A stretch of 64,000 bases of DNA from Acidobacteriota bacterium (GTDB taxonomy: Bacteria; Acidobacteriota; Terriglobia; Bryobacterales; UBA6623): positions 496,001 through 560,000 of the forward strand of contig WGMB01000004.1 in NCBI GenBank assembly GCA_016125275.1, in the 5' to 3' direction. This document shows positions 1 to 64,000 of this stretch, in pieces; positions within the stretch are counted from its first letter, which is position 1, and every line of letters starts with the position of its first letter. Under the pieces are notes generated by a model. The model was not told the DNA's origin. It searched no databases and saw nothing but the letters and a program-made list of their open reading frames with translations. The position numbers and the translations under genes were made by a program.

Positions 1-2
1 AT

Positions 3-623
3 GGCTACGCCAGGAGTCTCCGGTCGGAAGGCGTGGAGGAGACCGAGATCGCACGGCGCATCCATCTACTCCGCGAGGAGCGTCCGCTGCTCGACGCCGA
101 CCGCTACAACCGTATCTACACATCCGGCAATGCGCCGTTCAATCGCGCCCCCAACGCCTTTGTCATGGAAAGCCTCCGGGGCAAAAGGCCAGGCGTGGTC
201 CTCGATTACGCGATGGGCGAAGGCCGCAATTCGATCTACTTGGCTCAGCTTGGTTGGGAGGTCTGGGGATTTGACCCCGCGGATGCGGCCGTCGAGCTCG
301 CGCAGAGGCGAGCGCGAGCCCTCGGCCTGACCCTGCACGCCGAGGCTGTTGCGGACAGCGAGTTCGAGTTTGGTCACGAACGGTTCGATGTCATCGTCTT
401 CAGTTGGGCGATGCCATTGATTCCCGTTGAGACGGTACTGGGTTCGCTGAAACCGGGCGGCGTCGTGGTCATGGAGGCTGCCGCCGACTATGTCGGTCGA
501 AACGGCATGCTGCAAATGTTTGACGCGCTCCGAATCCTCAAATACGAGATCGTGCGCGACACCGCCGACTGGTACGACAGGAGACAGACCGAGATCGTGC
601 GCCTCATCGCGGTCAAGCCCTAA
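3..623 (+). CDS. class I SAM-dependent methyltransferase (5'-truncated by window edge)
   Basis: The frame is open to the left edge, so the true start probably lies outside; a GTG at 33 is the first in-window start. The protein has a Rossmann SAM-binding motif (VLDYAMGEGRNSIYLAQLG, about 55 residues after the GTG), an acidic second strand (GFDPADAAVELA) and a later VIVFSWAM strand, the order expected for class I methyltransferases. The first glycine-rich loop is DYAMGEGRN rather than the usual DxGxGxG, as in tellurite-resistance/UbiE-like small methyltransferases. The acceptor substrate cannot be told. It ends 18 bp before the convergent trpB2 stop. Confidence 0.75.
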   Translation, partial: GYARSLRSEGVEETEIARRIHLLREERPLLDADRYNRIYTSGNAPFNRAPNAFVMESLRGKRPGVVLDYAMGEGRNSIYLAQLGWEVWGFDPADAAVELAQRRARALGLTLHAEAVADSEFEFGHERFDVIVFSWAMPLIPVETVLGSLKPGGVVVMEAAADYVGRNGMLQMFDALRILKYEIVRDTADWYDRRQTEIVRLIAVKP

Positions 624-640
624 CACCGCCGCCGGACCGT

Positions 641-2005
641 CTAGACTTTTGGCGCGTCGAGCCCCGCCAGCGAGCGTGCGATTTCGGCCTCGGTCAGCTC
701 GTGGCGTTCGAGCCGGCCGCCGAAATAGGCCTCGTAGGCGGCCATGTCGAAGTGGCCGTGCCCGCACAGGTTGAACAAAATCGTACGCGCACGCCCTTCC
801 TCACGCGCCTGCCGCGCCTGCTTGACGGCCCCGGCGACGGCGTGGTTGGCCTCCGGCGCCGGGATGATCCCTTCGGTCTGTGCGAACAGGACGCCAGCCT
901 GGAAGGTCTCGAGCTGGTCGACCGCCTCGGCGTCGATCAGCTTGTCCTTGAGTAACTGGCTCACCAGCACGCCCGCGCCGTGGTAGCGCAGGCCGCCCGC
1001 GTGGATCTTGGCCGGCACGAAGTTATGCCCCAGCGTGTACATGGGCAACAGCGGCGTCATTCCAATCGTGTCGCCGAAGTCGTAGCGGAACTCGCCGCGC
1101 GTCAGCTTTGGGCACGACGCCGGCTCCATCGCCAAGCAGCGAATGTCGGTCCCTTGCGTCAGGTTCTGTCGCAGGAAGGGGAAGGCCAACCCGGCGAAGT
1201 TCGATCCGCCGCCGAACGGCGCGATCACCACATCGGGGCGCTCGCCGGCCATCTCCATCTGTTCCACGGCTTCTTGCCCGATCACGGTCTGGTGCAGCAG
1301 GACGTGGTTGAGCACGCTGCCCAGGGAGTACTTGGTCGCCTCGTCCGCCGCGGCGCGCTCGACCGCTTCGGAGATCGCGATCCCCAGGCTGCCGGGCGAA
1401 TCCGGGTCAGCGGCGAGGATCTGACGGCCCGCGGCCGTCCGGTTGCTGGGCGACGGGATGACCTCCGCGCCCCAGGTCTGCATCATGAGCTTACGGTACG
1501 GCTTCTGATCGAAGCTGATGCGCACCATGTAGACCTCGCAGCCGAGGCCCATCATCTTGCAGGCCAGCGCCAGAGCGCTGCCCCACTGGCCGGCGCCGGT
1601 CTCCGTGGTGATGCGCTTCACGCCGGCCTGGGCGTTGTAATACGCCTGCGGAACCGCCGTATTCGGCTTGTGCGAACCCGCGGGGCTCACGCCCTCATAT
1701 TTGTAGAAGATCTTGGCCGGAGTATCGAGCGCCTTCTCCAAATTACGCGCCCGGTACAAAGGCGTCGGACGCCACAATTTGTATATCTCGCGAACCGCTT
1801 CGGGGATCTCCACCCACTCCTCGCGGGTGACTTCCTGCTCGATCAGAGCCTGCGGGAAGAGCGGTTCCAGAGCCTCCGGCCCAATCGGTTCCCGCGTAGC
1901 CGGATGCAGCGGCGGCAGGGCCGGATTCGGCATGTGAGCCTGGATGTTGTACCAGCGCTCGGGGATGCGCTCTTCGGGGAGGAGGTATTTCCGAGGGCCG
2001 GCCAT
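641..2005 (-). CDS. trpB: TrpB2-type tryptophan synthase beta chain (PLP-dependent)
   Basis: Fold-type II PLP enzyme that condenses indole (or a related nucleophile) with serine or phosphoserine. The PLP lysine is about Lys113 in GSHKPNTA; the phosphate-binding glycine loop is [11 protein letters not shown], and [16 protein letters not shown] follows the beta-subunit pattern. Length (about 454 aa) and the N-terminal [13 protein letters not shown] block are typical of the TrpB2 branch rather than TrpB1. I chose the ATG at 2005 over the GTG at 2026 because a TATTCT -10 at 2017-2022 overlaps the longer version. No trpA or other trp gene is nearby, common for TrpB2, which may act as stand-alone indole salvage. 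Confidence 0.9.
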
Positions 2006-2016
2006 GATGCCCGGCG

Positions 2017-2022
2017 AGAATA
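2017..2022 (-). promoter_or_regulatory. -10-like element for trpB2
   Basis: TATTCT on the minus strand, 11 bases before the ATG at 2005; no Shine-Dalgarno in between. A TTGATC lies about 19 bases further up as a possible -35. Suggests a near-leaderless mRNA. Confidence 0.4.
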
Positions 2023-2055
2023 CCACACCCCCCTACGCCGCGATCAAGATCGTTT

Positions 2056-2325
2056 TCAGGAGCGCGCCGAAACGCCTTCGCCGGAGGACTGCAGCAGGCG
2101 GGGCTTGGCGGAGCCCGACGCGACCTGCTCGGCCGGCGAACCAAAGATCTTCAGACCGACGGCGAGAGCCAACAGCGCTCCCAGCGAAGTCGAAAACACA
2201 GCAGTCAGCTCGAAGGATGTCATCACACCGAGAGTCACGACCGTGAGGATGATCATGCCCGCGACGACCAAGCCCTCCGCGCCCATCCCGCGGCTGCTCG
2301 AACGATCCGTTTCTTGCATATTCAT
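2056..2325 (-). CDS. small membrane protein of unknown function
   Basis: About 89 aa. A polar N-terminus (MNMQETDRSSSRG) is followed by two hydrophobic segments (about residues 17-40, LVVAGMIILTVVTLGV, and 43-61, TAVFSTSLGALLALAVGLKIF) and a short polar tail, so probably two transmembrane helices in a hairpin. The ATG at 2325 is preceded by AAGGAG 12 bases upstream; a longer GTG version from 2346 would encode that ribosome site and is less likely. Not recognised as a known family. It stands between SelB (upstream, same strand) and TrpB2. Confidence 0.6.
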   Translation of the reverse strand: MNMQETDRSSSRGMGAEGLVVAGMIILTVVTLGVMTSFELTAVFSTSLGALLALAVGLKIFGSPAEQVASGSAKPRLLQSSGEGVSARS

Positions 2326-2363
2326 GGCGATTTCTATCTCCTTCACGTCGATAGAATCGCTTT

Positions 2364-2448
2364 ACCGACAGTACTTTGACAATGGCCCGATGGGGCCAAT
2401 TTTTCGCTTCGGGTTTTTCCCTGGGGCCCTTAGTACCGTCGGCAGTAC
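2364..2448 (-). promoter_or_regulatory. candidate promoter/operator region of the small membrane gene
   Basis: The 153-bp gap between selB and the small membrane gene has a repeated half-site, CGACAGTAC at 2366-2374 and CGGCAGTAC at 2440-2448; the second is part of an imperfect palindrome (GTAC...GTAC, 2433-2448). A TTGTCA lies just upstream of the first copy on the minus strand. A 6-bp hairpin (2383-2388/2393-2398, loop GATG) sits between them. Function is inferred only from arrangement. Confidence 0.25.
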
Positions 2449-2478
2449 AAACCCTGAGTCGGACGCTGGGACAGGATG

Positions 2479-4383
2479 TCACAGTATCCGTCGCCGATCG
2501 CCTTCCCGCCGCGTGAGGCCGCGTTGATCGAGCAGCTCGAGCAAGGGGATGGCGTGGCGCCGGCTCAATCCGGCCAGCGTCTTCAGGTCTCCCACCGTCA
2601 GCCAGGGATTGTCGGCCTTGCGGGCGGCCAGGGTCTTCTCCAGTTCGGCCAAGGCGGAACGGGCCACGGCCAGCTCCGGAGTCATGGCGATGAGCGCGCC
2701 CTCACGCAGCAGATTCCGCAACAGCAGCCGGGCCCGGCCGGCGTCGACCGGCAGATCCGCCGCGATCTCGCTGAAGCGGGGAGGCTCCAAGCCGGCTTGG
2801 TCGTAGCGCGCGAGCAGCAGATCGTGGGCTTCCTGCTCCTGGGTGCTGCGGCGCAGCCCGTGCGTGGCCAGCCGCACCGTCTCGCCTTCCACCACGACCT
2901 TGCCGGACGCAGCCAACTCCTGGAGCAGGGCCTCGAAGAAGCCCGCCGGAGCCCCCGGAAACGGCCCGGTCCGCAGGGGACCGCGCGGGGCTCCCGGCTG
3001 CAGGGAATTCTCCTTGTGGTAGGCCGCCAGGCGTTGCTCGATGACGCTTAGGGAGGCCACCCAGCGGTCCGCGGCGACCACACGATCCGGCAAGACCCGC
3101 ACGACGCCTGCCGCGCTCAGCCGCGCCGCCGCCGCTCGGATCGGCTCGCCGGGACGCCCCAACCGCGTGACCAGGCGATCCCAGCTCAGGCCGTAGCGCG
3201 CCGGCGCCGAGACCGCCGCCAGAGCCTGCTCCAACTCGCCGCTGAGCAGCGCCCGCAAGCGCGCCTGGTGGGCCGGCCAGGGCTCCCGCCGCGGCGAGGC
3301 GTTGTCCAGGATCACGCCGCCGCCGATGGTCTCCACCGGCGAGAAGCGCCGCACCACGAAGCGGTCGCCCCAAACCACAGGCAGGGGGCCCGTCCACTCC
3401 AGCCGAGCGAAGATCCGGGCGCCCGGTTCGAGCAGACGGCGTCGCCGGCCCGTCTTCGGATCGCGCTCCAGCAGCAGCACGCGGCCGGTGGTCTCGGCGG
3501 CTCCCACGTGCAGATGCAGGGGCGCGCCATGCTCCAGCGGCGGCGCTCCGGGCAACAGCTCCAGCTCACAGTCGGCGCGCTCCACGGACACGAACGTCCC
3601 CGGAGCCGCCAACGTCATCCCGCGGGCCAGATCGGAGACTTCGATGCCGGCCAAATTGATGGCCGCGCGCTCGCCGGCCCACGCCAGCTCGGCGCTCTGG
3701 CTGTGCACCTGCACGCCCCGCACTCGCACCTTGCGCCCGGCGGGATGGACCTCCACCTCGTCCCCCGGCTTGACGGAGCCGCCCAGCAGCGTGCCTGTGA
3801 CCACGGCGCCGAAACCCTTCTTGACGAAGGCTCGGTCCACGGGCAGGCGGAGCAATCCCTGCTCGTCCTTGCGGCGGACGCGCCGGCCGACATCCACCAG
3901 TGCCTCGCACAGCTCCGCCAATCCCTCGCTCGTGCGGGCGCTGACCGGAATGATCGGCGGCGGCGCGTCGCCGAAGAGCTCTTCGGCTTCCAGGCGGGCC
4001 ACTTCGACCATGTCCGTGTCGGCCAGATCGGTCTTGGTCAGGGCGATCACATACTCCTTCACGCCTAGCAGCCGGCAGATGGCCAGGTGTTCCAGCGTTT
4101 GCGGCTTGACCGACTCGTCGGCGGCGATCACCAGCAGCGCCACGTCCACGCCGGACGCCCCGGCCATCATGTTGCGCACGAAGCGCTCGTGGCCGGGGAC
4201 GTCGATGAAGCTAAGCCGCAGGTCGGGCGAGGCGTCCCAGTGGGCAAAGCCCAGGTCGATGGTGATGCCGCGCCGCTTCTCCTCCGCCAGCCGATCGGTT
4301 TCCACGCCGGTCAGGGCCTTCACCAGCGCTGTCTTGCCGTGGTCGATATGCCCGGCCGTACCCACGATCACACTCTTGCGCAC
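2479..4383 (-). CDS. selB: selenocysteine-specific translation elongation factor SelB
   Basis: Delivers Sec-tRNA(Sec) to UGA codons followed by a SECIS element. The EF-Tu-like GTPase has G1 GHIDHGKT (residues 11-18), G3 DVPGHE (about 60), G4 TKTD (about 113) and G5 SAR. Domains II/III follow, and the last 250 or so residues are winged-helix repeats that bind SECIS RNA in SelB (for example the final block with LKTLAGLSRRHAIPLLELLDQRG). Start is GTG at 4383, with GAGG a few bases upstream; the open frame continues to 4728 but overlaps the divergent VWA gene and lacks homology. 634 aa, normal for SelB. It pairs with the tRNA-Sec at 10,734-10,830; selA and selD are not in the window. Confidence 0.97.
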   Translation of the reverse strand: MRKSVIVGTAGHIDHGKTALVKALTGVETDRLAEEKRRGITIDLGFAHWDASPDLRLSFIDVPGHERFVRNMMAGASGVDVALLVIAADESVKPQTLEHLAICRLLGVKEYVIALTKTDLADTDMVEVARLEAEELFGDAPPPIIPVSARTSEGLAELCEALVDVGRRVRRKDEQGLLRLPVDRAFVKKGFGAVVTGTLLGGSVKPGDEVEVHPAGRKVRVRGVQVHSQSAELAWAGERAAINLAGIEVSDLARGMTLAAPGTFVSVERADCELELLPGAPPLEHGAPLHLHVGAAETTGRVLLLERDPKTGRRRRLLEPGARIFARLEWTGPLPVVWGDRFVVRRFSPVETIGGGVILDNASPRREPWPAHQARLRALLSGELEQALAAVSAPARYGLSWDRLVTRLGRPGEPIRAAAARLSAAGVVRVLPDRVVAADRWVASLSVIEQRLAAYHKENSLQPGAPRGPLRTGPFPGAPAGFFEALLQELAASGKVVVEGETVRLATHGLRRSTQEQEAHDLLLARYDQAGLEPPRFSEIAADLPVDAGRARLLLRNLLREGALIAMTPELAVARSALAELEKTLAARKADNPWLTVGDLKTLAGLSRRHAIPLLELLDQRGLTRREGDRRRIL

Positions 4384-4464
4384 CGCCTCATTATGGGCTC
4401 GAATGGGGGAGGTTTGGGGTGGATGGCCGGGCTGCCGCCTGGTGAACCGGCGGGGCCGAACCGC

Positions 4465-4470
4465 TACGAT
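4465..4470 (+). promoter_or_regulatory. -10-like element for VWA gene
   Basis: TACGAT ends 10 bases before the ATG at 4481, and overlaps the alternative ATG at 4469, which argues against that earlier start. Confidence 0.35.
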
Positions 4471-4480
4471 GAAAGGCAAC

Positions 4481-6052
4481 ATGCGCACTGCTTTGATGGT
4501 CAGCGGCGCTTGGATGGCGGCAGCCGCTCTGTTGCCTGCCGCCGCCTTGGAGATTCGCAACGACTTCGGCTCGATCCGCGTGGAGGCCGTCGGCGACCCG
4601 GATCTGCAAGTCGCCGCTTCGGTCGGCGCTCGCCCGGCTCGCGACGATGAGATGGTCATCGAGCGCAAGAGCGAGCGGATCGTCATCACCGCGAAGCCCT
4701 CGGATGTCTCCGCGCCGATGGATTTCACCGTCCGCCTGCCGCTGGGCTTCGACCTCGAGGCTCAGACGAAGTCCGGCGAGATCTCGATCGTCGGCATGGT
4801 CCACCGCGCGCGGCTCTATACCGACACCGGCCTGCTCTTCCTCAAGATTCCTTGGGCCGGAGCCCGGCTGCAGCTCGACGCCGATCAGAAGCCCGCCAAG
4901 GTCTCGCTGCCGTCCGGGCGCCGCTTCCTCGACTCGACCATCGACATCAGCGGCGGCAAGACGCTGTGGCGGCTCCGCGACAATTTGGCCGAGAGCGCCA
5001 TCGTCTACGGCAGCTACCGGGTCCGTGCGGGCAACCCGAAGCAGATCGTGCTCGAAGACTTCGACCCGCCGCCGGACTGGCCCCTGAAGTTCCACTGGGA
5101 GGCGTCGAAGGCGCTCGAGACCATCCTGTCGCCCGCCAGCCGGCCGCGTCGTCTGGCGCCGACCGAGAGCCTGCCGGAATCCGAGACCGGCGCCGGCGGA
5201 GAGGCCCTGTTCCGCAGCGACGTGCGCATGGTGAACCTGGTGCTGGCGGTGAACGACCGCTCCGGCAACCCCGTGACCGATCTCGAGGCCAAGGACTTCA
5301 CCGTCGTCGAAGACGGAGAGCCGCAGCAGGTCGCTTTTGCCGGCTCCGACGAAGCCCCGTTCAACCTGGCCGTGCTGCTCGACCTGAGCGGCTCCACGCG
5401 CCCGGATCGCGCTCCCATGCAGGCCGCCGTGGAGGGCTTCATTCGTTTGGCCGGACCCAACGACCGCGTAGCCGTCTACGCCCTGGCCGGTGGCATGTTC
5501 CACGTCGTCTCCCGGTTGACCTCCGACCGCTCCAAGCTGCTCGAAGCCGTGCAGCGCCTGCCGGAAGTTTCCGGCGCCTCGCCGCTCTATGACGCCATTA
5601 CGCTGGCGTATGCCGAAGAGCTGCACCAGCGACCGGGCGAGCGCAACGCCCTGATCGTCATCAGCGACGGAATTGACAACCAGGTGAGCCACCAGGAAGC
5701 TCCGTCGAGTGTTAAATTCAAGCGACTCGTGCAGGCCGGCGAGGAGATGAATGCGATCATCTACCCAATCTTCTTGCTCTCCGGCCAACGCTTCGGCAGA
5801 GACTGGTCCGAGAAAGCCCGCAAACGGATGGAGGAGTTGGCCGCCGCCTCCGGAGGGCGCGTCTTTCCGGCCGGCTCGATCGGCGACCTGGCTCCGGTCT
5901 TTCCGCAGGTCGAGGCGGAGCTGCGAAGCGTGTACAGTGTCGCCTACTACCCGAAGAACCAGGATTTCGACGGCGCTTGGCGAAAGGTTGACGTACAGGT
6001 CAACCGCTCCGACGCCATCCTGCGAGCCCGGCCCGGCTACTACGCGCGCTGA
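4481..6052 (+). CDS. secreted VWA-domain protein (Acidobacteria-type)
   Basis: 523 aa. A signal peptide (about residues 1-23, ending PAAALE) is followed by an adhesin-like beta-rich region (about 25-190) that starts IRNDFGSIRVEA, resembling DUF4097-type repeats. From about residue 250 comes a segment VLAVNDRSGNPVTDLEAKDF that introduces a von Willebrand A domain with the MIDAS DLSGS at about 301-305 and the VISDG strand. This arrangement is common in Acidobacteriota as exported VWA proteins of unknown binding partner. ATG 4481 is chosen over 4469 because of the -10 element and a short AAAGG upstream. Confidence 0.85.
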   Translation: MRTALMVSGAWMAAAALLPAAALEIRNDFGSIRVEAVGDPDLQVAASVGARPARDDEMVIERKSERIVITAKPSDVSAPMDFTVRLPLGFDLEAQTKSGEISIVGMVHRARLYTDTGLLFLKIPWAGARLQLDADQKPAKVSLPSGRRFLDSTIDISGGKTLWRLRDNLAESAIVYGSYRVRAGNPKQIVLEDFDPPPDWPLKFHWEASKALETILSPASRPRRLAPTESLPESETGAGGEALFRSDVRMVNLVLAVNDRSGNPVTDLEAKDFTVVEDGEPQQVAFAGSDEAPFNLAVLLDLSGSTRPDRAPMQAAVEGFIRLAGPNDRVAVYALAGGMFHVVSRLTSDRSKLLEAVQRLPEVSGASPLYDAITLAYAEELHQRPGERNALIVISDGIDNQVSHQEAPSSVKFKRLVQAGEEMNAIIYPIFLLSGQRFGRDWSEKARKRMEELAAASGGRVFPAGSIGDLAPVFPQVEAELRSVYSVAYYPKNQDFDGAWRKVDVQVNRSDAILRARPGYYAR

Positions 6053-6094
6053 GGCTCCCTCCCACCGTTCCGTCTCGACGCATCCGGAGGCGAC

Positions 6095-8014
6095 TTGGAA
6101 GAGGTGATGATCCTGCTGGCCGTCGGCGTCGTCGTGACGCTGCTGTTCGGCCTCCCGATTTGGGCTTTGGTACGGACTCGGAAGATCTCCGAGCTCGAGT
6201 CTCGCTTGGCCGGAGTGGAGGCGGCGCTCCTGCGGCTGAGCCGGCAGCAAGCTGGGCAACCCGTTGCGCCGACCGCTCCCGCAGCGGTGCGGCCGGAAGC
6301 AGCGCCGTTCACCATCCCGGAACCCCCGCCGGAAGGGACCGCTGCGCCCCCTGTCCCCGAGACCGTCGAAGGCCCGCCGATGCCGGCGCCGTTCTCGCCT
6401 CCGCAACCGCTCGAGTCGGTTCCCTCTACGCCGCCGGGGCGTCCGTTGGAGGAGATCATCGGCGAGCGCTGGCTGGGCTGGGTCGGCATCTCGACGATGC
6501 TGTTCGGCGCGGCCTTCTTCCTCAAGTACGCCTTCGAGAACCAGTGGATCGGAGAGTTGGGCCGCATCGTCATCGGCGTGATGGTCGGTTTGGGTTTCCT
6601 GTGGTTCGGCTGGTCCAAGCATCGCCAGGGCTGGCGGGCGTTCGGCCAGATGTTCACCGCCGGCGGCGTGACGCTGCTGTATCTGTCGGTTTACGCCTCC
6701 TACGGCTTCTATGAGCTGCTGCCAGCGGCGGCGGCGTTTGCTTTTCTGGCCGTCATCGTGGTCCAGGCGCACTTGCTGGCGGTCTTCTATCGGGCGCCGG
6801 CGATCGCGCTGATGGGGCAGATCGGCGGCGTGCTCACGCCCGTGCTGCTCGACTCGGGTCAGGACCGCTACGGCGTCCTGTTCTCCTACCTGGCTTTGCT
6901 GGCCGCCGGCTCGATCCTGGTGGCGGTTTGGAGGGGCTGGAGCTGGCTGCCGCTGGTTTCGTTCGGCCTCACGCATCCGTTCTACTGGGCCTGGTACGAC
7001 CACGGCTTCCATCCGGAGAAGATGGCGGCGGCGCTGGCCTTCCAGGTCGTTCTGTTCGTTCTGTTCCTGGCATCGATGTTGCTCCCGGCGCGCCGCGGCG
7101 AGCGCCTGACGCCGGTCCACTGGGCCTTGCTGTTCCTCAATCCCTTCGCGTTCTTCGGCGCCGTCTACGTGATCCTCGATTCCGAAGCGCCGCTGTGGAC
7201 GGGCTCGGCCGCCCTCTTGCTGGCCGCTGTCTACGCCTTCCTGGCCAAGGATTCCTTGGGCCGCGCCCCGGGTGAGCCTCGTTTGCCCTGGGCCCTGGTG
7301 GCCGTCGCGCTGACCTTCGTCACGCTCGCCATCCCGATTCAGCTCGAGGCCGAGTGGATCACGCTGGCCTGGGCGCTCCAGGGCGTTGCGCTGGCTTGGC
7401 TGGCGAGCCGCCTGGAGGACGCCGGTTGGCGCTGGGGCTCGGCCGTGGTGCTCGGCTTGGCGGTCTTCCGGCAGACATTCTTCGACTGGAGTTGGTCCGG
7501 CTACCGCAGCCAGGTCTTCACGCCCGTCTTCAACGTCGATTTTCTGGGGGCGCTGGCGGTGGCTGCCTGCCTGTTGGCGACGGCTTGGCTGCTGCGTCGC
7601 CGCGACCGACATTTCGCCATGGCGGCGGCGTTCGGCGCGATCGTGCTGACTTGGCTCGATGGGTCGATCGAGATCGTCGCCTACTACGAGCAACTCGCGC
7701 GCGCCCTCCCCGCGGACTCCTACGAACAGCGGCGCTCGCTCGACTGGACCGGCGGCATGGCCTTGTCCGTACTGTGGGCCTTGTACGCCTCCGCGCTCGT
7801 GGGCGGCGGCTTGCGCTTCCAGCAGAAGCTGTTGCGCTGGAGCGGGTTGGCGCTGTTCGGTTTGACAGTCCTCAAAGCCTTCTTCGTCGACATCCCCATG
7901 CTGGAAGGCTTTTATCGCGTGATCGCCTTGATCACCCTCGGCATGCTGCTGCTGGGCGCCGGTTGGGCCTATCAACGCATGAGCCGCACCGCGCCGGAGG
8001 CGCCCGCCGCATGA
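6095..8014 (+). CDS. DUF2339 polytopic membrane protein
   Basis: 639 aa. One N-terminal TM helix (residues about 5-25), a short coiled coil (KISELESRLAGVEAALLRLS), a Pro-rich cytoplasmic linker, then the conserved entry EIIGERWLGWVG at about 120 followed by many TM helices to the C-terminus. This is the DUF2339 layout; the function of the family is unknown. Start is TTG at 6095 with GGAGG four bases upstream; ATG at 6107 is the alternative. Its stop overlaps the next gene by ATGA, and DUF2339-DUF3999 neighbours recur in other bacteria, so the two probably work together in the envelope. Confidence 0.85.
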   Translation: MEEVMILLAVGVVVTLLFGLPIWALVRTRKISELESRLAGVEAALLRLSRQQAGQPVAPTAPAAVRPEAAPFTIPEPPPEGTAAPPVPETVEGPPMPAPFSPPQPLESVPSTPPGRPLEEIIGERWLGWVGISTMLFGAAFFLKYAFENQWIGELGRIVIGVMVGLGFLWFGWSKHRQGWRAFGQMFTAGGVTLLYLSVYASYGFYELLPAAAAFAFLAVIVVQAHLLAVFYRAPAIALMGQIGGVLTPVLLDSGQDRYGVLFSYLALLAAGSILVAVWRGWSWLPLVSFGLTHPFYWAWYDHGFHPEKMAAALAFQVVLFVLFLASMLLPARRGERLTPVHWALLFLNPFAFFGAVYVILDSEAPLWTGSAALLLAAVYAFLAKDSLGRAPGEPRLPWALVAVALTFVTLAIPIQLEAEWITLAWALQGVALAWLASRLEDAGWRWGSAVVLGLAVFRQTFFDWSWSGYRSQVFTPVFNVDFLGALAVAACLLATAWLLRRRDRHFAMAAAFGAIVLTWLDGSIEIVAYYEQLARALPADSYEQRRSLDWTGGMALSVLWALYASALVGGGLRFQQKLLRWSGLALFGLTVLKAFFVDIPMLEGFYRVIALITLGMLLLGAGWAYQRMSRTAPEAPAA

Positions 8015-9273
8015 GATCGTTCCTCTGCCTACTGCTCTGCGCCGCCTCAGCCGCCGCGCAGGACCCGGAAACCCTTACGCACTGGCCTTTCTACCAACAG
8101 CTCGAGGGTTCTCCCGACGGCCGGTACGCCGTGGAGCTCGACCACGAGGCCCTCGGCGGCTCCCGCACCGACCAAGCCGACCTGCGGCTCTATGACGCCT
8201 CGGGGCGCGAAGTCCCCTACGCCTTGCGGGTCCGCCGGCGCGTGCTGACCAGCGACATCGTGGAGGCCCGCGAGCTCAACCGTTCCACCCGGGGAGAAAC
8301 GGCCCTGGCGACGCTCGACTTGGGCGACTACCAGGGCGTCCACAACGAGGTCGAGCTCGATCTGGCCGGCGGAAACTTTCGGCGCAGCGTCGCCGTTGAG
8401 GGGTCCGACGACGGCCAGAGCTGGGCGACTCTCACCGACCATGCGCTGGTGTTTCGCTTTTCGTCCTCCGGGCGCAGCGTGGACGAGCGCAGAGTGCGGT
8501 ATCCCGACAGCCGCTACCGCTATCTGCGGGTGCTCGTGAGCTCCGATCCTGCCGTCGACGGCGCCGCGCCGACGATTCGAGAGGTCAAGGTGCGGCTGCA
8601 CACTGAAGCCGAGGGTGTGGAACGGCAGTACCCGCAGGTCTATCCGATCCGGCAGCCGACCCGCGAGAACGGCCGGCCGGCTTCGGAGATCCAAATCTCC
8701 ATGCCGGGCGCGGTTCCGATCGATTCGCTAGCTCTGAGCGTCGGCAATGCGCCGTTCTCCAGGCCCTACCGGCTGCTCGCGGGCGGCCCGGACAGCCGGC
8801 GTGAGATCGCCTCGGGAGTTCTCGCTTCCGACGAGCAAGGCGCCACGGACCGCGTCATACGGTTTGAGGAAGCCTTCGCCAAGGAGCTGACGCTGCGGAT
8901 CATCGACGACCGCAACCCTCCCTTGGACATCTACAACGTGACCCCGGCCGGGGCGGCGCGCCAAGTTGTGTTCGACTCCGACGGTCTTTCGTTTCCCCTG
9001 CGCCTCTACTACGGCAACCTCGAGGCGGCCGCGCCGAACTACGACTACGACAGCCGCGTGCCGGCGATTCTCGACGAGACTCCGCCGCTGCTGTATCTGG
9101 AGCCTCGGCAGGACAATCCGGACTATCGGCCGCCGCAGCCGCCGGTGACCGAGCGGGCTCCTTGGCTGATCTACGTCGTGCTCGGGGCCGCCGCCCTGGC
9201 CCTGCTGTGGCTTCTGCGCGGGGTGATTCGCGAGGCTTCGAGAGCCGAGACCAAGCCCGGCGACCCGGCTTAG
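8011..9273 (+). CDS. DUF3999 family membrane-anchored periplasmic protein
   Basis: 420 aa. Signal peptide (MRSFLCLLLCAASAAAQ), a large beta-rich periplasmic part (including a discoidin-like block around GSDDGQSWATL), and a single C-terminal TM helix (about 387-405, WLIYVVLGAAALALLWLL) with a short charged tail. This matches DUF3999, the usual partner of DUF2339. Translation is coupled to the upstream gene (ATGA). Its stop overlaps the convergent sulfatase stop by four bases (TTAG). Confidence 0.85.
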   Translation: MRSFLCLLLCAASAAAQDPETLTHWPFYQQLEGSPDGRYAVELDHEALGGSRTDQADLRLYDASGREVPYALRVRRRVLTSDIVEARELNRSTRGETALATLDLGDYQGVHNEVELDLAGGNFRRSVAVEGSDDGQSWATLTDHALVFRFSSSGRSVDERRVRYPDSRYRYLRVLVSSDPAVDGAAPTIREVKVRLHTEAEGVERQYPQVYPIRQPTRENGRPASEIQISMPGAVPIDSLALSVGNAPFSRPYRLLAGGPDSRREIASGVLASDEQGATDRVIRFEEAFAKELTLRIIDDRNPPLDIYNVTPAGAARQVVFDSDGLSFPLRLYYGNLEAAAPNYDYDSRVPAILDETPPLLYLEPRQDNPDYRPPQPPVTERAPWLIYVVLGAAALALLWLLRGVIREASRAETKPGDPA

Positions 9274-10715
9274 CGCCGCCGGACCGCTTCGATGTAGGCC
9301 CGATCGGCCGCCTCCACCTGCTTACGGAGCGCCTCGATCGGGGCGGCTCGCTTGACTCTGCTCTCGGCGGCGTAGCGCTCGAAGAAGGCCTCGACCTCGG
9401 GAGAGTCGCCGTGCAGGCCCCAATCCCCCGTTTCCTTCGCCCACTTCTTCACCGCCGCCCGCATGCTCTCCATGACCGCCTGGTACTCCGGGGCGGAGGC
9501 CAGATTGAAGATCTCGTAGGGGTCGCGCGTTACGTCGTAGAGCTCTTCGGGCGACCGCGGCTCGGTCAGTTTCTGGGGAATCGGCCCCAGGCGGCCAAGG
9601 CTTCCCAGCAGATTCATCAGATGCCACAGGGGATGGGTCTCCTGCCGGTAGGCCGAGCCAGCCGTCAGTGGCTCCTGTGGAAAGTCGTTGTGAATGTAGC
9701 GGAAGCGCCGGCCGCGGGCCGTGCGGGACCGCAACAGCAGCCCGCCTTGGCGATCCGTCGCGCCGAAGACCAGCTCCGGCTCGGGCTCGGCGTCCTTGCC
9801 TAGAAAGATCCGGCCGTGCATCCAACCCGGCTTCTTGCCGCCGGCCAGCGAGAGCGTCGTGGCGCTGACGTCGATGAGCGTCGTCAATTGCGTCAGGTCG
9901 GCTGAGTCCAGCCTCGCCAGCCCAGTCAGATCGCGCACGATCAGCGGAACCTTCAGGCCGCTGTCGTAGTTCCACTGCTTGCCGCGCAGCATGGGTCGCC
10001 CGTGGTCCGAGAAGAAGAACACGATGGTGTTCTCCGCCAGCCCGTCTGTCTCCAACCGGTCCAAGACGCGACCCACCTTGGCGTCCAGGGCTGTGATGGA
10101 GTCGAGGTACTCCGCCCAATCCTGCCGAGTCACCGGATGGTCGGGGTAGTAGGGCGGGATTCGCACCTTGGAAGGGTCCGCTCGGTGCAGATCGCCGCCG
10201 CCCCAACTCGGGCCCCGGTGCGCTTCCTGAAAGTTCAATTGGGCGAAGAACGGCTGGTTCTCCTTCAGAGCGGCCCAGTCGGAGAGCTCGAAGGCGCCTT
10301 CGTCGGCCTGGTAGTTCCAGTCCACCTTGCCGGTCCCTCGCAGGCCCGGCTCGATGGCTCGGATGTTGGCCGTGCGGTATCCGAGGTCTTTCAGCAGTTC
10401 CGGCAGGATGCGGACTCCGTCAGGCAGCGGCGGAAAATACTCCGCCGACGGCCGGTGGTGCTGCGCTCCCAGGCTCGTCTGGTACATGCCGGTCCACAGC
10501 GCCGACCGGCTGGGCGAGCAGGCCGTACCGGTGGAGAACGCCGAGGAGAAATAGACGCCTTCGTCGGCCAATCCATCCAGCCGCGGCGTGTAGACCTGCG
10601 GCGTCCCGTTGCGAGACATGTCCGGGCTCATGTCTTCCGCGATGATCCAGAGGATGTTCGGTTTTTGCGCCGCCGCCAGGGACGCGACGGAGAGCAACAG
10701 CAGCAGGATTCTCAT
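9270..10715 (-). CDS. exported Cys-type sulfatase (alkaline phosphatase superfamily)
   Basis: 481 aa with an N-terminal signal peptide (LLLLLSVASLAAAQ), then KPNILWIIAEDMSPD, whose Asp residues bind calcium. The formylglycine motif is ACSPSRSALWTG with Cys66, the C-x-P-S-R form that needs a formylglycine-generating enzyme or anaerobic SME; none is in the window. FFFSDHGRP gives the second metal-binding block. Likely removes sulfate esters from exogenous glycans. ATG 10715 begins only 18 bases after the 3' end of the tRNA-Sec on the same strand; the longer frame upstream runs through the tRNA and is rejected. Confidence 0.93.
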   Translation of the reverse strand: MRILLLLLSVASLAAAQKPNILWIIAEDMSPDMSRNGTPQVYTPRLDGLADEGVYFSSAFSTGTACSPSRSALWTGMYQTSLGAQHHRPSAEYFPPLPDGVRILPELLKDLGYRTANIRAIEPGLRGTGKVDWNYQADEGAFELSDWAALKENQPFFAQLNFQEAHRGPSWGGGDLHRADPSKVRIPPYYPDHPVTRQDWAEYLDSITALDAKVGRVLDRLETDGLAENTIVFFFSDHGRPMLRGKQWNYDSGLKVPLIVRDLTGLARLDSADLTQLTTLIDVSATTLSLAGGKKPGWMHGRIFLGKDAEPEPELVFGATDRQGGLLLRSRTARGRRFRYIHNDFPQEPLTAGSAYRQETHPLWHLMNLLGSLGRLGPIPQKLTEPRSPEELYDVTRDPYEIFNLASAPEYQAVMESMRAAVKKWAKETGDWGLHGDSPEVEAFFERYAAESRVKRAAPIEALRKQVEAADRAYIEAVRRR

Positions 10716-10733
10716 GGGTCGGAGGGCCAGCGT

Positions 10734-10830
10734 TGGCGGAAGCCAGTGGGAGTCGAACCCACCTCTGCGCGCCAAAGCGGCAGACAACGGTTTTGAAGAC
10801 CGCACCCGGCGCCGGCCGAGAATGGCTTCC
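10734..10830 (-). tRNA. selC: tRNA-Sec (anticodon UCA), selC
   Basis: 97 nt read on the minus strand. Acceptor stem of 8 bp (GGAAGCCA with TGGCTTCC), discriminator G and encoded CCA; D-stem of 6 bp (CTCGGC/GCCGGG) with a 4-nt loop; anticodon arm GCGGT-CTTCAAA-ACCGT with UCA at 10794-10796; a long variable arm of about 24 nt containing a TCTGC/GCAGA stem; T-arm GTGGG-TTCGACT-CCCAC. The 8+5 acceptor/T-stem and the 6-bp D-stem are diagnostic of bacterial tRNA-Sec. It lies 21 bp after the MFS stop and 18 bp before the sulfatase ATG, all on one strand. Confidence 0.97.
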
Positions 10831-10851
10831 CTGGGGAACCTCTTCAGTCTA

Positions 10852-12159
10852 CTAGTCGACCAAGTCCTCGGCCGACGGCTCCGGCAGGGCGAAGCTCGAG
10901 GCGAAGCCGATGACGTACGTCGCGATACCGACGATCGCCGCTGCCAGCGCCAACTTCTCCGGCGGGGTCGTCCCGGGAAGCGAAGTGGCCAGCGTGGTGG
11001 TGACCCAGGCTGCGGAGGTCCCGATCATGCGGCCTCCGATATTGGCGGCGAAGCTCTCGCCGGTGCCCCGCAAGTGGACCGGATAGACGCTGGGCAGATA
11101 GTTGCCCCAAAAACTGAACTGAGCCACCGTGAGCAGGCCGATGGCGGCGGCGCCCCACTTGAGCAAAGTCAGATCGTTGGTCGCCGCGTAAAGGAACACC
11201 AGCGGCATCACAAACAGTCCCGGGACCTGGAAGACTCGCAGCAGGCTGCGGCGGCTCAGGATCCGCACCGCCAGGAAGGCCAGCAGGAAGCGGCCTATCA
11301 GCCCGCCGATCTCCTGAAACGACTGCACGCCGGCCACGGCCTGCTCTTGCGCCGTGCGCTCCAGGTCCGCTACCAGGCCGGGCACGATGCGCGGCAGGTG
11401 CTGGATGGCGCCGAAGGCCGCGCCGTAGCTGCAGGCGAACATGATGGTCGTGACGATCGTCGTCTGGCGGAAGCGCGGCGTGAACAACTCGCCCAGGCTG
11501 GGCCGCTTGAGGGTTCCAGCGGCCTTCTTCTGCGCCCATTCGGGAGATTCCGGCAAGAACGGCCGAATGATCATCAGCGGCAAAGCCGGAATCACGCCCG
11601 AGATCAGCGTGTAGCGCCAGGCCTCATGCCCGCCGGCGATCTCCGGGAACGACTCCGCGTAGGTCACTGCCAGAAAGTAGGCTCCGGTCACCAGCAGGCC
11701 GCCGATGGAGGAGAACGCCTGGGTATAGCCCAGCACGCTCTCACGCTGCTTGTGGTCCGGGAACAGCTCCGCCAGCCAGGCCACGGCGGCCACGAACTCG
11801 ACCGAAACGCCCACGAAGGTGGTGCAGCGGAACAGCAGCAGCATCTCCGGCGTGGTGGCGTAGCCGGCCGCCATCGCCGAGAAGGCGTAGAGCAGAATCG
11901 ACCACACCAGCACCCGGCGACGTCCGAGCAGGTCGGTCAGATAGCCGCCCAGCAGGCCGAAGACGCCGCCCGCCACCGCCGGCAAATAGAACAGCATGCC
12001 GACCCATTGATTGAACTCCGGGCTGCCCGGCGCGGCGCCGGCCAACTCGAGCAGAGCCGGCCGCACGATCAGCGGCAGCATGAGCAACTCGTAGATGTCG
12101 AAGGCGAAGCCCAGAGCGGCTACGAGGCAAATCAACCACTGCGTACGTGTGAGGTTCAT
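10852..12159 (-). CDS. MFS transporter (metabolite:H+ symporter type)
   Basis: 435 aa with about 12 predicted TM helices. The loop 2-3 motif is GGYLTDLLGRRRVLVWS, the MFS signature, and the first helix carries FDIYE as in sugar/aromatic-acid/metabolite symporters. A central cytoplasmic loop (FLPESPEWAQKKAAGTLKRP) ends with a PESPxW motif typical of this branch. Substrate unknown. It is the last gene upstream of tRNA-Sec; a TAGACT -10 sits 14 bases before its ATG. Confidence 0.87.
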   Translation of the reverse strand: MNLTRTQWLICLVAALGFAFDIYELLMLPLIVRPALLELAGAAPGSPEFNQWVGMLFYLPAVAGGVFGLLGGYLTDLLGRRRVLVWSILLYAFSAMAAGYATTPEMLLLFRCTTFVGVSVEFVAAVAWLAELFPDHKQRESVLGYTQAFSSIGGLLVTGAYFLAVTYAESFPEIAGGHEAWRYTLISGVIPALPLMIIRPFLPESPEWAQKKAAGTLKRPSLGELFTPRFRQTTIVTTIMFACSYGAAFGAIQHLPRIVPGLVADLERTAQEQAVAGVQSFQEIGGLIGRFLLAFLAVRILSRRSLLRVFQVPGLFVMPLVFLYAATNDLTLLKWGAAAIGLLTVAQFSFWGNYLPSVYPVHLRGTGESFAANIGGRMIGTSAAWVTTTLATSLPGTTPPEKLALAAAIVGIATYVIGFASSFALPEPSAEDLVD

Positions 12160-12173
12160 GGCGGGAAAGCCCT

Positions 12174-12179
12174 AGTCTA
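12174..12179 (-). promoter_or_regulatory. -10-like element for MFS gene
   Basis: TAGACT on the minus strand, 14 bases before the ATG at 12159; no clear Shine-Dalgarno in the short leader. Confidence 0.35.
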
Positions 12180-12206
12180 CACGCTTCGCCGTGGCCGCTG
12201 GGGACC

Positions 12207-12989
12207 CTAGAAGTCAGGTAAATTGCGCATCATCGCCGAGGCGTCGCCGCCGCTGGACAGCCGCGCGGCGTCCAGGATCTTGCGGTGCGGCTCGTGGACT
12301 GTGCCGATATAGCGGGCCTCATTGCGGACGCCGCCCATCAGAATCACCACATAGTGGCGCTCCGGGTAGAACAGCGCCTGAAACTGCAGCTCGGCCTTCT
12401 CGTCGGTAATCCACTCCTCGCGCGCCGGAGGACCCAGCTTGGCGGACACGATGTAGTAGTCGTCCTGCGCGGTGAGGTTCAGGTAGTTCTGGTCGGTCGT
12501 CGAGGTATCGGCCTCGAACAGCCGCGCGATGGGATTGCGCACGCCTTCGAAGGCGAAGAATGTACCGACGAACAGCACGCCGAGCGCGATGAGGATGGCA
12601 CGGCCGATCAGCGAGAAGGTCAGCGAATCAGTGGAGCTGTCCCGCAGGGGAGGCGGCGGCTCCGGCTCAGCCTCATTGGAGAGGCGCGGCTGGGGCGCCG
12701 AAGGAATCTCCACCACGGCCTTGCGGTAGGGGCTGATCTGGCCGCTGCGGTACTGCAGCTCGCGTTTCAGCCCGACGATCATCACCGGCCTGTCGGAACT
12801 TGACAGCTCACCGAGATGGTTCCGCGGCACCCAGATCTCATCGCCGCTGAGCGTGTTCTTGGCCAGGATCTCCGACCAGGTCTCCTGCTCGAGCGTCCAC
12901 TCGTTGTGCTCGATGCCGCGGATCGCGGGATAGAACGCGAAGCGCCGCCCCTGTAGGGCCTCGAACGGAGAATCGGGCTCGGAGGACAT
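12207..12989 (-). CDS. single-TM protein of unknown function
   Basis: 260 aa. The N-terminal about 120 residues (SPFEALQGRRFAFYPAIRGIEHNEW) look cytoplasmic and soluble; one TM helix (about 135-155, IGRAILIALGVLFVGTFFAF) follows, then an extracytoplasmic domain ending SSGGDASAMMRNLPDF. I do not recognise the family. ATG 12989 is chosen over the more distal start at 13076 because a TATACT -10 lies between (13000-13005). Divergently transcribed from the M81 peptidase gene, from which it is separated by 94 bp. Confidence 0.65.
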   Translation of the reverse strand: MSSEPDSPFEALQGRRFAFYPAIRGIEHNEWTLEQETWSEILAKNTLSGDEIWVPRNHLGELSSSDRPVMIVGLKRELQYRSGQISPYRKAVVEIPSAPQPRLSNEAEPEPPPPLRDSSTDSLTFSLIGRAILIALGVLFVGTFFAFEGVRNPIARLFEADTSTTDQNYLNLTAQDDYYIVSAKLGPPAREEWITDEKAELQFQALFYPERHYVVILMGGVRNEARYIGTVHEPHRKILDAARLSSGGDASAMMRNLPDF

Positions 12990-12999
12990 TCCCACAGGG

Positions 13000-13005
13000 A
13001 GTATA
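13000..13005 (-). promoter_or_regulatory. -10-like element, single-TM gene
   Basis: TATACT on the minus strand, 10 bases before the ATG at 12989; supports a near-leaderless transcript and the shorter start. Confidence 0.4.
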
Positions 13006-13071
13006 TCGAGCGGCGGCCCCCAGCCGCACATTCGAGCCCGGCGCCGGCGCGCCGCCGCGCCGCTGACTCGG

Positions 13072-13077
13072 TACACT
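13072..13077 (+). promoter_or_regulatory. -10-like element, M81 peptidase gene
   Basis: TACACT ends six bases before the GTG at 13084, leaving essentially no leader. Confidence 0.4.
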
Positions 13078-13083
13078 CATTCC

Positions 13084-14640
13084 GTGGCCCTCCGAAAATC
13101 GATTCTCCTCCTTGTCCTCCTGACGGTCGCCCTGCCGGCGCAGCAGAAGCCGCGGGTCGCCGTCGCCGGCATCTCGCACGAGTCCAACTCCTTCAACGTC
13201 AATCCGGCGAGCCTGGAGGATTTCGGCGGCGTCCCGCCGCAGCAGACCTTGGCGGAATTCGTCGAGGAGAACGGCAACTCCAGCTCCACCGTCGCGGGCT
13301 ACATCGCCGGGGCCCAGCAGTACGGGCTGGAGCTCTACCCGACGCTGGTGACCCGGGCGACGCCCGAAGGGCCCGTTACCGCCGCCGCCTTCGAGACCCT
13401 CATGGCCGAGATGCTCAAGCGCCTCAAGGCCGCGCCGAAGCTCGACGGCATTTTGCTGGCGCTGCATGGCGCCATGGTCGTCGAAACCTTCCCCTCCGGC
13501 GACGCCGAGCTGACTCGCCGCGTGCGTGAGGCCTTTGGGCCGGACATGCCGATCATCGTGACGCACGACTTCCACGCCAACGTCACGCCCGACATCATCC
13601 GCGACTCCGACGTGCTGATCACCTTCAAGGAGAATCCGCACATTGACACCAAGGACCGCGGCGTCCAGGCGGCCAAGATCATGGCCGGGATGATCAGCGG
13701 CGAGATCCATCCGACCCAGACGCTCATCAAGCCGCCGATGGTCTACAACATCGTCTTCCAGCACACCAAGGCCGAGCCCTTTCTGCCGATCACCAATGAG
13801 AGCCGCCGCCTGGAGGCCGAGAACCCAAAAATCCTGGCCGTGAGCGTCTCCGGCGGCTACCAGTACGCGGACGTCCCCTGGATGGGGCCGACGGCGGTGG
13901 TGGTGACCGACAACGACCCGGATCTGGCCGAGCGCGAGGCCAAGCGCCTGTCGGACATGCTTTGGGCCACCCGCGACAAGATCAAGCTCACTGAGCCCTC
14001 TCCGGCCGAAGCCGTCAAGATGGCGATGGAGTTCGAAGGCCGTCCGGTCGGCTTGATCGACATGGGCGACAACATCGGCGGCGGCACTCCCGGCGACAGT
14101 ACGTTCATCCTCGAGGAGCTGGTGAAGCAGAACGCGCAGGGCTGGGTGATGGTGATCGCCGACCCGGCAGCCTACGCCGTGGCGGAGAAAGCCGGGGTGG
14201 GCGAGCCGTTCGACATGGCCGTGGGCGGCAAGACCGACCCGTATCACGGCAAGCCGGTCCGCATCCGGGGCCATGTGCGCTCGCTGCACGTCGGAAAATA
14301 CATGGAGCCGGAGGTGCGCCACGGCGGCGGACGTTACTGGTCGATGGGCAAGACGGCGGTCATCCACGTGGACGGCTCGACGCTCGACGAGCCGAACCTG
14401 CTGCTGTTGACCACGGAGCGCTCCAGCCCCAACAGCGCCCACCAGATCATCAGCAACGGCATCTATGTCGAGCGCCAGAAGATCATCGTGCTCAAGGGGG
14501 CGATCGCGCCGCGGGCGGCCTGGGAGCCGCTGGCGGCCAAGTTGATTCCGGTGGACAGCCCCGGAGCGACGGCGGTGAACCCGGCGCACTTTGAGTACAA
14601 GCACGTGCGGCCGGGGTTGTTCGGGATCGGGAAGGAGTGA
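13084..14640 (+). CDS. M81 family metallopeptidase (MlrC-like)
   Basis: 518 aa, signal peptide (IL LLVLLTVALPAQQ region, residues 1-20) then RVAVAGISHESNSFN, the opening of the MlrC/DUF1485 family. Zinc ligands are likely in THDFHANV and ENPHIDTKDRG blocks; LIDMGDNIGGGTPGDST marks the C-terminal MlrC domain. MlrC of sphingomonads cleaves linear microcystin products, but most homologues act on unknown peptides. Start GTG 13084 is supported by the -10 directly before it and by the signal peptide. Confidence 0.88.
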   Translation: MALRKSILLLVLLTVALPAQQKPRVAVAGISHESNSFNVNPASLEDFGGVPPQQTLAEFVEENGNSSSTVAGYIAGAQQYGLELYPTLVTRATPEGPVTAAAFETLMAEMLKRLKAAPKLDGILLALHGAMVVETFPSGDAELTRRVREAFGPDMPIIVTHDFHANVTPDIIRDSDVLITFKENPHIDTKDRGVQAAKIMAGMISGEIHPTQTLIKPPMVYNIVFQHTKAEPFLPITNESRRLEAENPKILAVSVSGGYQYADVPWMGPTAVVVTDNDPDLAEREAKRLSDMLWATRDKIKLTEPSPAEAVKMAMEFEGRPVGLIDMGDNIGGGTPGDSTFILEELVKQNAQGWVMVIADPAAYAVAEKAGVGEPFDMAVGGKTDPYHGKPVRIRGHVRSLHVGKYMEPEVRHGGGRYWSMGKTAVIHVDGSTLDEPNLLLLTTERSSPNSAHQIISNGIYVERQKIIVLKGAIAPRAAWEPLAAKLIPVDSPGATAVNPAHFEYKHVRPGLFGIGKE

Positions 14641-14667
14641 GCCGGGACGCCCAAGCGTCATGTCGAG

Positions 14668-15117
14668 ATGAGGCCGATGACCTGCCGTGAATCCATACTT
14701 GCCGCGGGCCTGACATTGGCCTCCTGTACGGCGCTCCAGGGCCAAGCGCTCCCGCAGGCGCGGTGGCCGGAAGGCTTCACCAAAGCGAGCCCCGAGCACA
14801 TGGTGACCTACGAAGCAAATCTAGTGTGCCAGAAGCGCCTGCTAGGTCGAGTCCATGTGTTGGAAGAGAAAACAGAGGCGCCGGGGCGGGCAGGGGTTCT
14901 CATCGAAGTGAAGCGGGACCGAGCCGACGAGCCCTTGAGAATCTGGCGAACGGTAAGCAAGAGCGGGGGCAAGTTTGGCATCCGCGGACTGGAGCCAAGC
15001 GACTACGTCATGAAGGTGATGTTGGACGGTTTCCAGTCGCACTACCAAGCCGTACGGATCTCACCGGAGTGCCGTTCCGATCGAGAGCTAGTTGTCGATC
15101 TGAGACTCGGCCTGTAG
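14668..15117 (+). CDS. small secreted protein with carboxypeptidase-regulatory-like domain
   Basis: 149 aa. An N-terminal signal (residues about 1-26; LAAGLTLASCTALQGQA, with a Cys that could be a weak lipobox) is followed by a beta domain whose end, FGIRGLEPSDYVMKVMLDGFQSHYQ, looks like the carboxypeptidase regulatory/CnaB-type sandwich often used in Acidobacteriota. Codon use is less GC-rich than neighbours. The start could also be ATG 14677. No function known; follows the M81 gene by 27 bp. Confidence 0.6.
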   Translation: MRPMTCRESILAAGLTLASCTALQGQALPQARWPEGFTKASPEHMVTYEANLVCQKRLLGRVHVLEEKTEAPGRAGVLIEVKRDRADEPLRIWRTVSKSGGKFGIRGLEPSDYVMKVMLDGFQSHYQAVRISPECRSDRELVVDLRLGL

Positions 15118-15225
15118 CTCAGGCGAACCAGCTTCCCTGGGATCTTGGCATGCCCAGTCCCTACGGTTTCTTGACGGGCTGCCGGACGAACCTGAAGGCA
15201 TACTTCCGCCTGTTCGCCGATCGAA

Positions 15226-15245
15226 CGCCCAGCTAAAGCCGGGCG
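15226..15245. terminator. hairpin between convergent genes (possible bidirectional terminator)
   Basis: CGCCC-A-GC-TAAA-GC-C-GGGCG forms a 7-bp stem with one symmetric A/C mismatch and a 4-nt loop. It lies seven bases from the peroxidase stop and 110 bases past the small secreted gene's stop. There is no T-tract, so termination is uncertain. Confidence 0.3.
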
Positions 15246-15251
15246 CTCACT

Positions 15252-16373
15252 TCACGGCTTCTTGACGTAGTTGGGATCGGTGACCGGACCGTCGGCCTTC
15301 GGCTTGATGTAGTTCGGGTCCGTGACGGGCCCGGCCGCGGCCTCTTCGTCGTCGAGGTTCAGCGGGGCCTGGCTGATGTTGAAGATGTCCGTGGCGGCCG
15401 GCGAAGCGTCGAGCAGCTCGTTGACGCGTCCGTTGAGGGCGCCCAAAAAAGCCAGTAGATCTCCCTTCTCCTCTGCCGTCAACGTGAACGGCCGGATCTC
15501 AGCTTCCAGGCCCGCCGGGGCGCTGCCGCCCTTCTGGTAGTGCTCCAGCACGGCTTCGATCTTCAGCATCTCGCCGTTGTGCATGTAGGAGTAGCGGCGC
15601 AGCACGTCGCGCAGGCTCTGCGTCTTGTACTTGGTGCCGGCCGGGTTGTCGCCGGCGTTCTCGGCTACGCCCGTGTAGTGCTTCCGGTGGTCGGTGAGCA
15701 GCGGGCCGTTGTGGCACTGGATGCAGCCGGCTTTGCCGCTGAAGAGGGCCATGCCGCGCAGGGCTTCGGGCGAGAGGGCGCTCTCGTCCCCGAGCAGGTA
15801 GCGGTCGAGGTCGCTGTCATAGGAAACCAGCGTGCGCTCGTAGGTGGCGATGGCCTTGGCGATCAGATCGAAGGTGACCTCTTCGCCCGGGAAGGTCTGC
15901 GCGAAGGCCTGCTTGTAGAACGGATGCGCGGCCACGCGCTCGGCGGCCTCGGCCGGGTCGATGTCCATCTCGAAAGGGTTCTCGAGCGGCTTGGGGACCT
16001 GATCCTCCAACGACTTCTCGCGGCCGTCAAAGAACATCGACTGCTGCCAGCCGGCGTTGAGCAGGTTGGGCGTTTTGCGGCGCAGCTCAGACTCGTTCAA
16101 GCCCCAAGCTCTGGAAAACCCGTCCGTAAAGTACAGCTCCGGATTGTGGCACGTGGAGCAGGAGCGCCGGTTGCTGCCCGACAGGATGTTGTCGAAGAAG
16201 AGCTTCTTGCCCAGGGCGATCTTCTCCGGCGTCGAGGGATTGTCAGCAGGTTGCGGCGGGGCGCCGCTCAACGGCTCCAGACGAGGCTTGTCCGCTCTGT
16301 GGCCGGGGATCTCCGCGGCGGAGGCGGCGAACGTCGCCAGCAGAAGGAGCGGGAATGCGCGGGTCAGAGCCAT
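15252..16373 (-). CDS. di-haem cytochrome c peroxidase/MauG family protein
   Basis: 373 aa, signal peptide (FPLLLLATFAASAA) then PEKIALGKKLFFD. Two CxxCH haem sites are visible: CSTCHNPELYFTDG (about residue 72) and CIQCHNGPLLTDH (about 218), the bacterial CCP/MauG layout, with YMHNGEMLKIEAVLEHY near the end. Periplasmic peroxide reduction or protein oxidation is likely. The C-terminus carries two copies of GPVTDPNY(I/V)K separated by a few residues, an unusual tail. A TAAACT -10 lies 21 bases before ATG. Confidence 0.9.
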   Translation of the reverse strand: MALTRAFPLLLLATFAASAAEIPGHRADKPRLEPLSGAPPQPADNPSTPEKIALGKKLFFDNILSGSNRRSCSTCHNPELYFTDGFSRAWGLNESELRRKTPNLLNAGWQQSMFFDGREKSLEDQVPKPLENPFEMDIDPAEAAERVAAHPFYKQAFAQTFPGEEVTFDLIAKAIATYERTLVSYDSDLDRYLLGDESALSPEALRGMALFSGKAGCIQCHNGPLLTDHRKHYTGVAENAGDNPAGTKYKTQSLRDVLRRYSYMHNGEMLKIEAVLEHYQKGGSAPAGLEAEIRPFTLTAEEKGDLLAFLGALNGRVNELLDASPAATDIFNISQAPLNLDDEEAAAGPVTDPNYIKPKADGPVTDPNYVKKP

Positions 16374-16529
16374 GGCAAAGTCCGGTTGCAGGTGAGTTTA
16401 GCAGGGGGAGGAAAAGGCTCAAAGTGTTGGAGATCGAGTGGGTCGTTCGTTTGTGCAACCCTGGGCAATAATCCCTTCTCAGTTGGACTCAGTGCAAGGA
16501 CGGGCCATCCGTACCTTGACGCCGTCACG

Positions 16530-16544
16530 CCTGATCCGATCAGG
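16530..16544. promoter_or_regulatory. perfect 15-bp palindrome CCTGATC-C-GATCAGG (candidate operator)
   Basis: Seven-base arms around one central C. A TTGACG hexamer (16516-16521) lies nine bases to its left. The half-site CTGAT/ATCAG recurs in a second palindrome 46 bp downstream. Confidence 0.4.
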
Positions 16545-16590
16545 TCCGTTCCGCGATCGGAGACCTGGGCAGGCGCCGCTCCACCGCGCA

Positions 16591-16603
16591 ATCAGATTCT
16601 GAT
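16591..16603. promoter_or_regulatory. perfect 13-bp palindrome ATCAGA-T-TCTGAT (candidate operator)
   Basis: Six-base arms, same half-site as the palindrome at 16530-16544 but in inside-out order. About 69 bases before the TAGAAT element of the orphan gene. Confidence 0.4.
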
Positions 16604-16671
16604 AGCCTCAATGCAGTCGAACAGGGTGCGCTCCGGGATACATTCGTGGCGCGCCCGTCGATGGCCGCTAC

Positions 16672-16677
16672 TAGAAT
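16672..16677 (+). promoter_or_regulatory. -10-like element, orphan gene
   Basis: TAGAAT, 19 bases before the ATG at 16697; places transcription start downstream of the alternative starts at 16646 and 16661. Confidence 0.35.
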
Positions 16678-16696
16678 TGATTTCCCGAGAATTTCG

Positions 16697-18103
16697 ATGC
16701 TGTCCTTCACGACTGAACTGCCGATTCAGCACGGCCACGGACCCGACGCCTTCCTTGAAGCGATCCAAGCCTGGATCTTGGGTTCACCTCATACAAAGTT
16801 AACGGCTGACAAGTTAGCGTTGTTGGGTCGCCAGGCAGAGTTCCAGATCCAGCAGGGGAGCGACAGTATCAACATCCTCCGAGCTACTTGCGGCGACGAA
16901 AACACCACTGGGATTCGGTATCTACAACAAAACGGCGGTCTTGAGTGGCGCACGACAGCGGTTTTTTCCCAGGATGCATCGGACACATGGGTGGGAGTGA
17001 CTGTTTCTTGCGAAGCCAGCCATCCAGCGGTGCGATTGCCTCCCGCCAAGAAACCAATTCTCGTCAAGACTTTGCTGGAGAGGCTTGGAGGAGCATCTGA
17101 CGGCGAACTCCGAGTTTGTGACTCGCCGCGTCGGCTCGCGGAATCGGAAATAGACTTTGCATCGCGTTTGATCGCGGGGCGATCAGCCTGTCGTTTGCCG
17201 ATCGTCTATGTCAGCGCCGGGTTTCAAGGCAGTCATATACTTGACCCGGTGCGACTGGCTCGCGACCTAGCGGGGATGGCACATGTGGTAGTGGAACCGA
17301 GCCGCCCTTTTTCAGTGCGCCTGAAGACCGAAGTCGATTCTGAGAACGTCTATGGCGGAACCATTGGCGTATATTGGCCGGACGGCGGCGGCCGGCGGTC
17401 ATTTTTTGTTGGCCGTGAATACGACTCGCCTCGTGAGGTTGCACGGGCGGTTTTCAATGAAATTCAGGTGGCTCTGACTAACAGACGACCCCTTGAAAGA
17501 TGCACGTGGGCGCACGTTCAAGAAACCGCATCCCGCCAGGCGTTACGGGCTCTTCGGGCGTCTGGTTCTCAAGAAGTCGAGAAGTATATTGAGACTTTTG
17601 ATAGGGAGCTTGCAGCCAAGGACCAACGTATTGAAGATGCTAACAGAGAGATCGTGCGTCTGAAGAATGACATTAAGGTATATCAAGCCCGGCTTGATGC
17701 GGGCGCAGGATCAATTTTGCGAATTGGCGATGAGCAGGATCTGTTTCCTAATGAAGTGCTCGCGATCGTCAGGTCTACGATAGAAGATGGACGCACGCGA
17801 GTCCCCCAGGATTCCCGTCGCCAGCACGTTCTCGATGCTGTGCTCCGAGCCAATCCCGAGCCGGAAGATATAGCGGGTTCTATGCAGGAGAAGCTCAAGG
17901 AACTACTTCGTGGGTCCAAGGGCATTGATGCCAGGGTAAGAAAGGGGCTCGAGGCGATGGGATTTTCAATCAGCAAGGACGGGAAGCACTACAAACTCAC
18001 GTTTCAGGACGACGACCGCTATACGTTTGCACTGCCGAGTAGTGGGAGCGATCATCGCGGAGGATTGAACGCCGCGAGCGACATCACGAGGATGCTGCTC
18101 TGA
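16697..18103 (+). CDS. unknown protein with coiled coil and HicA-like C-terminal domain
   Basis: 468 aa, not recognised. An N-terminal globular part (about 1-280) includes LPIVYVSAGFQGSHILDPVRLARDLAGMAHVVVE-type alternating strands and YGGTIGVYWPDGGGR; a long heptad-rich segment (about 291-335, EKYIETFDRELAAKDQ...) predicts a coiled coil; the last 60 residues (VRKGLEAMGFSISKDGKHY, ending GLNAASDITRMLL) resemble a HicA/dsRBD-like fold. No signal peptide or TM. Codons are visibly more A/T-rich than in neighbours and it stands alone, so horizontal acquisition is likely. A role in defence or RNA/DNA handling is only a guess. Confidence 0.75.
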   Translation: MLSFTTELPIQHGHGPDAFLEAIQAWILGSPHTKLTADKLALLGRQAEFQIQQGSDSINILRATCGDENTTGIRYLQQNGGLEWRTTAVFSQDASDTWVGVTVSCEASHPAVRLPPAKKPILVKTLLERLGGASDGELRVCDSPRRLAESEIDFASRLIAGRSACRLPIVYVSAGFQGSHILDPVRLARDLAGMAHVVVEPSRPFSVRLKTEVDSENVYGGTIGVYWPDGGGRRSFFVGREYDSPREVARAVFNEIQVALTNRRPLERCTWAHVQETASRQALRALRASGSQEVEKYIETFDRELAAKDQRIEDANREIVRLKNDIKVYQARLDAGAGSILRIGDEQDLFPNEVLAIVRSTIEDGRTRVPQDSRRQHVLDAVLRANPEPEDIAGSMQEKLKELLRGSKGIDARVRKGLEAMGFSISKDGKHYKLTFQDDDRYTFALPSSGSDHRGGLNAASDITRMLL

Positions 18104-18264
18104 CGAGCGAGATCCGGCCGGTTTCCCTAAGCGATGCTGCTTGCCAGCGATCGGTGTGAGGCAGTCGCTATCTCTGAGCCACACCTCTTGGCAGTTCTCC
18201 GCGCCAAGCCCCCTGCCCTGGAATAGAGGAAATGCCGCCCTCGGCTTAGCCCGATCGCCTAAGC

Positions 18265-18270
18265 TATCCT
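18265..18270 (+). promoter_or_regulatory. -10-like element, first D-aminoacylase gene
   Basis: TATCCT ends six bases before the ATG at 18277; no Shine-Dalgarno. Confidence 0.35.
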
Positions 18271-18276
18271 CAACCC

Positions 18277-19860
18277 ATGAAAGGTTCCATTGCCGGGGCG
18301 CTGCTCGTCCTGGCGGCGACTCCACTGCTCGCCCAGCCCTACGACCTGCTCATCCGCAACGGCCGCATCGTTGACGGCGCCGGCAACCCCTGGTACTACG
18401 GCGACATCGCCGTCAAGGGCGACCGCATCGCTGCGATGGGCTCCCTTCAGGGCGCAACGGCGACGAAGACCATCGACGCAACCGGGAAAGTGATCGCGCC
18501 CGGCTTTCTCGACATTCACAGCCACTCCAACGACGCCATCTTCGACCGCCCCGACGCCGAAAACCAGCTCCGCCAAGGCGTCACAACTCTGTTCGACGGC
18601 AACGACGGCGGCGGTGCACTGCCGCTGGGACCCTTCCTCGACAAGCTGCGCCAAACGCCTCTCGGGGTGAACTACGGCAGCTTCGTGGGTCATAACGCCG
18701 TGCGGCGCGAGGTCATCGGGCTCGACGACCGGCTCGCCACCCCGGAAGAGCTCGACCGCATGCGAGCGTTGGTCGACCAAGGCATGCGCGACGGCGCGAT
18801 GGGCTTGAGCACCGGACTGTTTTATCTGCCCGGGACCTTCGCGCCGACCGAGGAGGTCATCGAGCTTGCCAAGGTCGCGGCTCGCTATGGCGGCATGCAC
18901 ATCTCGCACATGCGAGACGAGGGAGACAAGGTGGTCGAAGCCTCGGCCGAGATCATCGAGATCGGCGAGAAGGGCGGCCTGCCGACTCAGCTCACCCATC
19001 ACAAGGCGATGGGCAAGAGCGCCTGGGGCTCCAGTGAGAAGACCCTGGCGATGGTCGATGCGGCCCGGGCGCGCGGCGTGGACGTGACGATCGACCAATA
19101 CCCCTACACCGCTTCACAGACCGGCAGTGCGGCGCTCTTTCCGGCTTGGGCGCTGGAAGGTGGCCGGGACAGCCTGCTCGAACGGCTCCGCGCCCCCGAG
19201 CAGCGCCAAAAAATCAAAGAGGTCATCGCCGATAGGATCGAATTCAACCGCGGCGGCGGCGACCCGAAGAACATCCAGTTCTCGAGCTGCCGCAATCAGC
19301 CGGACTTGGCCGGCAAGACCCTGGCGGACGCCACGCGCGCTGCGGGCCGGGAGGTCACGTTCGATAATGCTGCCGAGACGGCCATTGAAATCGAGATCGC
19401 CGGTGGCTGCTCCAACGTCTACCATTCGATGGACGAAGAGGACGTGCGGCGCATCCTACGGAGCCCGGCGACGATGATCGCCTCTGACGGCGGCATTCGC
19501 CGCATGGGAGACGGCGTGCCGCACCCCCGCAGCTACGGCACGTTCGCCCGCGTACTCGGCCGCTACGTGCGGGAACAGCATGTGATCACGCTGGAGGACG
19601 CCATCCGCAAGATGACCTCGCTGCCGGCCGGACGGCTGAAGATCTTCGATCGCGGGCTGCTGCGGCCGGGGATGCTGGCGGACATCGTAGTCTTCGATCC
19701 CGAAACCGTGACCGATCGGGCGGAGTTCGGCAATCCTCACCAAATGGCGACCGGCTATTCCTACGTGATCGTCAACGGCCAAATGGTCATCGACGACGGC
19801 AAGATGACGGCGGCGCGGCCCGGTCGGGTTTTGGTTGGGCCGGGGGCGGTGCAGCCATGA
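18277..19860 (+). CDS. exported N-acyl-D-amino-acid deacylase family amidohydrolase (copy 1)
   Basis: 527 aa, signal peptide (about 1-20, PLLAQ). Amidohydrolase TIM-barrel with DIHSHSN as the HxH metal pair, THHK and HISHMRDE metal/active-site blocks, and ASDGG carrying the late Asp. YDLLIRNGRIVDG is the typical N-terminal urease-like strand. Probably releases D-amino acids or cleaves related N-acyl bonds in the periplasm. The next gene is a paralogue sharing RNGRIVDGAGNPWY, GLSTGLFYLPG, GGMHISHMRDE and RKMTSLPAGRL; its ATG overlaps this stop (ATGA), so the two are one transcript. Confidence 0.9.
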   Translation: MKGSIAGALLVLAATPLLAQPYDLLIRNGRIVDGAGNPWYYGDIAVKGDRIAAMGSLQGATATKTIDATGKVIAPGFLDIHSHSNDAIFDRPDAENQLRQGVTTLFDGNDGGGALPLGPFLDKLRQTPLGVNYGSFVGHNAVRREVIGLDDRLATPEELDRMRALVDQGMRDGAMGLSTGLFYLPGTFAPTEEVIELAKVAARYGGMHISHMRDEGDKVVEASAEIIEIGEKGGLPTQLTHHKAMGKSAWGSSEKTLAMVDAARARGVDVTIDQYPYTASQTGSAALFPAWALEGGRDSLLERLRAPEQRQKIKEVIADRIEFNRGGGDPKNIQFSSCRNQPDLAGKTLADATRAAGREVTFDNAAETAIEIEIAGGCSNVYHSMDEEDVRRILRSPATMIASDGGIRRMGDGVPHPRSYGTFARVLGRYVREQHVITLEDAIRKMTSLPAGRLKIFDRGLLRPGMLADIVVFDPETVTDRAEFGNPHQMATGYSYVIVNGQMVIDDGKMTAARPGRVLVGPGAVQP

Positions 19861-21458
19861 ACGTGCGTCTCTACATTCTCGTTCGGCTGGGTTTTGCGTT
19901 GGCGCTGCTGGCGGCGCCGCTCGCCGCCCAGGAGACCTACGACGTCCTCATCCGCAACGGTCGCATCGTCGACGGCGCCGGCAACCCCTGGTATCGCGGC
20001 GACGTGGCCATCCGGGGCGACCGCATCGCGGCCATGGGCCATCTGCCCGACGCGACGGCCGCGAAAACCATTGACGCCGGCGGCCAGATCGTGGCCCCGG
20101 GCTTCGTGGACATCCACAATCACAGCCGCGGCCGTCTGCTCGACGTGCCCGACGCCGAGAATTTCATCCGCCAGGGCGTGACGACGATCGTGGAAGGCAA
20201 CGACGGCTCCTCGCCGCTGCCGCTCGCGCCGTTCTTTGAGAAGTTCCGCCGGACACGCGTGGCGCTGAACTATGCGAGCTTCGTAGGCCACGGTAGCGTT
20301 CGCCATGAAGTGATCGGCGACGACGACCGTCTCGCGACGCCCGAAGAGCTCGACCGGATGCGGGCTCTCGTCCGCGAAGCGATGCAGCAGGGCGCTTTTG
20401 GGCTCAGCACGGGTCTCTTCTATCTGCCGGGCGTCTTTGCTCCGACCGAAGAAGTGGTGGAGCTGGCGAAGGTCGCCGCGGAATACGGCGGCATGCACAT
20501 CTCGCACATGCGTGACGAGACCGAGGGCCTGCTCGACAGCGTCGCCGAAACCATCCGTATCGGCGAAGAGGGCGGCTTGCCCACGCAGGTCACGCACCAC
20601 AAGGCCATCGGAGTACCCGCCCACGGCCGCAGCGCGGAGACGCTGGCGCTGATCGAAGCGGCCCGCGTGCGTGGCGTGGACGTTTCCGTGGATCAATACC
20701 CTTACACGGCCTCGCACACCGGTCTGACGGCTCTGTTCCCGGGCTGGGCGCAGGAAGGCGGGCGCGGCGCCATGCTGGAGCGCTTTGTCGCCCCGGAGAC
20801 CCGCGAGCGCATCCGGGCCGAAGTGGCGCGGCGGATCGAGCACGACCGGGGCGGCGGCGATGCGGCGAACGTCCAGTTCTCCAACTGCGCCTTCGACCCC
20901 AGCCTCAACGGCCGCACCCTGGCGGACGCCACGCGGGACGCCGGACGCGAGCCGGACTTCCTCAACGCCGCCGAGACGGCCATCGAGATCGTCGAGAAAG
21001 GGAGCTGCCAGGCGATCTACCACGCGATGAAGGAGGCCGACGTGGAGCGCATCATGGCCTATCCCGGAACGATGATCGCCTCCGATGGCGGCGTGGTGGA
21101 CTTTGGCGAAGGCGTTCCCCACCCGCGCTACTACGGCACGTTTCCCCGTGTGCTGGGCCGCTATACCCGGGAGAAAGGTCTGTTGCGGCTCGAAGACGCC
21201 GTCCGCAAAATGACCTCGCTGCCGGCCGGCCGCCTGGGTTTGTGGGACCGCGGCCTGCTGCGGCCCGGAATGATGGCCGATGTGGTGATCTTGGACGACG
21301 GCGCGATTCTGGACACCTCCGAGTTCGGCGATTCCCACCGCTACGCTGTCGGCGTGGAGGTTGTGATCGTCAATGGCCTGGCGGTCCTCGATGGCGGCGC
21401 CATGACGGGAGAACGTCCCGGGCGGGTGCTGCTGGGGCCGGGCGCAGGGAAGCCCTAG
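19857..21458 (+). CDS. exported N-acyl-D-amino-acid deacylase family amidohydrolase (copy 2)
   Basis: 533 aa, signal peptide ending LAAQ (about residue 23). Same blocks as the preceding gene: DIHNHSRG (HxH, with Asn in place of Ser between), HISHMRDE, THHK and ASDGG. The tandem arrangement with translational coupling implies duplication and specialisation rather than redundancy. Its TAG overlaps the convergent YmdB-like stop through a shared CTAG at 21455-21458. Confidence 0.9.
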   Translation: MNVRLYILVRLGFALALLAAPLAAQETYDVLIRNGRIVDGAGNPWYRGDVAIRGDRIAAMGHLPDATAAKTIDAGGQIVAPGFVDIHNHSRGRLLDVPDAENFIRQGVTTIVEGNDGSSPLPLAPFFEKFRRTRVALNYASFVGHGSVRHEVIGDDDRLATPEELDRMRALVREAMQQGAFGLSTGLFYLPGVFAPTEEVVELAKVAAEYGGMHISHMRDETEGLLDSVAETIRIGEEGGLPTQVTHHKAIGVPAHGRSAETLALIEAARVRGVDVSVDQYPYTASHTGLTALFPGWAQEGGRGAMLERFVAPETRERIRAEVARRIEHDRGGGDAANVQFSNCAFDPSLNGRTLADATRDAGREPDFLNAAETAIEIVEKGSCQAIYHAMKEADVERIMAYPGTMIASDGGVVDFGEGVPHPRYYGTFPRVLGRYTREKGLLRLEDAVRKMTSLPAGRLGLWDRGLLRPGMMADVVILDDGAILDTSEFGDSHRYAVGVEVVIVNGLAVLDGGAMTGERPGRVLLGPGAGKP

Positions 21459-22234
21459 TCGATCTGCACGCGCACGGGCTCGATCGAGCGGGCCTTGCCG
21501 GTCGAGTCGTCCGCGTCGATCAGCACGGCGTTGAGCTGCACCGTTCCGGCGGCCGGCTCGAAGCGCAGCGGCATGCCGGTGAGGAAGCGCTGAATCGAGA
21601 TTTCTTTGTTCATGCCGATCACCGAGTTGATCGGACCCGTCATGCCGCAGTCAGTGAGGTAAGCCGTGCCGCCGGGCAGCACGCGATCGTCCGCCGTGGG
21701 CACGTGCGTGTGGGTGCCGACCACGCCGGAGACTCGCCCGTCGAGGTGCCAGCCGAAGGCGACCTTCTCGCTGGTGACCTCGGCGTGGAAGTCCACGAAG
21801 CGCACCTTGATCCTGGGATCGATGGTTTCCAGCAGCTCGTCCGCGGTGCGGAACGGACAGTGGATGCTCGGCAGGTACGTGCGGCCCTGCAGGTTCATCA
21901 CGGCGTAGCGGGCGCCACGGTCGGTCGTGCCGATGTAGACGCCGGAGCCCGGCGCGTCGGGGTAGTTCGCCGGGCGCAGCAGTCGCGGCTCCTCCTCGAT
22001 GTAGGGCAGGATCTGCTTCTTGTCCCAGACGTGGTTGCCGGAGGTGAGCACGTGGGCGCCGGCGTCGAACAGGTCCTGGGCGATCTCGGGCGTCACGCCG
22101 AAGCCCGAGGCGGAATTCTCGCAGTTGACGATCGCCAGGTCGACTTCGCGCTGAATGATGAGGTCCGGCAGCAGATTCTGCACGGCGCGTCGGCCGGGTC
22201 GACCGATCACGTCTCCCACAAATAGAATCCGCAT
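21455..22234 (-). CDS. YmdB-like metallophosphoesterase (TIGR00282 family)
   Basis: 259 aa, the normal length. Motifs in order: GDVIGRPGRR (metal Asp), NCENSASGFG, SGNHVWDKK, VDFHAE, and GTHTHVPTADD, all hallmarks of the YmdB/TIGR00282 dinuclear phosphodiesterases. YmdB of Bacillus hydrolyses 2',3'-cyclic nucleotides and influences biofilm and RNA turnover; the substrate here is inferred. Cytoplasmic. The TAGACT -10 is 12 bases before its ATG. Confidence 0.93.
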   Translation of the reverse strand: MRILFVGDVIGRPGRRAVQNLLPDLIIQREVDLAIVNCENSASGFGVTPEIAQDLFDAGAHVLTSGNHVWDKKQILPYIEEEPRLLRPANYPDAPGSGVYIGTTDRGARYAVMNLQGRTYLPSIHCPFRTADELLETIDPRIKVRFVDFHAEVTSEKVAFGWHLDGRVSGVVGTHTHVPTADDRVLPGGTAYLTDCGMTGPINSVIGMNKEISIQRFLTGMPLRFEPAAGTVQLNAVLIDADDSTGKARSIEPVRVQID

Positions 22235-22246
22235 CTCGAAGTCTTC

Positions 22247-22252
22247 AGTCTA
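22247..22252 (-). promoter_or_regulatory. -10-like element, YmdB-like gene
   Basis: TAGACT on the minus strand, 12 bases before the ATG at 22234. Confidence 0.35.
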
Positions 22253-22290
22253 TCAATGCCTGAGCGGGCGACCGGCTCTCCCGGAGCCCG

Positions 22291-23007
22291 TCAGAGGAAG
22301 AACCACAGGTTGGGAAAGTCGCCGTTGGCGTCGGAGATCTTGCCGGAGCCCCAAGCGACCGCACCGAAGAGGGCGGCGTTGGTCGCGGCGTGAGTCAGAA
22401 TCAGGGCGCCGATCGACTTACGGCGATACAGCCACAGGTTGTAGATCACGCAGGTCAAGAAGGCCACCGGCCATTCCCACTGCGAATGCGTAAAGGTGAA
22501 CCAAGCGACGGTGACCAGGAAGCTGCGCCAGGCGAATCGCCCGATCGGCAGCTCGCGGAAGTCTTGCCCGGTATCGTAGGTGTCGGCGGCCCGCAGCAGG
22601 AAGCTACGCACGAGCAGCTCCTCGACGAAAGGCGTAACGGCCGCGAAGCCCAGCAGCCGCAAGGCCAGCATCGCCATGCGGGAGCCCTCGCCCGCCGCGG
22701 CTGGATCGAAGGCTTCGTCGAGGCCGGGTCGCAGGCCGGGAAACAGCAGATAGGGCGCCATCCAGAGTGCGGCGACGGCGATCCCCAGCGCGACGTCGAG
22801 CGCGGCGCCCGATCCCAGGCGACCCTGCTTGAGCTCGGGATAGCTCCCCTTCGAGAAGAAGTACAGGAACAGCCCCGCCGGGACCGCGACGCGAGCGGCC
22901 ATCAGTGGTAGCGCAGCCGAGGGCGGGGCGTAGTCGCCTAGCGCCAGCACCGCGGCGAAGCCGACCATGGGCCCGAAGTACGGAAGCCAATCAATCTCGG
23001 ATTGCAT
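22291..23007 (-). CDS. CPBP/CAAX-type intramembrane metalloprotease
   Basis: 238 aa with about seven hydrophobic segments. The three Abi/CAAX motifs are present: EELLVR (EExxxR), FTFTH (FxxxH) and HAATN (HxxxN). This matches CPBP proteases, close to the exosortase-associated CAAX-related branch (TIGR03008 type), though no exosortase gene is nearby. ATG 23007 is preferred over a TTG at 23025. A TACAAT (23051-23056) lies 43 bases upstream. Confidence 0.85.
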   Translation of the reverse strand: MQSEIDWLPYFGPMVGFAAVLALGDYAPPSAALPLMAARVAVPAGLFLYFFSKGSYPELKQGRLGSGAALDVALGIAVAALWMAPYLLFPGLRPGLDEAFDPAAAGEGSRMAMLALRLLGFAAVTPFVEELLVRSFLLRAADTYDTGQDFRELPIGRFAWRSFLVTVAWFTFTHSQWEWPVAFLTCVIYNLWLYRRKSIGALILTHAATNAALFGAVAWGSGKISDANGDFPNLWFFL

Positions 23008-23050
23008 AGGGCGCGCTTCGGCCAAAACGGCTCGGGAGCCGAAGCTCGCT

Positions 23051-23056
23051 ATTGTA
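23051..23056 (-). promoter_or_regulatory. -10-like element, CPBP protease gene
   Basis: TACAAT on the minus strand, 43 bases before the ATG at 23007; unlike many genes here, this leaves a conventional leader. Confidence 0.35.
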
Positions 23057-23123
23057 CGCGACTCGCCAGCGTTCTTGGGCGTGCGCCGAGCCGGCTTGAC
23101 GCGCGCTCTCCGGCCCCGCCAGG

Positions 23124-23435
23124 ATGGAGCAAATGGACGGAGAACCCAAGGTCAACATCATCGCCCAGGACGACTACCGCGAAGGCTACGCCAACAGCGT
23201 GCAGGTGCGGGCGAGCCTGTGGGACTTCTTCCTGCAGTTCGGGACGCTCGGTCAGCAGTCGCCGCAGCAGGTCGAGATCCACGCCTTCCAGGGCGTCTAC
23301 CTGAGCCCGCAGCAGGCCAAGGCGCTCTACACCGTGCTCGGCGAGAACATCAAGCAGTACGAGGCCACGATCGGAGAGATCCGGTTGGCGCCCGGTCAGA
23401 CGCCCATCCCCGCCGTCAACCCCAAGCCGAACTAG
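23124..23435 (+). CDS. DUF3467 family protein
   Basis: 103 aa, acidic-to-neutral and soluble. DDYREGYANSVQVRASLWDFFLQFG and the ending LYTVLGENIKQYEATIGEI fit DUF3467, a small widespread family of unknown function found in several phyla. GGATGGAG lies just upstream of the ATG as ribosome site. It is convergent with nusB, ending 18 bp from it. Confidence 0.8.
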   Translation: MEQMDGEPKVNIIAQDDYREGYANSVQVRASLWDFFLQFGTLGQQSPQQVEIHAFQGVYLSPQQAKALYTVLGENIKQYEATIGEIRLAPGQTPIPAVNPKPN

Positions 23436-23453
23436 GGGTTCCGGCCGCGCCGG

Positions 23454-23894
23454 CTATTCGACGGCGTTCGCCGACTGGCGCTCGAGCGTCTTGCGGATCG
23501 CGTCCAAGACGCCGTTGAGAAACCGCGCGGACTTCTCGCCGGAGAACCGTCGGCCCAACTCGAGCGCCTCGTTGATCGCCACCACCGGGGCCGTATCGCC
23601 CTGTTGCATCTCGAAAACCGCCAGCCGCAGGATGTTGCGGTCGACGGCGGCCATGCGTTCGAGTTTCCAGTTCGAGGCGTGCTTACGGATGAGGTCGTCG
23701 AGAGATTTGGCGCGTCGCGCCACCCCGTGCAACAGCGAGTTGGCGAACTGGTCTTCGGCAGGCGCAGGCTGCCCGATCTCGGTCGCCAATCCGTTCCAAT
23801 ATGAAGCGACGACTTGTTCCGGCTCGTCGCCGCTGGCCTCCCACTGAAAGATCATCTGGAGGGCCCGTTCCCGGGAGCGATGTCGCGAAGCCAT
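23454..23894 (-). CDS. nusB: transcription antitermination factor NusB
   Basis: 146 aa. All-helical NusB: begins SRHRSRERALQMIFQWE and has LERMAAVDRNILRLAVFEM followed by VVAINEALELGRRFSGEKSARFLNGVLD, the conserved C-terminal helices. Works with NusE (S10) at rRNA boxA sites. The ATG overlaps the ribH stop (TGATG), the standard ribH-nusB pair; a longer frame up to 24023 runs inside ribH and is rejected. Confidence 0.96.
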   Translation of the reverse strand: MASRHRSRERALQMIFQWEASGDEPEQVVASYWNGLATEIGQPAPAEDQFANSLLHGVARRAKSLDDLIRKHASNWKLERMAAVDRNILRLAVFEMQQGDTAPVVAINEALELGRRFSGEKSARFLNGVLDAIRKTLERQSANAVE

Positions 23895-24400
23895 CAGAGC
23901 CCGTTCGGGTCGCGCAGCTTGCGCAGGACCGAAGCCATCTCGATGGCCGTCATGGCGGCGGAGAAGCCGTTGTTGCCGCTCTTGGCGCCGGCGCGATTGA
24001 TCGCCTGCTCCAAGGTGTCGCACGTCAGCACCCCGAAGATCGTGGGCACGCCGGTCGCTGCTCCGACGCCGCCGATCGACGCCGCCGTCTGTCCGGCGAC
24101 GTGGTCGTAGTGGTCGGTCTCGCCCCGGATCACGGCGCCCAAGCAGATGACCGCGTCGTAGCGGCCGGTCTCCGCCAGAGTCTTGGCGACGACGGCGAGC
24201 TCGAGCGAGCCCGGCACGCGCACCACGTCGGTCGACGACACGTCGCCGCCGGTTCGCCGGATCGCGTCGAGCGACCCTTCGAGCAACCGTTCCGTGAGGA
24301 CGCTGTTGAAGCGGCTGACGACGATGGCAAAGCTCGCTCCGGCGGCGGAAAGATCTCCCTCGATCACGCGAGGTTGTTCAGTGCTTGATGACATGGGCAT
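23894..24400 (-). CDS. ribH: 6,7-dimethyl-8-ribityllumazine synthase
   Basis: 168 aa. Condenses the ribulose-derived butanone phosphate with 5-amino-6-ribitylaminouracil, the penultimate step of riboflavin synthesis. Conserved motifs: VVSRFN (substrate strand), [31 protein letters not shown] (with the catalytic His) and [17 protein letters not shown]. Start may be ATG 24400 or 24394. Cotranscribed with nusB downstream; no other rib gene in the window. Confidence 0.96.
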
Positions 24401-24421
24401 TCGGGGAAGCGGACCGAGGCC

Positions 24422-25204
24422 TCAGCGGCCTTCGAACCGCGGCTCACGCTTTTCCAGAAAGGCGCGCGCGCCCTCCTTGCTGTCCTGAGAATCGGTGCTG
24501 AGCCCGAACTGCGCCGCTTCCCAGGCCAACGCGTCGGGCAACGGCATGTTTAGGCCGCGCTCCACCGTTTCCAGGGTCAGGGAGATCGCAACGGCGCTGT
24601 TTTTCAGTATTCTAGCGGCTATTTCGTGAGCTTTGTCGAGCAATTGATCGGCCGGAACGACGTGATTCACCAGTCCGATGCGGTAGGCCTCGGCGGCGTC
24701 GATCGGGTCGCCGGTCAGCAGCATCTCGAGCGCCCGGCCTTGGCCGACGAGGCGAGGCAGGCGTTGCGTTCCGCCGTAGCCTGGCGTGATGCCGAGCTTG
24801 ATCTCGGGCTGGCCCATGCGGGCCGTCTCGGCGGCGATGCGCAGGTGGCAGGCCATGGCGAGCTCCAGGCCGCCGCCCAAGGCCCAGCCGTTGATCGCGG
24901 CGATCACGGGTTTGCCCAACCGTTCGATGCGCTCGAACACGCGTTGCCCCCGCACGGCCCAGTCCCGGCCGCGCAAGGGGGCGATCTCGAGCAGGCGATT
25001 GATGTCCGCCCCGGCTACGAAGGCCTTGTCGCCCGCTCCCGTCAGGATGACCGCGCCGACCGAGGAGTCGTCGGCCAGCTTCGTGAAGCAGGCGCCGATC
25101 TCGTCGACGGTCTCCAGGTTCAGCGGATTGCGCTTCTCCGGCCGATTGACGGTGACGAGCGCGATTCGATCGCGAACCTCCAGCAACAGATTGGAATCAG
25201 CCAT
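24422..25204 (-). CDS. enoyl-CoA hydratase/isomerase (crotonase)
   Basis: 260 aa, standard crotonase length. VTVNRPEKRNPLN opens the fold; the oxyanion hole is made by AFVAGADI and ALGGGLELAMACHLRIA; catalytic acid positions are in QPEIKLGITPGYGGTQRLPRLVG, with both glutamates typical of a true hydratase near ELAMACH and PEIKLG. Likely acts on short-chain 2-enoyl-CoA (fatty acid or butyrate/PHB routes). TATCCT lies 10 bases before the ATG; 21 bp upstream of ribH on the same strand. Confidence 0.92.
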   Translation of the reverse strand: MADSNLLLEVRDRIALVTVNRPEKRNPLNLETVDEIGACFTKLADDSSVGAVILTGAGDKAFVAGADINRLLEIAPLRGRDWAVRGQRVFERIERLGKPVIAAINGWALGGGLELAMACHLRIAAETARMGQPEIKLGITPGYGGTQRLPRLVGQGRALEMLLTGDPIDAAEAYRIGLVNHVVPADQLLDKAHEIAARILKNSAVAISLTLETVERGLNMPLPDALAWEAAQFGLSTDSQDSKEGARAFLEKREPRFEGR

Positions 25205-25214
25205 GGGACAGCGC

Positions 25215-25220
25215 AGGATA
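25215..25220 (-). promoter_or_regulatory. -10-like element, crotonase gene
   Basis: TATCCT on the minus strand, 10 bases before the ATG at 25204; no ribosome-binding site in the short leader. Confidence 0.35.
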
Positions 25221-25222
25221 GC

Positions 25223-26290
25223 TTAGCGCGCCACGGTAGGCCGCGGCGGCGCGGCGCTCTGCGCGGCTTCTTCGCCGGGGTTGGCCGGGACGAAGACGAT
25301 ACGCGGGTCGACCGAGGCGCCGTCGGACGCCAAGTGCGCTCCCTCGAGCACATAGATCGGACGGCGCGGGTCGCTGCTGAGCCGCAGCAACGAGTTTCCC
25401 CGCAAGGCGCTGAGCTCTTGCGGCCGGCAGGAGCAGTCGAGAAACTGCGGCGCGCCGCCGCCCAGCGGAATCATCGCCAACCGCCCGGATTCCGCCAACG
25501 CCACCACGGCCTTGCTCTGGTTGACGTCAGCGAAGACCGCCATCGGCTTCTGCACGCCGTCTCGGCCGGAAGCCAGGACCGTCGCACCGCCGCCGTTGCT
25601 CACGCCGTTGATGCGCAGAACCTCGCTGCGGTCGTGGTCCGCCACCAGCGCGTTGTCCTGTGCCGGCAAGAAGGCCAGCGCCAGCGCGCGGCCCACCGAG
25701 CCCAGCCCGCGGACTTCGCCCGAGGCCGTCACGCCATAGAGCGACCCCCCGGCGTCTCGCGTGGCCGTGGCGGCTAGCAGCGTGCGCGCGTCGTCGGAGA
25801 CGGCCAGAGCCGTCAGCAGACCTTGCAGGTCCGCCAAAGAGACCGTGGCGCCCGCCGTCGGCTGGGTCAACATGCCGCTGAGGAACTGGACTTGGCGCGC
25901 GCGACGGTCATAGACGGCCGCCGCTTGGCCGGTCGGGGAAATCAGGACGCGGCTGACCGTCGAGACGCCGACCGAGACCGGCCGCGACTGCGGGGTTTCT
26001 CCGCGCAGGTCGATCCAGACCAAGCCACCGTCCGTATCCACGCCCAGGGCGTACTGCTGCCCCGGGGCCACCTCCGCCATCGCGAGTTGCACGTTCAGCG
26101 GCAGGCCTTCGGCGATGTGAGATGCGCCGGGAACGCCCAGGATCGGCCGCAAGACGAGCTGTTGCTGGTCGAACAGATAGCCCAAGACGGGACCGCTGAC
26201 CGCTCCCTCCGTGGCCGCTGACAGGACCGCCGCCAGGGCCAACGCGGCGACGGCGAGAACTCCCCAAGAGCTGCGGCTAAAGCGTTGCAT
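25223..26290 (-). CDS. secreted beta-propeller-like protein of unknown function
   Basis: 355 aa. Signal peptide (WGVLAVAALALAAVLSAA), then repeated strand pairs such as SVGVSTVSRVLISPTGQAAAVYD and TALAVSDDARTLLAATA that suggest a WD40/YVTN-like propeller with about six blades, and a Pro-rich C-terminus. A CSCRP pair of cysteines near residue 285 may form a disulfide. AAAGGA lies six bases before the ATG, a conventional ribosome site. Partner or function unknown; followed on the same strand by the crotonase. Confidence 0.65.
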   Translation of the reverse strand: MQRFSRSSWGVLAVAALALAAVLSAATEGAVSGPVLGYLFDQQQLVLRPILGVPGASHIAEGLPLNVQLAMAEVAPGQQYALGVDTDGGLVWIDLRGETPQSRPVSVGVSTVSRVLISPTGQAAAVYDRRARQVQFLSGMLTQPTAGATVSLADLQGLLTALAVSDDARTLLAATATRDAGGSLYGVTASGEVRGLGSVGRALALAFLPAQDNALVADHDRSEVLRINGVSNGGGATVLASGRDGVQKPMAVFADVNQSKAVVALAESGRLAMIPLGGGAPQFLDCSCRPQELSALRGNSLLRLSSDPRRPIYVLEGAHLASDGASVDPRIVFVPANPGEEAAQSAAPPRPTVAR

Positions 26291-26355
26291 CGTCCATCCT
26301 TTCCGGGCGCGATCCGTGATTCAAGGTTAACAGCCGCACCGGGCGGACGCCAGAG

Positions 26356-28869
26356 CTAGCGGGCCGGACGGGCGCGTCGCAGCTTGGCCATGTAGTGCTC
26401 CCGGGCCTGGTCGACCAGCGCCTTCGCCTGGGCTTGGTTGGGCGCCGGGCCGAAGTTGTCCCGCTCCACCAAGTTCGCCCAGAAGCGGTCCACCCAGCGG
26501 ATCGCGGTCTCCAGATCCCGGCGCACCAGCGTTTCGCCCTGCACCCACACCGGGCTGCTGTGGGCCATCGCCGGTCCGGCCAAGCCGTCGGCCGGAGGCC
26601 CTGCGACGCGCACCGCGTACCAGGCCGGTCCGTCCAACTCCACGCGCATCTCCGCGCGGTGGTTCAGCGCGTTCGGAACCGGCTCGCTGTGGATGATCTC
26701 TCCATTGCGCACGAACTCGAGCCGGTCCAGGGGCGTTCGGCTCATCACCTCGGCGGTCAGAGTCAGCTTCGAGCCAGCGCCGTCGGAGAGCTTGAGATCC
26801 GCTCCCATCGGCGCACCGTTGACGGAGAAAGTCAGCAGCGGGCCGGTGGTGGCGAAGGTCTCGGCGTTGCGGTAGGCCTCGATCCAGCGCGCCCAGTTGA
26901 AGGTGGCTCCGGTCTGCACGTAAACGCGGGCGCTGCCGGGCAGGCGGTTGATGCCGCGCCAGTTGGTGAAGGCGTCCGTGCCGGCGCCGGCGGCCAGCCG
27001 GAAGCCGCAGTTGAGCAGGCCGTACCAGAGCTGGTAGGCGGACTCGCCGTAGGGCAGCAGGTCGAGCGTGTCCAGGCCGCCCAGCGCGGCGGTGACGACG
27101 GCTTCCTTGGCGCCCAGATTCGTGTCGAAGACGTCGGTCAGCGGTCCGCTGATGGGGTGCATGTAGGTCACTAGCCCGCCGACCTTCTTGGCCTCCAGCG
27201 CCGCCATCGTGTTGAGCGGGAAGTCGTAGGGGGAGTCGCTGCCGGGGACGCTGGTGTACGACGGCGGGATCTGCTCCCGGATGTTCAAAAAGCCCATGTG
27301 CCCCAGCGGGTCGGAGTTGCGGTACTCCTGGCCCCAGAAGAGCTGATAGCTCGGCTGCGACGCCGTGCTGACCTTGCCGGTGAAGGACTCCTTGTCGTGG
27401 ATGAACGCGCCTTGGGAGTTCGCCACGATCATGTTGGCCGCGTTCAAATCCATCGCGCGGAGCCACTCCAGCGAATCCGGCGGGCGCTGGTAGTAGGAGC
27501 CCAAGTAGTTGGCGTGGAAGTGGTTTTCGCCGGAGTGCCAGCCGCGCTGACTCCAGTTTGTCCAGCGTTCGAGCTGAATCGTGACTTCGGCCGTTTCGTT
27601 GGCGCGGACCTCGGCCGTCTGGGACGAGAGTCGATACTCGAAACCCTTGACGGCTTGCAGACGCAACGGCCCGGCCGGGGCGGGGAAGACGTCGTCGCCG
27701 GTCGTCAGGAAGAAGCCCGCCGGCTCGCCCGTTCCGATCGGGTAGTACCAGATGGGTAGGCCGCGGGGCGCGTAGGCCTTGTCGTCCGAGGCTGTCACGT
27801 ACAGTCTAGCGGCCGTGGGCCTGCCCATCTCATCCACCACGTGGACGCGCACCTGCCCGGAAGCCTTGCGGAACTCCAAGCCTTCAATCGCCAGATGACG
27901 CGCCTCCCCGTCAGGCAGGTCGCGGGTGAACAGGTCGAGATTGCCGAGCTGGTTGGTAGCCCAGGCCAACTTCTTGCCGTCGGGCGTGACGGCCGGCGTC
28001 AGCTCATGGCGCGCGGTATTGGTGATCGGTTGGGGCTTTGCGCCGTCCGAGGCCAAACGGTAGAGCTCGAAGTTGCCGCGGCCGTTCACCTCGTCGGCCG
28101 AATAGATCAGCCCGCCGTCGGGCAGGGCGGCGATGCCGCCGAGCATGGCGATGTCGTCGGGCAGATAGCGGGTCCAAGGTTTTTGGATTTGGAAGCCGCG
28201 CTGCACGGCGAGCAGCGACCAGATCTGCGTCGCTCCCTGGCGCTCGCCTGAATAGAAGATCTCTTCGCCGTCGCGCGACCAAGCCGACTCCATCCACCGC
28301 CCGACCTGCCGCTGGGAACGCCGGAAGGCCATCGTCGGCGTGTTGGTCTGGAGCATCGACTGCCGCAAGACGGCTTCGCCCGAGGCCGGGTCCACGACGT
28401 AGAGCAGGGCGCCCCCGGCATCGCCGACCGCGATGGCGATGCGAGCGCTGTCGGGCGACCAAGCCGGAGATCCCGCCGTCGCCTTGGGCAGTCTCGCCTC
28501 ACGCTCGGAGCCGGAGGCGACATCGACCACCAACAGACGTCCACGGATCTGCGGGAATGGTCCGCGCACCACGCCTCCGCGGATGAACGCGACCGACTTG
28601 CCGTCGGGCGACCACGCGGGGTGCGCGTCGTAGCCGCCTTGCGCCGCAGTCAGCTGCTGGGCGTCGCCGCCCGCGGCCGAAACGGTCCAGATCGAGCCGA
28701 ACAGCGTGAACGCGAGCCGCTCGCCGTCGGGCGACCATGTCGGGTGGTTGGCGCCCCAGGCGACCGCGTTTCCATCCGCCGCCTCGACGCTGCGAGACTC
28801 CATCCGCAGCGCCGCCGTCGCTACCGTCAGGCAGACGGCGAGGGTGACCCAGCCGGCTCGGCTCCTCAC
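26356..28869 (-). CDS. exported TolB/PD40 propeller fused to CehA/McbA-type metallohydrolase
   Basis: 837 aa, signal peptide (about 1-31). The first 340 residues hold PD40 blades (HPTWSPDGERLAFTLFG, HPAWSPDGKSVAFIRGG, SPAWSPDSARIAI, ESAWSRDGEEIFYSG). The rest matches CehA/McbA/PHP-like hydrolases: GWHSGENHFHANYLG for metal ligands, then LVTYMHPISGP and GAGTDAFTNWRG. CehA/McbA enzymes cleave carbamates and related esters; the substrate here is unknown. Start is GTG 28869, with TAGAAT six bases before it, so the transcript is probably leaderless. Divergent from panB. Confidence 0.85.
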   Translation of the reverse strand: MRSRAGWVTLAVCLTVATAALRMESRSVEAADGNAVAWGANHPTWSPDGERLAFTLFGSIWTVSAAGGDAQQLTAAQGGYDAHPAWSPDGKSVAFIRGGVVRGPFPQIRGRLLVVDVASGSEREARLPKATAGSPAWSPDSARIAIAVGDAGGALLYVVDPASGEAVLRQSMLQTNTPTMAFRRSQRQVGRWMESAWSRDGEEIFYSGERQGATQIWSLLAVQRGFQIQKPWTRYLPDDIAMLGGIAALPDGGLIYSADEVNGRGNFELYRLASDGAKPQPITNTARHELTPAVTPDGKKLAWATNQLGNLDLFTRDLPDGEARHLAIEGLEFRKASGQVRVHVVDEMGRPTAARLYVTASDDKAYAPRGLPIWYYPIGTGEPAGFFLTTGDDVFPAPAGPLRLQAVKGFEYRLSSQTAEVRANETAEVTIQLERWTNWSQRGWHSGENHFHANYLGSYYQRPPDSLEWLRAMDLNAANMIVANSQGAFIHDKESFTGKVSTASQPSYQLFWGQEYRNSDPLGHMGFLNIREQIPPSYTSVPGSDSPYDFPLNTMAALEAKKVGGLVTYMHPISGPLTDVFDTNLGAKEAVVTAALGGLDTLDLLPYGESAYQLWYGLLNCGFRLAAGAGTDAFTNWRGINRLPGSARVYVQTGATFNWARWIEAYRNAETFATTGPLLTFSVNGAPMGADLKLSDGAGSKLTLTAEVMSRTPLDRLEFVRNGEIIHSEPVPNALNHRAEMRVELDGPAWYAVRVAGPPADGLAGPAMAHSSPVWVQGETLVRRDLETAIRWVDRFWANLVERDNFGPAPNQAQAKALVDQAREHYMAKLRRARPAR

Positions 28870-28875
28870 GCGGGG

Positions 28876-28881
28876 ATTCTA
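28876..28881 (-). promoter_or_regulatory. -10-like element, CehA/McbA gene
   Basis: TAGAAT on the minus strand ends six bases before GTG 28869. Confidence 0.4.
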
Positions 28882-28907
28882 ACCCGGAACCCGGAAAAAA
28901 TCCTCGC

Positions 28908-28913
28908 TAAACT
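28908..28913 (+). promoter_or_regulatory. -10-like element, panB
   Basis: TAAACT ends nine bases before GTG 28923. It lies 26 bases from the opposing -10 of the divergent gene, so the two promoters are packed back to back in 53 bp. Confidence 0.4.
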
Positions 28914-28922
28914 GAGAGGTTC

Positions 28923-29726
28923 GTGCCTACCAACCAACAGCGCCCCGTTCGCGCGCCGGACCTGCGCCGCTGGAAAGCGGACGGCCGCAAGATCGTCATG
29001 CTGACGGCCTACGACGCGACCATGGCGCGCCTGCTCGAGCGCGCCGGTGTGGACTTGTTGCTCGTCGGCGATTCGCTCGGCATGGTCGTGCTGGGCTATG
29101 AGACGACCGTGCCTGTCACGCTCGACGACGTGGTGCACCACGCGCGGGCGGTCAGCCGCGCCGTACGGCGGCCGCTGGTCGTGGCCGATCTGCCGTTTCT
29201 GAGCTTCCAGGCCAGCGTCGAGCAGGCCGTCCGAGCCGCAGCCCGATTGATGCAAGACGGCGGCGCGGCGGCGGTCAAGCTCGAGGGCGGCCGTTCGGTG
29301 GCCGACCTGGTCAAGCGCCTGGTCGAGATCGGCGTGCCGGTCATGGGACACCTGGGCCTGACGCCGCAAGCCGTGCATCAACTCGGCGGGTTCCGGCGGC
29401 AGGGCAAGACGGCCGAGGCGGCCGAGGCGCTGCTGGCGGACGCCTTGGCGCTGCAGGAAGCAGGGGCCTTCGCCCTCGTGCTGGAGTCGATCCCCGGACC
29501 GCTGGCCGAGCGGGTCACCCAGGCGCTCGAGATTCCCACCATCGGCATCGGCGCGGGCCCGACCTGTGACGGACAGGTGCTGGTCACCCAGGACATCCTG
29601 GGCCTCTACGACAGCATTCCGCCGTTTGCGAAGGTCTACGCGGAGCTCGGCCGAGCGACGGTTGAAGCCGCCTCGTCCTACGCCGAGGACGTGCGCCAAG
29701 GACGCTTCCCGGAGTCCGAGGGTTGA
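28923..29726 (+). CDS. panB: 3-methyl-2-oxobutanoate hydroxymethyltransferase (ketopantoate)
   Basis: 267 aa. Adds the one-carbon unit from methylene-THF to alpha-ketoisovalerate, first step of pantothenate synthesis. MLTAYDATMARLLERAG, LLVGDSLGMVVLGY (metal Asp), VVADLPFLSF, AAAVKLEGG, and GHLGLTPQAVHQLGGF are the conserved blocks, and the C-terminal Glu-rich helix with IPTIGIGAGPTCDGQVLV completes the barrel. GTG start. The stop overlaps the panC TTG by TTGA. Confidence 0.97.
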   Translation: MPTNQQRPVRAPDLRRWKADGRKIVMLTAYDATMARLLERAGVDLLLVGDSLGMVVLGYETTVPVTLDDVVHHARAVSRAVRRPLVVADLPFLSFQASVEQAVRAAARLMQDGGAAAVKLEGGRSVADLVKRLVEIGVPVMGHLGLTPQAVHQLGGFRRQGKTAEAAEALLADALALQEAGAFALVLESIPGPLAERVTQALEIPTIGIGAGPTCDGQVLVTQDILGLYDSIPPFAKVYAELGRATVEAASSYAEDVRQGRFPESEG

Positions 29727-30568
29727 CCCAGCTCATCGAGTCGATCGCAGCTTTGCGAGCGGCGTTGGAACCGACGCGGCGCGCCGGCCGAACGATCGGC
29801 CTCGTCCCGACGATGGGCGCGCTCCACGCCGGACATGTGGCGCTGATCGAACGCGCCCGGGCCGAGTGCAACGTGGTCGTCGTCACCCTGTTCGTCAACC
29901 GGCTGCAGTTCAACCAGGCGGCGGACTTCGAGCTCTACCCGCGTACGGTGGAATCGGATCTGGCGGCCTGCGCCGCCGCCGGCGCCGACTACCTGTTCGC
30001 GCCTCCGCAGCAGGAGATGTATCCGGACGAGCCGCGAACGTTCGTCGAGGTCGAGGAGCTGACCGAGGGCCTGTGCGGCGCCTTCCGGCCCGGCCATTTT
30101 CGGGGCGTCGCCACCGTCTGTGCCAAGCTGTTCCACATCGCCGGCGCGGATCGCGCCTACTTTGGCGAGAAGGACTTTCAGCAGTTGGCGGTGATTCGGC
30201 GCGTGGTGCGGGACCTGAACTTCCCGCTCGAGATCGTCGGCGTCCCGACCGTTCGCGAGCTCGACGGGTTGGCGATGAGCTCCCGCAACGCTCGCTTGGG
30301 AGCGGCGGAACGCGCCGCCGCGGTCGTTCTGTGGCGGGCGATCGAGGCCGCTCGGCGAGCCTTTGCCGACGGCGAGCGTGGCGCGGCGGAACTGCTGGCG
30401 GTCGCTCGCCGTCCGCTCGACGCCGAGCCGCTGGCGCGGACAGAGTACGTGGAGCTGGTGGACCCGGAAACCCTGGCGCCGCTCGAACGCGTCGAAGGGG
30501 AGTCGCGCTTGGCGCTGGCCGTCTGGATCGGCGACGTGCGTTTGATCGACAATGCGCCTTTGAAGTAG
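29723..30568 (+). CDS. panC: pantoate--beta-alanine ligase
   Basis: 281 aa. Forms pantothenate from pantoate and beta-alanine with ATP. Class I synthetase motifs: HIGH-like HAGH in VPTMGALHAGHVALIERAR and KMSKS-like MSSRNARLG; PRTVESDL, CGAFRPGHFRGVATVCAKLFHI and AYFGEKDFQQLAVIRR are canonical. TTG start inside the panB stop. panD (beta-alanine from aspartate) is not in the window; the next gene is a P1 aminopeptidase. Confidence 0.97.
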   Translation: MTQLIESIAALRAALEPTRRAGRTIGLVPTMGALHAGHVALIERARAECNVVVVTLFVNRLQFNQAADFELYPRTVESDLAACAAAGADYLFAPPQQEMYPDEPRTFVEVEELTEGLCGAFRPGHFRGVATVCAKLFHIAGADRAYFGEKDFQQLAVIRRVVRDLNFPLEIVGVPTVRELDGLAMSSRNARLGAAERAAAVVLWRAIEAARRAFADGERGAAELLAVARRPLDAEPLARTEYVELVDPETLAPLERVEGESRLALAVWIGDVRLIDNAPLK

Positions 30569-30586
30569 CCGGCAAAGGAGACAGTG

Positions 30587-31669
30587 ATGTCGACCTCTTC
30601 CTCCCGCCGAACCCTGCTGCAGTCCGCCGCGGCCGCCCCGCTGGCAGCCTCGATGGCGACGGCCCCTGAGCGTAGCCGCGTACAGCCGAAGGGGTCGATC
30701 ACCGACGTCCCCGGTGTCGAGGTCGGTCACTGGACCTCGACCCGGCGGCCCACCGGCTGCACCGTCGTTCTCACGCGGGAGGGGGCCGTGGCCGGAGTGG
30801 ACGTCCGCGGCGGCGGGCCGGGCACCCGGGAGACGGACCTGCTGCGGCCCGAGCGGACGATCGAGCGGGCGCATGCCGTGGTGCTGTCGGGCGGCAGCGC
30901 CTTCGGACTGGCGACCGCCGACGGCGTGATGCGGTACCTGGAGGAGATCGGCGTGGGCTTTCGAGCCGGGGCGACCGTCGTGCCGATCGTGCCTGCCGCG
31001 ATCCTCTACGACCTGGGCCTGGGCGACGGCTCCATCCGCCCAACGGCGGAATCCGGTTACCAAGCCGCCAAAGGCGCTTCGTCGCAGGCCGTTCCGCAAG
31101 GCTCGGTGGGAGCGGGCGCCGGGGCCACCGTCGGCAAGCTGCTGGGCGCGGGGCGGTCGATGAAATCTGGCCTGGGCAGCGCTTCGCTGGAGCTGCCGGA
31201 TGGACTCGTGATCGGCGCCGTCGTCGCCGTGAATGCGCTGGGCGATGTGGTCGATCCCGAAACCAATGAGATTCTGGCGGGAGCGCTGAACGAGGACGAG
31301 AACGGATTCGCCGACGTGGCCCGGCGAATCCGGGAAGGCCTGGGGCTCGGCGCCGGAGGCCGCTTGCAGAACACCACCCTCGGAGTCGTGGCCGCCAACG
31401 TCGACTGGACCCAGGCGCAGGCCACCAAGGTCGCCCAGATGGCGCACGACGGGCTGGCTCGTACCATCCGGCCGGTCCACATGCCGTTCGACGGCGACAC
31501 CGTCTTCGCGCTCGGCACAGGCGGCCTGAAGGTCGATACTGCCAAGCTGGGCCTGCTGGGGGCTTTGGCCGCCGACGTTCTCGGCCACGCCGTCGTGGCG
31601 GCTGTGCTCCAGGCGACCACGGCGGAAGGCCGTCGCGCGCGCCGAGACCTCTTCCCCGACAATGAATAG
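30587..31669 (+). CDS. Tat-exported P1/S58-family peptidase (DmpA/BapA/NylC superfamily)
   Basis: 360 aa. Twin-arginine signal (SSRRTLLQSAAAAPLAAS), then GSITDVPGVEVGHWT, VVLTREGAVAGVDVRGGGPGTRETD and LSGGSAFGLATADG, hallmark of the P1 family. These are made as one chain and self-cleave before a nucleophile; here that site is probably Thr in QNTTLGVVAANVD (about residue 262), as in NylC, not the Ser of DmpA/BapA. Family members release beta-alanine or other residues from peptides or amides. AAAGGAG lies six bases before ATG 30587. Close behind panC, 18 bp apart. Confidence 0.87.
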   Translation: MSTSSSRRTLLQSAAAAPLAASMATAPERSRVQPKGSITDVPGVEVGHWTSTRRPTGCTVVLTREGAVAGVDVRGGGPGTRETDLLRPERTIERAHAVVLSGGSAFGLATADGVMRYLEEIGVGFRAGATVVPIVPAAILYDLGLGDGSIRPTAESGYQAAKGASSQAVPQGSVGAGAGATVGKLLGAGRSMKSGLGSASLELPDGLVIGAVVAVNALGDVVDPETNEILAGALNEDENGFADVARRIREGLGLGAGGRLQNTTLGVVAANVDWTQAQATKVAQMAHDGLARTIRPVHMPFDGDTVFALGTGGLKVDTAKLGLLGALAADVLGHAVVAAVLQATTAEGRRARRDLFPDNE

Positions 31670-32902
31670 ATGGCCGCGGCCTCGTTCGTCGAGCTCTTTC
31701 GGCTGGCCTGGGACTCCTTCTCCCAGAATCGGCTCCGCACCGCGCTCGCCGTTCTCGGCCTTACGATGGGCGTCGCCACGCTGATCGGCGTGATGACGCT
31801 GATCCAGGGCGCCAACGCCTACGTCGGCGACAAGGTGGCCGGGCTGGGGACCGGCGTCTTCCGCATCGCCAAGCGCTCCTTCGACGTGACCAACCTCGAG
31901 GAGTACTACAGCTCCCAGCGCAACCCGGACATCACCTACGACGACTTTTTGGCCGTCCGCGAGGGCTGTGGCGAGTGCGACGCGGTCGGCGCGACCATCA
32001 CGGCCCGCGTAAAGGCCCGGCGCGGCGGCCTGGAGCTCAGCGACGTCAACCTCGAGGGCCAGAGCTACGAGATGGCCGACGTCTCTACGCGCACGGTGGA
32101 ACGCGGTCGTTACTTCACGCTGGGGGAGCAGCGACGGGCGGCGGCCGTCTGCGTGATTGGGGCCGACGTGGCGGAGCGGCTGTTTCCCGGCGTGGACCCC
32201 TTGGAACGCAGCCTGCGCATCGACCGCGAGCCCCTCAAGGTCATCGGCGTCTACGAACGCGTCGGCTCGGTGCTGGGCCAGAACCAGGATTCGTTCGCAG
32301 TCGTGCCGCTGGAGACCTTCCGGCAGATGCGCGGCCTGCGGCAGTCGCTGACCATCGAGGCCTCCGCCGGCGACGGGCCGCGCTTCCAGCGCGCCCAGGA
32401 CCAGGCCCGGGTGATCCTGCGCGCGCGCCGCAACATCGGCCCTCGCGACGACGAAAACTTCTACATCGGCACCGCCGACACCTATATCGCGCTTTGGCAG
32501 ACCATCAGCGCCTCGTTCGTCTTCGTGTTTGGAGGCGTCTCCACCATTGCCGGCTTGGTGGGCGGCATCGTGATCATGAACATGATGCTGGTGAGCGTGG
32601 CGCAGCGCACCCGTGAGATCGGCGTGCGGCGGGCTTGCGGGGCGCGCCGCAGCGACATCCGCCGCCAGTTCCTCACCGAGAGCGTGCTGCAGTGCCTGCT
32701 GGGCGGAGCCTTGGGCGTGGCCGGCGGCGTGGGGGGCGCTTGGTTGCTTCGGCGCTATGCGGACTTCCCGGCGGACCTGCAGTGGTGGACGGCCGCCTTG
32801 GGCGTGGGCTACGCGGCCGCCATCGGGCTCTTCTTTGGGATCTATCCGGCGATCCGGGCCGCCGCGCTCGACCCGGTGGAAGCATTGCGGGAGGACCGAT
32901 GA
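31670..32902 (+). CDS. MacB/FtsX-type ABC transporter permease (copy 1)
   Basis: 410 aa. One N-terminal TM helix after SFVELFRLAWDSFSQNRLRTALAVLGLTMGV, a large periplasmic MacB_PCD domain, then three C-terminal helices with VSVAQRTREIGVRRACGARRSDIRRQFL, the FtsX signature. Such permeases couple ATP hydrolysis to lipoprotein or macrolide/peptide handling, but no ATPase or membrane-fusion gene adjoins. The ATG immediately follows the previous stop (no gap) and the end overlaps the next permease by ATGA. Confidence 0.9.
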   Translation: MAAASFVELFRLAWDSFSQNRLRTALAVLGLTMGVATLIGVMTLIQGANAYVGDKVAGLGTGVFRIAKRSFDVTNLEEYYSSQRNPDITYDDFLAVREGCGECDAVGATITARVKARRGGLELSDVNLEGQSYEMADVSTRTVERGRYFTLGEQRRAAAVCVIGADVAERLFPGVDPLERSLRIDREPLKVIGVYERVGSVLGQNQDSFAVVPLETFRQMRGLRQSLTIEASAGDGPRFQRAQDQARVILRARRNIGPRDDENFYIGTADTYIALWQTISASFVFVFGGVSTIAGLVGGIVIMNMMLVSVAQRTREIGVRRACGARRSDIRRQFLTESVLQCLLGGALGVAGGVGGAWLLRRYADFPADLQWWTAALGVGYAAAIGLFFGIYPAIRAAALDPVEALREDR

Positions 32903-34155
32903 CCCGGCAGCAACTCGGCGAAAACATCGGCGTCGCCCTGGATTCGCTGCGGGCGCGGCCGGGCCGGTCGTTCCTGACGCTGCTGGGCATCGTCATCGGC
33001 GTGGCCGCCGTCATCACCGTGGCCGCGCTGATCGAAGGGCTCAACCGCGACATCGTCAGCCGCGTGCAACAGCTTGGCTCCAAGGTCTTCTTCGTCGGAC
33101 GCTTTCCGGCCGGCGTGAGCCCGGAGCAGTGGACCGAGGAGATCCGCACCCGCAAGGACTTCGAATACTCCTACGCCCGCGCCATCCGGGAGAGCTGCCC
33201 GACGGTCGAGTACGCCACGGTCTTCGCCGATCACTCCTTCGTCTTTGGCTACGAGAACGAGATTCGTTACCGCAACGAGCGCGCGACGAGCTTCTTCTTG
33301 CGTGGCGTGGACGAACAGTTTGATGACGCCATGCCCATGGCGACCGCCGAGCAGGGCCGCTTTATCACGGAAGCCGATCAGGGCCGCGCGCGGCCGGTGA
33401 CGGTGATCGGGCTCGGCATCGCCGAAGCCTTGTTCCCGCAGATCGACCCACTTGGCCGGACGGTGCGGCTGAACGGGATGCCGTTCGAGGTGATCGGCGT
33501 CCTGGCGAATGACGACGGCCTGTTCGGCGGGCCCGGGCTCAACGATTTCGTGTTGATCCCCTACGCCACCTTCCACAAGCTCTACCCCGAGGTCGAGATG
33601 CACTATCTGGCCGTCTCGGTGGCGGATACGGCCGATCTGCCGCAGGCTGTGGACGAGGTCGTGGCGACGCTGCGCCGCCTCCGCGACGTGCCGCCGCACA
33701 AGGAGAACGACTTCGAAGTCACCCTGCCGGACTTTCTGGAAAACCTCTGGTCACAACTGACCTCGACGCTGTTCCTGCTGACCTTCGGAGTGAGCTCGAT
33801 GGCGCTGGTGGTGGGCGGCATCGGGGTCATGAACGTGATGCTCGTCTCGGTGACCGAGCGCACCAAGGAGATCGGCGTTCGCAAGGCGGTCGGGGCGCGG
33901 CGGCAGGACATCCGGGCGCAGTTTCTGATCGAGGCGCTGGCGCAGACGATCGTGGGCGGAGTGCTGGGGATCGCGGTCGGCGCGGCGGCGAGCTGGGCGA
34001 TCTCGCAACTGTTTCCGACGTTCTCGGCCTATTTGTCGACGTTCTGGATCGTGACCGGGGCGGCGGTCTCGGCGGCCACGGGGCTGATTTTTGGCTACAA
34101 GCCGGCCAGCCGGGCGGCCGAGATGGACCCGATCGAGTGCTTGCGGTACGAGTAG
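32899..34155 (+). CDS. MacB/FtsX-type ABC transporter permease (copy 2)
   Basis: 418 aa. Same topology as the preceding gene: RPGRSFLTLLGIVIGVAAVI, periplasmic domain, then VSVTERTKEIGVRKAVGARRQDIRAQFLIEA in the FtsX part, and three C-terminal helices. The pair probably forms a heterodimeric permease. The ATP-binding subunit must be encoded elsewhere. Next to it on the right is a 303-bp gap without a gene. Confidence 0.9.
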   Translation: MTRQQLGENIGVALDSLRARPGRSFLTLLGIVIGVAAVITVAALIEGLNRDIVSRVQQLGSKVFFVGRFPAGVSPEQWTEEIRTRKDFEYSYARAIRESCPTVEYATVFADHSFVFGYENEIRYRNERATSFFLRGVDEQFDDAMPMATAEQGRFITEADQGRARPVTVIGLGIAEALFPQIDPLGRTVRLNGMPFEVIGVLANDDGLFGGPGLNDFVLIPYATFHKLYPEVEMHYLAVSVADTADLPQAVDEVVATLRRLRDVPPHKENDFEVTLPDFLENLWSQLTSTLFLLTFGVSSMALVVGGIGVMNVMLVSVTERTKEIGVRKAVGARRQDIRAQFLIEALAQTIVGGVLGIAVGAAASWAISQLFPTFSAYLSTFWIVTGAAVSAATGLIFGYKPASRAAEMDPIECLRYE

Positions 34156-34458
34156 AGGTGGACGGACCGGGCGCTGGGGGCGGCCCGCCCACGGCTTGAC
34201 TGCAAATGTTGCTCCGCCTCTCGCCGCAAATCTCGGCTGTTGGCCGACCGCCCAGGAGCCGGCGCGCACGGCATAGAGCAAGGCGCACCATGCTTCGGAC
34301 GTTTCCGAGAGTCGCCTGCCTTGCGCCGACGGTCTCTCCTGGGGTCCGTGCGATGGGAACCACCCGAAAGCCTGACAGTGGGATCGCCGATTGAGACGCT
34401 CAGCGAAAGTTCTTACCGGTGAAACCGAACCTTCCCCCATCTGAGCGAGAATTCCTCC
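34156..34458. other. gene-free stretch
   Basis: No convincing coding frame. Just after the permease stop there is a short GC-rich inverted repeat (GGGCGG/CCGCCC within about 34178-34191) that could end transcription weakly. A GAGAAT at 34447-34452 lies six bases before the next ATG. Otherwise nothing seen. Confidence 0.5.
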
Positions 34459-35052
34459 ATGAGGCTATTGTTTCTGGTGACCTTCGTCTGTGCGGTTGGC
34501 GCAGCCCAAGAGGCTCCTCGGACGATGAAGCGGCTCTCGGTGTGGCTACAGAGTCCTGACGTTCCCAAAGATAGCTTCGCGGCGCAGCCGAAGCGAATGT
34601 TTCGGGCGGGGAACAAGTACTGTCGGACTGAGGAAGCTCCTGACACGGAGAATGGCATTCACGGTTTGCTGATCGCCAACGAGCCCGACGTTTGGATGGT
34701 CAACCGGCTAGATGAGACAGCGAAGCACATTGTCGATCCCGGCCCAACTTTCAACTGCCGCATGCCCATCCTTGGAAGTCACATCCGATCGCAGGAGGAT
34801 TTCGAAAAGCCCCTTCTGCAGCTCGAGTTCGGTCGTGAATTGGCATTCTTCAAGGCAGTCGGCGCCGAACAGTCGGAAGGCCCGCTGCTGACAGGCGACC
34901 CCACGATTGCCCATAGCGCACGAGTCGACGATGTCGACCTGATCCTGCTCACGACCGCGGAGCTCATCCCAAGGGCCGTGGTCGCCATCTCAAACGGTGC
35001 TCGGAGAGGTCTACTGGTACACCGAGTACTCCGTGGTTCCTTTCGAAGCTGA
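34459..35052 (+). CDS. small secreted protein of unknown function, probably frameshifted at its end
   Basis: 197 aa in the uninterrupted frame. Signal peptide (RLLFLVTFVCAVGAAQ) then a soluble domain with KRLSVWLQSPDVPKD and MVNRLDETAKHIVDPGPTF; two Cys (YCRTEE, FNCRMP). After about residue 182 (AVVAISNGAR) the reading looks non-protein-like, while the +1 frame from 35006 gives EVYWYTEYSVVPFEAELFAE and runs to a TGA at 35099-35101. One base gained or lost near 35000-35006 would restore a longer protein. Codons are less GC-rich than in neighbours. Confidence 0.6.
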   Translation: MRLLFLVTFVCAVGAAQEAPRTMKRLSVWLQSPDVPKDSFAAQPKRMFRAGNKYCRTEEAPDTENGIHGLLIANEPDVWMVNRLDETAKHIVDPGPTFNCRMPILGSHIRSQEDFEKPLLQLEFGRELAFFKAVGAEQSEGPLLTGDPTIAHSARVDDVDLILLTTAELIPRAVVAISNGARRGLLVHRVLRGSFRS

Positions 35053-35107
35053 GTTGTTTGCCGAACCGACCGGGGTAGAGATCCAAGAGCAAGGGCCCTG
35101 ATCGACC

Positions 35108-36028
35108 TCAGCGAGCCATCAACCGCGCCAAGTTCCCCCCGAAGATTGCCGCGGCGTCTTCCGCCGACACACCCAGCTCCGCCAGCAACGCCGACTGCGT
35201 CTCGAACACGCTCTTGTTCCAGCCGCGCGGGAAGAACGATGAATCGCTGCCGAACAGCAGCCTCCGTGCGCCGTAGACCCCCAGGGCCTGCTGAAAGACC
35301 TCTCCCAAGGTCGGCTCCGGGACCAGATAGCGTCGCCAGGCGTTGCTCGATGACGTGTCGAGCGACACGTTCGGGCACAGATCGCCCAGCATCAACGTCT
35401 CTCGAAAGTAGCCCGCCCCGAAGTGGGGAATCACGAAGTGCACGTCCGGGTGGTCGACGGCTACACGGTGCAGGTCGATTGGGTTGGAGCGGCTCATGTC
35501 GAACGGTGACGCCAGCCCAAGCTTCTTACGCACTCCCACCGACAACACGCCGCAGTGCACGAAGACCACGCGGCCCGGCGCGGCGGCCAGCTCCAGCAGT
35601 GGACGCACCCGCTCGTCTTGGATCGAGTAGCGCTGCATCGCCGGGAACAGGCACAGCCCTTGCAGCCCCAGCTCCTCGAAGGCGCGGCGCGTGCGCTCGA
35701 CCGCGTCCGGCGCCAGCGGGTTGACCATGAAGTAGCCGTAGAAGCGCTCCGGGTTCGCCCGCACGGCGTCCGCCGCGCTCTGCTCGTCACCGGGGATCGA
35801 CGCCATCAGGATCGTCTTGGAGACGCCGTGACGGTCGAGCTCGGCGGCCCAGCGCGCGGCCAAGGCGGCGTTGTCGGCGGGCGGAGCCTCCCAGCCCAGA
35901 CCGGCGACCAGGGCGTTTACGTTGGCGGCCGGTTGCGCCTGCTGCTTGCGGAGCGTCTCGAAAAAGCTGTGGGAGAACAGGTGCGCGTGGGCGTCTTCGA
36001 CGGGGAGCTCTCCCCAAGGGGTCTGCAT
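35108..36028 (-). CDS. amidohydrolase-2 family metal-dependent hydrolase
   Basis: 306 aa, no signal peptide. Begins VEDAHAHLFSHS (HxH metal pair), has VVFVHCGVL and FVIPHFGAGYF (further His ligands) and ends RLLFGSDSSFFPRG (the metal-binding Asp), the TIM-barrel pattern of amidohydrolase-2/ACMSD-type decarboxylases. Reaction and substrate unknown. It follows the OYE-family gene on the same strand at 19 bp, with AAGGA before the ATG, so they probably share a transcript. Confidence 0.83.
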   Translation of the reverse strand: MQTPWGELPVEDAHAHLFSHSFFETLRKQQAQPAANVNALVAGLGWEAPPADNAALAARWAAELDRHGVSKTILMASIPGDEQSAADAVRANPERFYGYFMVNPLAPDAVERTRRAFEELGLQGLCLFPAMQRYSIQDERVRPLLELAAAPGRVVFVHCGVLSVGVRKKLGLASPFDMSRSNPIDLHRVAVDHPDVHFVIPHFGAGYFRETLMLGDLCPNVSLDTSSSNAWRRYLVPEPTLGEVFQQALGVYGARRLLFGSDSSFFPRGWNKSVFETQSALLAELGVSAEDAAAIFGGNLARLMAR

Positions 36029-36047
36029 GGTTCGGTCCTTATCGGCT

Positions 36048-37499
<1,452 letters not shown>

Positions 37500-37513
37500 G
37501 GCTGGAATTGCCC

Positions 37514-37521
37514 AGTATAGT
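37514..37521. promoter_or_regulatory. overlapping -10-like elements for both divergent genes
   Basis: AGTATAGT contains TATACT on the minus strand (14 bases before ATG 37499) and TATAGT on the plus strand (upstream of the molybdoprotein gene at 37580). The two would compete if both are used. Confidence 0.3.
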
Positions 37522-37579
37522 GCGGCCTCAGGGCTGCGCATCGGACCGAGGTTACCCTGTGAAGAGAGGAGCCTCGACG

Positions 37580-38188
37580 ATGTTGTCCCCTTCCGATCGC
37601 GAACGACAAGAACAAGAGCGCCGGCAGGACGGCCGCTTGCCGCCGGGCCAGTCGCTCACGCTCAAGTGGCCGGTGCTCCACGAGGGGCCCATCCCGAAGT
37701 TCGATCCGGCCACGTGGACCCTGGACGTGGGGGGCTTGGTCTCCCAGCCGCTGCGGCTGAGCTGGGACGAGCTGCAGGCCATGCCGCGCAAACGCATCAC
37801 TGCGGATTTCCATTGCGTGACGACCTGGAGCAAGTTCGACAACGAGTGGGAGGGCGTACCGTTCACCGCGATCGCCGAGAGGGCCGGTGTGCTGCCGGAA
37901 GCCAAGTACGTGATCATCCGCGCTGAGAACGGCTACACCACCAACGCGCCGATCGAGGATCTGCTGCGGTCCGACGTGCTGCTGGCCGATCGGCACGCGC
38001 CGGAGCCGCTGACGCCCGAGCACGGCGGGCCGCTGCGGCTGGTCGTGCCGCACCTCTACGCCTGGAAGAGCGCCAAATGGCTGCGAGGCTTTGAGCTGAC
38101 GGCCGAAGACCGCCCCGGATATTGGGAGCAGGTCGGCTATCACATGTACGGCGATCCGTTCCGCGAGCAGCGTTATCGCCGGCAATAG
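37580..38188 (+). CDS. SUOX-fold molybdopterin-dependent oxidoreductase, short form
   Basis: 202 aa. Sulfite-oxidase-like fold: PAT WTLDVGGLVSQP region (about 42-55), SWDELQAMPRKRITADFHCVTTWS with the molybdenum-ligating Cys (in HCVT), and GGPLRLVVPHLYAWKSAKWL toward the end. No Tat signal, unlike MsrP/YedY, so cytoplasmic; the acceptor substrate is not known. AGAGGAG lies eight bases before ATG 37580, which decides the start over GTG 37559. Confidence 0.88.
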   Translation: MLSPSDRERQEQERRQDGRLPPGQSLTLKWPVLHEGPIPKFDPATWTLDVGGLVSQPLRLSWDELQAMPRKRITADFHCVTTWSKFDNEWEGVPFTAIAERAGVLPEAKYVIIRAENGYTTNAPIEDLLRSDVLLADRHAPEPLTPEHGGPLRLVVPHLYAWKSAKWLRGFELTAEDRPGYWEQVGYHMYGDPFREQRYRRQ

Positions 38189-38199
38189 AAGCCGCGCGC

Positions 38200-38205
38200 T
38201 ACCAT
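38200..38205 (+). promoter_or_regulatory. -10-like element, LOG gene
   Basis: TACCAT ends 10 bases before ATG 38216 and overlaps the alternative ATG at 38204. Confidence 0.3.
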
Positions 38206-38215
38206 GCGGGGACTC

Positions 38216-39007
38216 ATGGCCGAGAAACCGCACTATCCGCAGAAGGCCTACAAGAACCTCGAGTTCCTGGCCAGCGCCAACGCCCGCACGATTCGCATTC
38301 TGGCGGAGTATTTGGAGCCGCGGGCGCGGCTGGAGCGATTCGGCGTCCACAACACGATCGTGTTCTTCGGATCGGCCCGCTTCCGCGACCTAGAGACGGC
38401 CCAGTCCATGGCGGACAGAGCCGCCTCCGACGAGGACAAACGGCTCGCCGAAGTGGCCCTCAAGGGCGCGCGCTACTACGAGGAGGCCCGGCAGTTGGCG
38501 CGGATGCTCGCCGAGTGGGCCAATGAGAACAGCGAGGTCGGCTCGTCGTTCTTCATCTGCTCCGGCGGCGGCCCGGGCATCATGGAAGCGGCCAACCGCG
38601 GCGCCCACGAGGCCGGCGCCGCGTCGGTGGGCTTCAATATCAGCCTTCCGTTCGAGCAGCAGCCCAATCCCTACATCACGCCGGAGCTGTCCTTCGATTT
38701 TCACTACTTCTTTATGCGCAAGCTGTGGTTTGCGTATCTGGGCAAGGCGCTGGTGGCCTTTCCGGGCGGCTTCGGAACCATGGACGAGCTGCTCGAGATC
38801 CTCACGCTGGTGCAGACCAACAAGCTCCGCAAGCAGCTCCTGGTGCTGGTCTACGGCCGGGAGTACTGGAATCGCGTGCTGAACCTCGAAGCGCTCATCG
38901 AGTTCGGCACGATCAGCCCGGAGGACAGGGACCTGTTCCGCTACGTCGACACCCCCGAAGAGGCCTTCGCCACACTGACCGAGTGGATCACGGACAAGTA
39001 CCTGTAA
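38216..39007 (+). CDS. LOG family protein (TIGR00730; cytokinin-like nucleotide phosphoribohydrolase)
   Basis: 263 aa, longer than the shortest LOGs and typical of type II bacterial forms. The signature SGGGPGIMEAANRGA binds the phosphate and PGGFGTMDELLEIL carries the PGGxGTxxE catalytic motif. LOGs cleave nucleoside 5'-monophosphates to base and ribose phosphate. The ATG at 38216 is preferred over 38204 for the promoter reason above. Followed by a strong hairpin at 39054-39083. Confidence 0.9.
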   Translation: MAEKPHYPQKAYKNLEFLASANARTIRILAEYLEPRARLERFGVHNTIVFFGSARFRDLETAQSMADRAASDEDKRLAEVALKGARYYEEARQLARMLAEWANENSEVGSSFFICSGGGPGIMEAANRGAHEAGAASVGFNISLPFEQQPNPYITPELSFDFHYFFMRKLWFAYLGKALVAFPGGFGTMDELLEILTLVQTNKLRKQLLVLVYGREYWNRVLNLEALIEFGTISPEDRDLFRYVDTPEEAFATLTEWITDKYL

Positions 39008-39053
39008 CGGCGATCAAGCGGGCCGGCTCTCCTCCAGGACGCCCCCGGGGCGC

Positions 39054-39083
39054 GGTCCGATTTCCGTTGGACGGATTCGGACC
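39054..39083 (+). terminator. strong hairpin after LOG gene (terminator or 5' structure)
   Basis: GGTCCGA-TT-TCCGT-TGG-ACGGA-T-TCGGACC: two perfect stems of 7 and 5 bp with an asymmetric internal loop of 2/1 and a 3-nt tip loop. No T-tract follows, so a Rho-independent terminator is not certain. A TAATCT lies shortly downstream (39090-39095) as a possible -10 for the next gene. Confidence 0.5.
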
Positions 39084-39126
39084 CTGTGCTAATCTGAGGC
39101 CAATTTCCTAGCGGAGGGAAACCGTG

Positions 39127-40443
39127 ATGATGCGTAAAGCGTTGATGCTAGGGTGTTTGAGTTTGGCGGTGACCACTGGGGGTTGGGCCCAGCAGGCTCC
39201 GGCGGCCGGCGGCGGCGGGAACACCGGCGGAGGGAACGCCGGCGGCGGCACAGGAGGCGGGGGGACGACGGGAAATCCCGGCGGAGGCGGCACGAACGGC
39301 GGCGGCTTCGGGACCATCGGCGGACAGCAGGGCGGCCGGAACCAGCAAGACCCCTTCGGCCAGCAGCAGAATCCTTTCGGCCAGATGGAGCGGCCGATCT
39401 ACCTCTCGGGCGAGGTCCGGCTGGCGAATGGCGAGATTCCGCCCGAGCCGGTCCGCATCGAGCGAATCTGCAACGGGCAGAACCGGCCGGAAGGCTATAC
39501 CGACCTGAAGGGCCGCTTCAATTTTCAGGTGGGCGGCAACAACTCGGCCGCGCTCACCGACGCCAGCTACAGCGGCTTCGGTCAATCGGGCAACGGCATG
39601 AACGGGGCGGGGAACTTCGGCGGCATGGGCGGAGCTGGGACGAGCTTCGACGGGTCGCTCGACCTCAGCGGCTGCGAGCTGCGAGCCTCTCTGGCGGGCT
39701 TCCGCTCGGACCAGATCATGCTCACGCGGCGGCGGTCGATGGACAACCCCGACGTCGGCGTGATCGTGCTGCATCCGTTGGCGGGATTCCAGGGCGAGAT
39801 CGTCAGCGCAACGACACTGACCGCTCCCAAAAAGGCCAAGGCGAACTATGACAAGGGCGTGCGCGAGCTGCGCAAGTCCGAGCCGAAGTTCGACAAGGCC
39901 GCGCAGTACTTGGAGGCCGCTGTGGCCGAGCACCCGAAGTTCGCTTCGGCATGGACTTGGCTAGCCGAAGCGCGGCTGCGCCTGGACGACCAGGAAGGCG
40001 CCGAGGAGGCCCTCACCAAGGCCATCGAAGCCGACCCGGCTTACATCCGGCCGTACGAGCCGCTCGTGCAGATCGCCTTGCGGAAAGAAGACTGGCCCCG
40101 CGTGGCGGAGCTGGCCGATGCGACCTTGCGGATGTATCCCGGCCATACTCAGATCCGCTATTACAAAGCGGTGGCTGCGTATCGGCTGGGGCAGATCGAA
40201 GTGGCCGAGGCGACGGCCCGCGAGATCGCCGCGGGGTCGGACGCCAAGGCCTTTCCGCACGCCTACCAGATGATGGGCGTGATCTACGCCCAGAAGGGCT
40301 CGTTTCCGCAGGCCGCCGACTCGTTCCGAACCTACTTGGAGATGTCTCCGCAAGCGCCATCGGCGGAGCAGATTCGCAAGCAGCTCAACGAGTGGGAAGC
40401 GCTGGGCGTGATCAAGCCGGCTGAGACTGCCGAGGCGAAGTAG
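39127..40443 (+). CDS. secreted TPR protein with Gly-rich low-complexity N-terminus
   Basis: 438 aa. Signal peptide (about 1-21, WAQ) then a stretch rich in GGG, N, T and Q (about 25-85) and a beta domain beginning YLSGEVRLANGEIPPEPV (carboxypeptidase-regulatory-like), another GFGQSGNGMNGAGN linker, and finally TPR repeats (KKAKANYDKGVRELRKSE, AQYLEAAVAEHPKFASAW, and so on to about residue 420). Likely a periplasmic scaffold or matrix protein. GGAGGG lies eight bases before ATG 39127; GTG 39124 is the alternative. Common type in Acidobacteriota. Confidence 0.75.
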   Translation: MMRKALMLGCLSLAVTTGGWAQQAPAAGGGGNTGGGNAGGGTGGGGTTGNPGGGGTNGGGFGTIGGQQGGRNQQDPFGQQQNPFGQMERPIYLSGEVRLANGEIPPEPVRIERICNGQNRPEGYTDLKGRFNFQVGGNNSAALTDASYSGFGQSGNGMNGAGNFGGMGGAGTSFDGSLDLSGCELRASLAGFRSDQIMLTRRRSMDNPDVGVIVLHPLAGFQGEIVSATTLTAPKKAKANYDKGVRELRKSEPKFDKAAQYLEAAVAEHPKFASAWTWLAEARLRLDDQEGAEEALTKAIEADPAYIRPYEPLVQIALRKEDWPRVAELADATLRMYPGHTQIRYYKAVAAYRLGQIEVAEATAREIAAGSDAKAFPHAYQMMGVIYAQKGSFPQAADSFRTYLEMSPQAPSAEQIRKQLNEWEALGVIKPAETAEAK

Positions 40444-40467
40444 GCAAGATCCGGACCGCCGGCCGCC

Positions 40468-41418
40468 TCACTTCTTTGTAGAGCGGCCGGTGAATCCTCG
40501 AGTCGATTCCGCAGTCCGAAGAGCCGCCTCCAGGACCGCGGGGTCCTCGCCGAACCCCTGCAGCCAAAGCGTCTCCGGCTCCTGCCGCCGGAACCAAGTC
40601 CACTGCCGCTTGGCGTAGTTCCGCGTGGCCTGCGCGGTCTGTTCGATGGCTTCTTCGACGCTGATTCCGCCGTCGAGGCAGGCCAAGGCCTGCCGGTACC
40701 CCAGCGCTCCCAAGGCCCACGCCGAGCGGGGAGCTCCGCGGGCCAGCAGGTCGGCGACTTCATCCAGCAGGCCCACTTCGAACATCGCCCGGGAGCGGAG
40801 GTTGATGCGCTCGTAGAGGTGGACTCTTGGCGGGTCGAGCCCCAGCCGCACGATGCGGTAGCCTTCCAGCGGTTGCGGTTTCACGGCGTGCGCCTCAGTC
40901 AGCGGCCGTCGCTCGAGCAGGCACACCTCCGCCGCCCGAATCAGCTTGGGCCGGTCGTTGGGGTGGATCCGTTCGGCCGCCCGCCGGTCCAGTCGAACGA
41001 GCAGTCGATGCAGGCGGCCGCGATTGGCGATTCCTTCCAGGCGAGCCCTGAGCGACTCGTCCCGGGCCGGTCCCTCGAACAGGCCTTTGAGCAGCGCCCG
41101 CAAGTAGAATCCCGTGCCGCCGACCAGGACCGGTACCTTCCCTCGGGCCGTGATATCCGCCAGAGCGGCCCGTCCCAGGCGCGCGAAATCGCCGGCGCTG
41201 CAGCGATCCGCCGGGTCGAGAACGTCGAGCAAGTGATGTGGGACGCCCTCGCGCTCCTGGGGCGGCGTCTTGGCGGACCCGATGTCGAAGCCGCGATACA
41301 CCTGTACCGAGTCGAAGTTGACGATCTCGCCGCCCAGCCGCTGCGCCAGCGCCAGGCCCAGTGCGCTCTTGCCGGACGCCGTAGGCCCCAGAACGACGAT
41401 CAGGAGCGGGAGGCTCAC
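40468..41418 (-). CDS. miaA: tRNA dimethylallyltransferase
   Basis: 316 aa. Adds dimethylallyl to A37 of UNN-reading tRNAs. P-loop GPTASGKS near the start, DSVQVYRGFDIGSAKT (acceptor-site Asp), LVGGTGFYLRALL and RNYAKRQWTWFRRQ are canonical. GTG 41418 overlaps the preceding stop by GTGA, with no Shine-Dalgarno, so translation is coupled to the UxuA-like gene; longer open frames to 41952 are inside that gene. Confidence 0.95.
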   Translation of the reverse strand: MSLPLLIVVLGPTASGKSALGLALAQRLGGEIVNFDSVQVYRGFDIGSAKTPPQEREGVPHHLLDVLDPADRCSAGDFARLGRAALADITARGKVPVLVGGTGFYLRALLKGLFEGPARDESLRARLEGIANRGRLHRLLVRLDRRAAERIHPNDRPKLIRAAEVCLLERRPLTEAHAVKPQPLEGYRIVRLGLDPPRVHLYERINLRSRAMFEVGLLDEVADLLARGAPRSAWALGALGYRQALACLDGGISVEEAIEQTAQATRNYAKRQWTWFRRQEPETLWLQGFGEDPAVLEAALRTAESTRGFTGRSTKK

Positions 41419-42560
41419 GATGAGGAGGTCTTGGGTGCGACCGGTTTGGACTCGGCGGCGTGCCGCAGCGATTGCAAGTATCCGATCGCGAAAGCCCAAC
41501 CCACCTGATTGCCGACGGTGTCGCCGTCGAACTCCGGCGTGTGGTCGGGAATCATCAGATAGCGATAGCCGACTTCCTGGAAAGCCTTCATGCAGGCCAG
41601 CATGTCGCAATCCCCGTTGTCGTGCATCACTTCGAGGTACTTGAAGTAGGGCGTCTCGACCTTCACGTTGCGAAAGTGTACGTGGTTGATGCGGTCGCGG
41701 GAGCCGAAGTAGCGAATAGCCTCGGCGGCGTCCTCGCCCATCTCGGTCGTCACGCCGGTGTCGAGCGTGATGCCGTTGGAGGGGCTGTCGATCAACTCGA
41801 TCAGCCGCCGCTGGTCTTCGAGGGAGCGTACCGGCTGCGCGGCGCCCCGGAAGACCGGGACCGGCGGGTCGTTGGGGTGCATCGCCAGCCGCACGCCGCT
41901 CTGTTCTGCCACGGGGATGACGGCTTTGAGGAACATCTCCAGCCGCTCCCACATCTGCTCTCGGCTGTGTTCGCCCACGTTGGGCAGCGGCGGCAGATCC
42001 TTGGTGCGCTCGTAGTCGTAGTCCCTGCGCCCGCCGCCGCCGCGGCCCGTGGTCCGGCCGTAGCCTTCGGAGCCGCGCAGGGGCGTGAAGTTGTATTCGA
42101 CGACCGGCAGCCCAGCCTCGCCGGCCGCCGCGATCGACTTCTGGACGTTCTCGATCTCACGCGCCGCGTCCGGGCGGCCGTGCAGAATCCGGTGGAACTG
42201 CCCCAGATGGACCATCTCGGCCGAAAGCCCCCGCTCGCCCAGGTAGTCCTTGATGCGCTTGAGGTCGGCGGCGTTCCAGGGCGTCAGCGGCTCCTCGCCC
42301 CGGGGCCCCTTGTCCGCCGCCGGGACCATCTCCCGTTTGGTCAGCTTCGTGTTGAAGTGGGCCGGCATGACGACATGCTCCACGCCCATCTGCAGAAAGA
42401 ACGCGATGGTCTCGTCGGAGAGGTCCCGCAGGCCCTTGGCCACCTTCAGCCGAAAAGTCTTGGCGGCGTCGGCTTGCTCGGTCGGCGTCTGAGCGCGGGC
42501 CGCGCCCGCGGCGGCGAGGGCGGCGGTGGAGCGAAACAGTTGGCGGCGGGTCGTCGGCAT
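41415..42560 (-). CDS. exported UxuA-like TIM-barrel protein (copy 1)
   Basis: 381 aa. Signal of Tat-like or Sec type (TTRRQLFRSTAALAAAGAARAQ). The barrel follows mannonate dehydratase/xylose-isomerase-like order: GVRLAMHPNDPP (metal His), DSPSNGITLDTGVTTEMG, RINHVHFRNVKVE and MHDNGDCDMLACMKAF. In UxuA proper the site in the second block is Cys; here it is Asp (TLDTG). The export signal is unlike cytoplasmic UxuA, so the substrate is likely an extracellular sugar acid or an unrelated compound. Six bp after the second copy, and coupled to miaA. Confidence 0.82.
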   Translation of the reverse strand: MPTTRRQLFRSTAALAAAGAARAQTPTEQADAAKTFRLKVAKGLRDLSDETIAFFLQMGVEHVVMPAHFNTKLTKREMVPAADKGPRGEEPLTPWNAADLKRIKDYLGERGLSAEMVHLGQFHRILHGRPDAAREIENVQKSIAAAGEAGLPVVEYNFTPLRGSEGYGRTTGRGGGGRRDYDYERTKDLPPLPNVGEHSREQMWERLEMFLKAVIPVAEQSGVRLAMHPNDPPVPVFRGAAQPVRSLEDQRRLIELIDSPSNGITLDTGVTTEMGEDAAEAIRYFGSRDRINHVHFRNVKVETPYFKYLEVMHDNGDCDMLACMKAFQEVGYRYLMIPDHTPEFDGDTVGNQVGWAFAIGYLQSLRHAAESKPVAPKTSSS

Positions 42561-42566
42561 GTCGTC

Positions 42567-43673
42567 CTATCCTTCGGCGTTGACGGCTTGGATCAGTCCG
42601 CGAATCCACCCGTGCGAATACGAGCGACCGATCCGCCCGCCGTCGAAATCCCCGATGACTTGCGGCGTGTGGTCGGAGACCAGCGAGCTGGTGTAGTTGA
42701 CCTCCTTGAACGCCCGCATGGCGGCCAGCATGTCCACGTCGCCCTGATCGATGAAGGTCTCTACGTACTGCGGGACGTGACCGCGCACGCCGCGAAAGTG
42801 GACGTGGTTGATCTTTCCGCGTCCGCCGATGCGGCGGATGGCGTCGATGACGTCGACGCCCATCTCGGTCACCGTCCCCTGACAGAACGTGAAGCCGTTG
42901 GCTGGGCTGTCGACGGCGTCAAGGAACTCCTCGATCGAATCGGTGTCGGTGAGGATACGGTCGACGCCGCGCATGCTCTTGACCGGCGGGTCCTTGGGAT
43001 GCAGGGACATCTTCACGCCGACCTCGTCGGCCGCGGCGCAAACGGGCTTGGCGAACTCCACCAGACGCTCGAACAGCGTAGCCCGGGGAATCACTCCCAA
43101 CTCCGGGAAGGGAGGCTTCTCGGCCGCCCGAGCGTAGTCAAAGGCCTTGTATCCGGCGCCTCCGCGTCCCTTCACCGGGTAGTAGCCCACGTCGTCGCCC
43201 CACTTGAAGTCCGGCGACCAGCGCCACTCGATCACCTGCACGCCGGCGCTGCCGGCCGTGCGCACGCTGCGGCGAATGTTTTCGACGTAGTCCTTGGCGT
43301 CGGGCTTGCCGAGCATGGAGCTCATCAGCCAGTCCAAGGGGATCATCAGCGAGTAGAGCTCCAGGCCGAAGTCTTCGCACTTCTGCTGCAGCAGCGCGAT
43401 GTCTTCGGGCGACCAGTAGCCCTTGCCCTCGCGGTCCACCCAGTCGGTCCCTTGCAGGCAAACCCATTCCAGGCCGAGCTGCGCGATCCAGCGCAGGGTA
43501 TCGTCGTTGAGGTTGCCGATGTTTTCGCTGACCTTCGGCGTCCACCAGGCCTTGGGGGCGGTGGCGTCGGCCGCCGGCTGGGAGGAGTCGCCGCAGGCGC
43601 CGCAAACGGACCCGGCGGCCAGCGCGGCGGACTGCGTGAGGAAACGGCGGCGGGTCGACGGCGAGGCGGACAT
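42567..43673 (-). CDS. exported UxuA-like TIM-barrel protein (copy 2)
   Basis: 368 aa. Tat signal STRRRFLTQSAALAAGSVCGAC, whose Cys suggests a lipobox, so possibly a lipoprotein. Same barrel blocks as copy 1: GVKMSLHPKDPP, DSPANGFTFCQGTVTEMG (here the Cys is kept, as in UxuA), KINHVHFRGVRGH and DQGDVDMLAAMRAF. Start ATG 43673, 27 bases after a TACAAT -10. First gene of a run with copy 1 and miaA. Confidence 0.82.
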   Translation of the reverse strand: MSASPSTRRRFLTQSAALAAGSVCGACGDSSQPAADATAPKAWWTPKVSENIGNLNDDTLRWIAQLGLEWVCLQGTDWVDREGKGYWSPEDIALLQQKCEDFGLELYSLMIPLDWLMSSMLGKPDAKDYVENIRRSVRTAGSAGVQVIEWRWSPDFKWGDDVGYYPVKGRGGAGYKAFDYARAAEKPPFPELGVIPRATLFERLVEFAKPVCAAADEVGVKMSLHPKDPPVKSMRGVDRILTDTDSIEEFLDAVDSPANGFTFCQGTVTEMGVDVIDAIRRIGGRGKINHVHFRGVRGHVPQYVETFIDQGDVDMLAAMRAFKEVNYTSSLVSDHTPQVIGDFDGGRIGRSYSHGWIRGLIQAVNAEG

Positions 43674-43700
43674 GGCTTCTGCGGCTCGAAAGCGCTCTCG

Positions 43701-43706
43701 ATTGTA
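43701..43706 (-). promoter_or_regulatory. -10-like element for UxuA-like/miaA operon
   Basis: TACAAT on the minus strand, 27 bases before ATG 43673, allowing a short leader. Confidence 0.35.
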
Positions 43707-43746
43707 GGGGTTCGCCGCGAGCGCTGTCATCCGCTCCGGCGGCAAG

Positions 43747-43752
43747 TACAAT
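43747..43752 (+). promoter_or_regulatory. -10-like element, large cytochrome gene
   Basis: TACAAT ends eight bases before ATG 43761; CTGTCA lies 17 bases upstream of it, a possible -35. Predicts transcription starting at or near the ATG. Confidence 0.5.
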
Positions 43753-43760
43753 AACGCTCG

Positions 43761-46805
<3,045 letters not shown>

Positions 46806-46848
46806 GGCAGTCGCGGAAGAAAATCCGGCGGCGCGGTCGGGCGCCCCC

Positions 46849-46854
46849 TATAAT
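46849..46854 (+). promoter_or_regulatory. consensus -10 TATAAT for PSCyt3-DUF1552-ankyrin operon
   Basis: Exact TATAAT, 15 bases before ATG 46870 and upstream of it the 44-bp end of the intergenic gap; overlaps the alternative TTG at 46855. Confidence 0.5.
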
Positions 46855-46869
46855 TTGCAGTGGACTCCC

Positions 46870-49221
46870 ATGGCGCGGACGCATAGTCGAAGTCCCCTTG
46901 CGAACTGGCTCGCCGCATTGGCGATCGCCGGGGCGGCGGCGGGCCCCGCTGCGGCCGAGCCGCCCGCCGCTTCGTCGTTCGTGAGCCAGTATTGCGTGGC
47001 TTGCCACAGCGATCAGGCCAAGACCGGCGGGCTGACGCTCGAGCCCTATCTCGACGAGCCCGTCTCCGAGCATTCGGCCACTTGGGAGAAGGTCGTGCGG
47101 CGGCTGAGGGCGCGCCAGATGCCGCCCGCGGGGATGCCGCGACCCGACGAGCAGGACTATCAGGTCATTCTGGCCTCGCTCGAATCCGAGCTGGATCACG
47201 CCGCCGTCGCTGCGCCGAACCCGGGCCGCACGGACACGTTTCGGCGCCTGACCCGCACGGAGTACCGCAATGCTGTCCGCGACCTGCTCGACCTGGACGT
47301 GGACGTTTCCGCGCTGCTGCCCAACGACGAATCCAGCCACGGCTTCGACAACATCACCGTCGGCGACCTGTCGCCCACCCTGCTGGACCGCTACATCTCG
47401 GCCGCCCAGAAGGTCAGCCGCCTCGCGGTGGGGCGTCCCGGCCGCTCGCCCGGCGGCGATACGATTCTGGTTCCGCCGGATCTGACGCAGGAGCAGCATA
47501 TCAACGGTCTGCCGATCGGTACTCGCGGCGGGACCGTCGTGGCGTACACGTTTCCGGCCGACGCCGAGTACGAGATCCAGATCCGGCTCGCACGCGACCG
47601 CAACGAGCAGATGGAAGGGCTGACCAAGCCCCATGAAGTGGAATTACTGCTGGATCGCCAGCGCATTCGCCTGTTCACGGTGAAGCCGCCGCGGACCCTC
47701 ACCGGCCACGCCACCGCCGACCTGCACTTGCGGGCCCGGATACCGATCACGGCCGGTCCGCATGAGGTGGCCGTCGACTTCCCAAAGCAGCCGACGACGC
47801 TGCTGGAGACGGAGCGGCAGCCCTATCAAGCGCACTTCAACTATTACCGCCATCCCCGGATCCAGCCGGCGGTCTATTCTGTATCCATCCTCGGCCCCTA
47901 CGACGTGGCGGGCCCGGGAGACACGCCCAGCCGCCAACGCTTGTTCCTGTGCGAACCCGCCGAGAAAGCGGAGCAGGACGCCTGCGCCCAGCGGATTCTC
48001 GGAAAGCTGATGCGTCGGGCCTACCGCCGGCCTGTCTCGTCCGACGACCTCGAGCGCCCGCTGGCTCTTTACCGTGACATCGCCGAGGAGGAGGGCTTCG
48101 AAGCCGGCGTGGAGATGGCGCTGTCCGCCCTGCTCGTCAGCCCGGAGTTCCTGTTCCGCGTGGAGCGTGACCCCGCGGGCATGAAACCCGGCGAAGCCTA
48201 TCCCGTCAGCGATCTGGAGCTGGCCTCGCGGCTCTCGTTCTTCCTGTGGAGCTCGATTCCTGACGAGCCGCTGTTGAAGGACGCCGAGGCCGGACGCTTG
48301 CACGACCCGGATGTCTTCGAAGGGCACGTGCGCCGGATGCTGGCCGACGAACGCTCGTCTTCACTCGTCACGAACTTCGCCGCCCAGTGGCTCTATCTGC
48401 GCAATCTCGATTCGATCACGCCCGACATGCGGCGCTTCCCGGATTTCGACGACAATCTGCGCCAAGCCTTCCGGCAAGAGACGGAACTGTTCTTCGCAGG
48501 CGTCCTGCGGGAGGACCGCAGTGTGCTGGATCTGCTCGACGCCGACTACACGTACCTCAACGAGCGCTTGGCGAAGCACTACGGCATCCCCAACATCTAC
48601 GGCAGCCGCTTCCGCCGCGTGGACTTGGCCGCTGACAGTCATCGCGGCGGACTGTTGCGCCAGGGCAGCGTCTTGACGGTGACCTCTTACGCCACGCGTA
48701 CCTCGCCGGTGATCCGCGGCAAGTGGATTCTCGACAACCTGCTCGGCATTCCCCCTCCGCCGCCCCCGCCGGACGTGCCGGCCCTCGAGGAAGATGGCTT
48801 GGCGATTCGAGGGCTGTCGGTGCGGCAGCGCTTGGCCGAGCATCGCAAGAATCCCGCCTGTGCGGGGTGCCACAACCTGATGGACCCTGTCGGTTTTGCC
48901 TTGGAAACCTACGACGCGGTGGGCCGCTGGCGCACCTCCGAGGAGGGCAAACCGATCGACGCCTCCGGGGGCCTGCCCGATGGCAGCCGGTTCGAGGGCG
49001 TCGACGGGATGGTCCAAGCCCTTCAGGCCCGCCCGGAGATGTTTGTCGGCACGCTGACCGAAAAACTGCTGACCTATGCCCTTGGGCGCGGCATGGAGAC
49101 CTATGACGCGCCGGCCGTGCGTGAGATTGTACGGGCCGCCGGCGAGGATGACTACCGCTTCTCGGGCATGATCGTGGGGATCGCCCAAAGCGCGCCGTTC
49201 CAGATGAGGAGATCGCGATGA
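46870..49221 (+). CDS. PSCyt3-type protein (DUF1587-DUF1592-DUF1588-DUF1585)
   Basis: 783 aa, signal peptide (LAALAIAGAAAGPAAA). Cytochrome motif CVACH in SQYCVACHSDQAKTGG; DUF1587 with RRLTRTEYRNAVRDLLDLDVD; a beta domain; DUF1592/1595 with RRAYRRPVSSDDLERPLALY and FLFRVERDP; DUF1588 with DYTYLNERLAKHYGIP and GLLRQGSVLTVTSYATRTSPVIRG; DUF1585 at the end with CAGCHNLMDPVGFALE and KLLTYALGRGMETYD. ATG 46870 is preferred over TTG 46855. Stop overlaps the DUF1552 gene by ATGA. Confidence 0.93.
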   Translation: MARTHSRSPLANWLAALAIAGAAAGPAAAEPPAASSFVSQYCVACHSDQAKTGGLTLEPYLDEPVSEHSATWEKVVRRLRARQMPPAGMPRPDEQDYQVILASLESELDHAAVAAPNPGRTDTFRRLTRTEYRNAVRDLLDLDVDVSALLPNDESSHGFDNITVGDLSPTLLDRYISAAQKVSRLAVGRPGRSPGGDTILVPPDLTQEQHINGLPIGTRGGTVVAYTFPADAEYEIQIRLARDRNEQMEGLTKPHEVELLLDRQRIRLFTVKPPRTLTGHATADLHLRARIPITAGPHEVAVDFPKQPTTLLETERQPYQAHFNYYRHPRIQPAVYSVSILGPYDVAGPGDTPSRQRLFLCEPAEKAEQDACAQRILGKLMRRAYRRPVSSDDLERPLALYRDIAEEEGFEAGVEMALSALLVSPEFLFRVERDPAGMKPGEAYPVSDLELASRLSFFLWSSIPDEPLLKDAEAGRLHDPDVFEGHVRRMLADERSSSLVTNFAAQWLYLRNLDSITPDMRRFPDFDDNLRQAFRQETELFFAGVLREDRSVLDLLDADYTYLNERLAKHYGIPNIYGSRFRRVDLAADSHRGGLLRQGSVLTVTSYATRTSPVIRGKWILDNLLGIPPPPPPPDVPALEEDGLAIRGLSVRQRLAEHRKNPACAGCHNLMDPVGFALETYDAVGRWRTSEEGKPIDASGGLPDGSRFEGVDGMVQALQARPEMFVGTLTEKLLTYALGRGMETYDAPAVREIVRAAGEDDYRFSGMIVGIAQSAPFQMRRSR

Positions 49222-50558
49222 TTGTCTCGAAGAAGTCCTTGCCTCGCCGCACTTTCCTGCGCGGCATGGGCGCGTCGCTGGCGCTGCCGCTGCTCGACGC
49301 CATGATCCCCGCGATGACGGCGCAGGCCCGCACGCCCGCCGCTCCCATCCAGCGTCTCGGCTTCGTGTACGTTCCGATGGGGTCGGACATCACCCGTTGG
49401 ACTCCCCGCAGCGAGCGCGATCTCTCTGAGCTGTCCCCGAGCCTCGAATCCTTGGCGCCTCTGGTCGACCACCTGACCGTGTTGTCGAACATGGAGCTCA
49501 AGAACGCCTACCCGGGCACGCACGCGACGTCGAACGCGGCCTTTCTGAGCGCGGCCAAAGCCAAGTGGACCGAATCGACCGACTACTATCTGGGCACGAC
49601 GGTCGACCAAATCGCCGCCCAGCAGGTCGGGCAGCAGACGCAGTTGCCGTCGCTCGAGCTGGCGATGGACCTGATGTCGATGGTCGGCCAGTGCGACAAC
49701 GGGTTCGCCTGCGTCTACCAGAACAATCTGTCGTGGTCCTCGCCAACGACGCCGCTGCCGTCGGAAGCCCACCCCCGGATCGTGTTCGAGCGGCTGTTTG
49801 GAGACGGCGGCACCGCCCAGGAGCGGCGGGCGGCCCTGGACAAGCGCGCCAGCCTGCTGGACTGGGTGAAGGACGACATCGCTCGGCTGGAGAAGGATCT
49901 GGGCGCCGAGGACCGCGTGAAGGTCGACCAGTACCTCAGCAGCGTCCGCGAGGTCGAACGCCGCATCGTGAAGGCCGAGGAGGGCGTGGCGGACAACCAA
50001 ATGCCGGATCTGGAGCGTCCGGTGGGCGTCCCGCCGGCCTACGCTGATCATGCCCGCCTGATGTTTGACCTGCAGGTGCTGGCGATGCAAGGCGACGTGA
50101 CCCGCGTGCTGACGTTCCAACTGGCGCGCGAGACCAGCACCCGCACCTATCCGGAGATCGGCGTGCCCGAGCCCCATCACCCGCTCACCCACCATGGCGG
50201 CGACGAGGACAAGATCGCCAAGGTCGCCAAGATCAACGGCTTCCACGTCTCGCTGTTCGCCTACTACCTGGAGCGGCTGCGGGCCACTCCCGACGGGGAC
50301 GGGACGCTGCTCGACCACTCCAGCATTCTCTACGGCAGCGGCATGGGGAACCCGAACATCCACGACCACGTGAACCTACCGATCATCGTCGCCGGAGGCA
50401 AGACCCGGCCCGGCGGAAGGCATCTCCGCTACGAGACGCCGGAGCCGCTGGCCAATCTGCACCTGACGCTGCTGGACCGCGTAGGCGTACACCGCGACAA
50501 GTTCAGCGACTCGACCGGCACGATCGATCAGCTCGCCAATCCGGTTTCCCTGGGATGA
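49218..50558 (+). CDS. DUF1552 exported protein
   Basis: 446 aa. Twin-arginine-like signal (PRRTFLRGMGASLALPLLDAM) at about 8-30, then LGFVYVPMGSDITRWTP, ELSPSLESLAPLVDHLTVLSNM, LSSVREVERRIVKAE, and FQLARETSTRTYPEIGV, all DUF1552. Structural relative of DUF1501 sulfatase-like folds; the activity is not known. Standard partner of DUF1587/1592 proteins. Overlaps both neighbours by ATGA. Confidence 0.92.
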   Translation: MIVSKKSLPRRTFLRGMGASLALPLLDAMIPAMTAQARTPAAPIQRLGFVYVPMGSDITRWTPRSERDLSELSPSLESLAPLVDHLTVLSNMELKNAYPGTHATSNAAFLSAAKAKWTESTDYYLGTTVDQIAAQQVGQQTQLPSLELAMDLMSMVGQCDNGFACVYQNNLSWSSPTTPLPSEAHPRIVFERLFGDGGTAQERRAALDKRASLLDWVKDDIARLEKDLGAEDRVKVDQYLSSVREVERRIVKAEEGVADNQMPDLERPVGVPPAYADHARLMFDLQVLAMQGDVTRVLTFQLARETSTRTYPEIGVPEPHHPLTHHGGDEDKIAKVAKINGFHVSLFAYYLERLRATPDGDGTLLDHSSILYGSGMGNPNIHDHVNLPIIVAGGKTRPGGRHLRYETPEPLANLHLTLLDRVGVHRDKFSDSTGTIDQLANPVSLG

Positions 50559-52030
50559 GGATGCGCGCGCCCGGCTCGGTTTTGGCGGCATTGCTGGCGG
50601 CGGCGACTCTCGTGGCTGCTCCGAGCGGAGTGTCTCCGGCTGACGCCGTGGAGGCCGGCGACGGGGCCCAGCTTCGGGCGTTGCTGGAGCAAGGCGCAGA
50701 CGCGAACGCCGCGCAGGCCGACGGCACGACGGCGTTGCACTGGGCGGCTTGGCGCGACGACTTGCAGGCAGCGCGGCTTCTGGTGAAGGCCGGCGCGGAC
50801 GTGACCGCCCGGAACCGCTACGGCGTGACGCCGCTCTCGCTGGCCGCCACCAACGGCGACGCCGGGATGATCAGCCTGCTGCTGGAGGTCGGCGCCGACC
50901 CCAAGGCGACGCTGCCCGGCGGCGAAACCGTCCTGATGACGGCTGCTCGCACCGGCAAGCTCGACGCCGTGAGCGCCCTCCTCGACGCAGGAGCCGACCC
51001 CAACGCGGCTGAAGACAGCGGACAGACCGCGCTGATGTGGGCCGCCGCCGAGGGGCACATGGCGGTGGTGAACAAGCTCATCGAGGCCGGCGGAGATCTT
51101 CGGGCGGCCGTTGATTCGGGCTTCACTCCGTTCTTCTTCGCTGTCCGCGAAGGCCGTATCGGCGTGGTGGAGGCCTTGCTCGAGGCCGGCGTCGACGTCA
51201 ACGAGCCCTTCTCGCCGCGCAAGCCGTCCCGCAAGGGTCCTCCGGTGGGAACCGGAGCGCTGCGGCTGGCGGTGACGAACGCCCACTTCGAGCTGGCGGC
51301 GCACTTGCTGGACGCCGGCGCCGACCCCAATGAGATCGTTCCGGGCTATTCGCTGCTGCATCTGATCACCAACGTCCGCCAGCCCGGCATCGGCGACAAC
51401 GATCCGGCGCCGCAGGGTTCGGGGTCGATGACGAGCCTCGAGCTCGTGCGTCGCTTGGTCGCGGCCGGGGCCGACGTCAACGCCCGCATGACCAAGCACG
51501 TGAACTTCGGCAACACGCGCTTGCATCGGGACAAGGCCACGCCATTCTTCCTGGCCGCAGGAACGGCGGATGCGCCGCTCCTGCGGTTGCTGATCGAGAT
51601 TGGCGCGGACCCCTCGATCCCCAACGCGGAGAACACGACGCCACTGATCGCCGCCACCGGCGTCGGTACGCGGTCGCCGGGCGAGGACCCGGGGACCGAA
51701 GAGGAAGTGCTGGAGACCGTGGAGCTACTGCTGGAGCTGGGCGCCGACGTGAACGCCGTGGACGACCACGGCGAGACGCCGATGCACGGGGCCGCTTACA
51801 AGAATTTGCCGAAGGTCGTCCGGCTGCTGGCCGACCGCGGCGCGGACATCGCCGTATGGAACAAGCCGAATGAGTGGGGTTGGACGCCTTTGGTGATCGC
51901 CAGGGGTTACCGCTTCGGCAACTTCAAGCCGTCGCAAGTGACCATCGATGCGATCAGCGAGATCCTGCTGGCGAACGGCGTCGCTCCGGATCTGACGACC
52001 ATCCCCGCGAAGAACCGGGTCGAGTACTGA
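50555..52030 (+). CDS. exported ankyrin-repeat protein
   Basis: 491 aa. Signal peptide (LAALLAAATLVAAPSGVSP), then about nine ankyrin repeats (e.g. DGTTALHWAAWRDDLQAARLLVKAGADV, YGVTPLSLAATNGDAGMISLLLEVGADP) through to near the C-terminus. Last gene of an overlapping three-gene operon with PSCyt3 and DUF1552, so it may scaffold or inhibit those proteins in the periplasm. ATGA coupling. Confidence 0.9.
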   Translation: MRMRAPGSVLAALLAAATLVAAPSGVSPADAVEAGDGAQLRALLEQGADANAAQADGTTALHWAAWRDDLQAARLLVKAGADVTARNRYGVTPLSLAATNGDAGMISLLLEVGADPKATLPGGETVLMTAARTGKLDAVSALLDAGADPNAAEDSGQTALMWAAAEGHMAVVNKLIEAGGDLRAAVDSGFTPFFFAVREGRIGVVEALLEAGVDVNEPFSPRKPSRKGPPVGTGALRLAVTNAHFELAAHLLDAGADPNEIVPGYSLLHLITNVRQPGIGDNDPAPQGSGSMTSLELVRRLVAAGADVNARMTKHVNFGNTRLHRDKATPFFLAAGTADAPLLRLLIEIGADPSIPNAENTTPLIAATGVGTRSPGEDPGTEEEVLETVELLLELGADVNAVDDHGETPMHGAAYKNLPKVVRLLADRGADIAVWNKPNEWGWTPLVIARGYRFGNFKPSQVTIDAISEILLANGVAPDLTTIPAKNRVEY

Positions 52031-52053
52031 CGGCCCGAGCCCGAACCCCTTTT

Positions 52054-53532
52054 TCAGACAACCGGCGCGATCAGCTCCGCCAAGCGATTGGCCGCGGCGT
52101 GCCAGCCCGTATCGCGCTCCGGCTCATAGCGGTGCAGCTTGAAGGAGCGCCTGACGACTTCCCGAGCCTGCGCCAAGTCGCTCACGCGGCCGAGCCCCAT
52201 GGCCTGCACCAGGACGTTGCCGAGGGCCGTGGCTTCCACGGGACCGGCGACGACCTCCACGCCGCAGGCATTGGCGGCGTATTGGCACAGTAGGCGGTTC
52301 TGGGAGCCGCCGCCCACGATGTGCAGCGTCCGTGGCGTGCGGCCGGTGATCTCCGCCAAGTCGGCCAGCGTCAGGCGGTATTTGAGGGCCAAGCTCTCGA
52401 AGATCGCCCGGCCGAACTGCCCCGGCGTCTCGGGCGATGGCTGCCCCGTGCGCTCGCAGTAGTCCCGAATCCGCTGCGGCATGTCGCCGGGAGCCACGAA
52501 GCTCGGGTCGTCTACATCGAGCAGCGTCCGGAACGCCGGCGCCGCTTTCGCCCCAGAAATCAGCTCTTGGTAGGAGATGTCGGCCCCTTGCCGAGCCCAC
52601 TCTCGCCGACACTCCTCCACCAGCCACAGCCCGCAAATGTTCTTCAGCAGCCGCGTTGTACCGGAGACGCCGCCCTCGTTGGTGAAGTTCTTGGCCAGCG
52701 TCGTCGTCGTCACCACGGGCTCGGGAAGCTCGACGCCCAGCAGCGACCAGGTCCCCGAGCTCACGAAGGCCCAGTCGGCGTCCTGGGCTGGCGTAGCCAC
52801 TACCGCCGAGGCCGTATCGTGCCCGCCCGGCGCCACCACCGTCAGGCCATCCAGGCCGACTTCGTGGGCCACGCTGGGCCGCAAGGCGCCGAGCTGCGTG
52901 CCCGGCGGCACGATGTCTTGCAGGATCTTCGTGGGCAGATCCAGGCGCTCCAGGAGGCCCCGAGCCCAGCCCCGCGTGCGCGGATTGTAGAACTGCGTGG
53001 TGGAGGCGTCGGTCAGCTCGCAAACCTTCTGCCCGGTGAACCAGTAGTGGAACAGGTCCGGGACCATCAGCAGCGCCTCGGCCGCCTCCAGCGCGGGCGT
53101 CCCTCGCATGGCGCAGAGCTGGTAGAGCGAGTTGATCTCCATGAACTGCAAGCCGGTCGACTCGAAGATCTCCTCCCGGGGGACCCTCTCGAGCGCGGCC
53201 GCGAGCTGACCGTTCGTGCGCGCGTCGCGGTAGCAGTAGGGGTTGCCGATGAGCGCGCCGGTGCGGTCGAGCAGCGCGAAGTCCACGCCCCAGCAGTCCA
53301 CGCCCAGGGCCACAGGGTTGCGCTGCGCCGCGATGCGCACGCCGCTGAGGATCTCCTGCCAAAGCCGCAGCACGTCCCAGTGCAGGCTGTCGAGAGTCTG
53401 GACGCTGAGATTGGGGAAGCGGTGCAGCTCTTCGAGCTCGATGCCGGCGCCGTCTAAGGCTCCCAGCATCACTCGGCCGCTGCCGGCTCCCAGGTCGATC
53501 GCAAGATAGTTTTCGCGGGCCGCCACGGCCAC
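52054..53532 (-). CDS. rhaB: rhamnulokinase
   Basis: 492 aa, FGGY kinase. ATP-binding start AIDLGAGSGRVML; DCWGVDFALLD, FMEINSLYQLCAM, GGHDTASAVVATP (phosphate) and HIVGGGSQNRLLCQ (adenosine) are RhaB-like. Phosphorylates L-rhamnulose. No rhaA or rhaD in the window; a fucose-isomerase-like gene is about 4 kb away. Start GTG 53532, but GTG 53526 is an equal candidate: a GACAAT at 53535-53540 leaves 8 bases to it. Confidence 0.92.
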   Translation of the reverse strand: MAVAARENYLAIDLGAGSGRVMLGALDGAGIELEELHRFPNLSVQTLDSLHWDVLRLWQEILSGVRIAAQRNPVALGVDCWGVDFALLDRTGALIGNPYCYRDARTNGQLAAALERVPREEIFESTGLQFMEINSLYQLCAMRGTPALEAAEALLMVPDLFHYWFTGQKVCELTDASTTQFYNPRTRGWARGLLERLDLPTKILQDIVPPGTQLGALRPSVAHEVGLDGLTVVAPGGHDTASAVVATPAQDADWAFVSSGTWSLLGVELPEPVVTTTTLAKNFTNEGGVSGTTRLLKNICGLWLVEECRREWARQGADISYQELISGAKAAPAFRTLLDVDDPSFVAPGDMPQRIRDYCERTGQPSPETPGQFGRAIFESLALKYRLTLADLAEITGRTPRTLHIVGGGSQNRLLCQYAANACGVEVVAGPVEATALGNVLVQAMGLGRVSDLAQAREVVRRSFKLHRYEPERDTGWHAAANRLAELIAPVV

Positions 53533-53603
53533 GAATTGTCTCGAACGTCCCGGCCTTCCGGCAAGGGCCGCGTCGGTCCCCAGGCCTGAACCGCCCGCCC
53601 GCG

Positions 53604-53609
53604 TACAAT
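53604..53609 (+). promoter_or_regulatory. -10-like element, Wzt-like gene
   Basis: TACAAT ends nine bases before ATG 53619; no Shine-Dalgarno. Confidence 0.4.
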
Positions 53610-53618
53610 GGTCAGAGC

Positions 53619-54590
53619 ATGGCGCTGGCTTTTCACGACGTTCGCTGCGAGGTGAACGACATTCTCATCGAAGCGGATTTCGCTGTGCCCTCGGGCGCGG
53701 TGATCGGCGTGACCGGCGCCGAGCCGGCCGAGCTGCAGTTGCTGGCCGAGCTGGCGGCGGGGTCGGTTCCGCCCGAAGAGGGCGAGATCGAGCGCTCGTC
53801 GGTCTTTCTGGCCGCGCCGACGTTCCATTCGGCGGACGTGGAGGCGGTGGAGTACTGGACCGACGCCGCGTTGGAGTCCGCCGCGGAGACCCTGATCCTC
53901 GGTCCTTGCCTGGCCCTCACCAGCCGCTTCTACCGCGACTGGGCTTGGCGGGAGATCCATCGTCTGGCGCGCCAAGGGCGGTTGGTGATCGTGGTTTCCC
54001 AGGACCACGAGACGCTCGCTCGACAGACCGATGAAGTCCTGATCTTCGACGAGGGCTCGCTGGCCTTGCGCGGCGAGCCCCGCGAGACCCTCGCGCGCTA
54101 CGTGGAGATGGTGGCGGAGGCCCAGCGGGAGGAGGCGGCGGAGGCAGGCCTGCTCGAAGACTTTCCGCGCCACGGCGACGGGCGCGCCGAGCTCGTCAGC
54201 CTCGAGTTGCTAGGCGACGAGGGCCGCTCGACGGCCACGCTGCAGAGCGGTGAGGTGGCCGCCGTGGAGATCCGGGTTCGCTTCGAACAGGACGTGGCGA
54301 AACCCGTCGTCGGCATCTTGCTGCGCAATCGCATCGGAGTCTCGGTCTACGGCACCAATACCGAGCTGGAAGGTCTGGAGCTCGGGCCTCGCTCGGCCGG
54401 CGACGAGTTGACGGTGCGCTTCGAGTTCCGCGCGGATCTGTGTCCGCAGGAGTACACGCTCACGGCGGCCTGCCACGATCCCGACGGCACGGCGCACGAT
54501 TGGCTCGAAGAAGCTTTGCTGTTTGCCGTGACGGATTCGCGGCACACCGAAGGCGTTGCGAACCTGCGGGCCAAGGTCAGTTTCTCCTGA
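53619..54590 (+). CDS. catalytically dead ABC ATPase-like domain fused to Wzt-type carbohydrate-binding domain
   Basis: 323 aa. Residues 1-165 follow an ABC ATPase fold (GAVIGVTGAEP at the Walker A place, ETLILGPCLAL at Walker B, VVSQDHE at the H-loop) but with key residues lost: no GKS/T in the P-loop, no LSGGQ signature, no DE after Walker B, Gln instead of the switch His. Residues about 188-320 look like the Wzt C-terminal beta-sandwich that recognises O-antigen ends (GILLRNRIGVSVYGTNTELEG). No transmembrane partner adjoins. Probably a glycan-sensing or assembly protein; it might stabilise an O-antigen or EPS exporter. Confidence 0.75.
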   Translation: MALAFHDVRCEVNDILIEADFAVPSGAVIGVTGAEPAELQLLAELAAGSVPPEEGEIERSSVFLAAPTFHSADVEAVEYWTDAALESAAETLILGPCLALTSRFYRDWAWREIHRLARQGRLVIVVSQDHETLARQTDEVLIFDEGSLALRGEPRETLARYVEMVAEAQREEAAEAGLLEDFPRHGDGRAELVSLELLGDEGRSTATLQSGEVAAVEIRVRFEQDVAKPVVGILLRNRIGVSVYGTNTELEGLELGPRSAGDELTVRFEFRADLCPQEYTLTAACHDPDGTAHDWLEEALLFAVTDSRHTEGVANLRAKVSFS

Positions 54591-54602
54591 TCCGCGGACT
54601 CC

Positions 54603-56387
54603 TCACGGCTGCGGTTCGGCGGCGGCCGATTTCGGCAGCCAGTCGCGTAGGGTCCAAACCTCCGAGTGCTGGTCGTTGGCGCTGTAGGCGACGCGGCGTC
54701 CGTCGGGGGAAAGCCGGATGCCGCCCTCCCGTGCGGCCGTCCAGGGGATCTCCCGCGGAGCCTCGCCGTTGAGCGGAACCTTCCAGAGCTTGGGTGCGGG
54801 GGCCGCCGGCGCGCTCACCCAGAGATTCCGTCCGTCCCTCGCCCACTCCACGCCGCTGAGGGGCGCGTTGCGCAGCCGCATCAGCTCGCGCCGTTCTCCG
54901 CCGGCGATCTCGTAGACGATCAAGGCGTCGCCGGACGCGGCGTCTCCGGGCCGCTGGGCGAAGGCCAGCTTGGCCCCGTCGGGCGAGCGCGCCAGACTGT
55001 GCAGGGTCGCTCCGGACTCGGGAGCGAATAGCTCCTCGTCTCGCCGGTCGGCCAGCGCATAGCGATGCATCGCCCCGCTGCCGTTGAGGTAGTAGACCAG
55101 CTCCCCGTCGGCGGACCAGACCCCCTCGAATCCGCGTGGGTCGCCGCCGTGCTCGCTCACCAGGGGGCGCGTCGAGCCGTCATCCACGCGGACCTGGAAT
55201 AGGCCCGCCCGGCCCTTGCCGTCGCTGCCGGAGGCCAGCAGTTGCTGCCCGTCGGGCGAGTACTCGAGTTGCGAGACGAACGCCATCTGCGGCAACGCCA
55301 GCCGCTCGGTGCGGTCGGCGAGGCTCCAGATGACGATGCCGCGCGATTCCTGCCCGTAGTTCTCGGTCCCGAGCTGGGTCAGGTAGGCCAGATTCTTGCC
55401 GTCCGGCGACCAAGCCGGCGCGGTGCTACGGCTGACTGTCGTCCGCCCGACGCGTTCCGGCTGACCGGCCACGCCATCGTCTGAGAAACCGCTGACGTAG
55501 ACGTCCGAGCCGCCGGCTCGGAGCCCGTAGTAGTACAGACCGTCGCGAGTGACGCCCATCGGCAGCGCCCGCCCCAGGCTGCGAGCGATGGGTCGCGGCT
55601 GGCCGACCGCCTCGCCGTTGGCAAAGTCCTGCAGAAACAAGTCCATATCGCCGGAGCGGTTGCTGGCGAAGATGATGTGGGCGCCGTCAGGGGCCCAAAC
55701 CGGAAAGATGTCGTTGGCCTCGTCGTCGATCAGCTTGGTCTCCGCGGAACCATCGGCGCGGAGCAGCAGAATGTCGCGCGCGGCGCTGTCGCGGCTCACG
55801 ATCGAGTCGTAGAGGATGTAGCGGCCATCGGGCGAGAAGCTGATGCGCTTAGGGTAGAACCAGCTCAGCGTCTTGAGCACCTGAACCGAGCCGTCTTCGG
55901 CGGAGACGAGGGCGATCTGGCTCACGTTGTCCTTGCGGAAGAACAGCGTCAGGATCTGGCGGCCGTCGGGCGAGAAGTCGCACGGCTGCACGAAGCCGAT
56001 CTCGGGGTTGCTGTAGAGCAGCTTGGACTCGCCGCCGGAAGCGTCGATCAGGCGTAGCTCGTAGAACTTGCGCTCATTGAACCAGGCGTAGGCGACGCGG
56101 CGGCTGTCGGGCGAGACGGTGGAGAAGTAGGCGAAGGTCTTGGCGTCGGGTTGGTTGCGGGTCAGTCTCCGCCTGTGGCCGGTGGCGATCTCGTAGGCGG
56201 CCAAGTCGCCCGTGGCGGGGTCGACGAAGCTGAGGAAGCGCCCGTCGAGCGAGGGGGCGCCTAGCAGATTCGTGGAGGCGTCGCTCCAGACGATCTCCGC
56301 CTTGGGCGCAAAAACAGGAGGCGGCTCGGCGGCCGCGGCCGGGGCGGCCAGACAGAGACACCCGACGAGAGCCCGCAACGTGGTCAT
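54603..56387 (-). CDS. exported TolB/PD40 beta-propeller protein
   Basis: 594 aa, signal peptide (LRALVGCLCLAAPAAA) then many WD40/PD40 blades (FSPDGRYILYDSIV, WAPDGAHIIFASNRSGDMDLFLQD, WSPDGKNLAYLTQLG, YSPDGQQLLASGSDG). No peptidase domain follows, so it is a stand-alone propeller, unlike DPP-IV-type fusions. Function unknown. TACACT (56411-56416) is 23 bases before the ATG. Divergent from the second di-haem peroxidase. Confidence 0.82.
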   Translation of the reverse strand: MTTLRALVGCLCLAAPAAAAEPPPVFAPKAEIVWSDASTNLLGAPSLDGRFLSFVDPATGDLAAYEIATGHRRRLTRNQPDAKTFAYFSTVSPDSRRVAYAWFNERKFYELRLIDASGGESKLLYSNPEIGFVQPCDFSPDGRQILTLFFRKDNVSQIALVSAEDGSVQVLKTLSWFYPKRISFSPDGRYILYDSIVSRDSAARDILLLRADGSAETKLIDDEANDIFPVWAPDGAHIIFASNRSGDMDLFLQDFANGEAVGQPRPIARSLGRALPMGVTRDGLYYYGLRAGGSDVYVSGFSDDGVAGQPERVGRTTVSRSTAPAWSPDGKNLAYLTQLGTENYGQESRGIVIWSLADRTERLALPQMAFVSQLEYSPDGQQLLASGSDGKGRAGLFQVRVDDGSTRPLVSEHGGDPRGFEGVWSADGELVYYLNGSGAMHRYALADRRDEELFAPESGATLHSLARSPDGAKLAFAQRPGDAASGDALIVYEIAGGERRELMRLRNAPLSGVEWARDGRNLWVSAPAAPAPKLWKVPLNGEAPREIPWTAAREGGIRLSPDGRRVAYSANDQHSEVWTLRDWLPKSAAAEPQP

Positions 56388-56425
56388 GGCTCTAACTTCA
56401 AGCGGTCGTTAGTGTAGCGTGACTT

Positions 56426-56466
56426 GCTCCCCGCGGCGATCGGGGCTACTCTGCGGTGCGGGGAGC
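56426..56466. promoter_or_regulatory. inverted repeat in divergent promoter region
   Basis: GCTCCCCGC (56426-56434) and GCGGGGAGC (56458-56466) are perfect 9-base arms with a 23-nt spacer that itself holds TACTCT at 56447-56452. Candidate operator or hairpin between the two divergent genes. Confidence 0.3.
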
Positions 56467-56491
56467 GCGAGCGCTGGGACGCTCGACCGTG

Positions 56492-57493
56492 ATGCGCAAC
56501 GGAGCAGGAGGATGGCTGACAGCGGCGCTGCTGTCTCTGACGGCGGCGTTGGCGGCCGATCTCCCGGCGCCTCCGCTCGGGCTGGACGCCTTCATGCCCG
56601 TCCCGGCCGAAAACCCCCTGACGCCCGCTCGCATTGACCTTGGCAGGGTTCTCTTCTTCGACAAGCGGCTCTCGCGAGACGGCTCGCTGTCGTGCGCGAC
56701 CTGCCACGTTCCGGAGCTCGGCTTTACTGACAGGGAGCCGGTCGGCTTGGGAGTCGACGGCCAAAAAGGGACGCGGCGCACCCCGCGGCTGATCAATCGA
56801 GGCTACGGACGCCTGTACTTCTGGGACGGCCGCGCCGGCAGTCTGGAGGAGCAGGTGGTGCAGCCGATCGCCAACCCGGTCGAGATGGATCTGCCGGTGG
56901 AGGAAGCCGCCGCCCGACTCGCCGCGTCAGCGGAGTCGGCCGCGGCCTTCGAGGCGGCCTTCGGGCGCGCGCCGGACCCGCAGACCCTGGCCTGGGCGCT
57001 GGCCGGGTATGTGCGGACGATCGTCTCCGGCGACTCTTCCTACGACCGCTACGTGGCCGGCGACGGCGATGCGCTTACTCCGGCGCAGAAGCGCGGCCTG
57101 GAGGTCTTTCGAGGGAAAGGAGCTTGTGGGATCTGCCACCTGGGACCCAACCTCACCGACGAGGAGTTCCACAACACCGGCGTCGGCTGGAAGGATGGGC
57201 CGGCCGAGGATCTGGGCCGCGAGAAAGTGACCGGCGATGCGGCGGACCGGGGCGCGTTCAAGACGCCCACTCTGCGCGACGTGGCGCTGGCCGGTCCCTA
57301 CATGCACGACGGGAGTTTGGCGACGCTCGAAGACGTGGTGGAGTTCTACGACCAGGGCGGTGAGGCCAACGCGGCGCTCGATCCCGAGATCCGCAAGCTC
57401 AATCTGACCGACGCCGAGAAGGCCGATCTGACGGCCTTTCTCGGAGCGCTCAACGGCCGCATTCGGGAAGGTCGCCGCGACATCTCGCCGTAG
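56492..57493 (+). CDS. di-haem cytochrome c peroxidase/MauG family protein (second copy)
   Basis: 333 aa. Signal peptide (AALLSLTAALAA); LGRVLFFDKRLSRDGSLSCATCHVPELGFTD with the first CxxCH (about residue 69) and KGACGICHLGPNLTDEEFHN with the second (about 211); YMHDGSLATLEDVVEFYDQGG near the end. Shorter than the first copy and without its repeated tail. Start ATG 56492 is preferred over in-frame starts at 56456 and 56489. Periplasmic. Confidence 0.92.
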   Translation: MRNGAGGWLTAALLSLTAALAADLPAPPLGLDAFMPVPAENPLTPARIDLGRVLFFDKRLSRDGSLSCATCHVPELGFTDREPVGLGVDGQKGTRRTPRLINRGYGRLYFWDGRAGSLEEQVVQPIANPVEMDLPVEEAAARLAASAESAAAFEAAFGRAPDPQTLAWALAGYVRTIVSGDSSYDRYVAGDGDALTPAQKRGLEVFRGKGACGICHLGPNLTDEEFHNTGVGWKDGPAEDLGREKVTGDAADRGAFKTPTLRDVALAGPYMHDGSLATLEDVVEFYDQGGEANAALDPEIRKLNLTDAEKADLTAFLGALNGRIREGRRDISP

Positions 57494-57514
57494 GAGGCGC
57501 CGCGGCCGAGCCTG

Positions 57515-59113
57515 CTACAGCTCGTGGCCCGCCCCACACAGGAAGACGTCGATGCCGAGGTTGCGGAAGGCGTGGATCTTCGCGCCCAGGGCGTAGCTGA
57601 TCTGGCTCTGGTCGGGTACGTAGGCCACCTGGATGTGGTTGGACTTGTGGCGCCCCATCATCTTGTTCCGGTCGATGCCCGGAAGCACCGCGTGCAGAAT
57701 CGGCCATTGCGGCGTCGTCGCCTGCCAGCGCCGCTCGGTTTCCTGCTGCGGCAGCTCCGCCACTTCCAGCACGCCGAGGTCGGCTTGCATCTTGCCGTCG
57801 AGCACATAGATGCGGCTCCAGATCGCCCAGCCGGGTTTGGAGACGCCCTTGATCGTTCCGCCCCCGAGCGGAAAGTACATCGGCGGCTGCCGTTCGGAGA
57901 CCGCGCCCGCGTAGCCGCCGGCCAAATGCTCCGGGGGGACCGCGCCGGAGATCTCGAACACCCACACGAAGCGCCCCTGATAGTCGTCGCCCCAGCGCAC
58001 GTCGTGCAGCGTCGTCTCGGGAGAGAAGCCCATGGCGGTCCATAGGCGGTTGGTGATCAGGGCGTCCAGACCGGCGCATTCGTCCACTTCGTTGAAGTGC
58101 GGCAGGGCTTGCCCCTCATACAGGACGCGCGAGCCGTCGCGCGAGGTCACCGGCGGCCGGTCGACGTTGTTGAGCAGACCTTCGGCCAAGTCCGACGCCG
58201 GGCATAGGTCCTTGAGGCCCTGCTGGTACTGGATGCCGATGGCGGCGCAGCCGAAATCGTCGGCGATCCGCAGGGCGGCGATGTACATCTTGCACTGCTG
58301 CAGAATCTGCGCGTCGGTCAGCTCGGTCGCCTCGTCCGAACCGGTGTGGAAGCGCATGCCCTTGGCGTCGAGCCAGTCGCGGACCGCCTGCGCCTCGGCG
58401 TCGGCGGTCGCCCGCATCTCGGCGTAGAGGGCGGATTGGCTGAGCCGCTCCTTGAACACGCTGGCCTTGGCCAATAGCTCATCGGGAATGATGGCGTTGT
58501 ACATCCCCATGCAGCCTTCGTCGAAGACGCCCAGGATGGCCTTCTTGTCGACCAAGGTCTTGACGACGTCCTTGGCCAGCAAGGACGACTTGTGCGGCAC
58601 CATCACGTCGTTGGCGGCCTTGACGTGGATCTCGGAGTGCTTGATGGAGCCCTCGGAGAGCCAGTCGCCCAGTTTGTCGAGAAAGTATTCGTCGTCGAAG
58701 CTCTCCGACCAGATCGTCGAGTAAGCTACGCCGGCTTTGGCGAGCGAGCCGTTGAGGTTGAGCATCCCCACCAGACCGGGCCACTGGCCGCTCCAGTTCG
58801 CCGCCGTCAGGATGGGGCCTTGGTGCGTCATCAACCCCGGCAGCACGTGCTGGCTGTACTGCCAAACGGCTTCGCAGACGATCAGCGGCGCCTTGGGCGG
58901 AATGGACTCGAAGACCTCCAGGCCACGCTTTTGCGAGTCGATGAAGCCGTGCTGCTTGGCTGCATCGAGCTCGTGGCCGCGGACCACCTTGTGGCCGAGC
59001 TTCTCGATCGCCGCCGTGAGCTGGCGTTCCGCTTCTTGCTGGGCCGGCCAACAAACCTGGTTGGCCGAGAGGCGCAAGTCGCCGTTTGCAATCAGATAGA
59101 TGTCTTGAGCCAT
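57515..59113 (-). CDS. L-fucose/L-arabinose isomerase family protein
   Basis: 532 aa, near the length of FucI/AraA-type isomerases. N-terminal Rossmann-like part (IYLIANGDLRL, APLIVCEAVWQYSQHVLPG, GPILTAANWSGQWPG) and central metal-site region (GVFDEGCMGMYNAI, FGCAAIGIQYQQGLKDLCPASD, ALPHFNEVDECAGLDA). It fits the fucose isomerase-like family, but the exact sugar is not certain. May work with rhaB for deoxyhexose use. GAGAAT lies nine bases before the ATG. Confidence 0.8.
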   Translation of the reverse strand: MAQDIYLIANGDLRLSANQVCWPAQQEAERQLTAAIEKLGHKVVRGHELDAAKQHGFIDSQKRGLEVFESIPPKAPLIVCEAVWQYSQHVLPGLMTHQGPILTAANWSGQWPGLVGMLNLNGSLAKAGVAYSTIWSESFDDEYFLDKLGDWLSEGSIKHSEIHVKAANDVMVPHKSSLLAKDVVKTLVDKKAILGVFDEGCMGMYNAIIPDELLAKASVFKERLSQSALYAEMRATADAEAQAVRDWLDAKGMRFHTGSDEATELTDAQILQQCKMYIAALRIADDFGCAAIGIQYQQGLKDLCPASDLAEGLLNNVDRPPVTSRDGSRVLYEGQALPHFNEVDECAGLDALITNRLWTAMGFSPETTLHDVRWGDDYQGRFVWVFEISGAVPPEHLAGGYAGAVSERQPPMYFPLGGGTIKGVSKPGWAIWSRIYVLDGKMQADLGVLEVAELPQQETERRWQATTPQWPILHAVLPGIDRNKMMGRHKSNHIQVAYVPDQSQISYALGAKIHAFRNLGIDVFLCGAGHEL

Positions 59114-59122
59114 AGAAGGCCC

Positions 59123-59128
59123 ATTCTC
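59123..59128 (-). promoter_or_regulatory. -10-like element, fucose-isomerase-like gene
   Basis: GAGAAT on the minus strand, nine bases before ATG 59113; weak match. Confidence 0.25.
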
Positions 59129-59252
59129 GCAGAGCGCGCGGCCCTGCTTCCACCTGGGGGCCGGCCTACTCCGGGCTCAGTGGCGGCTGGCCGTCGCGCT
59201 GCTTCCGTCGGATCAAAGGATGCAGCGTTCCCGGCGAACCGGCGGGGGGCGC

Positions 59253-59258
59253 TAGAAT
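59253..59258 (+). promoter_or_regulatory. -10-like element, GltB-like gene
   Basis: TAGAAT ends 12 bases before ATG 59271. Confidence 0.4.
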
Positions 59259-59270
59259 CATCGTCTGGCC

Positions 59271-60806
59271 ATGTCGCTGTTCTGGATCCTTGGCGGCCTG
59301 GGTGTGTTTCTCGTCGGCGTCGTGGTGCATGACGTGACGCAGCGCAAGCACGCCATCCTCCGCAATTTCCCGATCATCGGGCACTTTCGCTACATGCTCG
59401 AGGCCGTGGGGCCCGAGCTGCGGCAGTACATCGTGACCGACAACGACGAGGAGCGGCCTTTTAGCCGTGACCAGCGCCGCTGGGTGTACGCTTCGTCCAA
59501 GCTCGAGAACAACTACTTCGGCTTCGGCACGGATAACGACCTCGAGCAGAGCTCGAACTACCTGACGCTGCGGCACGCGGCCTTCCCCATCCAACCCGGC
59601 GGCCCCGACCCGCATGGCTACCCGGTCCCCTGCGCCAAGATTCTGGGAGCCGCTCGCGGACGCCGTAAGGCTTTTCGGCCGCCTTCGGTGGTCAACGTCA
59701 GCGGCATGAGCTATGGCTCGTTGAGCTCCAAGGCGATCGAGGCGATCAACCGCGGCGTGCAGCTTGCCGGCTGCCTGCACAACACCGGCGAGGGCGGCGT
59801 GTCACCTTACCACCGGATGGGCGGCGAGCTGATCTGGCAGATAGGCACCGGTTACTTCGGCTGCCGAGACGACCAGGGCCGCTTCAGCTTGGAGCGCCTG
59901 CGCCATACCTGCGAGGTCTGCGAAGTCCGGGCGCTTGAGATCAAGCTCAGCCAAGGCGCCAAGCCCGGCCTCGGCGGACTGCTGCCCGGCGCCAAGGTCA
60001 CCTCAGAGATCGCGCTCATCCGCTGCATTCCCCAAGGAGTGGACTGCCATAGCCCGGCCGGCCACAGCGCCTTTCGCAACGTCGACGAAATGCTGGACTT
60101 CGTGGAGTTGTTGGCCGAGGAGACCGGCCTGCCCGTCGGCATCAAGTCGGCCGTGGGAGAGATGGATTTCTGGTACGATCTGGCGCGCCTGATGCTTCAT
60201 GGCGATCGCGGCGTGGACTTCATCGCCATCGATGGGGCTGAGGGCGGCACGGGCGCGGCGCCGCTGGCGTTCTCCGACCATGTGGCGCTGCCCTTCAAGC
60301 TGGGCCACAGCCGCGTCTACCGGGCTTTTGCCGAAGCCGGCCTGCACGAGAAGATCGTCTTCATCGGCTCCGGCAAGCTGGGTTTCCCCGAGCAGGCGGC
60401 GTTGGCGATGGCGTTGGGTTGCGATATGGTCCACGTCGCCCGGGAAGCCCTGCTGTCGATCGGCTGTATCCAGGCGCAGCGCTGCCACACGGGGCACTGC
60501 CCGGCGGGCGTGGCGACCCAGAATCGCTGGCTGATGCGCGGCCTGGATCCCACCGACAAGTCCGCCCGGCTGGCCAACTACATCTGCACGCTCCGCAAGG
60601 AGATGCTGCTGCTGAGCCGGGCCGCCGGCGTGGAGCACCCCGGCTTGGTGACGGCCGACCGCTTCGAGATTCTCAACGACCGCTTCGACTCACAAACCGC
60701 CCGCGAGCTGTTCCACTACGAAGCCGACTGGGGGCTGCCGTCGCCGGAGGATCAGGCGGCGATCATCGAGCTGATGCGGGCGCAGACGAAGACGGTCCAG
60801 ATCTAG
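59271..60806 (+). CDS. membrane-anchored GltB-like FMN/Fe-S protein (glutamate synthase family)
   Basis: 511 aa. One N-terminal TM helix (FWILGGLGVFLVGVVVH) precedes the FMN barrel: PPSVVNVSGMSYGSLSSKAIEAINRG, GCLHNTGEGGVSPYH, EIKLSQGAKPGLGGLLPGAKV, AIDGAEGGTGAAPLAFSDH. The 3Fe-4S motif C-x5-C-x4-C (SIGCIQAQRCHTGHCPAGVATQ) is complete. It lacks the glutamine amidotransferase domain and the GltD partner, so it is not a full glutamate synthase; stand-alone forms of this kind are widespread with undefined electron partner. Confidence 0.92.
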   Translation: MSLFWILGGLGVFLVGVVVHDVTQRKHAILRNFPIIGHFRYMLEAVGPELRQYIVTDNDEERPFSRDQRRWVYASSKLENNYFGFGTDNDLEQSSNYLTLRHAAFPIQPGGPDPHGYPVPCAKILGAARGRRKAFRPPSVVNVSGMSYGSLSSKAIEAINRGVQLAGCLHNTGEGGVSPYHRMGGELIWQIGTGYFGCRDDQGRFSLERLRHTCEVCEVRALEIKLSQGAKPGLGGLLPGAKVTSEIALIRCIPQGVDCHSPAGHSAFRNVDEMLDFVELLAEETGLPVGIKSAVGEMDFWYDLARLMLHGDRGVDFIAIDGAEGGTGAAPLAFSDHVALPFKLGHSRVYRAFAEAGLHEKIVFIGSGKLGFPEQAALAMALGCDMVHVAREALLSIGCIQAQRCHTGHCPAGVATQNRWLMRGLDPTDKSARLANYICTLRKEMLLLSRAAGVEHPGLVTADRFEILNDRFDSQTARELFHYEADWGLPSPEDQAAIIELMRAQTKTVQI

Positions 60807-60874
60807 CAGGCGACGCCTCAAGTCCGCAGATCCCCTGGAAGTATTGCGTTGAATCTAGGTTTGTACGTCGACGG

Positions 60875-61195
60875 TCAGTCGATACGGATTGCTTCGCCGG
60901 GCCCGATTGCCTCGAGTGCCCGCAACGCAGCCGGAGCGAGGCCCTTCAGATCAGCAAGGCGATTGGTGGGAGCGTGCAAGATCAGGATCGAAATCCGGCG
61001 CAGCTCCAGATTCTGCTGGTACGGGATCGCCTGATCCGTCGTCACCATTACTTCGAAACCCGCGGCTTCCGCTGCGGCCAGCAGGACCCCGTTCTTGATA
61101 CCCGACAGCTTTGCGTAAGCCGCTGTTTGGCAATCGTGCCCAGCGAACGCGTGCCGGAGCCGCTGATCGATGCACTCATCCAGCAGGATGCGCAT
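60875..61195 (-). CDS. DUF5615 PIN-like toxin
   Basis: 106 aa. Begins MRILLDECIDQRLRHAF with the acidic pair that starts DUF5615/PIN-like nucleases, then VMVTTDQAIPYQQNL with the second Asp set and ISILILHAPTNRLADL. A probable ribonuclease toxin. ATG 61195 overlaps the antitoxin stop (TGATG). The longer frame to 61225 is within the antitoxin gene. Some active-site residues are conserved but activity is inferred. Confidence 0.85.
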   Translation of the reverse strand: MRILLDECIDQRLRHAFAGHDCQTAAYAKLSGIKNGVLLAAAEAAGFEVMVTTDQAIPYQQNLELRRISILILHAPTNRLADLKGLAPAALRALEAIGPGEAIRID

Positions 61196-61407
61196 CAGAC
61201 ACGGGCCAATCGGAGCTGTTTGCACTCCTCTAGGACCTGGACGGCGAGCTCTCGGCTGATCGTCGGAAACCCTTCCAGAAAGTCGTCGAGCGAATCGCCG
61301 TTCTCGAGATAGTCGAACAGGGTCTGCACGGGCACGCGAGTACCGCGAAACACGGGCGTCCCGTGCATCACTTCAGGGTCACGCGTGATAGGAGCCTGCG
61401 GACTCAT
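61195..61407 (-). CDS. DUF433 antitoxin
   Basis: 70 aa. ITRDPEVMHGTPVFRGTRVPVQTLFDYLENGDSLDDFLEGFPTIS is the DUF433 helix-turn-helix signature, a DNA-binding antitoxin paired with DUF5615 or VapC-like toxins. Upstream in the operon, as usual for type II pairs, so it can auto-repress. Small and slightly less GC-rich than the neighbours. Confidence 0.88.
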   Translation of the reverse strand: MSPQAPITRDPEVMHGTPVFRGTRVPVQTLFDYLENGDSLDDFLEGFPTISRELAVQVLEECKQLRLARV

Positions 61408-61503
61408 CGGATTGCTCGCGCGCGGAAGGTGATAGGCCTCATCATCATCGGGAGGCCTGCCGGTGTCAATGTTTTCGAGCGCGGGGAATCCAGCTTGATG
61501 CGC

Positions 61504-62388
61504 TCAAGCCGTCCGCGTCACCACGCGCTCGGCGATCTCCCGCAGCCGCAGGGCCTGCTCGCCCAGCGGCTCGATTGCTGCCAGCGCAGCCTGGTAGTGT
61601 TCGTCGGCCTGCCGTCGAGATTCCTTCAGGCCGAACAGGGCGGGGAAGGTCGCCTTGCCCTGCGCGACGTCCTTGCCGGCCGTCTTGCCGAGCGTCACCG
61701 TGTCCGCCGTCACGTCCAGGATGTCGTCGACGATCTGGAACGCCAGTCCGATGCGTCGGCCGTACTCGCCCAAGCCCGCCGCCGCGGCCTCGTCGGCGCC
61801 GGCGTAGATCCCTCCCATGACCACCGAGGCCCGTAGCAGGGCGCCGGTCTTGGAGCGGTGGATGTAGTGTAGGCGGTCGGCGTTCACCGGCTGACGCTCG
61901 GCTTCGAGGTCCTCCACCTGGCCGCCGATCATCGCTTCGACGGTTCCGGAGGCCACGGCCAGCTCGCGAACCAGCTCGATCCGTCGGGCCGCGGGGATCT
62001 CGTCGGCTTCAGCCAGCACTTGAAAGGCGCGCGTCAGCAGCGCGTCGCCCGCCAGGATCGCCATCGCTTCGCCGAAGACCGTATGGCACGTCGGCACGCC
62101 GCGGCGAAAGTCGTCATTGTCGAGAGCCGGCAGGTCGTCGTGGATCAGCGAGTAGGTGTGGATCAGCTCCAGACTGCAGGCCGGCGTGACCGCGCCCGGG
62201 GCGTCTCCCACGATCGCTTCGGCCGCGGCCATCAGCAGCACCGGCCGGATGCGCTTGCCGCCGGCGAACAGCGAATGTCGCATCGCTCGATGAATCGTGG
62301 AGGGCCGAACGGACTCGGCCGGCACCAGGCGGTTCAACTCGGCGTCGATCTTGGCCATCCGATCGGCCAGGTACTGGGTGAGAGTCAA
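61504..62388 (-). CDS. ispA: farnesyl/geranylgeranyl diphosphate synthase
   Basis: 294 aa. First Asp-rich motif in LIHDDLPALDNDDFRRG and second in FQIVDDILD, with GGKRIRPVLLMAAAEA and KTGALLRASVVMGG; a short-chain trans-prenyltransferase giving the C15 or C20 precursor for quinones, undecaprenol and similar. Start TTG 62388 has GGAGG seven bases upstream inside the xseB end and overlaps its stop (TTGA); ATG 62358 is the alternative. Confidence 0.93.
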   Translation of the reverse strand: MTLTQYLADRMAKIDAELNRLVPAESVRPSTIHRAMRHSLFAGGKRIRPVLLMAAAEAIVGDAPGAVTPACSLELIHTYSLIHDDLPALDNDDFRRGVPTCHTVFGEAMAILAGDALLTRAFQVLAEADEIPAARRIELVRELAVASGTVEAMIGGQVEDLEAERQPVNADRLHYIHRSKTGALLRASVVMGGIYAGADEAAAAGLGEYGRRIGLAFQIVDDILDVTADTVTLGKTAGKDVAQGKATFPALFGLKESRRQADEHYQAALAAIEPLGEQALRLREIAERVVTRTA

Positions 62389-62654
62389 GCGCCGACCTCC
62401 CGCTCGTCGTCGTGGTCGTCGAGCGCGAAAGGTTGGGCTTCGAGCTTGCGCCCCTTCTTGAGCAGAACCTCAACCTTTGTCTCGGCGTCCTGGAGCTGAT
62501 GGCGGCAGGATTCGCTCAAGCCCACGCCCTTCTCAAAAAGCGCCAGCGAGCGCTCCAGCGGCAAGTCGCCGGATTCGAGCTCCCTGACGATCTTTTCGAG
62601 CTCTTCGAGTCCGGCCTCGAACGTCGGCGTCTCCGCCACGGTATTCTCTGGCAT
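62385..62654 (-). CDS. xseB: exodeoxyribonuclease VII small subunit
   Basis: 89 aa. Coiled XseB: TFEAGLEELEKIVRELESGDLPLERSLALFEKGVGLSESC and QDAETKVEVLL are the conserved helices. With XseA it degrades single-stranded DNA; xseA is not in the window. Start ATG 62654, 12 bases after a TACAAT (62667-62672). xseB-ispA is a conserved pair; dxs is not next to it here. Confidence 0.93.
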   Translation of the reverse strand: MPENTVAETPTFEAGLEELEKIVRELESGDLPLERSLALFEKGVGLSESCRHQLQDAETKVEVLLKKGRKLEAQPFALDDHDDEREVGA

Positions 62655-62666
62655 CAGATAGGTTCC

Positions 62667-62672
62667 ATTGTA
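62667..62672 (-). promoter_or_regulatory. -10-like element, xseB-ispA operon
   Basis: TACAAT on the minus strand, 12 bases before ATG 62654. Confidence 0.4.
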
Positions 62673-62696
62673 CGGAGACCGGCCCGCCGAGAAGGA

Positions 62697-62728
62697 AAAG
62701 GGTCCCAATCGTGTGACGGGGACCCTTT
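62697..62728 (-). terminator. Rho-independent-like terminator of CocE/NonD gene
   Basis: AAAGGGTCCC (62697-62706) pairs with GGGACCCTTT (62719-62728) as a perfect 10-bp stem with a 12-nt loop, 34 bases past the hydrolase stop. On the minus strand it is followed by a pyrimidine-rich TCCTTCTC. The palindromic GCCGGC boxes at 62739-62762 add a second possible stem. Confidence 0.55.
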
Positions 62729-62762
62729 CCAAGCTGGCAGCCGGCGCGCCGCGCGGCCGGCG

Positions 62763-64000
62763 CTACTCGATCACCGGCATGATGATGTGCGAAGCCTTGG
62801 CGCCGGAGTGATAGACCGTCTGCTCAGCGACCGTCATCTCCTTGCTCGAGCCGAACGTCCGGCCGGTATTCGGGTTCCGGTCGAACTGCGGGAAGTGGCT
62901 GCTGGTGATGTGCAGCCGGACACGGTGCCCTTTCTGGAACAGGTTCGCCGTGCCGATCAGGTCGATTTCCATCTCGTAGGTTTCGCCTGGCTTCATCATC
63001 TCCGGCTTGGAGACGCTGTTGCGGTAGCGCGTCCGCAGGATGCCCTCGCAAATGTTGATCGAGCGGCCGTCGGGGTAGACGTCGATCAGCTTGGCGATGA
63101 AGTCGGTGTCGACGGCGCTGGAAGAGGCGAACAGCTTCACCTTGATCGGGCCGACGATCTCGAGCTCCTTGTCGAGGAAGTCCGACGTGTAGATCAGGAT
63201 GTCGCCGCGGTGCTCGTTCGGCCGCTGATCGCGCGAGCCGGACGTCGTGCCGACGCCGCAGCAGTTGGCTCCTCCCAACGACGGGACAGGGTTGCGCGGA
63301 TCGTAGAGGTACTCATCCGCCGATTCGCTCTCCGACGGCTTGTCCCAAGACAGCGCGCCGTCTCCGTGCGAGCCGTTGGCGTTGCCGCCGCTGTGCAGAT
63401 ACATCGGCCGGTACTTGGTGCGCGCCAGCGGGTACTCGTTCTCGAAGCGCCACTGATTGCGGCCCATCACGAAGACCTTCACCGGCGGTTCCTTGTCCAG
63501 CCCGTTCTTGACGCCCTTGAGCCAATAGTCGAACCAGCGCAGCTCGATGGCGTCAGTGTCCGGCAGAGCGGCCGGGCCCCAATCCATGTCGCCGACCTTC
63601 TGACCGGCGCCGTGTTCCCAGGGGCCAACCATCATGTTGCTGCCCTTGCGGGCGGTCTCGTTGGCGCCCTTCTGGCTCACGCCCACGTAGCCGCGCAGGG
63701 TGCCCTGGGCGAAGATGTCGAAGAAGCCGCCCATGGTGTGGACCGGGACGGCGATCTTGTCGAAGTGCTCCTCCACGGAGACCTTCTTCCAGTAGTCGTC
63801 GTAGTCAGGGTGCGCGATCCAGTCGCGATAGAACTGGGCGTTGCGTCCGGCCAGCTCCTGCATGGTGTTCAGCGGCAGGTGCCACACCATGTTGTCGTAG
63901 CTGATCGACTCCGGCCCTCCCGCCATGCTGTGCATGCCGGTGTTCTGCATGATGCGCGACTCCTGCCGGATCGGCCCCCAGCCGAAGTTGAAGGCCAGCC
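62763..64000 (-). CDS. CocE/NonD family hydrolase (X-Pro dipeptidyl-peptidase type), 5' end cut off
   Basis: The frame is open to the right edge: FNFGWGPIRQESRIMQNTG precedes the internal Met at 63950, so at least 412 residues are in the window and the N-terminal alpha/beta-hydrolase part, with the nucleophile Ser, lies outside. Visible are the triad Asp in TMGGFFDIFAQGTLRGY and His in VGPWEHGAGQK, and the C-terminal jelly-roll (IYTSDFLDKELEIVGPIKVKLFASS) of CocE/X-Pro peptidases. Probably an exported peptidase or esterase/acylase. Followed by a terminator-like hairpin. Confidence 0.9.
   Translation of the reverse strand, partial: LAFNFGWGPIRQESRIMQNTGMHSMAGGPESISYDNMVWHLPLNTMQELAGRNAQFYRDWIAHPDYDDYWKKVSVEEHFDKIAVPVHTMGGFFDIFAQGTLRGYVGVSQKGANETARKGSNMMVGPWEHGAGQKVGDMDWGPAALPDTDAIELRWFDYWLKGVKNGLDKEPPVKVFVMGRNQWRFENEYPLARTKYRPMYLHSGGNANGSHGDGALSWDKPSESESADEYLYDPRNPVPSLGGANCCGVGTTSGSRDQRPNEHRGDILIYTSDFLDKELEIVGPIKVKLFASSSAVDTDFIAKLIDVYPDGRSINICEGILRTRYRNSVSKPEMMKPGETYEMEIDLIGTANLFQKGHRVRLHITSSHFPQFDRNPNTGRTFGSSKEMTVAEQTVYHSGAKASHIIMPVIE

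Follow-up and report, generated by a model that had tools for sequence, protein, structure and literature searches.

The gene under study occupies positions 53619–54590 (forward strand) of the 64000-nucleotide stretch that we analysed, hereafter the window, and on the basis of its open reading frame and family matches it encodes a protein of 323 amino acids, here termed a pseudo-Wzt. The codon-position GC values of the frame (0.73/0.45/0.85) are typical for genes of its own genome. Its neighbours are genes for a rhamnulokinase and a PD40 protein and not a glycan cluster. The former (52054–53532, reverse strand) is divergent from the pseudo-Wzt gene, with 86 bases between the two, and its product is rhamnulokinase-like, scoring just below the NCBIfam rhamnulokinase cut-off. 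Both neighbours were considered as operon partners and rejected, since neither is conserved around the orthologues described below. Further along the window, at 60875–61225 (reverse strand), a short protein is encoded that, on visual inspection, looks like a DUF5615 PIN-like nuclease.

The sole Pfam match in the protein is Wzt_C (PF14524) at residues 184–315, with an E-value of 8.4e-34, which agrees with the earlier proposal that the C-terminal half is of the Wzt end-recognition type; we assign residues 184–316 (54168–54566) to this carbohydrate-binding domain (CBD). By alignments, motif counts and Foldseek comparison, residues 1–176 (53619–54146) correspond to the remnant of an ABC ATPase from which the helical subdomain has been deleted. 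Searched alone, these residues gave weak ABC matches (best E-value 2e-5). The ABC ancestry of the remnant is clear via its orthologues, as a profile of 18 of them matched the Wzt protein of Aquifex aeolicus over both domains (E-value 1e-37) and four passed the Pfam ABC_tran cut-off, and the ABC descent of residues 1–165, which the initial annotation had left open to challenge, can thus be upheld. In addition, when an AlphaFold2 model of the window protein (two-sequence input; mean pLDDT 60.5, pTM 0.50) was compared with the PDB by Foldseek, A. aeolicus Wzt chains ranked first, at low TM-scores, and this predicted model supports an ABC/Wzt fold only when combined with the sequence evidence.

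Alignment with intact Wzt proteins bore out the loss of the P-loop Lys/Ser, the Walker B Asp-Glu and the switch histidine that had been claimed previously. The former Walker A loop (residues 33–41, 53715–53741) reads GAEPAELQL in place of GPNGSGKST, the Walker B sequence VVDE is replaced by LILGP, with the Asp-Glu pair now Gly95-Pro96 (53901–53906), and the switch sequence SHD has become SQD, with Gln128 (54000–54002) at the position of the histidine. The ABC signature is also missing, as claimed, with the correction that it was lost through deletion of the helical subdomain, the whole segment from the Q-loop to the signature being gone. The hinge residue Tyr233 of the A. aeolicus protein is not kept either, being arginine in most orthologues and Val162 in the window protein, and a neighbouring hinge tyrosine is present in 54 of 61 orthologues. 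On these alignments the window protein is confirmed as a degenerate Wzt, in which an ABC ATPase remnant precedes an intact Wzt_C domain, and with the residues for ATP binding and hydrolysis absent it is not predicted to be a working ABC ATPase.

A search of the window's contig (C1) with the ABC2_membrane family gave no match, and the description of the protein as a dead ATPase joined to a glycan-end reader with no permease beside it is supported. The same genome does encode two intact Wzt proteins, on contigs C9 and C14, with Wzm (ABC2 permease) genes nearby, the one on C9 lying directly upstream; this answers the question of whether wzm/wzt genes are located elsewhere. The Wzm beside the C9 Wzt (L052:10621-11847) carries about 150 extra N-terminal residues before its ABC2 membrane domain. 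The window protein shares with canonical Wzt (A. aeolicus 7K2T/8DKU; E. coli O8/O9a type) the order of the domains, homology over both of them and the residues of the cap pocket, but differs in having no helical domain, signature, Walker A lysine, catalytic glutamate or adjacent Wzm. It thus descends from Wzt, yet fails two of the defining features, a working NBD and an adjacent Wzm, and therefore should not carry the annotation 'Wzt exporter ATPase'.

The pocket residues can be read against the published complex of the A. aeolicus CBD with 3-O-methyl-mannose, in which Asn313 touches the ring oxygen, His350 contacts the C2 hydroxyl and the cap methyl sits among Leu300, Thr346, Ala348 and Trp362; plain mannose is not bound (PMC9445017). 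By alignment, the window protein has at these positions Leu234, Asn247, Thr282, Ala284, His286 and Trp295. Among these, Asn247 (54357–54359) is the equivalent of the cap-sugar contact Asn313, Thr282, Ala284 and His286 (54462–54476) are those of Thr346, Ala348 and His350 in the methyl-cap pocket, and Trp295 (54501–54503) is that of Trp362, which stacks on the cap methyl (residue roles from PMC9445017). The window protein therefore carries the residues of a methyl-cap-binding CBD. The pocket is kept across orthologues, with Thr346 and Trp362 conserved in 61/61, Asn313 in 60/61, and Ala348 and His350 each in 59/61. The His350 position is occupied by glutamine in all ten canonical paralogues of the closest type, and the pseudo-Wzt pocket is thus not simply the pocket of these paralogues.

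The distribution of the protein was determined in two sets of genomes, one of 41 (its own and 40 relatives) and one of 200 sampled Bryobacterales genomes. An orthologue was present in 17 genomes of the first set besides its own and in about 122 of the second, across dozens of genera, this latter figure being the number of profile matches at an E-value of about 1e-86 or better with one canonical protein excluded; membership of the class was confirmed by reading 61 distinct orthologue sequences. A sample of 396 genomes from across the phylum yielded no match at the level of a pseudo-Wzt outside Bryobacterales, and the one above-threshold match outside the order (G395) had a score and length in the canonical range. 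All 61 orthologues lack the helical domain, the signature being lost throughout the family, and their Walker A-to-B spacing is 0–55 residues vs 104 in ten canonical Wzts. The catalytic glutamate is kept in at most one of the 61, the Walker A lysine in 12 and the switch histidine in 46, and in some genera the NBD remnant is eroded further, the total length falling to 239–248 amino acids. In a tree of the CBD the 61 pseudo-Wzts form one clade (support 98/99), which falls within the lineage of canonical Wzts that contains the C9 copy of the window's own genome.

Loss of the ATPase motifs and the wide variation in remnant length between genomes might be taken to indicate a decaying pseudogene. This reading is hardly credible, given that the matches contain no internal stop in any genome listed in the 200-genome search, that the pocket is near-invariant and that the form occurs across dozens of genera under purifying selection. 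Mean pairwise identity is 0.64 in the CBD vs about 40–45% for most of the remnant, and for close orthologue pairs, with saturated ones omitted, dN/dS values were about 0.04–0.19 in the CBD and 0.05–0.33 in the remnant; these pairs exclude the window copy, whose nearest orthologue is 46% identical. These data show purifying selection in close pairs, stronger on the sugar-binding half. For the family as a whole the pseudogene reading is already refuted, and decay of a single copy is rejected on account of the orthologues and the selection on them: the lost residues are a shared trait of a conserved clade, although intact paralogues exist.

Many orthologues adjoin a gene for a SAM methyltransferase with a C-terminal non-catalytic domain weakly similar to TIGR03437, and many also adjoin a beta-helix gene with a signal peptide read by eye. 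The PDB matches of the methyltransferase are diverse methyltransferases. When the 200 Bryobacterales genomes were searched with the C-terminal part of the methyltransferase, 118 had both genes, four the pseudo-Wzt only, nine the methyltransferase only and 69 neither (Fisher test 2.7e-38, kinship among genomes being ignored); several of the 13 discordant genomes are incomplete. Contrasts are also found within genera, with one genome having both genes and two neither in g6, and two having both and one neither in g39. In 62 of the 118 genomes, as read from match tables, the two genes lie on one contig at most 9 kb apart, mostly divergent and often with the signal-peptide beta-helix gene between them. 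The copy in the window's own genome (contig C18, about 347042-348430) has an intact SAM motif, as do most copies read (motif I, EIGCGPGR). In genus g10, the copy read beside the pseudo-Wzt (genome G022, L051:8219-9298) is without the SAM-binding motif, and here the partner may be a pseudo-enzyme too.

A beta-helix gene, whose product is predicted to be secreted or a lipoprotein, directly adjoins the pseudo-Wzt at L037:6043-9452 and in relatives, an S9 peptidase gene does so in genus g8, and in genome G003 (L034:10205-11170) the pseudo-Wzt orthologue is followed, after 5 bases and in the same orientation, by an intact ABC ATPase gene, a type of neighbour absent beside most other orthologues. 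The beta-helix protein was rejected as an obligatory partner, as its gene is found in 13 of the 18 pseudo-Wzt genomes of the relatives set and is missing from the window's own genome. The dispersed gene locations and the lack of a permease beside the window gene would suit a sensor of glycan precursors that controls gene expression or some other process in the cytoplasm, but family searches found no DNA-binding or signalling domain in the window protein and no conserved regulatory neighbour was recognized around the orthologues, which makes such a role very unlikely. The initial annotation had spoken of a new regulatory or adaptor type; its pseudo-ATPase and reader stand, and the new type itself we infer rather than observe. 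The co-inheritance of the methyltransferase and the intact cap-pocket residues favour a protein that recognizes caps in trans over a generic regulator.

Two further roles were weighed. The pseudo-Wzt could serve the methyltransferase as an accessory or targeting subunit that presents the chain end to it and thereby sets chain length, with no direct contact with any exporter. The methyltransferase is indeed its tightest partner, with shared loci, and the pair is retained in g10 despite loss of the SAM motif, as expected of a structural complex; however, this type of pocket binds the methylated product and not the unmethylated substrate (PMC9445017), and we consider the role unlikely. We attach a similarly low probability to the pseudo-Wzt being a non-catalytic subunit of a canonical Wzm–Wzt, in which strand exchange between CBDs would give a mixed dimer of altered cap specificity. 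In favour of this, the CBDs share homology, and the CBD described in the literature dimerizes by swapping its C-terminal strands (PMC9445017). Of the pseudo-Wzt genomes, 103/122 encode the closest type of canonical Wzt vs 28/78 others, but at an E-value of 1e-40 this type is missing from 19/122, and the pseudo-Wzt is far more tightly associated with the methyltransferase. Moreover, the helical domain of ABC exporters is the part that contacts the permease, and with this part deleted the pseudo-Wzt cannot stand in for an NBD.

Our favoured explanation, which is plausible but falls somewhat short of an even chance, is that this Wzt-derived pseudo-ATPase reads a methyl-capped glycan end independently of ATP and acts with a dedicated methyltransferase. 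The tree and the alignment support a single origin, in which a canonical Wzt would have been duplicated and its helical domain then deleted, leaving a protein without the parts needed for the role of a transporter ATPase. The co-inherited SAM methyltransferase would methylate the non-reducing end of the glycan, and the CBD, with the leftover NBD face, would bind the methylated end, as the conserved pocket residues and the co-occurrence suggest. The pseudo-Wzt would then act in trans, most likely by holding finished chains for, or passing them to, a Wzm–Wzt exporter encoded elsewhere; alternatively, it might mark termination to the polymerase. Wzt descent, loss of the ATPase parts, conservation, the pocket residues and the co-inheritance are supported by our data, and writing of the cap by the methyltransferase, its ATP-free reading and an action in trans on export or termination are the steps that we infer from them. 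Counting against this explanation, the window gene lies outside any glycan cluster with its methyltransferase on another contig, g10 retains the pair though the methyltransferase copy read has lost the SAM motif, and shared ancestry could partly explain the co-occurrence.

There are precedents for both halves of this proposal. Coupling of a methyltransferase to a reader is known from WbdD with Wzt (PMC3482155), and action in trans from a split transporter, in which CBD-truncated WzmWzt regains transport when the CBD is expressed separately (PMC9445017). In that experiment the reader is likewise separated from the working ATPase, but the isolated CBD is an engineered split, whereas the pseudo-Wzt occurs naturally as a protein of its own, is conserved and retains an NBD remnant. 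The chain terminators WbdD of O9a (PMC3482155) and ORF6 of K. pneumoniae O7, which also bears an immunoglobulin-like module (PMC11231755), pair a methyltransferase with a Wzt reader, as here; unlike them, the present methyltransferase has the weakly TIGR03437-like C-terminal domain, and no kinase was found. ABC transporters with a degenerate nucleotide site have similarly lost catalytic residues in one NBD (reviewed in PMC7756269). The pseudo-Wzt is unlike these in that its helical domain is deleted. Transporters of this degenerate-site kind retain the full NBD fold and remain part of the transporter. A literature search found no paper whose title or abstract describes a protein of this kind; as most subscription journals were outside its scope, this counts only weakly towards novelty.

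To our knowledge, Wzt is known to recognize the cap only within an exporter. A protein that has been conserved in nature with its cap pocket but without the ATPase would show that reading of the chain end is useful alone, and it is a natural setting in which to study how a CBD works in trans. The orthologues range from those with a near-intact Walker A to those that lack most of the NBD, and so record the stepwise loss of an ATPase. Among the soil bacteria of one order, the Bryobacterales, the ATP engine of a copied exporter part was lost while its cap reader was kept, and its co-inheritance with a methyltransferase suggests a reader-and-writer pair that would mark chain ends. That this is a lineage-specific pair, in which the methyltransferase caps the end and a protein derived from Wzt reads it in trans without ATP, apart from the motor, we put forward more tentatively; if true, it would be a natural case of cap quality control outside the exporter.
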